This document shows, piece after piece, positions 1-36,859 of a DNA stretch of 36,859 nt (position 1 is the stretch's first letter; every line of letters begins with the position of its first letter). The notes under the pieces are model-generated. The model was given only the letters and a program-made list of their open reading frames with translations. It was not told the origin of the DNA and did not search any database. The position numbers and the translations under genes were made by a program. This stretch comes from Synechococcales cyanobacterium CNB (GTDB lineage Bacteria; Planctomycetota; Phycisphaerae; Phycisphaerales; UBA1924): contig SZOZ01000014.1 in NCBI GenBank assembly GCA_030263455.1, positions 1 to 36,859 on the forward strand, given 5' to 3'.

Positions 1-2
1 CG

Positions 3-245
3 TACATCGGACGCGACCCGAGCGGCGGGGAGCGGACGTGCTACCTGCACCGGATCAACATCAACTGCATCGGGTTCGCGTCGGACTTCACGGGCGACGG
101 CGAGGTGGACGGCGCGGACCTGACGGCGTTCATGGCCGCGCTGGCCGCGAAGGACCCCTCGGCGGACGTGAACCTGGACTGGTCGGTGGATGAGCAGGAC
201 CTGGCGCAGTTCCTGAAGTGGTACGACGCGGAGAAGGGAAAGTAA
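3..245 (+). CDS. C-terminal end of a dockerin-like (EF-hand) protein, 5' partial
   Basis: This frame enters from the left edge and ends at TAA 243-245, giving 80 visible residues. They contain two calcium-loop-like repeats, DFTGDGEVDGADLTAFM and DVNLDWSVDEQDLAQFL, spaced like the duplicated F-hand motifs of type I dockerins. Planctomycetes, and Phycisphaerae in particular, carry many secreted proteins with this type of C-terminal dockerin-like domain. The domain is expected to bind calcium and may anchor or display the protein outside the cytoplasm. The catalytic or structural part lies outside the window, so the function of the whole protein is unknown. A Cys pair just before the repeat (TCYLHRININC) is also visible. 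Confidence 0.75.
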   Translation, partial: YIGRDPSGGERTCYLHRININCIGFASDFTGDGEVDGADLTAFMAALAAKDPSADVNLDWSVDEQDLAQFLKWYDAEKGK

Positions 246-262
246 GGAGAGCGAACGAAAGA

Positions 263-286
263 CGGGGCCTGCGAGACACTGCCCCG
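263..286 (+). terminator. Hairpin after the dockerin-like gene
   Basis: CGGGGC at 263-268 pairs with GCCCCG at 281-286 across a 12-nt loop, 18 nt after the stop codon. There is no T tract, so this is only a candidate terminator. A second hairpin follows at 337-354 (CCGCTC, 6-nt loop, GAGCGG). Confidence 0.4.
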
Positions 287-376
287 GGAGAGGGAGGAGG
301 GGGGAGTCGAGTCCCGCAACACCCCTCGCTGCTCGGCCGCTCTTCTCGGAGCGGGGCCTTGCAGCGCCCGTCTTCA

Positions 377-382
377 TACACT
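377..382 (+). promoter_or_regulatory. TACACT -10-like element before the GT39 gene
   Basis: TACACT ends 10 nt before the ATG at 393, and no Shine-Dalgarno sequence lies between them. The spacing would put the transcription start close to the start codon, giving a leaderless or nearly leaderless mRNA. No clear -35 element is seen. Confidence 0.4.
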
Positions 383-392
383 CTCCCCGCGA

Positions 393-1949
393 ATGCCCAC
401 CAGCGATCCAGGCCCTCCCGCAGCCCCCCCCCGCGCCTCGCGCAGCATCCTCATCCTCCTGATCGCCTGGGCCATCGTCTGCCTGCCCTTCCTCGGCTCC
501 GGCGGCCTGCACTCCACCGAGGGCCACCGCGCCATTCCCGGCTGGGAGATGCTCGACCGTTTCCGCGCTGATGGCCCCTCTGCCTCAGTCCTGCTCATCC
601 CCACCCTGTTCGGCGAGCCTTACCTGCGCAAGCCGCCAGGCATCGCGTGGGCGACCGCCGCCTCCGCCGCCGCGCTCGGCACGTCCGAGTTCTCCGCCCG
701 CCTTCCCTCCGCGCTGGCGATGCTCGGCATGACGATCGCCGCATGGTGGTTCGCCCGGCGGTGGTTCGAGCCGCGCTGGGCCGTCGCCGCCGGACTCGCC
801 CAACTCCTCATGCCCTGGCTCTGGGCGAGCGCGCGCAGCGCGGAGATCGAGTCCCTCAATCTCCTCGGCGTCCAACTCGCCGCGCTCGCCGTCGTCGATC
901 TCGCGCGCCGGCCCGTGTCGCGGCCGATCGTCGTCGTCCTGCTCGGCGCGGCCGGCATCGCGCTCATGGGCGCGATGAAAGGCCCGGCGGGCGCGCCGGC
1001 CCTGCTCGGCGCGCTCCTTGCGCCTTGTATCGTTTCGAGGTCACTCCGGCCCTTCGCCTGCCCGCGCCTCTGGACCATGCTCGCCCTCGGCGCGGTCCCG
1101 CTCCTGCTGCTCGGCTGGGCCATCGCTCGCCAGGCCGCCCGCCTCGACAGCGTCGTCACCCAGCCCGTCGGCGACTTCCTCTGGAGCGCGGACCGTCTCG
1201 TCGGCGTCGCGCTGCTCGCACCCGCCGCACTGCTCGCCATGCTGCCCTCCTCCCTCGCGCTGCTCTTCCCTTGGGGGCCGGACGCCCGCGCCGAAGCGGG
1301 CGAGCGCATCCCTCCCCCTGACGTTGAGACCGCGCGCACGCTCGCGTGGGCGTGCCTGCTCACGCTTGTCCTCCTCACGGTCGTCGGCGTCAGCAACCCT
1401 CGCTATGCGATGCCGGCCTCGGTGTTCGCGCCGCCGCTCGTCGTGTATGTCTTCACCGGCGCGGCCGGCCGCTTCACGCCGACACGCGCCCGCATCGCCC
1501 GCGCCCTCATGCTGGGCCACCCCGCCGCGTGGGCAGCCGCACTTCTGGTGGCCTTCGCGGCCCACCTCGCGTGGTTCGAGACGCGTGCGCGCGCCACCTC
1601 GGGCAGAGCGGCTGGCGTCGCGCTCGCCGATGCCCTCCCGGACGGCGCGACCGTCCTGGCCGACCACCTCGTCGAGGCCCGGCCCGAAGTGCTGCTCTAC
1701 GCCGTGCGGCACGCGCACGAGCAGGGAAGGAGCGCCACCGTTCGCTGGGAACCGGGCCTGCCCTCGCTCGGCTCGCTCCCGCCCGGCGTGTTCGTTGCTC
1801 TCCGCACCGACGCCGGCAGCGACGAGCGAGCACGCCTCGAACGCGACGGGCTGTCCGCTCGCTTCGAGCCGATCCACGAAGGTCGCGTCCACAAGTTCGC
1901 GTTCGCGCTCGTGCGCGCCGTCGAATCTGCCGACGACGAAAAGAAATAG
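393..1949 (+). CDS. GT39/ArnT-like membrane glycosyltransferase
   Basis: The 518-residue protein is polytopic, with hydrophobic segments from residue 18 onward through about residue 400. The segment GEPYLRKPPG (near 72-81), followed by a stretch on the pattern G.SEFSARLPSAL, is the signature region of the GT39/ArnT (PMT-like) family. These enzymes transfer sugars from polyprenyl-phosphate donors to lipid or protein acceptors on the outer face of the cytoplasmic membrane. An acidic residue near the first external loop (HSTEGHR, 41-47) is where the family has its catalytic Asp/Glu. The hydrophilic C-terminal part (about 410-518) is poorly conserved. The acceptor and sugar cannot be told from sequence. 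The start is the ATG behind the TACACT element; there is no Shine-Dalgarno site. The gene converges with the methyltransferase gene across a hairpin. Confidence 0.75.
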   Translation: MPTSDPGPPAAPPRASRSILILLIAWAIVCLPFLGSGGLHSTEGHRAIPGWEMLDRFRADGPSASVLLIPTLFGEPYLRKPPGIAWATAASAAALGTSEFSARLPSALAMLGMTIAAWWFARRWFEPRWAVAAGLAQLLMPWLWASARSAEIESLNLLGVQLAALAVVDLARRPVSRPIVVVLLGAAGIALMGAMKGPAGAPALLGALLAPCIVSRSLRPFACPRLWTMLALGAVPLLLLGWAIARQAARLDSVVTQPVGDFLWSADRLVGVALLAPAALLAMLPSSLALLFPWGPDARAEAGERIPPPDVETARTLAWACLLTLVLLTVVGVSNPRYAMPASVFAPPLVVYVFTGAAGRFTPTRARIARALMLGHPAAWAAALLVAFAAHLAWFETRARATSGRAAGVALADALPDGATVLADHLVEARPEVLLYAVRHAHEQGRSATVRWEPGLPSLGSLPPGVFVALRTDAGSDERARLERDGLSARFEPIHEGRVHKFAFALVRAVESADDEKK

Positions 1950-1974
1950 GCGGGGCCCCGTAAAAGGCCCCGCC
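1949..1974. terminator. Bidirectional hairpin between convergent genes
   Basis: GGCGGGGCC (1949-1957) and GGCCCCGCC (1966-1974) form a perfect 9-bp stem with loop CCGTAAAA. It sits in the 52-nt gap between two convergent genes. It can serve either strand; there is no U tract. Confidence 0.6.
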
Positions 1975-2001
1975 CGGAGGGGAGAGCAGCATCAACCCCG
2001 G

Positions 2002-2709
2002 TCACGCCCTGCGGAACGCGCACCGCAGCCGCGCCACCGGCGGCGTCTCGTCGTCCTCGAACTCGTCCGGCGAGCGCACCGGCACGAAGCCCTCACGCTC
2101 AAAGAGCGACACCAGTTCCACCTTCGTCAACGGGTACGGAGGCCCAGCGACCTCGTCCAGCGGCCAGCCCTCGGGACGCGAACGGGCAACCGCCAGCACC
2201 ACTCCGTGCGGCTTGGCGAGCGTCAACAGACCGCGCACCACCTTCGCACGCATCTCCGGCGGCACCGACTGGATCGTGTAGCACTCGACCACCAACTCGA
2301 AACGGCAGCGCAGGTTCGTCGGCGGCCTCGTCACGTCCGCAACCACCAGCCGATCCGCAAGTTCAGGGTGCCGCTCTCGCGCCCACGCCACGCACGTCGG
2401 CGAAACGTCGAACCCCAGCGCGTCGTACCCGCGCGTGGCCAGTTCCACCACGTCGTCCGCCAGCCCGCACCCGACCACCACCGCCCGCACGCCCGGACGC
2501 ACCAGCCGCGGCGCCTCCGCGTTCAGCCAGCACACCAACGCCGGGTTGGCCCTGCCGTCCTGCCACGGCACGCGGGTCTCGTCGCCGGCCGCTTCGCGGT
2601 AGACCGTCTCGAAGTGCTCTGCCACACGAGCCGACGCCGGGTCCGGCGGCTCCAGCGTCAGCGGAAGGTCAACCTTCGGTCGTGTCAGGGTCTGGGTTGC
2701 GTTGGCCAT
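2002..2709 (-). CDS. Class I SAM-dependent methyltransferase
   Basis: The product is 235 residues from the chosen ATG at 2709, which has GGAGG at a good distance upstream; an upstream in-frame start at 2748 would add 13 residues but lacks that site. The sequence AVVVGCGLADDVVELATRG is motif I of the Rossmann-type SAM-binding fold, followed by LGFDVSPTCVAWAR (acidic ribose contact) and a VVADVTRPP segment (motif III region). The overall layout, including the early DGRANPALV...LN stretch, resembles thiopurine S-methyltransferase-like enzymes, but the substrate cannot be assigned. It lies 150 nt downstream of the AhpD-like gene on the same strand; a TACACT sequence and a palindrome in that gap suggest a promoter of its own. 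Confidence 0.8.
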   Translation of the reverse strand: MANATQTLTRPKVDLPLTLEPPDPASARVAEHFETVYREAAGDETRVPWQDGRANPALVCWLNAEAPRLVRPGVRAVVVGCGLADDVVELATRGYDALGFDVSPTCVAWARERHPELADRLVVADVTRPPTNLRCRFELVVECYTIQSVPPEMRAKVVRGLLTLAKPHGVVLAVARSRPEGWPLDEVAGPPYPLTKVELVSLFEREGFVPVRSPDEFEDDETPPVARLRCAFRRA

Positions 2710-2786
2710 CGTGTCCGACCTCCGTCGGCTCGGACGGCTCGCGGGCACGCACGCGGGTCGCCGGGGGCTTCGCCCTTGGCTTCAGG

Positions 2787-2798
2787 TACACGAGTGTA
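2787..2798. promoter_or_regulatory. 12-bp palindrome in the methyltransferase leader
   Basis: TACACGAGTGTA is a perfect 5-2-5 inverted repeat. On the minus strand it contains TACACT, the -10-like hexamer seen elsewhere in the window, about 80 nt before the methyltransferase start. A regulator could bind over this promoter; the regulator is unknown. Confidence 0.3.
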
Positions 2799-2859
2799 TG
2801 GCCGCACGGGGGGGGACACAAGCAAAAACCCCAATCGCGCCCCGCCGGCCTCCCCACCC

Positions 2860-3393
2860 TCAGAGGGCAGGTGCGGGCGGAAAGTCCACCGGCGTCCCCG
2901 CCACATGGTTGAAGACGTTGGTGTAGGTCGCCAGCGCGAACACCGCCACCGCCTCGACGACCTGGGCGTCGGTGAACCCCGCCGCACGGAACGACCCCAG
3001 GTCGCCGTCCGTCACGTGACCCCGCTTCTCGTGGAGCGCAAGGGCGAACTTCGCGATCGCGTCCAGTCTCGGATCGCCCGGGATCGCGCCGCGACGCGCG
3101 CCGAGCATCTGCTCCGCGCTCAGGCCCACGCGCGCCCCCGCCGCCGTGTGCGCCGCGAGGCAGTACTCGCACCCGTTCGCCTCCGCGACCGCCAGCTGGA
3201 TCACTTCCTGCTCGCCCGGCGTGAGCGACGCACGCTTCACCGCTCCCGCCAGCCCGAGATACGCATCCAGCGCGACAGGAGAGTTCGCCATCGCCCGGAA
3301 GATCGCGTAGTGCTTGCCCTTCAGCGGGCCGTCCAGAATCTCGCGGGCGCGGCCGGTCGCCTCGCGCGGATCGATCAGCGGCAATCGTGACAT
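2860..3393 (-). CDS. Carboxymuconolactone decarboxylase / AhpD-like alkylhydroperoxidase family protein
   Basis: The 177-residue protein has the AhpD-family core, with the redox motif CEYCLAAH at about residues 76-83 (two cysteines plus His) set in the characteristic all-helical surround EVIQLAVAEANG...HTAAG. In this family the CxxC pair reduces peroxides or acts with thiol partners. The C-terminal part, ALATYTNVFNHVAGTPVDFP, is typical of the peroxidase-related (uncharacterised) subgroup. A strong GGAGG lies just upstream of the ATG. It may be co-transcribed with the downstream methyltransferase gene, although the 150-nt gap argues for partial independence. The physiological substrate is unknown. 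Confidence 0.85.
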   Translation of the reverse strand: MSRLPLIDPREATGRAREILDGPLKGKHYAIFRAMANSPVALDAYLGLAGAVKRASLTPGEQEVIQLAVAEANGCEYCLAAHTAAGARVGLSAEQMLGARRGAIPGDPRLDAIAKFALALHEKRGHVTDGDLGSFRAAGFTDAQVVEAVAVFALATYTNVFNHVAGTPVDFPPAPAL

Positions 3394-3712
3394 CAGACAC
3401 CTCCTCTGTGCCTCCTCCCCGGCGCGGAGGTACCTCTTCTCTTCTTCTTCTTCGCACAGGGGCGTGGCCCCGCAGGCCCCGTTTCAACTCCTCATCCTAG
3501 CGCCACACCTCTTTGTGCAGCCCGCGCAAAGGCCGCGCGAAACTCCGGTGCATCCCCCCCGAATCCTGCTCGGGAAGGCATGTCCGGGTCGACGATCCCC
3601 GTGCGATCGGCAATGCCCGCATACCCTTCAAGAGTCGGCAGGAGGTCGGCGGGGCGACCGCGGCGACACGCCGTTCCGTCAGGCCCAGGGCGACCGACGC
3701 GGAGGCGACGCG
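3394..3712. other. Intergenic region between divergent genes
   Basis: The 319 nt between the AhpD-like gene (minus) and the PHP-glycosyltransferase gene (plus) show no convincing coding frame. Visible elements are a pyrimidine-rich run near 3434-3452, a GGGGC/GCCCC hairpin at 3459-3471 followed by another GGCCCC, and a CATACC -10-like sequence near 3619. GGAGG at 3701-3705 is the ribosome binding site of the fusion gene. Confidence 0.5.
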
Positions 3713-6379
3713 ATGCACCACAACACCCCGCCCCCGTCCACGCTCCGACGCGACCCGGACGACACACCCCTGGTCCTCACCCGGATGGACACCCACGTCC
3801 ACTCCTGGGCATCGGACGGCCCCGTGGTCGCCGCGCTCGGCTTCGTCGGATGCCCCGAGTCCTTCTCCCCCCCCGAGCGCGTCTACGACCAGGCACGCGC
3901 ACGCGGCATGGACCTCGTCACCATCACCGACCACGACACCATCCGCGGCGCGCTCGAACTCCACGAACGCGGCTTCCAGAACTTCATCATCGGCCAGGAG
4001 GTCACCGTCTACTTCCCCGAGGACCGCTGCAAACTCCACGTCCTCGCCTGGGGACTGACGCCCGAACTCGACGAGCAGCTCACCCGTCTCGGCCTGCGCA
4101 ACGACGTCTACGCCTTCGCCGCCTGGCTGCACGAGCACCAGCTGCCCCACGCCCTGGCCCACCCGCTCTACATGCAGAACGGACGGCTCACACGCTGGCA
4201 CGTCGAGCGGGCCGCGTTGCTCTTCAAGGGCTTCGAGGTGCTCAACGGCGCGCACTCCGCCGGGCACCGCGCCCCGATCGAGCGATTCCTCGACGCGCTC
4301 ACCCCCGCCCGCGTCCAGCAACTCGCACGCGACCACCACATGGAGCCGCTCTGGCCACGCGCCTGGCAGAAGGCACGCACCGGCGGCTCGGACGACCACG
4401 CCCTGCTCAACATCGGACGCACCTGGACCGGCGTGCACGTCGAGCAGGGCGTCATCACCGACCCGCGGGACTTCTTCCGCTACGTCATGGCCGGACGCTG
4501 CGAGGCGGGCGGCGTCGGCGGGCACTCCTCCCTCCTCGCCCACCAGCTGACGAGCGTCGGCGCGCACTTCTACGCCGACCGCTTCGCCGACCGCGCCTCC
4601 GCGCAGGGGCAGGCCGTCGCCTCGCGCCTGCTGCGCTTCGCCGGCGTGGACCTGCCTCGACCCTCGAAGATGCGCCTCGCCGCGCACACCGTCAAACGCA
4701 AGGTCATCCGCCGACGCAACCGCCGGTCCCTCCCCATCCTCCGCGCCCTGCGCACCAGCATCGGACCCGTGCTCGAGCGCTATCCCGACCTGCGCGAGCG
4801 GCTCGACCCCGACCGCTGGACCGACGGCACCCCCCTCTCCGACCACGACCGTATGGCCCAGTTCGCCGACGAACTCGCCGCCGCCGTCAACCACGCTCTC
4901 ACCGATTCGGGACTGCGCGCCCTCCGCAAACGCGACCGCGCGGGTGTCATCGACCACCTCGTCTCCTACGCCGTCCTCAACCTCGCGCAGCTCCCCTACA
5001 TCTTCAGCCTCTTCTACCAGAACAAGGAACGCCCCTTCGTCGAACGCTTCGACCACGAGACCTCGGAGCCGGGTTCCGGCGTCAGCGTTCTGGAGCGGCC
5101 CATGCGCATCAGCCTCTTCACCGACACCCTCGGCGACGTCAACGGCGTCTGCCGGTTCATCCAGAACGTCGCCGAGCAGGCCCACGCCACCGGACGCGAC
5201 CTCCAGGTCATCACCTCCACCCGGCTCCCGTACCCCCCCCTCCCCAACGTCCACAACTTCGACCCCGTCTGGGCCACCACCATGCCCCGCTACCAGAACC
5301 TCGAGGTCGCCCTGCCGCCGCTCATCCCCATCCTCCGCCACCTCGACCACCACCAGCCCGACTGCATCCATGTCTCCACACCCGGACCCGTCGGCATGAT
5401 CGGCTTCCTCGCCGCTCGAATGCTGCGCATCCCCGTCCTCGGCGTCTACCACACCGACTTCCCCGCCTACATCGACCGCCTCTTCGAAGACCACGCCTTC
5501 ACTTACGCCTGCGAGCGGTTCATCCGGCTCTTCTACAAGCCCTTCCAGACCATCTTCACACGCAGCGGCGACTATGCCGACGCACTCGTCCGCCTCGGCA
5601 TCCAGCCCGAACGCATCACCCGACTCATGCCCGGGTTCGACGCCGAGGTCTTCCACACCCGCTACCGCGACCCCGCCCTCTGGTCGCGCTTCGAGGGCGT
5701 CAACCCGGCGAGCGTGAAGGTCCTCTACGTCGGGCGCGTGAGCGTCGAGAAGAACATGCCCTTCCTCACCACCGTCTGGAAGCAGACCCACGCACGCTGC
5801 CGCGAACAGGGACTCGACGCCGAACTCATCGTCGTCGGCGACGGGCCCTACCGCGAACGCATGGAACGCGAACTCCGCCGCACCCCGGCACGATTCCTCG
5901 GCTTCCGCCACGGCCGCGAACTCAGCGACATCTACGCCTCCTCCGACCTCTTCGTCTTCCCTTCCGTCACCGACACGCTCGGGCAGGTCGTCATGGAGTC
6001 CCAGGGCAGCGGCCTGCCCGTCCTCGTCACCGACCAGGGAGGGCCGAAGGAAGTCGTCCGCGACGGCGCGACAGGCTACGTCCTCAGCACCGCCAACCCG
6101 ACCGCGTGGGTCGAGCGCATCGTCGGCCTCGTCGCGGACGACGAACGCCGCGCACGCATGGGCCGCGCCGCGCACGAGTCGATGCAGCCGTTCTCCATCC
6201 GCCACTCGTTCGAGCACTTCTGGGAAGTCCACACCCGCGCCTGGCACCAGCACCTCGCCGCCCGCGGCATCACACCCCGCGCAACGACGCAGGGCGTCGA
6301 GGCCTCCCTCGCCGCCGCCGCGCCGAAACCCCGCCAACCGGCTGCCGACGACGGCCGCATCGGCGTCGGCGCGGGGTGA
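3713..6379 (+). CDS. Fusion of a PHP phosphoesterase domain and a GT4 glycosyltransferase
   Basis: The 888-residue protein joins two enzymes. Residues about 22-275 form a PHP domain: DTHVH (26-30), ITDHD (71-75), GQEV (94-97), HALAH (146-150) and GGSDDH (224-229) supply the metal-binding His/Asp/Glu set of this phosphoesterase superfamily. Residues about 464-860 form a GT-B fold glycosyltransferase of the GT4 type: MRISLFTDTLGDVNGV opens the N-terminal Rossmann domain, VLYVGRVSVEKN and VVGDGP mark the nucleotide-sugar domain, and TDTLGQVVMESQGSGLPV is the family donor-binding motif. A helical, basic linker (about 300-460) joins them. The start is ATG 3713 with GGAGG 7 nt upstream; longer in-frame upstream sequence does not look coding. 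The substrates are unknown. A glycolipid or polysaccharide role, with the PHP part removing a phosphate, is inference. Confidence 0.85.
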   Translation: MHHNTPPPSTLRRDPDDTPLVLTRMDTHVHSWASDGPVVAALGFVGCPESFSPPERVYDQARARGMDLVTITDHDTIRGALELHERGFQNFIIGQEVTVYFPEDRCKLHVLAWGLTPELDEQLTRLGLRNDVYAFAAWLHEHQLPHALAHPLYMQNGRLTRWHVERAALLFKGFEVLNGAHSAGHRAPIERFLDALTPARVQQLARDHHMEPLWPRAWQKARTGGSDDHALLNIGRTWTGVHVEQGVITDPRDFFRYVMAGRCEAGGVGGHSSLLAHQLTSVGAHFYADRFADRASAQGQAVASRLLRFAGVDLPRPSKMRLAAHTVKRKVIRRRNRRSLPILRALRTSIGPVLERYPDLRERLDPDRWTDGTPLSDHDRMAQFADELAAAVNHALTDSGLRALRKRDRAGVIDHLVSYAVLNLAQLPYIFSLFYQNKERPFVERFDHETSEPGSGVSVLERPMRISLFTDTLGDVNGVCRFIQNVAEQAHATGRDLQVITSTRLPYPPLPNVHNFDPVWATTMPRYQNLEVALPPLIPILRHLDHHQPDCIHVSTPGPVGMIGFLAARMLRIPVLGVYHTDFPAYIDRLFEDHAFTYACERFIRLFYKPFQTIFTRSGDYADALVRLGIQPERITRLMPGFDAEVFHTRYRDPALWSRFEGVNPASVKVLYVGRVSVEKNMPFLTTVWKQTHARCREQGLDAELIVVGDGPYRERMERELRRTPARFLGFRHGRELSDIYASSDLFVFPSVTDTLGQVVMESQGSGLPVLVTDQGGPKEVVRDGATGYVLSTANPTAWVERIVGLVADDERRARMGRAAHESMQPFSIRHSFEHFWEVHTRAWHQHLAARGITPRATTQGVEASLAAAAPKPRQPAADDGRIGVGAG

Positions 6380-6384
6380 AGGCG

Positions 6385-8016
<1,632 letters not shown>

Positions 8017-8083
8017 GGAATAGTGTGGCGGCCTGGGTTCGGTCAGTCAAGGGGGCCATCGTTACTCGACCAGGGGTGTCCCC

Positions 8084-8108
8084 AACGAGCCGCGACCGTG
8101 AGGGAGCG
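8084..8108 (+). repeat. Copy 1 of a dispersed repeat with core GCCGCGACCGTGAGGGA
   Basis: This intergenic stretch between guaB and the small membrane protein genes matches a second copy at 25183-25206 over about 23 nt with two mismatches. It is preceded by a GGGG-TGT-CCCC hairpin (8073-8083). Repeats of this general form are familiar from planctomycete intergenic DNA. Confidence 0.5.
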
Positions 8109-8169
8109 CCCTTCGAGCAAGCCCGGAGCGACGCGATCCGGAAGCAGGGGTGCCAACGCACCACTCCGC

Positions 8170-8415
8170 TCAACTCTCGCCCTTCTCCCACGTCGGCATG
8201 TCCGCCTTGATGAGCCGCTCCCCTTCGACCGGCGTCATCGACCCCTCGGCCACGTACGCCGCCACCTCGCGCTTCGTGCGCTCACGCTCCCGCGCCTTGT
8301 ACACCCCGCTGATCGCCGAAGCAATCACGGCGACAACGATCATGACAAACGTCCCCACGATCGCGATCACCGCGATCATCTCGCCGGAAATCGCCAGCGT
8401 CGTCGGCGCATTCAT
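8170..8415 (-). CDS. Small single-pass membrane protein, paralogue C of a three-gene array
   Basis: The 81-residue protein has one hydrophobic segment (about 8-34), a charged stretch KARERERTKRE and a conserved C-terminal box, EVAAYVAEGSMTPVEGERLIKAD, close to residue 70. The C-terminal box looks like a SHOCT-type short module and the general plan recalls PspB-type proteins, but neither assignment is secure. A GGGGAG ribosome binding site precedes the ATG. It is the last of three paralogues on this strand, 22 nt downstream of the middle gene. Confidence 0.75.
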   Translation of the reverse strand: MNAPTTLAISGEMIAVIAIVGTFVMIVVAVIASAISGVYKARERERTKREVAAYVAEGSMTPVEGERLIKADMPTWEKGES

Positions 8416-8437
8416 CGCTCGATCTCCCCGGGGCGGG

Positions 8438-8695
8438 TCATTCGTCTTCGTCCTTCTCCGCCCCCGCCTTGATCAGCCGTTCGCCCTCGTCCGCCGACAT
8501 CGAACCCTCCGCCACGTACGCCGCGATCTCACGCCGCGAACGCTCCCGCTCCTTCGACTTCACGATGGCGTGCACGGTGGCAAGCACGACCCAGACCACC
8601 GCGACGAGCAACCCCCCCCCGACGGCGACGATCGCCACCGCTTCCTCGGGGATCTTCGCCAGTGTCGGAACGTGGAACGCGAGGTGCTCGTGCAT
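8438..8695 (-). CDS. Small single-pass membrane protein, paralogue B of a three-gene array
   Basis: The 85-residue protein has an amphipathic N-terminus (MHEHLAFHVPTLAKIP), a membrane segment (about 18-43), the charged stretch KSKERERSRRE and the same C-terminal box, EIAAYVAEGSMSADEGERLIKAG, followed by an acidic tail. A GGGGAGG ribosome binding site lies 6 nt before the ATG. It lies between the two other paralogues with gaps of 15 and 22 nt, so one transcript is likely. No function is known for such genes. The shared box suggests they interact with the same partner or with one another. Confidence 0.75.
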   Translation of the reverse strand: MHEHLAFHVPTLAKIPEEAVAIVAVGGGLLVAVVWVVLATVHAIVKSKERERSRREIAAYVAEGSMSADEGERLIKAGAEKDEDE

Positions 8696-8710
8696 GCCAA
8701 CCTCCCCGGA

Positions 8711-8938
8711 TCAGCACTTCTTCGGCTCGCCAGCCTTCATCAGCCGTTCGCCCTGCTCGGGCGTCATCGACCCCTCCGCGATGTACGCCGCGATCTCGCG
8801 CCGCGACGCCTCGCGGGCCGTCGATCGCACCATCGATGAGACCGTCCCGAAGATGATCGCGACGATCCCCACCGCTCCGCCGACGACGAAGACGAACACC
8901 TCCTTGTCCAGCAGCCGTGCGATCAGGTCCTCGTTCAT
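8711..8938 (-). CDS. Small single-pass membrane protein, paralogue A of a three-gene array
   Basis: The product is 75 residues from ATG 8938, which follows an AGGGGA ribosome binding site; a longer frame reaching 9106 is not supported because the extra residues do not resemble the siblings. It has a short N-terminal helix (MNEDLIARLLDKE), a membrane segment (about 12-35), a charged region ending EASRRE and the common box EIAAYIAEGSMTPEQGERLMKAG, then PKKC. It is the first gene of the array and is divergent from aat. The terminal Cys is not shared with the two other copies. Confidence 0.75.
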   Translation of the reverse strand: MNEDLIARLLDKEVFVFVVGGAVGIVAIIFGTVSSMVRSTAREASRREIAAYIAEGSMTPEQGERLMKAGEPKKC

Positions 8939-9025
8939 GGAGCATCCCCTTTCGTGGGCCTGAGACCTCTTTGGGCACGCCCGACCGGCGATTTCATCCC
9001 CCGACCGGCCCCTCAACCATCCAAC

Positions 9026-9031
9026 TATAAA
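9026..9031 (+). promoter_or_regulatory. TATAAA -10-like element before aat
   Basis: TATAAA in an otherwise GC-rich divergent gap lies 22 nt before the aat ATG. No good -35 box is seen. It is the only AT-rich hexamer in the gap. Confidence 0.35.
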
Positions 9032-9053
9032 CGCGACGTCCCCAAGCCCACCC

Positions 9054-9770
9054 ATGAATCCTCCGAACGGCACCGACTCCCGACCGCAGGCAGCGCAACC
9101 CGACACCCAGAGGGCCGAGGCCGTCCTCGCCGCCTACCGGAGCGGCCTCTTCCCCATGGCCGTCCCGACGCGCCCGGGACGCCCCCCCGAACTCGGCTGG
9201 TACGAGGCCGACCCCCGCGGCATCATCCCCCTCGACGCCTTCCACCTCCCCCGCCGACTCGCACGCACCATCCGCACCGCTCCCTTCGACGTCCGCTCGG
9301 ACACCGACTTCGCGGCCGTCATCCGCGCCTGCGCCGACCCGTGCCGACCAGGCGGCTGGATCGACCCCTGGATCATCGACACCTTCGAACTCCTCCACCG
9401 CCTCGGACACGCGCACTCCATCGAGGCCTGGCGCACCACCGCAAAGGGGGGGGCACCCGCCCTCGTCGGCGGCCTCTACGGCCTGTGCGTCGGCGGCGCG
9501 TTCTGCGCCGAGAGCATGTTCTCACGCCCCCACTGCGGCGGCCGCGACGCCAGCAAGGTCTGCCTCGCCCACCTCGTCGCCCACCTCCGCCGCCGCGGCT
9601 TCACGCTGCTGGACACGCAGGCTTGGAGCGAACACCTCGCGCAGTTCGGCTGCGTCGAGGTACCGCGCGCCGAGTACCGCCGCCGACTGCGCGCCGCCCT
9701 CGCCTTCTCTCCCGACTGGGGCCGCTTCGAGCCGGACCGCACGCTCGCAACGCTCACGACGACGCCGTGA
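9054..9770 (+). CDS. aat: Leucyl/phenylalanyl-tRNA-protein transferase
   Basis: The 238-residue enzyme adds Leu or Phe from aminoacyl-tRNA to N-terminal Lys/Arg of proteins, marking them for ClpS/ClpAP degradation (the bacterial N-degron pathway). Recognisable blocks are YRSGLFPM (29-36), LGWYEADPRGIIPLD (47-61), GGLYGLCVGGAFCAESMFSR (about 139-158), ASKVCLAHLV (166-175) and GFTLLDTQ. Length fits the family. No Shine-Dalgarno site precedes the ATG. The stop overlaps the convergent membrane protein gene by 17 nt. Confidence 0.95.
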   Translation: MNPPNGTDSRPQAAQPDTQRAEAVLAAYRSGLFPMAVPTRPGRPPELGWYEADPRGIIPLDAFHLPRRLARTIRTAPFDVRSDTDFAAVIRACADPCRPGGWIDPWIIDTFELLHRLGHAHSIEAWRTTAKGGAPALVGGLYGLCVGGAFCAESMFSRPHCGGRDASKVCLAHLVAHLRRRGFTLLDTQAWSEHLAQFGCVEVPRAEYRRRLRAALAFSPDWGRFEPDRTLATLTTTP

Positions 9771-10569
9771 AACGCCACGGCCTCCCGCACTCGGGGCACA
9801 CGCTCGCCTCCGGCGTGCCCCTCATGTCGTACCCGCACCACTGGCACGCCCTGCCGTGCCGGAACGCCTTGCGCTTCGCCAGCAGCGGCAGCAACGCGGC
9901 AGGCCCCGCCGCGATGAGGACGACGGAACCCACGCCCAGCAGCGCAAAAAACGTCCCCTCGCCGCAGTAGCAGCTCGTCTTGCGACGCACCATCACGTCC
10001 AGCGGGATCAACGCCACGAACTCCACCACGCTCCCGCGAAAGAGAACCCGCGCCACACGCGCGATCACCGCCTCGCTCGGCTTGTCCGTCGCGTGGACAT
10101 ACGTAACCAGCAGCGTCGTGCACCCCGCCCAGCTCACCCCCAGCGAGGCCAGCATCACGATCAGCACGTGGTCCTCGTCGATCCCCGACGGCAGGTAGTT
10201 CACGATCACCGATGCCGCCGCCCCGACCGCCCCCGACACGAGCACGCCAAGCCCGATCGCCGCAACCGAAAGGCTGAAGTACACCGCCACGCCCCGCTTC
10301 CGCCGCGGCCGATCGAACCGGAAGGGGAGCACCAGCACGCTCTGCAGCATCGGGGGCACGACCGCCAGCGCGACACACGTGACCACGCCCTCCCAGCTGC
10401 GGAAGACGTCGAGCATGTCCGACACGCCCGGCCACACCCACAGCCTCGGCTGCGAACCCCCGATCCATCCGCTCTGTCCCCACATGAACGCATGGAACAC
10501 GATCAGCACAGCCGCCTGGACCGTCCAGAACGCCAGCAACAGCGGCCACTTCCTCCGGGGCAGTCGCAT
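9754..10569 (-). CDS. Multi-pass membrane protein with a C-terminal zinc ribbon
   Basis: The product is 271 residues from ATG 10569, chosen because GGAG lies 6 nt upstream and the first membrane segment begins directly after RLPRRKW; a GTG at 10659 would add 30 polar residues and run into the dacA promoter. About five hydrophobic segments span residues 8-240. The C-terminus holds CQWCGYDMRGTPEASVCPECGRPW, a four-cysteine zinc ribbon, preceded by a second CYC pair. Planctomycetes encode many membrane proteins with such a terminal or initial zinc ribbon (CGYDLRG...CPECG), and their roles are not known. It converges on aat with overlapping 3' ends. Confidence 0.7.
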   Translation of the reverse strand: MRLPRRKWPLLLAFWTVQAAVLIVFHAFMWGQSGWIGGSQPRLWVWPGVSDMLDVFRSWEGVVTCVALAVVPPMLQSVLVLPFRFDRPRRKRGVAVYFSLSVAAIGLGVLVSGAVGAAASVIVNYLPSGIDEDHVLIVMLASLGVSWAGCTTLLVTYVHATDKPSEAVIARVARVLFRGSVVEFVALIPLDVMVRRKTSCYCGEGTFFALLGVGSVVLIAAGPAALLPLLAKRKAFRHGRACQWCGYDMRGTPEASVCPECGRPWRFTASS

Positions 10570-10654
10570 CGGTCGCTCCGTGATCCGCTCCACTTGACTT
10601 CGGCTCACCTCGCCCGCTCGCTCGGAGAGCAGCCCGCGCCCGATGCGCCGGTGG

Positions 10655-10660
10655 TACACT
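10655..10660 (+). promoter_or_regulatory. TACACT -10-like element before dacA
   Basis: TACACT lies 28 nt before the proposed CTG start of dacA, and an AAGGAG ribosome binding site follows at 10676-10681. Its position fits a short-leader promoter. Confidence 0.4.
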
Positions 10661-10688
10661 CACGCGCCCGAGCGTAAGGAGTTTCGCC

Positions 10689-11585
10689 CTGTTCGCCCTG
10701 CCCCGGATACAGGATCTCTGGGAGCGGCTCGCTTCCTACAACGCCCTCGCGGCCGCGTTCGAACTGGCGGTCATCTGGGTGGTTGTTCTCCTCATCGTGC
10801 GGTTCGTGCAGGGCACCCGCGCCGCCGGCGTCATGAAGGGCATGCTCGTCCTCATCGTCGTCGCCACCCTCCTCGTCCACATGATCGGCGGCGGGCAGGC
10901 CTTCCCGCGACTCTCCTTCCTCTACGAGCGATTCCTCGCCGTCGTCGCCATCGGCCTCGTCGTCATCTTCCAGCCCGAACTCCGCCGCGCCCTTATCCGG
11001 CTCGGCGAGGCCCCCTTCTTCCGCTCCTCACCAAGCGAGATCGCCCAGGTCGTCGAGCCGATCGTCGAGGCTTCCGCCTATCTCTCCAAGAATCGCTTCG
11101 GCGCGATCATCGTCCTCGAACGCCAGATCGGCCTCGCCGCGCTCACCGAGGGCGGCACGCGCCTCGACGCCGCCCTCTCCGCACGCCTCCTCCAGACCAT
11201 CTTCTTCCCCGGCACCGCGCTGCACGATCTCGCCGTCGTCATCCGAGGCCGCGTCATCCACGCCGCCAACGTCCAACTCCCACTCGCCGATCCCGCCGAC
11301 ATGCCCGACCCGACCCTCGGCTCGCGCCACCGCGCCGCCGTCGGACTCTCACGCGAATGCGACGCCATCGTCGTCGTCGTCAGCGAGGAACGCGGCTCCA
11401 TCCGCGTCTGCGAACGCGGTCGGTTCACGCCGACGCTCACCCCCGACGAACTGCGCAACCACCTCAAGGAACGACTCACCCGGATCCGGCAATCGGCGAC
11501 CGCCTCGCAGGACCCGGAGCCGGCGCCCGAGCCGGAATCCATGGCCGCCGAGAGCCGGTCAGGAGGCGCGAATGGCACCGAATGA
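10689..11585 (+). CDS. dacA: Diadenylate cyclase (CdaA type), c-di-AMP synthesis
   Basis: The protein would be 298 residues, with N-terminal membrane helices followed by a DisA_N cyclase domain that condenses two ATP into cyclic di-AMP. Seen in sequence: WVVVLLIVRFVQGTRA (membrane segment into the RGTRA-like region), FQPELRRALIRLG, LTEGGTRLDA, TALHDLAVVIRG, NVQLPLA, GSRHRAAVGL and VVVSEERGSI. The RHR ATP-binding motif is intact, but the DGA motif reads Asp-Leu-Ala (codons 11226-11234). The N-terminus PRIQDLWERL lacks any ATG, GTG or TTG; the next conventional start, GTG 10779, would fall inside the first helix. CTG 10689 is 7 nt after AAGGAG and is my best guess. The stop overlaps the ybbR start by 14 nt, so the two are translationally coupled. 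Confidence 0.9.
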   Translation: MFALPRIQDLWERLASYNALAAAFELAVIWVVVLLIVRFVQGTRAAGVMKGMLVLIVVATLLVHMIGGGQAFPRLSFLYERFLAVVAIGLVVIFQPELRRALIRLGEAPFFRSSPSEIAQVVEPIVEASAYLSKNRFGAIIVLERQIGLAALTEGGTRLDAALSARLLQTIFFPGTALHDLAVVIRGRVIHAANVQLPLADPADMPDPTLGSRHRAAVGLSRECDAIVVVVSEERGSIRVCERGRFTPTLTPDELRNHLKERLTRIRQSATASQDPEPAPEPESMAAESRSGGANGTE

Positions 11586-12663
11586 CCGCGCCACCGGCGA
11601 ACGCAGACCCCGCCTCGCCCGCGACCTCAAAATCTACGGCCTCGTTACCCTCGTCGCCATCCTCATCTGGGTCTTCGCCGAGGGCGAGAGCCTCCAGCGA
11701 CAGACCCGCCGAGTCGACCTCTCGCTCCGCGGCGACGCGGCTCCCACGCGCCTCGTCCGCGTGCAGTCCGGCGAGACCGACTGGCGCGGCCAGGTGAACC
11801 TGTCGCTTGAAGGGACCACCGCCGCGCTGGCCGGCATCGACGACGAACTCCGGCGCGCCATCGCCATCGAGCCGGGCATGGAGGGCTTCCCGCCGGACCC
11901 GGGCGAGCAGGTGGTCGATCTGCGCGCCGTGCTGCGCGCCCACGAGGCGTTCCGCAACCGCGGCGTGACCATCGCCCGCGTCGAGCCGCCCACCATCACC
12001 GTCTACGTCTACGAACTGGTCGAGCGCACCGTGCCCGTGCGCGTCGAGGTGCCCGAGGGCGAGGCCGACGGCCAGCCCGTTCCCTCCGTCGAGACCGCCC
12101 GCGTGCGCCTCTCGCGTGAGGCCGACGCCGCGCTCACCGGGACGCCGACGCTCGTCGCCCGGCTCACGAGCACGGACCTTGCCGCGCTGACGCCGGGGCG
12201 TGCGCAGCAGGTGCGCGGCGTGCCGCTCGTGCCCGGCCCCGCCCTGGTCGGCGTCGATCCGCTCCTCATCGCGCCGCAGCGCGTGGACGTGACCATCACG
12301 CTGCGCACGCGCACGGACTCGATCGTGCTGCCGAACGTGCCGGTGCACCTGCGGCTCGGCCCGCTGGAGCAGGCCCGCTGGATCGTCGAGATCGCGCCGG
12401 AGGACCAGGCCCTGCGCGACGTCCGCGTCACCGGCCCGGCCGAGTTCATCGCCCAACTCCGCTCGGGCCAGCGCACGCTGATCGCGTTCGTGCCGCTCTC
12501 GTTCGAGGAACTCGAGCGCGGCATCGCCGCCAAGCAGGCCGAGTTCGCCGACCTCCCCACCACCGTCCGCTTCGAGGCCGGCGACCGCGAGGTGCGGCTC
12601 AACATCCGCGCGCGCGACGAGGCGAGCGGCGACCGACAGGACACGGGCGGCCCGAACCCGTAG
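11572..12663 (+). CDS. YbbR-domain protein, likely regulator of the diadenylate cyclase (CdaR-like)
   Basis: The 363-residue protein has one N-terminal membrane segment, IYGLVTLVAILIWVFAEG (about 22-40), and an extracytoplasmic part made of beta-rich repeats of the YbbR type. In Firmicutes the neighbouring CdaR protein, anchored the same way, modulates CdaA activity; the same gene order here supports that role, although only by context. AGGAGG (11561-11566) lies 5 nt before the ATG, inside the 3' end of dacA. The repeats are weakly conserved, and the tail (DEASGDRQDTGG) is low complexity. No glmM follows, unlike the Firmicute cdaA-cdaR-glmM cluster. Confidence 0.75.
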   Translation: MAPNDRATGERRPRLARDLKIYGLVTLVAILIWVFAEGESLQRQTRRVDLSLRGDAAPTRLVRVQSGETDWRGQVNLSLEGTTAALAGIDDELRRAIAIEPGMEGFPPDPGEQVVDLRAVLRAHEAFRNRGVTIARVEPPTITVYVYELVERTVPVRVEVPEGEADGQPVPSVETARVRLSREADAALTGTPTLVARLTSTDLAALTPGRAQQVRGVPLVPGPALVGVDPLLIAPQRVDVTITLRTRTDSIVLPNVPVHLRLGPLEQARWIVEIAPEDQALRDVRVTGPAEFIAQLRSGQRTLIAFVPLSFEELERGIAAKQAEFADLPTTVRFEAGDREVRLNIRARDEASGDRQDTGGPNP

Positions 12664-12686
12664 CCCCGACGCCCGAGACAGCCTGA

Positions 12687-12692
12687 TAGACT
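12687..12692 (+). promoter_or_regulatory. TAGACT -10-like element, 7 nt before the FkbM gene start
   Basis: TAGACT ends 7 nt before ATG 12700, and no ribosome binding site fits between. Transcription would start at or next to the ATG. The element lies in a 36-nt gap after ybbR. Confidence 0.5.
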
Positions 12693-12699
12693 TGCGGCG

Positions 12700-13710
12700 A
12701 TGGCCGACCCAGCCATGCCGCCGAAACGCGACCTGCTCCTGCCCCTGGCGCGGATGTACGCGCACCTCGAACTGCCCCGCTACGGCTACTTCCTGCATTT
12801 CTGCGGCATGAACTCGCAGGACGCCTGGCGCGACGCCCCGACGGTCGAGTGCCGCGAGCGTTACTTCGGACACCGCATGAGGCTCGACCTCGCCGATTTC
12901 TTCCAGCGCATCGCCTGGTTCTTCGGCTGCTACGGCGAGTTGGACGTGCTCTCGGCGGTCTCGTGCGTCGTGCGGCCCGGCGACGAGTGCGTGGACGGCG
13001 GGGCGAACATCGGCCTCGTGACCCTCCACATGGCCGGCTGCGTCGGCCCCTCGGGACTCGTCCACGCCTTCGAGCCGGGGCCGAAGCCGCTGGAACGGCT
13101 GCGCTGGCACGTCGAGCGGAACCGCCTCGCGCACGTGGTCGTCCACGCCGAGGGGCTGTCGGACGAGCAGGCGACCCTCGAGTACAAGCGGCCGGGATTC
13201 GACAACCTCGCCAACGGCACGCTGGGCGCTGTGCCGGAGCGCTACGGCGAGGCCGTCTTCGACCGGGCGCAGGTGCGCGTCGTGCGCGGCGACGACGTGA
13301 TCGACACGCGGAGCGACAGGCCTCTCTTCATCAAACTGGACGTCGAGGGCTTCGAGCACAAGGCGCTCTCGGGCTTCAGGCGTGCCGTCGAGTCGCGCTC
13401 GCCCGCGGTGCTGCTCGAGGTCAACGGCGAGATGCTGGGCGCGAACGGCTCGACGCCCGAGGCCGTCCACGACGAACTCGCGCGGCTCGGCTACGCCGCC
13501 TTCGCCCTCGACCGCTCGGGCTTCCGCCGCCGCCACCGCCTGTTCCTGCACCGCCTGACGCGAAAGCAGGTCGGTTACGAGAAGGACGTGCTGTGGCTTC
13601 GACCGGGGACGGTTCACTGGACGCGCGCGGAACCGCACATGCTCGACCCGGATCGGCACGTCTACTGGCGGCATGTGGACCTGGCGAGGCAGGGGATTAA
13701 CGTCGGGTAA
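12700..13710 (+). CDS. FkbM-family SAM-dependent methyltransferase
   Basis: The 336-residue protein shows the FkbM-family pattern: VRPGDECVDGGANIGLVTLHMA (about 91-112) is the SAM-binding motif I, VHAFEPGPKPLERLRWHVERN carries the acidic post-I loop, and PLFIKLDVEGFEHKAL (about 207-222) is the hallmark block. Members O-methylate sugars, polyketides or lipids. The substrate here is unknown, though cell-surface polysaccharide genes often carry such enzymes. The N-terminal 60 residues, rich in aromatics (PRYGYFLHFCGMN), are not part of the core. The promoter-like TAGACT 7 nt upstream suggests it is transcribed separately from dacA-ybbR as a leaderless mRNA. Confidence 0.85.
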   Translation: MADPAMPPKRDLLLPLARMYAHLELPRYGYFLHFCGMNSQDAWRDAPTVECRERYFGHRMRLDLADFFQRIAWFFGCYGELDVLSAVSCVVRPGDECVDGGANIGLVTLHMAGCVGPSGLVHAFEPGPKPLERLRWHVERNRLAHVVVHAEGLSDEQATLEYKRPGFDNLANGTLGAVPERYGEAVFDRAQVRVVRGDDVIDTRSDRPLFIKLDVEGFEHKALSGFRRAVESRSPAVLLEVNGEMLGANGSTPEAVHDELARLGYAAFALDRSGFRRRHRLFLHRLTRKQVGYEKDVLWLRPGTVHWTRAEPHMLDPDRHVYWRHVDLARQGINVG

Positions 13711-13723
13711 GCGCGACCGCGCT

Positions 13724-14098
13724 CTACTCGCCGCCACGCACTCGAATCGAAGCCTCGTCCACGATCCACAGTCGGCCCGCAAGCGGCTCGGTACGCAGGA
13801 GTTCGATCACACGATCGAGGCGCCGTTCGACGCTCCGAGTGTCTTGCCTCGCAAGCCTGAACACGACAATCCCGTGTGCGCCTTCGGGGGGGTAACGCCG
13901 GATGTCCGCGAAGTCGAGGTCAAGCGTCAGAACCGCTCGCCCCTCCCGCGAGCAAACGCCGAGCAGCGAGCGATCGTCGCTTCCTCCCAACCCCTGTTCT
14001 CTCGCCGTGACGGCGTCAAACCCGTGGGCGCGCAACCGGGCCGCGACTTCATCCGACAGGTTCTCGTCTGTCTTGAATCGAGGAGAGGAAGGCGACAT
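13724..14098 (-). CDS. DUF5615 PIN-like protein, probable toxin
   Basis: The product is 124 residues from ATG 14098, which overlaps the upstream gene's TGA in the arrangement TGATG. The sequence FKTDENLSDEVAARLRAHGFDAV, GSDDRSLLGVCSREGRAVLTLDLDFADIRRYP is the DUF5615 (Mut7-C/PIN-like) pattern, with acidic residues at D10, E11, D42 and D60-D62 that could bind metal for RNase activity. Pairs of a DUF433 and a DUF5615 protein are recurrent in bacteria and are considered type II toxin-antitoxin modules. Toxicity has not been shown for this family member. The gene converges with the FkbM gene at a 13-nt gap. Confidence 0.8.
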   Translation of the reverse strand: MSPSSPRFKTDENLSDEVAARLRAHGFDAVTAREQGLGGSDDRSLLGVCSREGRAVLTLDLDFADIRRYPPEGAHGIVVFRLARQDTRSVERRLDRVIELLRTEPLAGRLWIVDEASIRVRGGE

Positions 14099-14334
14099 CA
14101 CGCGGCGTCCGGGGAATGGGGGATCAGGCGCTCGCGGGCGAGTTCCGCCGCGTATGCCACGCAAGCACGCACGTCGTCAATCGTGATCGTGGGGTAATGC
14201 CGCACGATCTCGTCCGGGAGTAAACCCGCGGCGAGGTTGTCGAGCACGACCGACACCATGACGCGCGTTCCCCGGACGCACGCCTTGCCGTGGCAGACGG
14301 CGGGGTCCGACGTGATGCGTTCGCGCCAGTTCAT
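14098..14334 (-). CDS. DUF433 protein, probable antitoxin
   Basis: The product is 78 residues from ATG 14334 and matches the DUF433 pattern from end to end: ITSDPAVCHGKACVRGTRVMVSVVLDNLAAGLLPDEIVRHYPTITIDDVRACVAYAAELARE. The domain is a small helical fold, typically DNA binding, found in front of PIN-like toxins. A TATACT element 7 nt upstream of the ATG and the lack of a Shine-Dalgarno site suggest leaderless transcription. The stop is shared with the toxin start (TGATG), so translation is coupled. It lies 51 nt after rpoN, but the promoter makes separate expression likely. Confidence 0.85.
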   Translation of the reverse strand: MNWRERITSDPAVCHGKACVRGTRVMVSVVLDNLAAGLLPDEIVRHYPTITIDDVRACVAYAAELARERLIPHSPDAA

Positions 14335-14341
14335 GCGAGCA

Positions 14342-14347
14342 AGTATA
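14342..14347 (-). promoter_or_regulatory. TATACT -10-like element of the toxin-antitoxin pair
   Basis: On the minus strand TATACT ends 7 nt before the DUF433 ATG, the same spacing as at the FkbM gene. No -35 box or ribosome binding site is seen. Confidence 0.5.
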
Positions 14348-14385
14348 GTCGGCCGACCGCAGGCCCCGGCCACCCGCGCCGCCCG

Positions 14386-15915
14386 TCAGAACTGCCGCCG
14401 CAGGCGCGCGCTCGGGATGCCGAGTTGGGCGCGGTACTTCGCCACCGTTCGGCGTGCGATCTCGATGCCGCGTTCCTTGAGACGGTCCACCAGCGCGTCG
14501 TCGGAGAGCGGGTTCGCCTTGTCCTCGGCGTCCACGACCTCCTGGAGCGCGGCCTTGATCGCGTCCCACGAGATCTCCTCGCCGGTCTCCGTCTCCGTGC
14601 CGCCCGTGAAGAACCGGCGCAGGGGCACGACGCCGCGCGGCGTCATCACGTGCTTGTCCGCCACGGCGCGGCTGACGGTGGCGACGTGGATGCCGAGTTG
14701 CTCGGCCACCTGCGTCATCGGCAGCGGCCTGATCGCCTGCGGGCCGTAGTCGAAGAACTCGCGCTGGTGGTCCACCACCGCGTTCAGCACCCGCTGGAGC
14801 GTGCGGCGGCGCTGCTCGACCGCGTCGATCAGCCACTGCGCGTTGTTCAGGTTCGTCCGCAGGAACTCGCGGTCGCGCTTGGGCACCGCCCGGTCGCGGA
14901 CCATCTCCGCGTACTCTTTGTTGATCCGCAGGTTGGGCAGGCGCGAGTCGTTCAGGTAGGCGATGTAGCGGTCGTGCTCCTCGTCGTACTCGACGATCGC
15001 GTCCGGGATGATCGGCTCGGGCTGCTCGGAGACGAGCCGGCGCGCCGGCGCGAGGCTGAGCCGGCGCAGCAACTCAAGCCCCGCCTTGATCTCGTCGATC
15101 GTCAACCCTGCGCGCTCGGCGATCCGCGGCAGGCGGTTCTGCGTCAGGTCTTCGAGGTGGTCCGAGACCAGTGTGCGGGCCACGCGCAGCGTCGCCGCGC
15201 GGTCCTCGTCCGAGTCCCACCCCTCGCCGTCCTCCATCGCGTCCAGTTGCAGCAGCAGGCACTCTCGCGCGTCGCGTGCCGCGATGCCGGGCGGTTCGAG
15301 GAACAACTGCACGGCGGTCAGCGCACGCTCCAGGTCCGCCACGCCCGTGCGCGCGCCGTCGTGCCCTGCCGGGGCGTTGGCCGCGATGGTCTCCAGCGGC
15401 GTGCGCAGGTAGCCGTCGTCGTCGAGGTAGCCGATGATGAGTTCGCCCGGGCGGCGAAGCGACTCTTCGACATCCGCCAGGTGCCACTGGTTCAGCAGTT
15501 GCTCCGGCAGCGACGCCGAACGCGCCGGCGCGGCCGCCATCGCGTCCATCTTCCCGTCACGCTCGCCCTCAAGCCTGCGCGAGACGGCACGCTCGCCGCG
15601 ATCCCGCAGCGGCGTGGCGGAAAACTCGTTCTCCGCCGCCTCCGGGTTCGCACGCTCGTAGCGGTCGAGGCGATCGAACCCGTCCCCGGTCTCGCTCGCC
15701 TGCCCCGCGCCGTCGCCGCGCGCGTCCGCACCCGCTTCGGGCCGGTCCGCCCCCGGCTCGACAAGTTCGAGCGTCGCGTTCCCCGCCAGTTCCTGCTCGA
15801 TCCGCTCCTCCAGCTCCGTCAGCGGCATCTGCAGGATCTCCATCGACTGGATCACCCGCGGCGCCAGCTTCATCTGCTGGCCGAGTCGCATGTGCTGTGA
15901 AGTCTCGAATCGCAT
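14386..15915 (-). CDS. rpoN: RNA polymerase sigma-54 factor
   Basis: The 509-residue protein is a full-length sigma-54. Region I is the glutamine/leucine-rich start MRLGQQMKLAPRVIQSMEILQMP (activator interaction); region II (about 48-130) is acidic and disordered; the core-binding part follows with LPEQLLNQWHLADVEE and LEPPGIAARDARECLLLQL; the helix-turn-helix region is MTQVAEQLGIHVATVSRAVADKHVMTPRGVVPLRRFF; the RpoN box ARRTVAKYR (about 493-501) reads the -24 element. No enhancer-binding protein or clear -24/-12 promoter was noticed in the window. The start could also be the Met at residue 9. Confidence 0.97.
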   Translation of the reverse strand: MRFETSQHMRLGQQMKLAPRVIQSMEILQMPLTELEERIEQELAGNATLELVEPGADRPEAGADARGDGAGQASETGDGFDRLDRYERANPEAAENEFSATPLRDRGERAVSRRLEGERDGKMDAMAAAPARSASLPEQLLNQWHLADVEESLRRPGELIIGYLDDDGYLRTPLETIAANAPAGHDGARTGVADLERALTAVQLFLEPPGIAARDARECLLLQLDAMEDGEGWDSDEDRAATLRVARTLVSDHLEDLTQNRLPRIAERAGLTIDEIKAGLELLRRLSLAPARRLVSEQPEPIIPDAIVEYDEEHDRYIAYLNDSRLPNLRINKEYAEMVRDRAVPKRDREFLRTNLNNAQWLIDAVEQRRRTLQRVLNAVVDHQREFFDYGPQAIRPLPMTQVAEQLGIHVATVSRAVADKHVMTPRGVVPLRRFFTGGTETETGEEISWDAIKAALQEVVDAEDKANPLSDDALVDRLKERGIEIARRTVAKYRAQLGIPSARLRRQF

Positions 15916-15976
15916 GAATGACCTGATCTATCACCCGCCCCGCGACCTCTCCGTCACTTCATCACTCCCCGCTTTC

Positions 15977-16672
15977 TCACTCTACCTTCTGCCTCCCCAG
16001 GATGGCGTCCGCCAGCACCGCCTTGTTGGCGTACTCCAGCTGCGATCCGCTCGGCAGGCCCCGCGCCAGCCGCGACACCGCCACGCCGCGCTTGTGCAGT
16101 TCCTCGGCGAGATAGAGCGCGGTCCCGTCCCCTTCCAGCGTCGGGTTCAGCCCGAGCACGACCTCGCGGATCGGCACGCCGCCGGGGTTCTTCGCCGGGT
16201 CATCGACGCGCGCCAGCAGGTCGCCCGCCGTCAGGTCCTCCGGACCGATCCCGTCCAGCGGGCTGAGCCGCCCCATCAGCACGTGGTACAGCCCCTTGTA
16301 CATCCCCGTCTGTTCGAGCGCGATCAGGTCCTTCGGCTGCTCGACCACAAGCACCGTCGATCGGTCGCGCGACGGGTCCGCGCAGATCGCGCACGGGTCG
16401 CCCTCCGCGAAGTTCGAGCAGACCGAGCAGTGCCGAACCGTTCGCTTCACGTCGGCGATCGCACGCGCCAGCGCCATCGCCCCCGCCTCGTCGCTCTTGA
16501 GCAGGTGGAACGCCAGCCGCTCCGCCGACCGCCGACCGATCCCAGGCAGGTCCGACAGCCGCTCGATGAGCCGATCCACCGCTTCGGGGTACGCGCGCGC
16601 CCGAGCCGCCGCGGGCGCCGGACGACCCGCGCCCGCCCCGGCCCCCTCCATGGCGCCAGCGCGATTCACCAT
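15977..16672 (-). CDS. recR: Recombination mediator protein RecR
   Basis: RecR acts with RecF and RecO to load RecA on single-stranded DNA during gap repair. The helix-hairpin-helix region LSDLPGIGRRSAERLAFHLL, the C4 zinc finger CSVCSNFAEGDPCAICAD, the Toprim segment TVLVVEQPKDLIALEQTGMYKGLYHVLMG and EVVLGLNPTLEGDGTALYLAE are all present. From ATG 16672 the protein has 231 residues, about 30 more than usual because of an Ala/Gly/Pro-rich N-terminus; ATG 16651 is an alternative. Neither start has a Shine-Dalgarno site, but TACCAT ends 6 nt before 16672. The gene is divergent from the phosphatase with only 30 nt between starts. Confidence 0.95.
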   Translation of the reverse strand: MVNRAGAMEGAGAGAGRPAPAAARARAYPEAVDRLIERLSDLPGIGRRSAERLAFHLLKSDEAGAMALARAIADVKRTVRHCSVCSNFAEGDPCAICADPSRDRSTVLVVEQPKDLIALEQTGMYKGLYHVLMGRLSPLDGIGPEDLTAGDLLARVDDPAKNPGGVPIREVVLGLNPTLEGDGTALYLAEELHKRGVAVSRLARGLPSGSQLEYANKAVLADAILGRQKVE

Positions 16673-16689
16673 GCACACATGGTAGGGTC

Positions 16690-16695
16690 TACGAT
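16690..16695 (+). promoter_or_regulatory. TACGAT -10-like element, 7 nt before the phosphatase start
   Basis: TACGAT ends 7 nt before ATG 16703. On the opposite strand TACCAT (16679-16684) ends 6 nt before the recR start. The 30-nt gap would hold two divergent, overlapping leaderless promoters. Confidence 0.35.
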
Positions 16696-16702
16696 CCGTG
16701 CG

Positions 16703-17338
16703 ATGCCCGAGCAACCACGCGCGGCCTTCTCCGTCGCACGATTCCTCCGCAACGCCCTCGCCGTCGCCCTCATCGTCGCCGGCGGTGTCCTCGCCTACCG
16801 CGAGTGGGTGCGGCCGAACCTCTTTCCCAAAAACTTCGGCATCGTCACCGAGGGCGTGCTCTACCGCGCGGGCAAACTCACCCCGGCCGCAACCGAGAAG
16901 GTCGTCCGTGAGCACGGCATCCGCACCATCGTCGATCTCGGCGCGTTCGAGCCGGGCACACGCGGCGAACGCCTCGCCCAGCGCACCGCCGACGCGCTCG
17001 GCGTCGTCCGTGTCCGCCTGGACCTCGAGGGCGACGCCACCGGCAACCCCAACTACTACGCCCAGGCCCTGCGCATCATGACCGACCCCGAGCGACAGCC
17101 AGTACTTGTGCAATGCGGCGCAGGCTCGGAGCGGACCGGCTGCGCCATCGCCATGTACCGCCACCTGGTCGAGGGTGTGCCGATGGACGACGCCTACGCC
17201 GAGACCCTCCGCTACAAGCACAACCCACGCCGCAACCCGCGCCTGCGCGAGGTCTTCGACGCCTGGACCGAGCCGGTCGGGCGAGCGCTACGCGAGGGCG
17301 GCCAGGTGCCCGGCGCGAAACCGCTCACACTGCGGTAA
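16703..17338 (+). CDS. Membrane-anchored tyrosine/dual-specificity phosphatase-like protein
   Basis: The 211-residue protein has an N-terminal membrane segment (about 14-32, ALAVALIVAGGVLAY) followed by a phosphatase domain. GVLYRAGKLTPAATEKVVREHGIRTIVDLG is the usual entry of bacterial tyrosine/dual-specificity phosphatases, and VLVQCGAGSERTGCAIAMYR holds the P-loop CX5R (C-GAGSE-R) followed by TG. The residue before the catalytic Cys is Gln instead of the usual His. The catalytic domain is expected outside the membrane or at its cytoplasmic face depending on topology, which I cannot settle. It is followed closely (5 nt) by the convergent HTH-membrane protein gene. Confidence 0.8.
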   Translation: MPEQPRAAFSVARFLRNALAVALIVAGGVLAYREWVRPNLFPKNFGIVTEGVLYRAGKLTPAATEKVVREHGIRTIVDLGAFEPGTRGERLAQRTADALGVVRVRLDLEGDATGNPNYYAQALRIMTDPERQPVLVQCGAGSERTGCAIAMYRHLVEGVPMDDAYAETLRYKHNPRRNPRLREVFDAWTEPVGRALREGGQVPGAKPLTLR

Positions 17339-17343
17339 TCAGT

Positions 17344-18126
17344 TCACATCTTCTTCCCCACCACCAGCCCCACCACGCCCGCCACCAGGGTCACGCCCGC
17401 GCACACGCCCACCCACATCCAGTGGTTGTTGCCCACCGCCGACAGCAGCCCCGCCGACGCCCCCGTCATGGCGAACAGCACCACCGCCAGCGCGAACGCG
17501 CACGTCGCCACCACTCCCAGCGCAAGACCGCCGACCAGCCCGGAACCCGGCCCGTCGATCACTTCCGCCACGAAGATCGGCGCGGCCGCCGGCGCGGACT
17601 CCGCCTCCGCGCCCGTGGACTCGAACAGCGCGGACGGTTCCCCGCCCACCGCCGACGCCGCCGCAGTCTCCTGCCCCCCCCCGAGCACGTCCTCCAGCAG
17701 GTCCGCGCCCAGCGAGGTGTCGTCGCTCTCCCGCGTCAGGTCCAGCAGGCCCGACCCCGACGCCCCGGCGTCGATCTCGAATCCCGCACCCAGCGCGGTG
17801 TCCGTGATCTGCGTCTGCGCCGACGGGTCCGCCTCCTCCGCCTCGTCGGCGTCGAAGATGCTGATCCCCGTCTGCTCCTTCGGGTTCTCCACCCCGAGCG
17901 AACTGCCCGAACCCGACGACGTCAGGCTGATCGGCTCCAACTCGTCCGCCAGCGGGATCGCGTCGTCGCCGCCCGCCAGCAGGTCCACCTGCTCGCGCTT
18001 GAAAACCAGCCTGTCGCGATCGCGGAACTCCTGCAACTGCCCGCTCGCCGCCATCTGCTTCACTTCCGCCTCGGACTTGCCGAGTTTCGCAGCCGCCTCT
18101 TCGAGCGAGTAGAACATCTTGGCCAT
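17344..18126 (-). CDS. Excisionase-type HTH protein with two C-terminal membrane segments
   Basis: The product is 260 residues from ATG 18126 (GGAGAG upstream). Residues 1-50, MFYSLEEAAAKLGKSEAEVKQMAASGQLQEFRDRDRLVFKREQV, are a MerR/excisionase-like winged helix. A long acidic, Ser/Gly/Ala-rich region (about 55-185) follows, and two hydrophobic segments close the protein (about 190-215 and 232-256), ending KKM. This layout would tether the DNA-binding domain to the membrane through a flexible linker. Proteins of this kind occur repeatedly in Phycisphaerae, but I know of no characterised member. It is divergent from the metallophosphoesterase gene. Confidence 0.75.
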   Translation of the reverse strand: MAKMFYSLEEAAAKLGKSEAEVKQMAASGQLQEFRDRDRLVFKREQVDLLAGGDDAIPLADELEPISLTSSGSGSSLGVENPKEQTGISIFDADEAEEADPSAQTQITDTALGAGFEIDAGASGSGLLDLTRESDDTSLGADLLEDVLGGGQETAAASAVGGEPSALFESTGAEAESAPAAAPIFVAEVIDGPGSGLVGGLALGVVATCAFALAVVLFAMTGASAGLLSAVGNNHWMWVGVCAGVTLVAGVVGLVVGKKM

Positions 18127-18188
18127 GACGACTCTCCGCGTACCGATCGGTTCGGGTGGGGCAGGCCTCACGCCCGCCGACGGTCCAT

Positions 18189-18194
18189 CATACT
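18189..18194 (+). promoter_or_regulatory. CATACT -10-like element before the metallophosphoesterase gene
   Basis: CATACT lies 32 nt before ATG 18227 in the divergent gap and is its most AT-rich hexamer. No -35 or ribosome binding site was found. Confidence 0.25.
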
Positions 18195-18226
18195 CGCCCC
18201 ACCGGCCCCGCCGAGCGACCCTCCCC

Positions 18227-19048
18227 ATGCCTCACACGCGACCCGACACCGCCTACCGCCGACCCGTTCCACCCTACCCCATTGAAACCCACGAACTCCC
18301 CCTCTCTTCTCTCCCCTCCGCGCTCAACGGCTTCCGCGTCCTCCACATCTCCGACCTGCACGTCCGACGCCTCTGCCTCCGATCCGGCCTCCTCGGGCGA
18401 ACCCTCGCCGCCCTGCCGCGCACGCCACTCGAACTCGTCCTCCTCACCGGCGACTACGCCGATCGACCAGGCCACGAGCACGCCGCCCTCCGCACCCTCC
18501 ACGCCCTCGCCTCGGCGTGGCGAGCCAGGCACGGCGCCGTCGCCATCTTCGGCAACCACGACACCGCCCTCATGCGACGCCTCGCGCGCGATGTGCCCGG
18601 ACTCCGCTGCATCGACACCGGGGCCATCGATCTCCCCGACCTCCCCCTGCGCATCCTCGCCGCGTCCTACCCCGAGGACCTCTTCGCGGCCGCGCTCTCG
18701 CGCTCCCACGACGACCGCTTCGAGATCGCCCTCGTCCACGACCCCGTCGCCGCGATCGCCGCCGCGGAACTCCGCGTGCCCCTCGTGCTCGCCGGACACA
18801 CGCACGGCGGGCAGGTCCGCCTCTCGCCGCGCGCCATCCCGCACACGTCCTCCGACCTGCCGGCCTCGCTCGCGTCGGGCATCCTCCGCATCGACGGCAC
18901 GCTCTGCTGCATCAGCCGCGGCCTCGGCGACGCCATGCTCCCCATCCGCCTCAACTGCCCCCCCCACGCACCCCTCTATGTCCTGCGCCGAGCCCCCGAA
19001 CTGCACGGCCCTTCGCAGCGCGCGCCCCGAAGCCTCCGCCCTTGGTAG
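18227..19048 (+). CDS. Calcineurin-like metallophosphoesterase
   Basis: The product is 273 residues from ATG 18227; the in-frame upstream extension to 18119 overlaps the HTH gene's start region and is not protein-like. The metal-binding motifs run in order: VLHISDLHV (D, H), LLTGDYAD (GD), IFGNHDT (GNHD), ALVHDP (H) and LAGHTHGGQVRL (GHTHGGQ). This is the YkuE/YaeI branch of binuclear metallophosphoesterases, several of which act on lipid or nucleotide phosphodiesters. No membrane segment is obvious. The start has no Shine-Dalgarno site. It converges with the HxlR regulator at a 3-nt gap. Confidence 0.85.
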   Translation: MPHTRPDTAYRRPVPPYPIETHELPLSSLPSALNGFRVLHISDLHVRRLCLRSGLLGRTLAALPRTPLELVLLTGDYADRPGHEHAALRTLHALASAWRARHGAVAIFGNHDTALMRRLARDVPGLRCIDTGAIDLPDLPLRILAASYPEDLFAAALSRSHDDRFEIALVHDPVAAIAAAELRVPLVLAGHTHGGQVRLSPRAIPHTSSDLPASLASGILRIDGTLCCISRGLGDAMLPIRLNCPPHAPLYVLRRAPELHGPSQRAPRSLRPW

Positions 19049-19051
19049 CCC

Positions 19052-19642
19052 CTACAGCGACGCGAGAATCCGATCCACCGCCCCACGCGCTCCGCGCCCC
19101 GACCGGGTCAGGCCGTACACCACGCCCGGCGGCGAGCCGTCCGACACGCGCCGCCAGAGCAGGCCCGCACCCAACGCCGACCTCAACGCGGCCGCCAGCG
19201 CGCGATCCGTGATCCCGGGTAGCGCAGCGCGAATCTCGACGAACCGCCCCCCCCCCTCGCCCACCGCCCACACCACCGGCAGCGTCCACTTCCGCAGACC
19301 CACCTCCTCCAGACCGCGCCGGCGCAGCATCCCCCACAGCGACGCGCAGGCCGGCCCGATCCGCGCCCCGCGCGACGTGAGCACGAGTTCCGGTCGCAGC
19401 GGGTGCCCGTAGCCGGGGTTCCGGCGCAGCCAGCCGTGCGCGGTGGCGAACTCCACCGTCTCGCGCAGTGCGCCCCGCCCCACGCCGAGCCGGTGCATCA
19501 GCCCGATGAACCGCGCGCCGGTCGAGTCCCTGCTCGCCGCCGACCAGTGGACCTCCGCGATCACCGGCAGGCACCATCGGCGATGGAACAGGTTCACCAG
19601 CGCCTCGGGGCAAACCCTCACTGTCGCTCCAGCCGCCGCCAT
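19052..19642 (-). CDS. HxlR-family transcriptional regulator with two winged-helix domains
   Basis: The product is 196 residues from ATG 19642, with AGGGAG 6 nt upstream; an upstream GTG at 19747 would place the promoter and operator palindrome inside the gene. The second half, LRKWTLPVVWAVGEGGGRFVEIRAALPGITDRALAAALR... ending PPGVVYGLTRSGRGARGAV, is a clear HxlR domain. The first half has the same plan (CPEALVNLFHRRWCLPVIAEV...GARFIGLMHRLGVGRGALRETV...LVLTSRGARIG), so the protein is a fused pair where typical HxlR proteins are homodimers. Cys11-Pro12 in front of the first RRW mirrors the redox Cys-Pro of Bacillus YodB. It probably controls the divergent VOC and FMN reductase genes and itself. 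Confidence 0.8.
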   Translation of the reverse strand: MAAAGATVRVCPEALVNLFHRRWCLPVIAEVHWSAASRDSTGARFIGLMHRLGVGRGALRETVEFATAHGWLRRNPGYGHPLRPELVLTSRGARIGPACASLWGMLRRRGLEEVGLRKWTLPVVWAVGEGGGRFVEIRAALPGITDRALAAALRSALGAGLLWRRVSDGSPPGVVYGLTRSGRGARGAVDRILASL

Positions 19643-19689
19643 CCATGGCTCCCTCTGCCACCACCCTCCGGCCACCGGCCTTGACTCAG

Positions 19690-19708
19690 AAGTATAGCCA
19701 CTATACTT
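19690..19708. promoter_or_regulatory. Perfect 8-3-8 palindromic operator with overlapping -10 boxes
   Basis: AAGTATAG (19690-19697) and CTATACTT (19701-19708) form a perfect inverted repeat around CCA, in an AT-rich island within a GC-rich region. Each half holds a TATACT hexamer for one strand: plus-strand TATACT at 19702-19707 points to the VOC gene, with TTGACT at 19681-19686 as a -35 at a short 15-nt spacing. It lies 48 nt before the HxlR start and 51 nt before the VOC start, the expected place for an autoregulated divergent operator. Confidence 0.75.
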
Positions 19709-19758
19709 TATGACTACCGCCCCCGCAACCCGCGGCGGCACAACCACGGAGCGAAACC

Positions 19759-20139
19759 ATGACCGGCACCCCCAAGTACGACGGCGGGCTCACCATCGCC
19801 ACCCAGGTCAGCAGCCTCGACAAGGCCATCGACTGGTACACCAGCGTCCTCGGCATGAAACTCCTCTACCGCGCCGACCACATCGGGTGGGCCGAAGTCG
19901 CAAGCCCCGTTGCACGCGTCAACGTCGGCCTCTCCCAGGTCGATCGCCCCAGGGTCGGCGCGGGCCCCGTCCCTACCTGGGGCGTCCACGACATCGACAA
20001 AGCCCGCGCCACCCTCGAATCACACAAGGTCCGCTTCGACGGAGACACCATGACCATCGAGGGCATGGTCCGGCTCGCCACCTTCTTCGACCCCGACGGC
20101 AATGCGCACATGCTCTACCAGAGCCTCTCCCAGCAGTAA
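19759..20139 (+). CDS. VOC-family (glyoxalase/dioxygenase-like) protein
   Basis: The 126-residue protein has the two beta-alpha-beta-beta-beta units of the vicinal oxygen chelate fold: TIATQVSSLDKAIDWYTSVLGMKLLYRADHIGWAEVASP, then VPTWGVHDIDKARATLESHKVRF and LATFFDPDGNAHMLYQSL at the end. The family includes glyoxalases, ring-cleavage dioxygenases and resistance proteins; the metal ligands cannot be assigned with certainty. It is the first gene to the right of the palindromic operator and is probably controlled by the HxlR protein. Confidence 0.85.
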   Translation: MTGTPKYDGGLTIATQVSSLDKAIDWYTSVLGMKLLYRADHIGWAEVASPVARVNVGLSQVDRPRVGAGPVPTWGVHDIDKARATLESHKVRFDGDTMTIEGMVRLATFFDPDGNAHMLYQSLSQQ

Positions 20140-20154
20140 TCACACGCCCGGTGC

Positions 20155-20171
20155 GGGGCCGTGCAGGCCCC
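20155..20171 (+). terminator. GGGGCC-GTGCA-GGCCCC hairpin after the VOC gene
   Basis: A perfect 6-bp stem with 5-nt loop lies 15 nt after the VOC stop. It is of the same kind as hairpins at 1949-1974 and 29688-29706. There is no T tract. Confidence 0.45.
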
Positions 20172-20271
20172 ATACCCCCGCGGCCTACGCACACCCCCCC
20201 CTCCCGACTCCCCACCGTCACTCCCGCGATCCCTCCCGCATACCATCCCCGAACCCCCGGGGGTGTACGCC

Positions 20272-20853
20272 ATGACCAGCCCGAAAGTGCTCGCCTTCGC
20301 CGGCAGCTCGCGCCGCGACTCGATGAACAAGAAACTGCTCCGTGTCGCCGCCGCCGGCGCGCAGGAGGCCGGCGCTGCCGTCACGCTCCTCGACCTCACC
20401 GACTACCCGCTCCCCATCTACGACGGCGACCTCGAAGCCGCCGAGGGCATCCCCGACAACGCCCACCGCCTCAAGGACCTCTTCCTCCAGCATCACGCCC
20501 TCCTCATCGCCTGCCCCGAGTACAACTCCTCCATCACCCCGCTGCTCAAGAACACCATCGACTGGGTTTCCCGCCCGCGCGACGCCGATGGCGGCCCGCT
20601 CGGCTGCTTCAAGGGCAAGACCGCCGGCCTCGTCGCGGCCAGCGGCGGCAACCTCGGCGGACTGCGCGGACTCGTCCACGTCCGCGCCATCCTCTCCAAC
20701 ATCGCCGTCCTCGTCGTCCCCGAGCAGTTCGCGCTCCCACGCGCCGACACGGCCTTCGACGAAGCAGGCCGACTCAAGGACCAGGGCGCGGAGAAGTCCG
20801 CCAAGGCCGTCGGCGCGGCCACCACCCGCGTCGCCGCCAGCCTCCTCCGCTGA
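20272..20853 (+). CDS. NADPH-dependent FMN reductase / quinone reductase-like flavoprotein
   Basis: The product is 193 residues from ATG 20272; the upstream in-frame stretch is proline-rich and not protein-like. VLAFAGSSRRDSMNKKLLRVA is the FMN phosphate-binding loop, LLIACPEYNSSITPLLKNTIDW is the family hallmark, and KTAGLVAASGGNLGGLRGLVHVRAIL continues the flavodoxin-like fold. These enzymes reduce FMN, quinones, azo dyes or chromate with NADPH. Following the VOC gene on the same strand and near a thiol-type HxlR regulator, a role in quinone or electrophile removal is plausible. A TACCAT at 20241-20246 and the hairpin upstream leave open a promoter of its own. Confidence 0.9.
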   Translation: MTSPKVLAFAGSSRRDSMNKKLLRVAAAGAQEAGAAVTLLDLTDYPLPIYDGDLEAAEGIPDNAHRLKDLFLQHHALLIACPEYNSSITPLLKNTIDWVSRPRDADGGPLGCFKGKTAGLVAASGGNLGGLRGLVHVRAILSNIAVLVVPEQFALPRADTAFDEAGRLKDQGAEKSAKAVGAATTRVAASLLR

Positions 20854-20892
20854 TCCCCTCGCAACGTCCGTCCGCAAGAACCGCGTGCCCCG

Positions 20893-20918
20893 ACCTTCGG
20901 CTGCTCTGAGCCGAAGGT
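20893..20918. terminator. Strong 10-bp hairpin between convergent genes
   Basis: ACCTTCGGCT (20893-20902) and AGCCGAAGGT (20909-20918) pair perfectly around a 6-nt loop in the 85-nt gap between the FMN reductase and the futalosine hydrolase genes. It can act in both directions. Confidence 0.7.
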
Positions 20919-20938
20919 GGTGCTCGCCGCCCTCCCCT

Positions 20939-21637
20939 TCAAAGCCTTCCCACCGTGCACCGCACCCGATCCAGCGCACCACGCAGATCCCATCTCTGAG
21001 ATGCGCGGTCCCCCGTCGTGTTGCTGATCGCTCGCACTTCCACGAACGGCACGCCGATGCGCCGCGCCGCCAGCCCCGCCGCCGCACCTTCCATCGCCTC
21101 GGCGACCGCTCCCGTCCGTCTCGCCACGTCCGCCGCTCGCGCATCCGTCCCCGAGCACGTCGAGACCGTTGCGATGCATGCCGCCACGCCCCCGAGCGTG
21201 CGCATCGTCGCCACCAGCGCATCGTCTCCCGGCACGTTCATCCCCGGCAGGTCGCTCGGCGGGAAACCCAGTTCTGCCTGCGTTACGAACCCTTCCGGCG
21301 TCGCGACCCCGTCGTCCGCGAACACCGACGCCGTCGCCACCACCAACCCCACGATCGGGGGTGAAGACGCTCCAGGCAGCGATCCTGCCACTCCCAGGTT
21401 GACAACCGCGGCGTGCCGAGATGCGTCGAGCGTTCGCGCCACGGCGCCCGCCGCATTGGCCTTCCCAACACCCGAGATGACCAGGTCGAACCGCTCGTTC
21501 AGGGGTGTCAGGGTCCATGCCGGGGGGACTTCGCCCGCCCAACCCAGCCCGGCCAGCACGGCCTGCGCCTCCGACGGCGCGGCCACCACCAGCAGCGTTC
21601 TGCGCCCTGCCGCGATCTGGAGCAGCCCCGTGCCCAC
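20939..21637 (-). CDS. mqnB: Futalosine hydrolase (menaquinone biosynthesis, futalosine route)
   Basis: The 232-residue protein belongs to the purine nucleoside phosphorylase fold. TLLVVAAPSEAQAVLAGL opens the fold, FDLVISGVGKANAAGAVAR is the phosphorylase loop, and EAMEGAAAGLAARRIGVPFVEVRAISNTTGDR is the MqnB signature, with the MEGAA glutamate and the SN..GDR acidic residue of the active site. MqnB splits futalosine into hypoxanthine and dehypoxanthine futalosine. No other mqn gene is in the window. The start is GTG 21637 with no clear ribosome binding site. It is divergent from the HlyD-type gene. Confidence 0.88.
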   Translation of the reverse strand: MGTGLLQIAAGRRTLLVVAAPSEAQAVLAGLGWAGEVPPAWTLTPLNERFDLVISGVGKANAAGAVARTLDASRHAAVVNLGVAGSLPGASSPPIVGLVVATASVFADDGVATPEGFVTQAELGFPPSDLPGMNVPGDDALVATMRTLGGVAACIATVSTCSGTDARAADVARRTGAVAEAMEGAAAGLAARRIGVPFVEVRAISNTTGDRASQRWDLRGALDRVRCTVGRL

Positions 21638-21788
21638 AACCCGATGGTACGAAACCCGTGCGACCGGACCGAAAGCCCGCCCAAGCCATAGGATTGAGCC
21701 GGAACTTCCGTCCGACTCGGCGGTAGGTCTTCAGGAGGGTCCATTGCCCGTGCGGTTGCGGTTCGCGCCCCACAAAGGAGCGGTCGGC

Positions 21789-23597
21789 ATGGCAGTCCAG
21801 CAGCAGAGTTCCGCGGCACACCGCCGGGGCATGAGCATCGTCAAGATTCTGGTCGGGGGGTCAGCCATCCTTCTCCTCGCGTTCGTCGCCGTCTGGGCCA
21901 TGGCACGCCCGAACGGTGGCGAAGCGCGCACGGTCTCCGCCGCCGACGTCGCCCGCGCCCAGACCATGAGCTTCGAGATCATCACGACCGCGACCGGCGA
22001 ACTCGAGGCCCGCAACCAGATCGAGGTCCGCTCAGGCCTGGAGACGCAGACCACGATCATGGAGATCGTGCCCGAGGGCAGGCAGGTGCGCAAGGGCGAC
22101 CTGCTCGTGCGGCTGAACGCCGAGGCCCTCCTCAACCAGATCACCGAGGAAGAAGACCGCGTCGAGCGCGCCAAGGCCGACCTCATCGCCGCCGAGAACG
22201 CACTGAAGATCCAGATCAACGAGAACGAGTCGAGAACCCGCGCCGGCAAACTCAAGATCGAACTCGCCCAACTCGCGCTCGACCAGTGGCGAGAGGGCGA
22301 GGTGATCCGCAAGAAGCAGCAGCTCACGCTCGACATCGCCCAGGCCCAGCGACAGGTCAACCGCCTCCGCGACAAGTTCGAGAAGTCCGTCGAACTGCTC
22401 TCCCGCGGGTTCATCAGCCAGGACGAACGCGACCGCGACGAGATCGACAAGATCGACGCCGAGGCGCGGCTGGCGAACGCGAAGCTCGACGAGGACGTCT
22501 ACCTGACCTACCAGTACCCGCGCGACCAGAAGACGCGCGAATCCGACCTCGAGGAGGCCAGGGCCGAACTCGAACGCATCGAGGCCGTCAACGCCATCAA
22601 CCTCGCCGCCAAGCAGGCCAACCTCGACAGCGCGATGCGGCAGTTCCGAAACCGCGAGGCGCGCCTCACGCGCCTGCGCGAGCAGTTCGACGCCGCCACC
22701 GTCTATGCACCCACCGACGGACTCGTCGTCTACGCCACCAGCCTCGAACGCAACCAGCGCATGTGGGGTGGCGGCGGCGAAGGCCCCCTCCAGATCGGAC
22801 GACAGGTCCGTCCCAACGAACTCCTCATCATCCTCCCCGACACGACCCAGATGGTCGCCACTGTCCGGGTCCACGAGGCGCTCGCGGGGCGCATCCGACC
22901 GGGCCAGACCGCGCGTGTCAAGGTCAGCGCCGCCGGCGGCGAGACCTTCGAAGGCCGCGTCGAATCCATCGGCGTGCTCGCCGAGACCGGCGGCTGGCGT
23001 GACCCCAACCGCCGCGAATACTCCGTCCGCGTCGGCCTGAACGTGGACAACACCGCCGGCGAACTCAAGCCCTCCATGCGCGCCGAGGCGGAACTCACGC
23101 TCGGCCGCGTCGAGAACGCCATCGCAATCCCGGTGCAGGCCGTCTTCAGCGACGGACCCGTGCGCTTCGTCTACGTCCCCCGCGGCTCGCGCTACGAGCG
23201 CGTGCCCGTCCGCGTCGGCCGCGTCTCCGATACACTCGCCGAAATCTCCGCCGGCCTCACCGAAGGCCAGCAGGTACTCCTCCGCGAGCCGTCGCCCGGC
23301 GAAGTCCTCGACCGACCATGGGACGCCGAGCGTCTCAAGGCTGTCGGACTCGCGCTCGACGAGGCCGGCAGGCCCGTCGCGCCGCCCATCCAGCCCGGCA
23401 ACGGGCAACCGATGCGAATGGCCATGCCCTCGCAAGACCGCGGCGCCGGACAACGCCCCGACGGCGCAGCCACGACCGACGCCGCCGCAGAGAGTCGCAG
23501 ACCGCAGGGCGACTTCCCCGAGGGGCGCCCGCGCCGAACCCCGGGCGCCGAGACGCCCGCCTCGCCCCCCACCGAAACGAACCGCTCCCGCGGATAA
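21789..23597 (+). CDS. HlyD/RND-type periplasmic adaptor (membrane fusion) protein
   Basis: The product is 602 residues from ATG 21789, with AAAGGAG 8 nt upstream; an AGGAGG further up (near 21733) would serve a TTG at 21744 in the same frame. One membrane segment (about 18-38) is followed by the lipoyl/barrel half GELEARNQIEVRSGLETQTTIMEIVPEGRQVRKGDLLVRLN, a long coiled coil (about 115-310, with segments like EEARAELERIEAVNAINLAAKQANLDSA), the second lipoyl half TVYAPTDGLVVYA, then LRP-type beta-barrel domains to about 520. The last 80 residues are Pro/Arg/Gln-rich. Such adaptors bridge an inner-membrane pump and an outer-membrane channel, but no ABC or RND pump gene adjoins it. Confidence 0.85.
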   Translation: MAVQQQSSAAHRRGMSIVKILVGGSAILLLAFVAVWAMARPNGGEARTVSAADVARAQTMSFEIITTATGELEARNQIEVRSGLETQTTIMEIVPEGRQVRKGDLLVRLNAEALLNQITEEEDRVERAKADLIAAENALKIQINENESRTRAGKLKIELAQLALDQWREGEVIRKKQQLTLDIAQAQRQVNRLRDKFEKSVELLSRGFISQDERDRDEIDKIDAEARLANAKLDEDVYLTYQYPRDQKTRESDLEEARAELERIEAVNAINLAAKQANLDSAMRQFRNREARLTRLREQFDAATVYAPTDGLVVYATSLERNQRMWGGGGEGPLQIGRQVRPNELLIILPDTTQMVATVRVHEALAGRIRPGQTARVKVSAAGGETFEGRVESIGVLAETGGWRDPNRREYSVRVGLNVDNTAGELKPSMRAEAELTLGRVENAIAIPVQAVFSDGPVRFVYVPRGSRYERVPVRVGRVSDTLAEISAGLTEGQQVLLREPSPGEVLDRPWDAERLKAVGLALDEAGRPVAPPIQPGNGQPMRMAMPSQDRGAGQRPDGAATTDAAAESRRPQGDFPEGRPRRTPGAETPASPPTETNRSRG

Positions 23598-23609
23598 CCG
23601 CACACCCGG

Positions 23610-23615
23610 TATGCT
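23610..23615 (+). promoter_or_regulatory. TATGCT -10-like element, 9 nt before the symporter GTG
   Basis: TATGCT ends 9 nt before GTG 23625 within the 27-nt gap after the adaptor gene. No Shine-Dalgarno site is present. It points to a leaderless or short-leader transcript. Confidence 0.4.
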
Positions 23616-23624
23616 CCGCGCCGA

Positions 23625-25238
23625 GTGAACGCCAACGGCTTCGCCACGCTCGACTGGATCGCCCTCGGCGCCTACTTCGCCCTGCTCCTCGCCAGCGGCG
23701 TGTGGTTCGCACGCAGGACACAGCGAACAACCGAAGACTACTTCCTCGGCGGGCGACGAATGCCCGTCTGGGCCGTCGCGGTCTCCATCGTCGCCACCAG
23801 CCTCTCCGCGGCGTCCTTCATCGGCGTGCCCGAGGCGGGCTTCAGGTCCGATCTCACCTACCTCACGACCAACCTGGGCCTGGTGATCGCCGCCGTCATC
23901 ATCGCTGTCTTCTTCATCCCCGCCTTTTACCGCTCGCGCGTGCAGACTGTCTACGAACTCCTCGGCCGACGATTCGGTCAGCCCGCAACCGTCGCCACCA
24001 GCGCGGCCTACCTCGTCGGACGCGTCATGGCCAGCGGCGCTCGCGTCTACATCGGCGCCATCCCCGCATCGCTCGTCCTCTTCGGCGACACACAACCACT
24101 CCATCTCCTGGGCGCCATCGCCGTCGTCTCGGCCGTCGGCATCGCCTACACCTTCGTCGGCGGGGTCGCCAGCGTCATCTGGACCGACGCCATCCAGATG
24201 CTCGTCTTCGTCGGCGCCTGCGCCCTCGCCGTTGTCCTCATCCGCGCGGATATCCCCGCTTCAAACGCCGACATCATCGCCGCGTGGAGCACCGGCGCCC
24301 CCGACGGCGGCTCCAAACTCCGGCTCTTCGACCTCTCCCCCGACCCCTCCAGGCAGTTCACGCTCCTCGCCTCGCTCGTCGGCTTCACACTGCTCGGGCT
24401 GGCTTCCTACGGCGCGGACCAGGACCTCGTCCAACGCATGCTCACCTGCAAGGACGCCAAACGCGGCTCCTGGTCCGTCATCTCCGGCATCCTCCTCGGC
24501 ATCCCCTCCGTCGCCCTCTTCCTCCTCGTCGGCCTGCTCCTCTGGATCTACTACGCACGACCCGACCTCATGGGCGAGAACACCCCCCCCTCCGTGCCCG
24601 ACGACTCCCGGCAGGTCTTCCTCCGCTACATCATCGACCGCCTCCCCCCCGGCGTCACCGGCGTCATGATGGCCGGACTCTTCGCAGCAGCGCTCAGCAG
24701 CCTCAACTCCACCATCAACGCCATGAGCGGCGCCTTCATCAACGACCTCTACCGGCGCATCGTGCCCCGCCGCGACGAACGCCACTACCTCCGCGCAGGC
24801 CGCGCCGCCGTCGTCGCCACGGGACTCGTCCTCTGCGCTTTCGCCTCCTTCTGCGTCTTCTGGCAACGGGCGCACGACCACGCCGGCGGCGGGGGTCTCC
24901 TCGGCTTCGCCCTCAACGTCATGGTCTTCGCTTACGCAGGGATCGCCGCCGTCTTTGTCACCGCTCTCTTCACCCGCCGCGGAAGCAACGCCAGCGTCAT
25001 TGCCGCGCTCATCACCGGCTTCATCGTCGTCCTCGTCGTGCAGCCCAACGCCATGAACCTGTGGACCGCGTGGACGACCTGGGCACGCCCGCTCGCGGGC
25101 GTCTCCCTCGCCTTCCCCTGGCAACTCACCCTCGGCTTCGCCGCCGCCTTCGCCGTCTGCCTCCTCGGCCGCGCACACCCGGCGAACCGCGACCGTGGGG
25201 GAGCGGTTCCCACGAGTTCCAACGAGCCGAAACCGTGA
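23625..25238 (+). CDS. Sodium:solute symporter (SSS family)
   Basis: The 537-residue protein has about 13 hydrophobic segments. Family signposts are TTEDYFLGGRRMPVWAVAVSIVATSLSAASFIGVP (about 34-68), TVYELLGRRFG, GGVASVIWTDAIQMLVFV and GLFAAALSSLNSTINAMSGAFINDLYRR (about 349-376), matching SSS transporters that couple Na+ to uptake of sugars, amino acids, organic acids or nucleosides. The substrate cannot be read from sequence. The GTG start has no ribosome binding site. The last 17 or so residues (ANRDRGGAVPTSSNEPKP) come from a dispersed DNA repeat. The gene converges with topoisomerase VI B at 16 nt. Confidence 0.9.
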   Translation: MNANGFATLDWIALGAYFALLLASGVWFARRTQRTTEDYFLGGRRMPVWAVAVSIVATSLSAASFIGVPEAGFRSDLTYLTTNLGLVIAAVIIAVFFIPAFYRSRVQTVYELLGRRFGQPATVATSAAYLVGRVMASGARVYIGAIPASLVLFGDTQPLHLLGAIAVVSAVGIAYTFVGGVASVIWTDAIQMLVFVGACALAVVLIRADIPASNADIIAAWSTGAPDGGSKLRLFDLSPDPSRQFTLLASLVGFTLLGLASYGADQDLVQRMLTCKDAKRGSWSVISGILLGIPSVALFLLVGLLLWIYYARPDLMGENTPPSVPDDSRQVFLRYIIDRLPPGVTGVMMAGLFAAALSSLNSTINAMSGAFINDLYRRIVPRRDERHYLRAGRAAVVATGLVLCAFASFCVFWQRAHDHAGGGGLLGFALNVMVFAYAGIAAVFVTALFTRRGSNASVIAALITGFIVVLVVQPNAMNLWTAWTTWARPLAGVSLAFPWQLTLGFAAAFAVCLLGRAHPANRDRGGAVPTSSNEPKP

Positions 25239-25246
25239 GCGCGAGG
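25183..25246 (+). repeat. Copies 2a and 2b of the dispersed GCCGCGACCGTGAGGGA repeat
   Basis: Copy 2a (25183-25206) matches the 8084-8108 copy with two mismatches in about 23 nt; copy 2b (25221-25246, CGAGCCGAAACCGTGAGCGC) is degenerate. They span the last codons and stop of the symporter gene, so the element contributes its C-terminus. Confidence 0.5.
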
Positions 25247-25254
25247 TCCCTTGT

Positions 25255-27375
25255 TCAGAACAACCCTGGCCCATCCTCCACCGACGCCAACTTCCCACCC
25301 ACCAGCCGCATCCGCGGCTTGGCCCGACGCGCCGGCTTGGGCGCGCTCCGCGCACCACCGCTCTCCCGCGTCGCCTCCCGAGGCTCCTTCGCGCTCGCTC
25401 GCCTCTTCCCCCCCCCACTGGGCCGGCTCTGTGCGCCGCCCTCCTCCGGCGCGGCCGGCGCGTCGCTCCCCCCCGGCCCCCCGCCCCGATCCACGACGAT
25501 CACCCCGTCGTCCTCCTCCCCGGGCTCGGGGCGGGACTTCACCACCCGCCCCTCCTCGTCCAGCACCGCGTCCGCCACCGCCGTCCGCCGACGCGCCTGC
25601 TCCAGCAGCGCGGCGTACAGCCGATCCGCGTCCGTTCCCGTGATCGCGTGGCACGCCTTCGCCACCTCGCCTACGTACCGCTCGAACACGCCCCGCCGCT
25701 CACTCTCACGCTTCATGTGCTGCCGCTTGCGCACGTACGCTCCCAGCTTCCGCCCGCACTCCTGCAGCGCGAGTTTCATCTCCCTGCGAATCTCGTCGTA
25801 GTCCGCGATCGCCTCCTTGCTCTCGCTCGTGAACGGCACCCACACGCTCGCCATGTGGATCATCACCACCAGCGGCCCAACCGGCAGCGACCCCCGCGGC
25901 TGCCCGAGCCCGTAGTTCTTCCACGACGTCTCCACCACGCTCTTGAACGCGCAGCACGCCGACTGCTGATACAGCAGCGGCACACGGTTCGCAAACCGGA
26001 TCACCCGCGCCGGCTCCTCCGCCGGCAGGTCGCCCCCGAACGCCACCGCCGCCTCGATCTGGAACGGGTTGCCGCGGTACACCGCCGGCTCCCGCGTCGA
26101 TGCCGCGTAAAACTCCGCACGCACCCCCTTGAGCATCCCCGCCAGCAACTGCCGGACCCCGATCGGCGCCAGGCAGTCCGTAGGCGGCGGCCTCAACTTC
26201 ACGCCCTGCAACGCCGTGTACAACCGCTCCGCAGTCTCCGTGTCGATCGTCTTCAGCCACGTGTGCCCGCTCAGTTTCGTCCCGTTCACGCTCGCCTTCG
26301 CGCACACCTCGCCCACCACCACCGGCGTTACCCGGCTGAACTCCTCCTTCAGAAAACCGCCCAGCTGCGCCGCCTTCGCGTTCTTCAGCATCGTCAGGAA
26401 CGTGCCCAGCTCCACCCCGTACGGGTGCGGCCGGATCTCCTTCGGCTCCGGCGGCAACGACCCCACCGTCCGCGGGTACACGACCCGATCCACCAGCGCC
26501 GTCGTCCGATCGAACCCCGTGTCCGCGGCGTTCCCCCCCGAAGCCGCCGAGTCCTCACCATCGCCAAGCCCCCAGCTCCCCTGCTCCCGCTCCGCGCTCT
26601 CCGCGTCACCCTCCGCGGACTCCGCGCTCTTCCCGGGAGGCACGAACGTGATCGAAGCGTGCGGGTTCGCGATCGCCGTCTGCTCCAGGTATTCCTCGAC
26701 GCTCGCCCTCCCGCGCGCGTACCGCGCCTCCAGCTCCACCGTCACGCTCGTCCCCGTTCCCGTCGAACTCGCGTAGAACTCCTCCGTCTCCCGGTCCACC
26801 GTCACCTCGGGCCGGTTCTTCGTCGTGTCCATCGCCAGCTCGATGTGGTGCGCCGGCTTCTTCGGGTTCGGCCGCGTCAGGATCACCATCGGCTTGCCCG
26901 TCGTCATCAGCCCGTACATCCCCGCCGCAGATATGCCGATCCCCTGCTGCCCACGGCTCATCTTCAGCCGATGGAACTTCGACCCGTACAGCAGCTTCCC
27001 GAAGATGTTCTCCACCTGCCGGCGCACGATCCCAGGCCCGTTGTCCCGCACCGTCACCCGGTACCGCCCCGACTTGCTCGCCGAGGGGGGGGGCGACACC
27101 TCCACGATCTCCACCAGCAGGTCCGGCAGAATCCCCGCCTCCTCGCACGCGTCCAGCGCGTTGTCCACCGCCTCCTTCACCGTCGTCAGCAGCGCCTTGC
27201 GCGGGTTGTCGAACCCGAGCAGGTGACGGTTCTTCGCGAAGAACTCCGACACCGAGATCTCACGCTGCTTCTCCGCCATCGCCTCCGCGGCCAGCAGCGG
27301 CGCGCCCGAGCCGCCGCCTCGACGAGAACGCCCCACCGTCGAACCCGTGCTCGCCCTGCCCCGTTTCGTCGGCAT
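25255..27375 (-). CDS. top6B: DNA topoisomerase VI subunit B (type IIB)
   Basis: The product is 706 residues from ATG 27375 (GGGAGG 5 nt upstream). It has the GHKL ATPase motifs: [17 protein letters not shown] (68-84, N box), DNGPGI (111-116, G1) and [14 protein letters not shown] (142-155, G2), preceded by [24 protein letters not shown] typical of Topo VI B. The transducer part includes [44 protein letters not shown]. Subunit B binds ATP and gates strand passage, while cleavage needs subunit A (Spo11-like), which is not adjacent. A 43-residue low-complexity insert (248-290) and a Gly/Ala/Arg-rich tail of about 130 residues are additional. Topo VI is mainly archaeal and plant but is also found in some bacteria. 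Confidence 0.93.
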
Positions 27376-27555
27376 CCCTGCCTCCCGATCCAACCCCCGA
27401 TTCGGAACACGATAGGGTCTGCACGACCGCAAACCCCCCAGTTTCACGCCCGCAACGCCGACACCCACTCCCTCTCTCGGTCGGACGAACCAGGGTTCGC
27501 GCAGTTTTAGCGTCTTTCCGCACCAAGCGTCGGCACACACGCCAGCCCTACCGGA

Positions 27556-27561
27556 TAGCCT
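27556..27561 (+). promoter_or_regulatory. TAGCCT -10-like element of the PEP-CTERM gene
   Basis: TAGCCT would place transcription start near 27568, exactly where the first leader hairpin begins (27569). No clear -35 is seen. Confidence 0.3.
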
Positions 27562-27568
27562 ATGGCCC

Positions 27569-27673
27569 GCCGATCGTTCTTCCGTTCACGATCGGCCCAT
27601 GGCAGGAGAGATCACCGGATCGCGCAGCGCACCGGCGCCGTTGCCGGCGCGGACGATCCGCCCCCGCTGGGGG
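27569..27673 (+). promoter_or_regulatory. Structured mRNA leader of the PEP-CTERM gene (three hairpins)
   Basis: Three consecutive structures precede the gene. Hairpin 1: GCCGATCG (27569-27576) with CGATCGGC (27589-27596), 8 bp, 12-nt loop. Structure 2: outer stem CGGATCG (27616-27622) with CGATCCG (27654-27660), enclosing CGC/GCG and CCGGC (27632-27636)/GCCGG (27643-27647). Hairpin 3: CCCCC (27661-27665) with GGGGG (27669-27673). The CGATC segments of 1 and 2 could also pair with each other. The ribosome binding site (CAGGAGAG, 27691-27698) lies 18 nt downstream. The rest of the 330-nt divergent gap (27376-27555) shows nothing clear. Confidence 0.5.
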
Positions 27674-27705
27674 AGAAGCACGCACACACGCAGGAGAGAC
27701 AAGAG

Positions 27706-28341
27706 ATGAAGAACCTGATCGCTCTGTTCGCCGCCGCCGGCATCGCCTCCGCGGCCAACGCCGACGTCCTCGCCAACTGGACCTTCGAAGTCAGCGTTCC
27801 CGCCGACGCCGGCCCACACGCCGCCGAAGCCGGCATCTACGGCGGCGACGCCACCGGGTTCCACGTCAGCCAGGCCACCGTCTACTCCAACCCCGTCGGC
27901 AACGGCTCGCTCGAATCCTTCTCGTCCAACAACTGGACCGAGAACGACTGGTACCAGTTCACCACCTCCACCATCGGCTACCAGGACATCACCTTCGGAT
28001 GGAGCCAGACCAGAAGCTCCACCGGCCCCGGAGACTTCCGCGTCCAGTTCAGCAACGACGGCGTCAACTTCTCCGACCTCATGAACTACACCATCGACGC
28101 CATCACCTGGTCCAGCGTCTCCTTCAACCCCGACTCCGTCTTCGGACCTATCGCCCTCCCCGCCGCCGCCGACAACCAGGGCACCATCTACGTCCGCCTC
28201 ACCAGCAACGTCACCACCGCCTCCGCAGGCACCAACCGAGTCGATGACATCATCATCAGCGGCACCCTCATCCCCGCCCCCGGCGCGCTGGCCCTCGTCG
28301 CGCTCTCCGGCCTCGTCGCCGCTCGCCGCCGCCGCAACTGA
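27706..28341 (+). CDS. Secreted protein with PEP-CTERM-like sorting signal
   Basis: The product is 211 residues from ATG 27706 (CAGGAGAG upstream); an in-frame ATG at 27562 sits on the promoter and would bury the signal peptide. Residues 1-20 (MKNLIALFAAAGIASAANAD) are a signal peptide with an Ala-rich cleavage region. The mature part is a beta-rich, Ser/Thr/Asn-rich domain (WTFEVSVP..., FRVQFSNDGVNFSDL, TIYVRLTSN) similar in style to jelly-roll surface proteins of Planctomycetes. The C-terminus, IPAPGALALVALSGLVAARRRRN, has the motif-hydrophobic segment-basic tail plan of PEP-CTERM signals, with PAPG where PEP is usual. Export and processing by an exosortase is inferred; no exosortase gene is in the window. 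Confidence 0.85.
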   Translation: MKNLIALFAAAGIASAANADVLANWTFEVSVPADAGPHAAEAGIYGGDATGFHVSQATVYSNPVGNGSLESFSSNNWTENDWYQFTTSTIGYQDITFGWSQTRSSTGPGDFRVQFSNDGVNFSDLMNYTIDAITWSSVSFNPDSVFGPIALPAAADNQGTIYVRLTSNVTTASAGTNRVDDIIISGTLIPAPGALALVALSGLVAARRRRN

Positions 28342-28368
28342 TCCAACAAACCTCGCTCGACATCCCCG

Positions 28369-28397
28369 AGGGCGACCGGTCCAAACCCGGTCGCCCT
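28369..28397 (+). terminator. Intrinsic terminator of the PEP-CTERM gene
   Basis: AGGGCGACCGG (28369-28379) pairs perfectly with CCGGTCGCCCT (28387-28397) over a 7-nt loop, 27 nt after the stop, and is followed by TT. This is the best Rho-independent-like terminator in the window. Confidence 0.8.
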
Positions 28398-28487
28398 TTG
28401 CATTGCGCCCCTCACTCCTCTCCGTGGCGCGGCCCGCCGCTTCCGAGGCCGGGCCTTGCACGCCGCATCTCCCCCTCTCCAACCCCC

Positions 28488-28493
28488 TACACT
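28488..28493 (+). promoter_or_regulatory. TACACT -10-like element before the PilT-type gene
   Basis: TACACT lies in a C-rich stretch 38 nt before the GTG start. It matches the hexamer found before the GT39 and dacA genes. Confidence 0.35.
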
Positions 28494-28531
28494 CCCCCAG
28501 CCTCACCCCCGGGTGGAGAAAGGCGGCCTCG

Positions 28532-29662
28532 GTGCTCACCGGCAGCCTCACCATCCAGCGACTCCTCGCGTCGATGAAGAAACTCGACGCCTCCGATCTC
28601 CACATCAAGGTCGGCCTGCCCCCCGTCTACCGCGTCGGCGGACGCCTCAGGCCCATCGATTCCCCCCCCCTCTCCGCCGACGAGTGCGACCACCTCCTCG
28701 ATCCCATCCTCACCCCCGGACAGCGGCAGCGATTCGAAGACGTCGGCAACCTCGACTTCGCCTGGCACCTCCCCGACGGCGACCGCTTCCGCATCGACAT
28801 GTTCCGCTCCGGCAACCACGTCCACGCCGCCATCCGCCGCGTCAAGGCCGAAATCCCCAGCTACGAGGAACTCCACCTCCCACCCGTCTACTCCCAGGTC
28901 GTCGAACGCGAGAACGACGGACTCATCCTCATCTGCGGCGTCACCGGCAGCGGAAAGTCCTCCACCATCGCCGCCATGGTCGAGCAGATCAACCGCACCC
29001 AGGACGTCAACATCATCACCATCGAAGACCCCGTCGAATACCGCTTCATCCCCAAAAAGGCCATCATCTCCCAGCGCGAAGTCGGCATCGACATCGACTC
29101 CTTCAAGACCGCGCTCCGCTTCGTCGTCCGACAGGACCCAGACGTCATCTTCATCGGAGAGATGCGCGACGCCGAGACCGTCCTCGCCGGCATCCAGGCC
29201 GCCGAGACCGGACACCTCGTCTTCGCCACACTCCACACCGCAGACACCATGCAGTCCCTCGCCCGGATGCTCGAGTTCTTCCCGCCCGACGAGCGCGACT
29301 TCATCCGCTCCTCCCTCGCCAACACCGTCAAGTGCGTCTGCGCCCAGAAACTCATCCCCGCACTCCCTACCTTTGAGACCAAGGTCGTCCCCGCCTGCGA
29401 AATCCTGCTCTCCAACGCCGTCGTCCGCGACAAGATCCGCGAGGGCGAGGACGCCGACCTCCCCGCCATCATCAGCGGCTCGCGCGCCGAGGGCATGAGC
29501 TCCTTCACCACCGCCCTCGCCGACCTCGTCGAGAAGGAGTGGATCGACCTCCAGACCGCGCGCCAGTACGCCCCCAACCGCGACGCCCTCGAGAGCATCC
29601 TTAAGGGCGTCGAGGTCAAGGCCGCCACGCTCGTCCACCGCATCAAGGGCGGCGGCGCCTGA
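28532..29662 (+). CDS. Type IV pilus retraction ATPase (PilT/PilU family)
   Basis: The product is 376 residues from GTG 28532, with AAAGG 8 nt upstream; ATG 28574 (MKKLDASDLH) would drop 14 residues and cut the typical N-terminal helix. The PAS-like N-domain ASDLHIKVGLPPVYRVGGRLRPI is followed by Walker A ICGVTGSGKSSTIAAMV (about 139-155), the Asp box IITIEDPVEY, the Walker B region DPDVIFIGEMRD, the His box ATLHTAD and VCAQKLIP. This set identifies the pilus/secretion ATPase superfamily and the PilT branch. The hexamer drives disassembly of type IV pili at the inner membrane. No pilin or other pil gene is in the window. Confidence 0.9.
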   Translation: MLTGSLTIQRLLASMKKLDASDLHIKVGLPPVYRVGGRLRPIDSPPLSADECDHLLDPILTPGQRQRFEDVGNLDFAWHLPDGDRFRIDMFRSGNHVHAAIRRVKAEIPSYEELHLPPVYSQVVERENDGLILICGVTGSGKSSTIAAMVEQINRTQDVNIITIEDPVEYRFIPKKAIISQREVGIDIDSFKTALRFVVRQDPDVIFIGEMRDAETVLAGIQAAETGHLVFATLHTADTMQSLARMLEFFPPDERDFIRSSLANTVKCVCAQKLIPALPTFETKVVPACEILLSNAVVRDKIREGEDADLPAIISGSRAEGMSSFTTALADLVEKEWIDLQTARQYAPNRDALESILKGVEVKAATLVHRIKGGGA

Positions 29663-29706
29663 CGCCCCGTCATCCCCCCCCTCGGGGCGGGGCCGCGCGG
29701 GCCCCG
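29663..29706. terminator. Tandem hairpins between convergent genes
   Basis: CGCCCCG (29663-29669) pairs with CGGGGCG (29683-29689), and CGGGGCC (29688-29694) with GGCCCCG (29700-29706) over GCGCG. They fill the 52-nt gap between the pilT and PIN-TRAM genes and can stop both transcripts. Confidence 0.65.
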
Positions 29707-29714
29707 TCTCATCC

Positions 29715-30956
29715 CTACCGCCTTGGATTCCTCTTCCGGTTCGCCCGCGCAGGCCCATGCGGCGGGAACGGCCCCCGCTCTGCCGCGGGCGCACCCTCCA
29801 CCGCAGCCTCCTCACGCGCCGCTTCCCCCTGCTCAACCTCCGGGGTGCTGTCCCCCGCCGCACCCGCAAGCCGCGCGAAGATCATCCGGCCCGCGCTCGT
29901 CTGCAGGCTGCTCGTCACCACCGCCTCGACCTCGCTCCCCACGCGCTCCGCCGCTTCCTCCACCACCACCATCGTCCCGTCCGGCATGTACCCCACGCCC
30001 TGGCTGCGCTGCTCGCCCCGCTTCATCAACTGCACGCGCAGCGTCTCGCCCGCCAGCACGCTCGGCTTGAGCGCGTTCGCCAGGTCGTTCAGGTTCAGCA
30101 CCGGCACGCTGTGGATCGCCGCCACACGCGCCAGACCCGTGTCCGTCGTCACGATCACCGCCGGCAACTGCCGCGCACGCTCCACGAGCATCTGGTCCAC
30201 GCCCACGCCCGGCACCGGCGCCTCGTCGATGCCCACGTCCACCAGCGGGCTGCGCTGCAACTTCGCCACCACCTCCAGCCCGCGACGCCCGCGCGCCCGC
30301 TTCATCCCGTCGCGCGAGTCCGCCAGCGCCTGCAACTCACGCACCACGAACTGCGGGATCAGCACCGGCGCCTGCACGAAACCCGTCCCCGCAACCTCCA
30401 CCACCCGCCCGTCGATCAGCGCGGACGTGTCCAGCAGCAGCGGCCTCGTCCCCCGCATCTGCTTCGCAAACTCCACGTACGGGATCACCAGCCGGAAATC
30501 GTCCTGCGTCTGCAGCACCGTCGAGATGCCCAGGTAGCACAGCGACACCCCCACCAGCACCTTGATCGTCCCCACGATCTCCTTCGGCTCCGCGAAGTCC
30601 CACGACTCCGCCACCAGGTCGATCACGAACCCGAACGCGATCGTCGCCAGCATCCCCGCCATCAGACCGAACACCACCGCCGACAGCGTCGCGATCTTCT
30701 TCCGCGGCGTCAGCAGGTCCACCGCCAGGAACACCACGAACAACGCCAGCGCGGCCGACAGCGGGATGTACCACCGCTCCGCCAGCCAACCCGCCTGCCC
30801 GGCCCCGGCGCCCCCCGCACGCTCGCTCACGCTGATCACGTTCAGCAGCGTCACCGTCAGCAGAAGCACGAAGAACGTCATCCGCACCGCGTTCACCATC
30901 CGCGAACGGTGACGCGCCGCGACCTCCGCCGGAGACAACTCGTGCAGACCGGTCAC
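29715..30956 (-). CDS. YacL-type membrane PIN-TRAM domain protein
   Basis: The 413-residue protein has four hydrophobic segments (about 24-45, 62-84, 90-118, 128-148), then a PIN domain beginning PLLLDTSALIDGRVVEVAGTGF (Asp near 176, with later TTDTGLARVA acidic residues), and a TRAM domain (AGETLRVQLMKRGEQRSQGVGYMPDGTMVVVEEA). The tail is Glu/Ala/Pro-rich and ends in Arg/Lys. This is the YacL arrangement found across bacteria. PIN domains are usually metal-dependent RNases and TRAM domains bind RNA, so a membrane-linked RNA-processing role is likely but unproven. The start region is divergent from ffs. Confidence 0.9.
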   Translation of the reverse strand: MTGLHELSPAEVAARHRSRMVNAVRMTFFVLLLTVTLLNVISVSERAGGAGAGQAGWLAERWYIPLSAALALFVVFLAVDLLTPRKKIATLSAVVFGLMAGMLATIAFGFVIDLVAESWDFAEPKEIVGTIKVLVGVSLCYLGISTVLQTQDDFRLVIPYVEFAKQMRGTRPLLLDTSALIDGRVVEVAGTGFVQAPVLIPQFVVRELQALADSRDGMKRARGRRGLEVVAKLQRSPLVDVGIDEAPVPGVGVDQMLVERARQLPAVIVTTDTGLARVAAIHSVPVLNLNDLANALKPSVLAGETLRVQLMKRGEQRSQGVGYMPDGTMVVVEEAAERVGSEVEAVVTSSLQTSAGRMIFARLAGAAGDSTPEVEQGEAAREEAAVEGAPAAERGPFPPHGPARANRKRNPRR

Positions 30957-31009
30957 GCCACCATCCTACCCAGACCCCGATCTCCGCATACCATCAGGCA
31001 CCGTCGCCC

Positions 31010-31121
31010 CCGCAGGCGGCCGGGCCCGGTGCACGGGTGGCCCGTGAACCTGGTCAGGGCTTGACCGCAGCAGCCATAAGCGGCCGTCATCCGGTGCCCC
31101 CGGTGTCCTGGCCGCCTGCAG
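31010..31121 (+). ncRNA. ffs: Signal recognition particle RNA (bacterial small type)
   Basis: GCAGGCGGCC (31012-31021) and GGCCGCCTGC (31110-31119) form a perfect 10-bp closing helix around a segment of 88 nt. Its centre, GTGAACCTGGTCAGG...GCAGCAGCCATAAGC, is the hallmark Ffh-binding domain: the GTCAGG and AGCAGCC strands of the asymmetric and symmetric loops are both present. Between them the apical part reads GCTTGACCGC instead of the common TCCGGAAGGA, so the GGAA tetraloop is replaced. Intermediate strands CCGG.GCAC.GG and CCGGTGCCCCCGG can pair with bulges. A length of about 110 nt is right for this RNA, which guides membrane protein insertion with Ffh. Confidence 0.88.
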
Positions 31122-31140
31122 GCGCGACGCAACTCAGAGC

Positions 31141-31158
31141 CGCGGGCTTCAGCCCGCG
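31141..31158 (+). terminator. Hairpin downstream of ffs
   Basis: CGCGGGC (31141-31147), loop TTCA, GCCCGCG (31152-31158): a perfect 7-bp stem, 20 nt after the SRP RNA. It probably ends the transcript. The sequence GCGGGCTTCAGCCCGC also resembles a dispersed hairpin repeat. Confidence 0.6.
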
Positions 31159-31351
31159 CTCCTGTGCGCAGCGAGCCTCCGCGAGAAAGCCGCCGAGTAC
31201 GTTTCACTCCACCCATGCCGCACGGCCCGCTCCCCCCGCTCGCTCCTCACCCTTCGCGCCGACCCCTGATCTCCACTCATGCCCCGATGCCCCGTCCCTC
31301 GATGCCTCTCTTCCGTCCAACTCCCCTCCCCGCCCCCCTCCCCTTCTTTCC
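31159..31351. other. Intergenic region, no gene seen
   Basis: This stretch between the ffs terminator and the heptad repeat has no convincing coding frame. It contains loosely repeated words (CCCCGATGCCCCGTCCCTCGAT, partly duplicated ATGCC units near 31278-31310) and a C/T-rich run at 31318-31350. Confidence 0.4.
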
Positions 31352-31389
31352 TATTTGCTATTTGACCATTTGCTATTTGCCATTTGCTC
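31352..31389 (-). repeat. AT-rich heptad repeat at the cinA 3' end
   Basis: On the minus strand, directly at and after the cinA stop, GCAAATG, GCAAATA, GCAAATG, TCAAATA and GCAAATA units follow each other. It is one of very few AT-rich stretches in the window. Confidence 0.6.
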
Positions 31390-32731
31390 ACCCCTCCCCC
31401 CGCTCCATCTCCCCCAACAACTCCATGTCCGTCCCCAGCAACTTCAGCCGCAGCATCCCCAGCGCGCTCATCGCCGACCACGTCCGCACCGCGTCGCGCC
31501 CACCCCGGAACAGGAACCGCCGAGCGTCCACCGACCCGTCGCGGCTCGCGCGACAGACCCACACCGTTCCCACAGGCTTGGCTTGCGTTCCCCCCTCCGG
31601 ACCCGCGACTCCCGTGATCGCCAGCGCATGGTCCACACCGGGCGCGCCGCGAAGCACGAACCGCGCACGCTCACGGCAGCCCAACGCCATCGCGCGCGCC
31701 GTCTCCTCGCTCACCGCCCCCGGCGCGCGCGCATCCGCCACGTCCGGCACGAACCGGTCCGGCACGCCGAGCTCCGCGTGCTTCATCGCGTTCGTGTAGG
31801 TGATCCACCCGCCCGCGAACGCCGCGGACGATCCCGGAACCTCCGTCAGCATCGCCCCCAGCAGCCCCCCCGTGCAACTCTCCGCCACCGCCAGCGTCTC
31901 GCGGCGTTCCTTCAGCAGGTCGAGCACGACCTCCGCCAGCGTCCGCTCGCGCGTCTCGCCCTCCGGCGCCAGCACGGCCGCGCCAAGCGCACGCCGCACC
32001 GCACGCTCCGTCGTCGCTAACGCGCTCTCCGCTTCATGCGCCACACCTTCGTAGCGCAGTCGCACCGTCACCACGCCCACCGACGCCGTCGTTCCCACCA
32101 GCGGGTTGCGCCCGCGACGCATCAGGTCGCCCAGCAACTCCGCCACCCGCGACTCGCCGTACCCGAAGGTCGGCAGCACGCGCGTTCGCACCACCCGCCC
32201 CGCCGGCGGCCGCAGCGCTGGCGCCACGCACGACTCGAACATCGGCCCCATCTCCCGCGGCGGTCCCGGCAGGCAGAACACGTCCGCCCCGCCCAGCCGC
32301 GCCCGCAGCCCCGGCGCGGTCCCGTGCGGGTTCGGCAGGCACGCCGCCCCACTCGGCCGCTGCGCCTGCACCCGGTTCGTCGCCGGCATTCGCGCCCCGC
32401 GAGCCGCGTACCACGACTCGATCGCCCGCAGCGCATCGGCGTCCTCGACCAGTCCATCCCCCAAGGCCGCCGCGAGCGCGATGCGCGTCAGATCGTCCTC
32501 CGTCGGCCCAAGCCCGCCCGTCGAGATCACCAGCGGCGCATCCGCGGCCGCCTCGCGCATCGCCCGCTCGATCGCCCCCGCGTCGTCCGGCACCGTCACG
32601 CGCCGAACCGTCACCACCCCGCGATCCAGCAGCCGCGCCGAGAGCCACCGCGAGTTCGTGTCCAGCGATTGCCCGAGTGTCAACTCGTCGCCGATCGAGA
32701 GAACGACGCAACTCGAATGCTCATCGGCCAT
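31388..32731 (-). CDS. cinA: CinA-family protein: MoCF domain plus nicotinamide-nucleotide amidase
   Basis: The 447-residue protein is a complete two-domain CinA. The N-terminal COG1058/MoCF half shows SIGDELTLGQSLDTNSRWLSARL, VISTGGLGPTEDDLTRIALA and FCLPGPPREMGPMF. The C-terminal half shows LAVAESCTGGLLGAMLT and ALAITGVAGPEGGTQAKPVGTVW, the signatures of the PncC-type amidase that deamidates NMN in pyridine nucleotide recycling; the first half has ADP-ribose pyrophosphatase activity in studied homologues. The serine of ESCTGG is the expected nucleophile. No Shine-Dalgarno site is visible. It lies 108 nt downstream of kbl on the same strand. The stop abuts an AT-rich heptad repeat. Confidence 0.95.
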   Translation of the reverse strand: MADEHSSCVVLSIGDELTLGQSLDTNSRWLSARLLDRGVVTVRRVTVPDDAGAIERAMREAAADAPLVISTGGLGPTEDDLTRIALAAALGDGLVEDADALRAIESWYAARGARMPATNRVQAQRPSGAACLPNPHGTAPGLRARLGGADVFCLPGPPREMGPMFESCVAPALRPPAGRVVRTRVLPTFGYGESRVAELLGDLMRRGRNPLVGTTASVGVVTVRLRYEGVAHEAESALATTERAVRRALGAAVLAPEGETRERTLAEVVLDLLKERRETLAVAESCTGGLLGAMLTEVPGSSAAFAGGWITYTNAMKHAELGVPDRFVPDVADARAPGAVSEETARAMALGCRERARFVLRGAPGVDHALAITGVAGPEGGTQAKPVGTVWVCRASRDGSVDARRFLFRGGRDAVRTWSAMSALGMLRLKLLGTDMELLGEMERGEG

Positions 32732-32839
32732 GAGAACGAACTACCACGGTGGCGAGGAGAGACGGACCTGAACGCGAACGTCGCGAAGGACACGGAATAG
32801 AATCAAGATCGGACACCCGTGAACTTCGCCACTTCACCA

Positions 32840-34138
32840 CTACAACTTCCTCAACGCATCCACCAGCGCATCGATGTGCGCGTTCGTGTGCGCCGCCGAG
32901 ATCTGCACCCGCAGTCGCGCGTGCCCCTCGGGCACGACCGGGTAGCCGAAGCCGATGACGAACACGCCCATCTCGAGCAGCCGCCTGCTCATGGCGATGG
33001 CCCTGGCGGTGTCGTGCACGATGATGGGACAGATGGCGGTCGGCGAGTCCAGCACCTCGAACCCGGCCTCGCCGATCTTCCGCCGCGCGTAGGCCACGTT
33101 CTCGCGCAGCCGTCCCACCCGCTCCGGCTCGCGCAGCAGGATTTCGATCGCGGCGTTCGCCGACGCCGCCACCGTTACCGGCAGCGCGTTCGAGAACAGC
33201 GTCGGCCGCCCCCGTTGCACGACCAGTTCCGTCCCGCGCCGCGGCCCGGCGATGAAGCCCCCCGCCCCGCCGCCCAGCGCCTTGCCGAGCGTGCCCGTGA
33301 AGTAATCCACGCGCCCCGGCGCGACGGACTCGCGCAGGCACTCCGTCACCGGGTGAGCCGCGTCGCGCGTGTGCGGCACGCCGGGCTTCAGCGGATCGAT
33401 CATGCCGAAGTGCTCGTGCGTGCCGCGCCCCGTCGTTCCCATCACCCCGTGCCCGTGCGAGTCGTCCACGACCAGCAGCGCGTCGTACTTGTCGCACAGG
33501 GCGCGGATCTCGGGCAGGTTGGCGACGTCGCCCTCCATGCTGAACACGCCGTCCGTCACCACCCACGCCTGCCCCGTGATCTCCTCGTTCTGCTGCGCCT
33601 CGACCAGCCGCTGCTCCAGCGCATCCAGGTCCCCGTGCCGGAAGACCGCCTTGTGCACACCCTTCTTGATCTGCGGCGTCAGGCGGATGGCATCGATGAT
33701 GCAGGCGTGGTTCAGTTCGTCCGAGATGATGACGTCGCCGCCCTCGCAGAACGTTGGGAAGAGCGCCTCCGTCGCATTCCAGCACGAGACAAAGGTGTAC
33801 GCCGACTCCGTCCCCATGTACCGCGCGATCGTCGCTTCCAGCCGCTCGTGCGGCTCGAACGTGCCGCAGATGAACCGCACCGACGCCGTCCCCGCGCCGT
33901 AGTCCCGCAGCGCCTTGATCCCGGCCTCGACGACCTCGGGGTGGTTGGCCAGGCCCAGATAGTTGTTCGAGCAGAAGCACAGGCACTCGCGGGTGCCGCC
34001 GTCCTCGGTGCGCATCCGCACGACGGCGTCCATGGGCGAGCGGATGGTCTGCAGCCGTTTGTACTGCCCCGTGCGCCGGAGCATCTCGAGCGTCTCGTCG
34101 GTGCGGGCGTCGAACGGGTGCGCGGTCGCGGCGGGCAT
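32840..34138 (-). CDS. kbl: Glycine C-acetyltransferase (2-amino-3-ketobutyrate CoA ligase)
   Basis: The 432-residue enzyme is a PLP-dependent alpha-oxoamine synthase that splits 2-amino-3-ketobutyrate with CoA into glycine and acetyl-CoA, the second step of threonine breakdown. CLCFCSNNYLGLANHP, GAGTASVRFICGTFEPHERLE, VVTDGVFSMEGDVANLPEI, LLVVDDSHGHGVMGTTGRGTHEH and YFTGTLGKALGGGAGGF (Schiff-base Lys) identify Kbl among its relatives (the CGT and GRGT blocks favour Kbl over KAPA or serine palmitoyl synthases). A GGAGGAG ribosome binding site precedes the ATG. The partner threonine dehydrogenase gene is not adjacent. Confidence 0.92.
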   Translation of the reverse strand: MPAATAHPFDARTDETLEMLRRTGQYKRLQTIRSPMDAVVRMRTEDGGTRECLCFCSNNYLGLANHPEVVEAGIKALRDYGAGTASVRFICGTFEPHERLEATIARYMGTESAYTFVSCWNATEALFPTFCEGGDVIISDELNHACIIDAIRLTPQIKKGVHKAVFRHGDLDALEQRLVEAQQNEEITGQAWVVTDGVFSMEGDVANLPEIRALCDKYDALLVVDDSHGHGVMGTTGRGTHEHFGMIDPLKPGVPHTRDAAHPVTECLRESVAPGRVDYFTGTLGKALGGGAGGFIAGPRRGTELVVQRGRPTLFSNALPVTVAASANAAIEILLREPERVGRLRENVAYARRKIGEAGFEVLDSPTAICPIIVHDTARAIAMSRRLLEMGVFVIGFGYPVVPEGHARLRVQISAAHTNAHIDALVDALRKL

Positions 34139-34165
34139 GGCAACTCCTCCACGGTTCGGCCAAGT

Positions 34166-36700
34166 CTATTCGCCCCGCAACTCCTCCTCCGTCCACGCCG
34201 CGTCGCGCTCGGCGTGCCGCGCGCGGACCCGCTCGACCAGCGACGGCTCGACCGGCGACGCCTCGTTGCCCCACGACCGGCGGATGTAGGTCATCACGGC
34301 GGCGATGCTCTCGGCGTCGTCCCACGGCGCGCGCGGCATCAGGCCGTCGTACTCGACGCCGTCGCGCTCGACCGGTCCTTCCATGCCGTGCAGCATGATC
34401 TTCGCCAGCGCGGCGGGGTCGCCGACGACGAGGTCCGCGCCGGCGAGGGGCGGGAACTGTCGCGGCACGCCGAGGCCGTCGGGCTGGTGGCACATGGCGC
34501 AGGCGGCGTAGAGCGTGCGCCCGCGCTGGAAGAGGCGCAGCGCCTCGCCGCCCAGCGCGATGGGCGCGCGGCCCTCGCCTCGCCCGGGCCAGCGCAGGTG
34601 CGGGTCGATGAGCCGGGCAAGGGGCGAGGCGCCGAGCGCGCCGCCGTCGGCGAGGGCGGGCCAGCCCGCAGGCTCGCGGTCGAGGTCGAGGGCGCGCGGG
34701 CGGTCGGAGCGCAGGCGCGCGGACTCGACGAGGTGGGCGAGCGCGGCCTCCGCGAACCAGCGCGTGCGGGCGGACTCGGCGGCGGCGATTTCGAGCAGGG
34801 CACGAACGGCGGCGTGCGAGTTGGTGCGCAGGACGCACTCGGCGAGTTCGGCGACCATCTCGCGGGTGGGCTTCGAGTCGAGGGTCCAAGCGCCGGAGTC
34901 GAGCATGGCGCGCATGAAGGGGACTTCGAGGTCGGGCAGGCCGCTGGCGATGGCGGTGGGGATGCGGTGGTCGTCGGCGATGGAAGACGCTTCGGCGAGG
35001 AGGGCGAGGCGCGCGGGCGCGGGGGCTTCGCCCATGGAGAGGACGGCCTGGATGCGCACGTCGCGCGTCGGGTCGGCGGCGAGAGCGCGGAGGAGGTCGA
35101 GCGCGGCGGGGTCGTCGAGGAAGGGTTCGGCGAGGCGGGCGGCCGCGGCGCGGATGGAAGGTTCGGGGTCGCGGGCGGCGCGGCGGGCGTCGTCGAGGGT
35201 GAGGAGGTTGAGGCCTTCGAGTGTCCAGAGGGCGTGGAGGCGGGCGAGCGCGTTGTCGTCGGAGTGGGAGAGTTCGCGGATGGCGGGTTCCTGGGAGGTT
35301 GCGTTGCGTTCGATGAGGAGGCGTTGGGCGGTGTCGCGCCACCAGCCGGCGGGGTGGGCGAGGATGTTGACGAGCGCGTCGTCGTCGGCGTCGTGCGGTG
35401 GTGGGTCACGGCGCGTGTCGTCGTGTTCGGGGACGATGCGCCAGATGCGGCCGAGTCCGATGGGCTGGTCGAGGGCGCGGCCTTCGACCTGTCGCCTGAG
35501 CCAGGTGGTCATGTAGATGCGGTGCTGGATGATGCCGCGGTAGAAATCGACGATGTAGAGCGCGCCGTCGGGGCCGGTCAGGGACCAGACGGGGCGGAAG
35601 CGTTCGTCGGTGGAGGTGAGGAACTCGGCGTGCTCGTAGGCCTGTCGTGCGCGCACGGAGTCGCCGTCGTCGGCGAGTGTGTATCGCTTGACGAGGTTGG
35701 CGGCGGGTTCGCAGATGAAGGCGTTGCCGAGGAAGTCCGGGCCGAGGATGGTGTCGCGGTAGATGTGCGTGCCGCAGGCGGCGGTGAGGGAGCGGAGTCG
35801 GTAGTCGTCGTCGAGGGTCTCGGGCCGGTAGCCGCGGTTGACGCCGGGGGTGGCGCGGGCGGGCCACGTGCGGTGGTCGCTGGTTGTCGGCTCATCGACG
35901 CCGAGGAGTCTGCGGAGTGCGGGGTTTCGTGCGGCGTAGTGCTTGGGGAAGCGGTCTGTGCGGAGGGCTTCGGAGTTTGGTGTGTAGTAGAGGCGTCCGA
36001 GGTCGTCGTGTGCGATTCCCCACTGGCCGTGGGCGGGCGTGGGGCGTGAGATGGAGCGCTCGCCGTTGAAGCGGAGTTCGGCGTGGTGCTGAGAGAGGTG
36101 GACCCAGTTGTCGAGTCCTGGGAGGAGGCCGTTGGCGGCGTGCTCGACGTTGTCGAGTCCGCCGAGGCCTTCGAGGATGGTGCGCTGCTCGTCGGCGCGG
36201 GCGTCGCCGTCGGTATCGCGGGCGAAGATGAGTCGGGGGGGGGCGATGACGAGCGCGCCGTCGCGCATGGGAAGGACGGCGCGTGGGAGGACGAGGTTGT
36301 CGAGGAAGGTTGTGGCGTGGTCGAAGCGGCCGTCGCGGTCGGTGTCTTCGAGGATGACGATGCGGGAGACGGGGGTGCGCTCGCCGGAGCCGTCGGGGTC
36401 GGGCATGTAGGAGCGCATCTCGACGACCCAGAGCCGGCCGCGGGCGTCGAAGGCGGCGGCGACGGGGTCTTCGATGAGGGGTTCGGCGGCGGCGAGTTCG
36501 ATTCGGAAGCCGGGCTGGATGGCGAACGCGGCCAAGGCGTCCTCGGGTGAGAGGACGGGCGCGGGCGGGACGTCGAGATCGGGCGGAAGATCGGGCTGGC
36601 GTTCGCCGGGCTGATCGCCCTGCTGGGCGTGCGCGGCGTGGGGGGGGTGCGCGGCGAGAACGGCCGCGGCGATGAGGGCGATGGGGCGTCGGGCGGGCAC
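34166..36700 (-). CDS. PVC-type haem-binding membrane-bound dehydrogenase with HEAT repeats and cytochrome c
   Basis: The product is 844 residues from GTG 36700. Residues 1-25 are a signal peptide (MPARRPIALIAAAVLAAHPPHAAHA). A propeller-like dehydrogenase domain (about 50-440) starts FAIQPGFRIELAAAEPLIEDPVAAAFDARGRLWVVEM and includes GQWGIAHDDLGRLYYTPNSE, typical of the planctomycete/verrucomicrobial PVC family. Helical repeats of HEAT type fill about 450-690. The C-terminus is a class I cytochrome c domain with CAMCHQ (haem site near residue 733). Such periplasmic proteins are abundant in Planctomycetes and may oxidise sugars or polyols, but substrates are unknown. TATGCT lies 8 nt before the GTG. 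It is 27 nt upstream of kbl, possibly co-transcribed. Confidence 0.9.
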   Translation of the reverse strand: MPARRPIALIAAAVLAAHPPHAAHAQQGDQPGERQPDLPPDLDVPPAPVLSPEDALAAFAIQPGFRIELAAAEPLIEDPVAAAFDARGRLWVVEMRSYMPDPDGSGERTPVSRIVILEDTDRDGRFDHATTFLDNLVLPRAVLPMRDGALVIAPPRLIFARDTDGDARADEQRTILEGLGGLDNVEHAANGLLPGLDNWVHLSQHHAELRFNGERSISRPTPAHGQWGIAHDDLGRLYYTPNSEALRTDRFPKHYAARNPALRRLLGVDEPTTSDHRTWPARATPGVNRGYRPETLDDDYRLRSLTAACGTHIYRDTILGPDFLGNAFICEPAANLVKRYTLADDGDSVRARQAYEHAEFLTSTDERFRPVWSLTGPDGALYIVDFYRGIIQHRIYMTTWLRRQVEGRALDQPIGLGRIWRIVPEHDDTRRDPPPHDADDDALVNILAHPAGWWRDTAQRLLIERNATSQEPAIRELSHSDDNALARLHALWTLEGLNLLTLDDARRAARDPEPSIRAAAARLAEPFLDDPAALDLLRALAADPTRDVRIQAVLSMGEAPAPARLALLAEASSIADDHRIPTAIASGLPDLEVPFMRAMLDSGAWTLDSKPTREMVAELAECVLRTNSHAAVRALLEIAAAESARTRWFAEAALAHLVESARLRSDRPRALDLDREPAGWPALADGGALGASPLARLIDPHLRWPGRGEGRAPIALGGEALRLFQRGRTLYAACAMCHQPDGLGVPRQFPPLAGADLVVGDPAALAKIMLHGMEGPVERDGVEYDGLMPRAPWDDAESIAAVMTYIRRSWGNEASPVEPSLVERVRARHAERDAAWTEEELRGE

Positions 36701-36858
36701 CGGGGGTGAGCATAGCGGCCGGTGACGGCACGGAGGATGGTGGTTGCTGCGCGTCGGCGCTCGGTGGGGTGCTCCTCGGTTGCGAGGGCGAGCTTCTCGA
36801 GTTCGTCCACGGCGGTGATGGCGGAGTCGAGGAGTCGGAGTTTGAGCGTGCGTTCCAG
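36701..36858 (-). CDS. Possible end of a gene entering from the right edge, unresolved
   Basis: Reading from 36858, one minus frame gives LERTLKLRLLDSAITAVDEL, then EKLALATEEHPTERRRAATT, which looks like a helical protein, with third codon positions rich in G/C. None of the three minus frames has a stop between the edge and the haem-protein start. Either this gene ends inside the next one in another frame, or there is a frameshift, or it is not coding. Confidence 0.3.
36709..36714 (-). promoter_or_regulatory. TATGCT -10-like element, 8 nt before the haem-protein GTG
   Basis: On the minus strand TATGCT ends 8 nt before GTG 36700, as at the symporter gene (9 nt). No Shine-Dalgarno site is seen, in agreement with a leaderless transcript. 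Confidence 0.4.
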
Positions 36859-36859
36859 C

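Follow-up and report, generated by a model that had tools for sequence, protein, structure and literature searches.

The locus described here raises the question of what a two-domain HxlR-type regulator, encoded divergently from a VOC-fold protein, controls and what it responds to. It was examined within a window of 36,859 nucleotides, by which we mean the whole stretch of DNA that was analysed. The initial annotation had noted a double HxlR gene, a palindrome, and then VOC and FMN reductase genes. This layout was borne out, and its features are as follows.

19052..19642, minus strand: ORF of the tandem HxlR-type regulator P0001 (protein at 19055-19642), 196 aa, MAAAGATVRVCPEALVNLFHRRW (ORF translation, Pfam, hhalign)
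19319..19642, minus strand: first (N-terminal) winged-helix-like half, residues 1-108 (hhalign; weak PDB matches)
19055..19318, minus strand: second (C-terminal) HxlR domain, residues 109-196 (PF01638, E 2.2e-13; PDB profile matches)
19607..19612, minus strand: Cys11-Pro12 (translation; Cys at this column in 6/53 family proteins)
19388..19420, minus strand: family signature NPGYGHPLRPE in the first half (wing position inferred from an HxlR alignment)
19205..19207, minus strand: Asp146 in the second half (suggestive association with half-site base 6)
19690..19708, no strand: palindromic putative operator AAGTATAG-CCA-CTATACTT (conserved at orthologues)
19681..19686, plus strand: VOC promoter -35, TTGACT (TTGAC at the same place in 37/49 loci)
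19702..19707, plus strand: -10 box of the VOC promoter, TATACT, within the right arm (sequence and aligned loci)
19691..19696, minus strand: -10 box of the regulator promoter, TATACT, within the left arm, without a clear -35 (sequence and aligned loci)
19759..20139, plus strand: VOC-fold protein P0002, 126 aa (PF00903; without the canonical metal-ligand residues, by weak alignment)
20272..20853, plus strand: NADPH-dependent FMN reductase P0003 (PF03358; neighbour seen in the window's genus only)

A defence system was rejected after 0 PADLOC hits for the three proteins P0001-P0003, and a phage origin after 0 matches in 50,697 phage records.

The fused regulator and the adjacent palindrome

Both halves of P0001 are HxlR-like, as had been proposed. 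Pfam finds HxlR in the second half only (PF01638, residues 117-191, 50.3 bits against a cut-off of 20.8), and the N half, which has no Pfam hit of its own, is assigned to the HxlR winged helices by hhalign only. It aligns with the C half (probability 98.9, E 1.7e-17) and with a single-domain HxlR set (probability 97.1, E 7.3e-11) made up of 13 stretches, one of which (L135) is a visible mis-hit. Its weak PDB matches, 4hob, 4wcg, and 2h09 (E 2e-4 to 7e-3), are presumably all winged helices. The C half of the regulator profile matches YodB (5hs7, E 3e-13), QsrR (4hqm, E 2e-12), and HxlR (7bzd). Judged by these profile comparisons, the first half is homologous to the second and HxlR-like. A structure prediction from three close sequences gave a pLDDT of 38.0. 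The signature of the first half is nearly constant in the family: P81, R83, and E85 occur in 53/53 proteins, G77, G79, H80, and P84 in 52/53, and N75 in 51/53. A phrase search of the literature for a double or tandem HxlR or DUF24 protein found no description.

The palindrome is perfect, with an 8-3-8 arrangement, and carries TATACT -10 boxes for both directions, one per arm, as described in the initial annotation; a recognisable -35 box is present only towards the VOC gene. TTGACT lies 15 nt before TATACT, and a formal sigma-70 scan, which requires a spacing of 16-18 nt, returned no promoter. The palindrome thus coincides with the spacer and -10 region of the VOC promoter and with the -10 region of the regulator promoter. 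HxlR factors bind dyad operators as dimers that reach into neighbouring major grooves, and half-sites 11 bp apart would fit two helices on one face of the DNA. At up to 3 mismatches the palindrome has a single match in the window, and 0/100 shuffles gave any. The core GTATAGN3CTATAC occurs once exactly in the 3.2-Mb genome, with no match at 1 mismatch and four at 2 mismatches; the reversed pattern, used as a control, had 22 forward matches in that genome when as many as 2 mismatches were allowed.

Conservation of the regulator-VOC divergon

A double HxlR is encoded in 54 of 163 genomes of the same family (55 had a regulator match, and one single-domain hit, G143, was set aside). VOC was found at E<=1e-20 in 52 of the 163, all among these 54, and the other two carry it as fragments (in two pieces in G105, cut by a contig end in G091). 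The VOC gene is adjacent and divergent to the regulator gene at 52/54 loci. Regulator and VOC form a conserved divergon. The earlier reading depended on the palindrome recurring beside orthologues, and it does so in the shared promoter of 40/54 family loci with at most 4/18 mismatches, while the second-best place has at least 6. The two-armed core is absent from 6/53 family loci. Conservation among the aligned loci is highest at the TATA bases and extends to the G/C at base 6 and to a TTT past the -10 of the proximal (regulator-side) arm. TTGAC (GTCAA on the other strand) stands 15 nt from TATACT on the VOC side in 19 loci and 16 nt in 17.

The exact core was found in 18 of the 163 genomes, 17 of which encode the double HxlR, and 17 of its 21 sites fall in the gap between the regulator and VOC genes. 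At up to 3 mismatches, a site in the VOC promoter is present in 33 of the 54 carrier genomes, and for 32 of them it is the only one. Reversed controls gave more sites than the real patterns (31 vs 21 for the exact core in 163 genomes; 45 vs 36 at up to 3 mismatches in 54 genomes). The motif therefore carries information through where it lies, not through being rare. Of the 45 control sites, 13 fall in G107 and another 13 in four genomes of g67. A search for a wider regulon at up to 3 mismatches gave three extra sites, all in G070: one precedes a kynurenine 3-monooxygenase-like ORF (PDB match E 7.7e-83) and the other two sit where neighbouring ORFs converge. Searching for the exact core added two places outside the unit, in G023 and G104. 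These extra sites are not general, and a wider regulon was left out of the mechanism.

DUF6265, for which a phrase search found no literature description, is a common third gene, present in many relatives. An FMN reductase on the VOC side was seen in the window's genus (g1) only, in 3 genomes; it was absent from all 22 further family loci for which 2.5 kb or more was covered on that side, the remaining loci being viewed over about 2.3 kb or less. At L038 an FMN reductase lies on the opposite, non-VOC side.

Many Planctomycetota encode the regulator-VOC pair, and it is also found on a few plasmids of Proteobacteria. Outside the family, VOC is divergent within 1.3 kb of the regulator at 13/17 loci; L127, one of the four exceptions, has only 0.2 kb upstream. 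The palindrome, at up to 4 mismatches, is present at just 3/17. Two alphaproteobacterial plasmids, from Roseibium and Phaeobacter, carry the divergon with AAAATATAGTAACTATATTTC and AAAATATACTAACTATACTTT, respectively, each a near-copy of the 21-bp motif, and their regulators share 30-32% identity with P0001 over 67% and 45% of it. The module found on Proteobacteria plasmids includes the VOC gene, and in one case it lies in a class 1 integron region.

The two arms of the site are not kept equally. Over 45 loci, the proximal arm has 25 mismatches and the distal arm 81, the distal arm being worse in 28 loci and the proximal in 6, with 11 ties (p 2e-4, kinship ignored). The His-Pro-x-Arg-Pro-Glu motif at the first-half wing is nearly invariant, and the second half does not have it. 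Asp146, which we take to start the recognition helix of the C domain by its place in HxlR structures, pairs with base 6 as the top of 2041 column pairs (p 3.5e-5; about 0.07 after Bonferroni). Among the 12 non-Asp146 family loci, base 6 is changed in the distal arm in 9 and in the proximal arm in 6, never in the proximal arm alone; among the 34 Asp146 loci, the figures are 3 and 0. Five loci (L035, L040, L012, L019, and L055) have base 6 altered symmetrically in both arms, and each is non-Asp at 146. The exceptions are the Asp loci L006, L024, and L043, which have a changed distal base, and the non-Asp loci L015, L026, and L033, which keep both bases. A tree of 45 rows, built without the recognition helix, yielded 2 independent pairs with branch support (4 when all branches were counted), with averages of 1.7 changing the same way, 0.0 the opposite way, and 0.2 undecided; with so few pairs the test is underpowered. 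The tracking of base 6 by residue 146 is suggestive in these alignments. Together with the better-kept proximal arm and the first-half wing motif, it leads us to propose tentatively, and with considerable doubt, that fusion makes the chain an asymmetric dimer in itself. Its two unlike recognition helices would differ in how strictly they read the arms, and a nearly symmetric operator would thereby be held in one fixed orientation.

Signal and direction of control

We consider it fairly probable that the unit is a self-contained, single-locus switch in which the double HxlR represses its own gene and VOC at the palindrome until a ligand releases it. P0001 would bind the putative operator at 19690-19708 and thereby repress both genes, and a small molecule would make it let go. 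Release would allow the VOC protein to be made, with the DUF6265 protein in many relatives and perhaps with FMN reductase here. The VOC protein would then bind or sequester the compound, or work without a metal.

This last step draws on the VOC protein itself. P0002 has the VOC fold (PF00903, Glyoxalase/Ble fold, 43.9 vs a cut-off of 20.6 bits) and a structure prediction from three close sequences with a pLDDT of 42.6. It is a single domain in which T12 aligns with a His of lactoylglutathione lyase (6bnz) and M118 with a Glu of 5d7z, each a weak stretch on its own; these His and Glu positions are presumably metal ligands of glyoxalase I. Relatives have Thr at the first position in 62/63 and Met at the second in 63/63 (63 rows, two partial rows dropped). 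The CatE-like role suggested for P0002 is thus not upheld, at the level of weak alignments to 6bnz and 5d7z and of presumed ligand positions. CatR-catDE of B. subtilis resembles the unit in pairing an HxlR-type (MarR/DUF24) repressor with an operon containing a catechol 2,3-dioxygenase, according to the excerpt of PMC6212828. It differs in having two CatR boxes, where the unit has one palindrome, and CatE is an iron catechol 2,3-dioxygenase, unlike the single-domain P0002. We take CatE to be a VOC-superfamily enzyme. Apparently lacking these ligand residues, P0002 more likely binds or sequesters a compound, or acts without a metal, than cleaves in the CatE manner. Bleomycin-resistance proteins bind and sequester their compound, and the occurrence of the module on Proteobacteria plasmids and in a class 1 integron region would fit such a resistance function.

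The initial annotation proposed a YodB/CatR-like electrophile sensor, with the fusion allowing asymmetric sensing. In such a thiol switch, quinones or diamide would react with Cys11, as with YodB Cys6 and QsrR Cys5, the DNA would be released, and VOC and FMN reductase would be made for detoxification. We regard this as unlikely. The unit shares the HxlR winged helix with QsrR (S. aureus) and YodB (B. subtilis), and the palindrome core equals the QsrR site, GTATAN5TATAC. That site was reportedly given by Ji et al. in 2013 and was not found in the other literature searched. In excerpts, the QsrR regulon has FMN reductase, nitroreductase, and glyoxalase/bleomycin-resistance proteins (PMC7845598), and YodB employs Cys6 and Cys101' (PMC8063818). 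Cys11-Pro12 does precede the first RRW of P0001, as annotated, followed by Glu. The conserved reactive N-terminal Cys of YodB and QsrR is present in P0001 but in few of its relatives: Cys-Pro at this place occurs in 6/53 rows, confined to g1 and g58, and in 0/17 outside-family proteins (alignment read by eye). Four of the 53 regulators have no Cys at all, although VOC is retained beside them and their operator-like sites match the TATA-N5-TATA core exactly (mismatches of 18: 0 at L010, 2 at L024, 3 at L034, and 7 at L055), and the in-frame codons between the site and the chosen start encode no Cys at these loci. Also unlike QsrR and YodB, P0001 has two domains in one chain, its VOC partner appears to be without metal ligands, and in place of a multi-gene regulon there is one dedicated putative operator in 32/33 genomes with the site. 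The HxlR halves, the palindrome beside orthologues, and the divergent VOC gene hold up; the Cys11 and the FMN reductase of the earlier proposal do not extend to the family, and the electrophile interpretation is only partly supported by the sequences. With Cys11 rare, FMN reductase in one genus, and VOC without CatE-type ligands, a thiol switch is not the shared function and would at most be a local addition. All six rows from g1 and g58 carry Cys99 as well as Cys11-Pro12, and in those two genera a thiol response through Cys11 and Cys99 may have been added.

HxlR of B. subtilis, which shares with P0001 the winged-helix family and an N-terminal Cys, is a formaldehyde-activated activator and a dimer of single-domain chains with recognition helices 34.8 A apart when bound to DNA, and its chemistry requires Cys-x-Lys, as far as the excerpt of PMC7835342 goes. 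Cys-Pro-Glu in P0001 precludes that crosslink, and formaldehyde chemistry was rejected. Because HxlR activates, the direction of control could be opposite to the repression proposed here: the regulator would sit between -35 and -10 of the VOC operon, its ligand-bound form would realign the promoter, and it would repress its own gene. The VOC-side spacing of 15-16 nt, shorter than the usual 17, agrees with this, and the MerR-type regulator SoxR, which binds inside a bidirectional promoter, turns one gene on and the other off (PMC12825309, in excerpt). Such activation is nevertheless very unlikely here, since an operator covering both -10 boxes normally blocks polymerase and visual inspection of the aligned flanks revealed no activation element. 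MerR-type spacers are, moreover, longer than usual, not shorter.

It is scarcely credible that the palindrome amounts to no more than a symmetric core for bidirectional transcription, made of two back-to-back -10 boxes, with the regulator bound elsewhere: symmetric -10 elements drive divergent transcription at many E. coli promoters (excerpt of PMC12825309) and no columns are better conserved than those of the TATA bases, but conservation reaches base 6 and the TTT beyond the proximal -10, base 6 changes symmetrically in the five non-Asp loci, and the Roseibium and Phaeobacter loci keep a near-copy of the 21-bp motif. At acrR/acrAB and soxR/soxS, too, a regulator gene and its target diverge from a symmetric promoter core (same excerpt); the unit differs in that two separate -10 boxes lie within its palindrome, which doubles as the putative operator.

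If the single-locus repressor switch is correct, regulator, putative operator, and target come together as a compact package that is conserved among Planctomycetota and extends to plasmids of Proteobacteria. Two HxlR domains in one polypeptide would make a natural repressor from a single chain, in which asymmetric mutants are possible that a homodimer cannot give, and the association of base 6 with residue 146 makes the DNA specificity of the regulator family directly testable. The conserved partner, a VOC protein apparently without the metal site, points to a probable binding protein for some compound.

The tandem regulator and its divergent partner

The unit consists of a regulator gene and a divergent VOC gene, with a palindrome between them:

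19052-19642, minus strand: P0001, tandem HxlR-type regulator of 196 aa, with Cys11-Pro12 ahead of the first RRW
19690-19708: palindrome AAGTATAG-CCA-CTATACTT, between the regulator and VOC genes

The initial annotation read P0001 as two HxlR-like halves fused in one chain, and this is confirmed. The Pfam HxlR match covers the second half only, and in profile comparisons the first half proves homologous both to the second half (probability 98.9, E 1.7e-17) and to the phylum's single-domain HxlR proteins (probability 97.1, E 7.3e-11; 13 rows, one a visible mis-hit). The reported Cys11-Pro12 is likewise present. Judged by its domains, the regulator is a member of HxlR, and the nearly invariant NPGYGHPLRPE motif of its first half would be the likeliest part to contact DNA or a ligand. 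Outside the unit, the regulator faces a convergent calcineurin-like phosphoesterase gene (18119-19048, plus strand; PF00149, E 2.8e-12), and a PNP_UDP_1 phosphorylase-family gene lies at 20939-21637 on the minus strand.

Matches to P0001 at E<=1e-8 occur in 55 of 163 same-family genomes, or 54 once a single-domain match (G143) is set aside. The VOC (E<=1e-20) was found in 52 of the 163, every one among these 54; of the other two, G105 has it split into two pieces, and in G091 a contig end truncates it. The genes are adjacent and divergent at 52/54 loci, and at the exceptional L052 they lie 2.7 kb apart. The other exception, L056 (G103:C1), has an interrupted regulator and, 3.7 kb from it, a VOC whose promoter still carries the palindrome with 3 mismatches. 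The named relatives from the same genus, L031 (BJ19) and L032 (Phycisphaeraceae TGS_PLA3), are Planctomycetota MAGs.

Sampling 397 genomes of the class and 392 of the phylum yielded 17 double-HxlR loci outside the family, 13 of them with a divergent VOC within 1.3 kb. A DUF6265 match intervenes at L105, a weaker VOC match lies nearer at L123, and at L127, which has no divergent VOC, the upstream stretch is only 0.2 kb. Beyond the phylum, a search of 72,556 plasmid records gave 4 matches (Roseibium porphyridii, Phaeobacter inhibens twice, and Pseudomonas aeruginosa), and the VOC gene is divergent in all three examined (Roseibium, one Phaeobacter record, Pseudomonas). The Pseudomonas pair (L192, NZ_CP131793.1 220797-221754) is part of a class 1 integron region, where it neighbors qnrVC1, qacEdelta1, and sul1. 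The Phaeobacter regulator (L194, 3001-3600) is unannotated and reads in two frames, next to a VOC gene and an operator-like site.

The palindrome as putative operator and promoter

The perfect palindrome described earlier was found again at 19690-19708; nothing else in the window matches it at <=3 mismatches, and the genome holds one exact core. Its presence next to orthologues, which had been proposed as a check, was assessed by comparing the sequence upstream of the regulator with AAAGTATAGN3CTATACTTT (18 scored positions) and taking the best match. It was found at 40/54 family loci with <=4/18 mismatches, their second-best place having at least 6. A looser TATA-N5-TATA core occurs at 47/53 family loci (L056 left out, L014 doubtful) and at three outside loci (L094, L097, L100); the other 14 have at least 5 mismatches to the operator. 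The dyad is also present in the short intergenic regions of Roseibium and Phaeobacter (3 and 2 mismatches of 18), and the best place in the Pseudomonas plasmid copy has 7, with one half-site visible.

In a palindrome-anchored alignment of 45 loci (42 family, 3 outside), each arm contains TATACT, and GTCAA on the regulator side reads as TTGAC towards the VOC. This VOC-directed TTGAC occurs in 37/49 loci, and in 36 of them 15 or 16 nt separate it from the VOC TATACT; one directed at the regulator occurs in 9/49. Both genes thus have a core promoter that the palindrome overlaps, which is where a repressor usually sits. Most likely, the regulator works as an HxlR-type autorepressor that also controls the VOC gene, a prediction we hold with fair confidence.

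Alternatively, the palindrome could be a bare bidirectional promoter, with the regulator binding elsewhere. Of the 163 genomes, 18 contain the exact core, at 21 places in all; 17 of these places are between regulator and VOC, and the reversed control is commoner, at 31 places. This count slightly lowers our confidence in autorepression and slightly raises that in a bare promoter, which we still regard as very improbable. At <=3 mismatches, the 54 carrier genomes hold 36 sites (33 genomes; reversed control 45), of which 33 are at the VOC promoter; the 3 extra sites all belong to G070. The evidence for the operator is its position, not its rarity.

The operator of the HxlR/VOC pair in G070 (L020) has 19-nt arms. 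The only target-like extra site found (L154, G070:C14:49425-49439) is a copy of the operator core that ends 7 nt ahead of the start of a kynurenine 3-monooxygenase-like ORF (PDB match, E 7.7e-83). The others (L155, G070:C33:99826; L191, G070:C30:96717) are long palindromes with the operator core between 3' ends of convergent ORFs, as though the core doubled as a terminator or small repeat; over 36 nt, one shares 97% identity with the promoter copy, and the other was judged by eye.

The regulator-side (proximal) arm is better conserved than the VOC-side (distal) arm, with 25 vs 81 mismatches over 45 loci (better at 28 loci vs 6, with 11 ties, kinship ignored). The difference may come from two unlike recognition helices or from constraint on the promoter. 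Among 2041 column pairs (46 family loci), the strongest association was between distal base 6 and residue 146, where the recognition helix of the second domain begins (p 3.5e-5, about 0.07 after Bonferroni); residue 146 with the matching proximal base ranked fifth. At Asp146 loci, the proximal C was lost in 0/34 and the distal G in 3; in the five symmetric swaps of base 6 in both arms, residue 146 is Pro or Ala. On a tree built without the recognition helix, the trait changed at least four times, with only two supported independent pairs, mostly in the expected direction. That residue 146 tracks base 6 is suggestive only.

Cysteines and sensing

Thiol sensing of quinones or diamide, proposed initially, is ruled out as the mechanism shared by the family, because Cys11 is found in only 6/53 family rows (genera g1 and g58), Cys-Pro precedes RRW in 0/17 outside proteins (by eye), and 4/53 regulators (L010, L024, L034, L055) are cysteine-free and have operator-like sites. 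At 0, 2, 3, and 7 mismatches, these sites each keep the TATA-N5-TATA core exactly, and no Cys codon lies between site and chosen start. Cys99 is present in 29/53 rows. The YodB switch pairs Cys6 with Cys101' (PMC8063818, available portion). An added YodB-like switch is possible in g1 and g58, since both Cys11 and Cys99 are present there.

The VOC protein and related systems

In the VOC family alignment (63 rows, two partial rows dropped), W26, W44, E46, G57, and M118 are invariant and Thr12 is found in 62/63. In weak pairwise stretches, Thr12 and Met118 align with a His and a Glu of glyoxalase I sequences, which we take to be metal ligands. The VOC/FMN reductase pair of the initial annotation is present in the window and is a local variant, since FMN reductase was seen on the VOC side in g1 only (3 genomes); of the other family loci, the 22 with 2.5 kb or more on that side all lack it. 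A secreted-looking (by eye) DUF6265-like domain occurs in the fetched stretches of 40/71 loci (HMM built from 31 of these genes) and is absent from the window's genome. Three of four such proteins match PF19780 in Pfam; the fourth is truncated where its stretch ends. In some cases, additional VOC domains are fused to the DUF6265-like domain or precede it. One reading frame joins both at L038 (Pfam) and at L013, L017, and L019 (own HMM and by eye), which would support a common role for VOC and DUF6265 proteins.

Unlike YodB, QsrR, and CatR, the double-HxlR family does not have the defining Cys as a family feature, and its VOC is not CatE-like; the unit is therefore not filed under these systems. 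The QsrR operator core is presumably the same as that of this palindrome. The QsrR regulon includes FMN reductase and glyoxalase/bleomycin-resistance proteins (PMC7845598, available portion), and these likenesses may offer a lead. No description of a double HxlR was found by phrase search. The unit is genuine and conserved and reads as a variant of a known switch type, not found described in the literature searched, and an asymmetric single-chain mechanism is a promising, if unproven, candidate.
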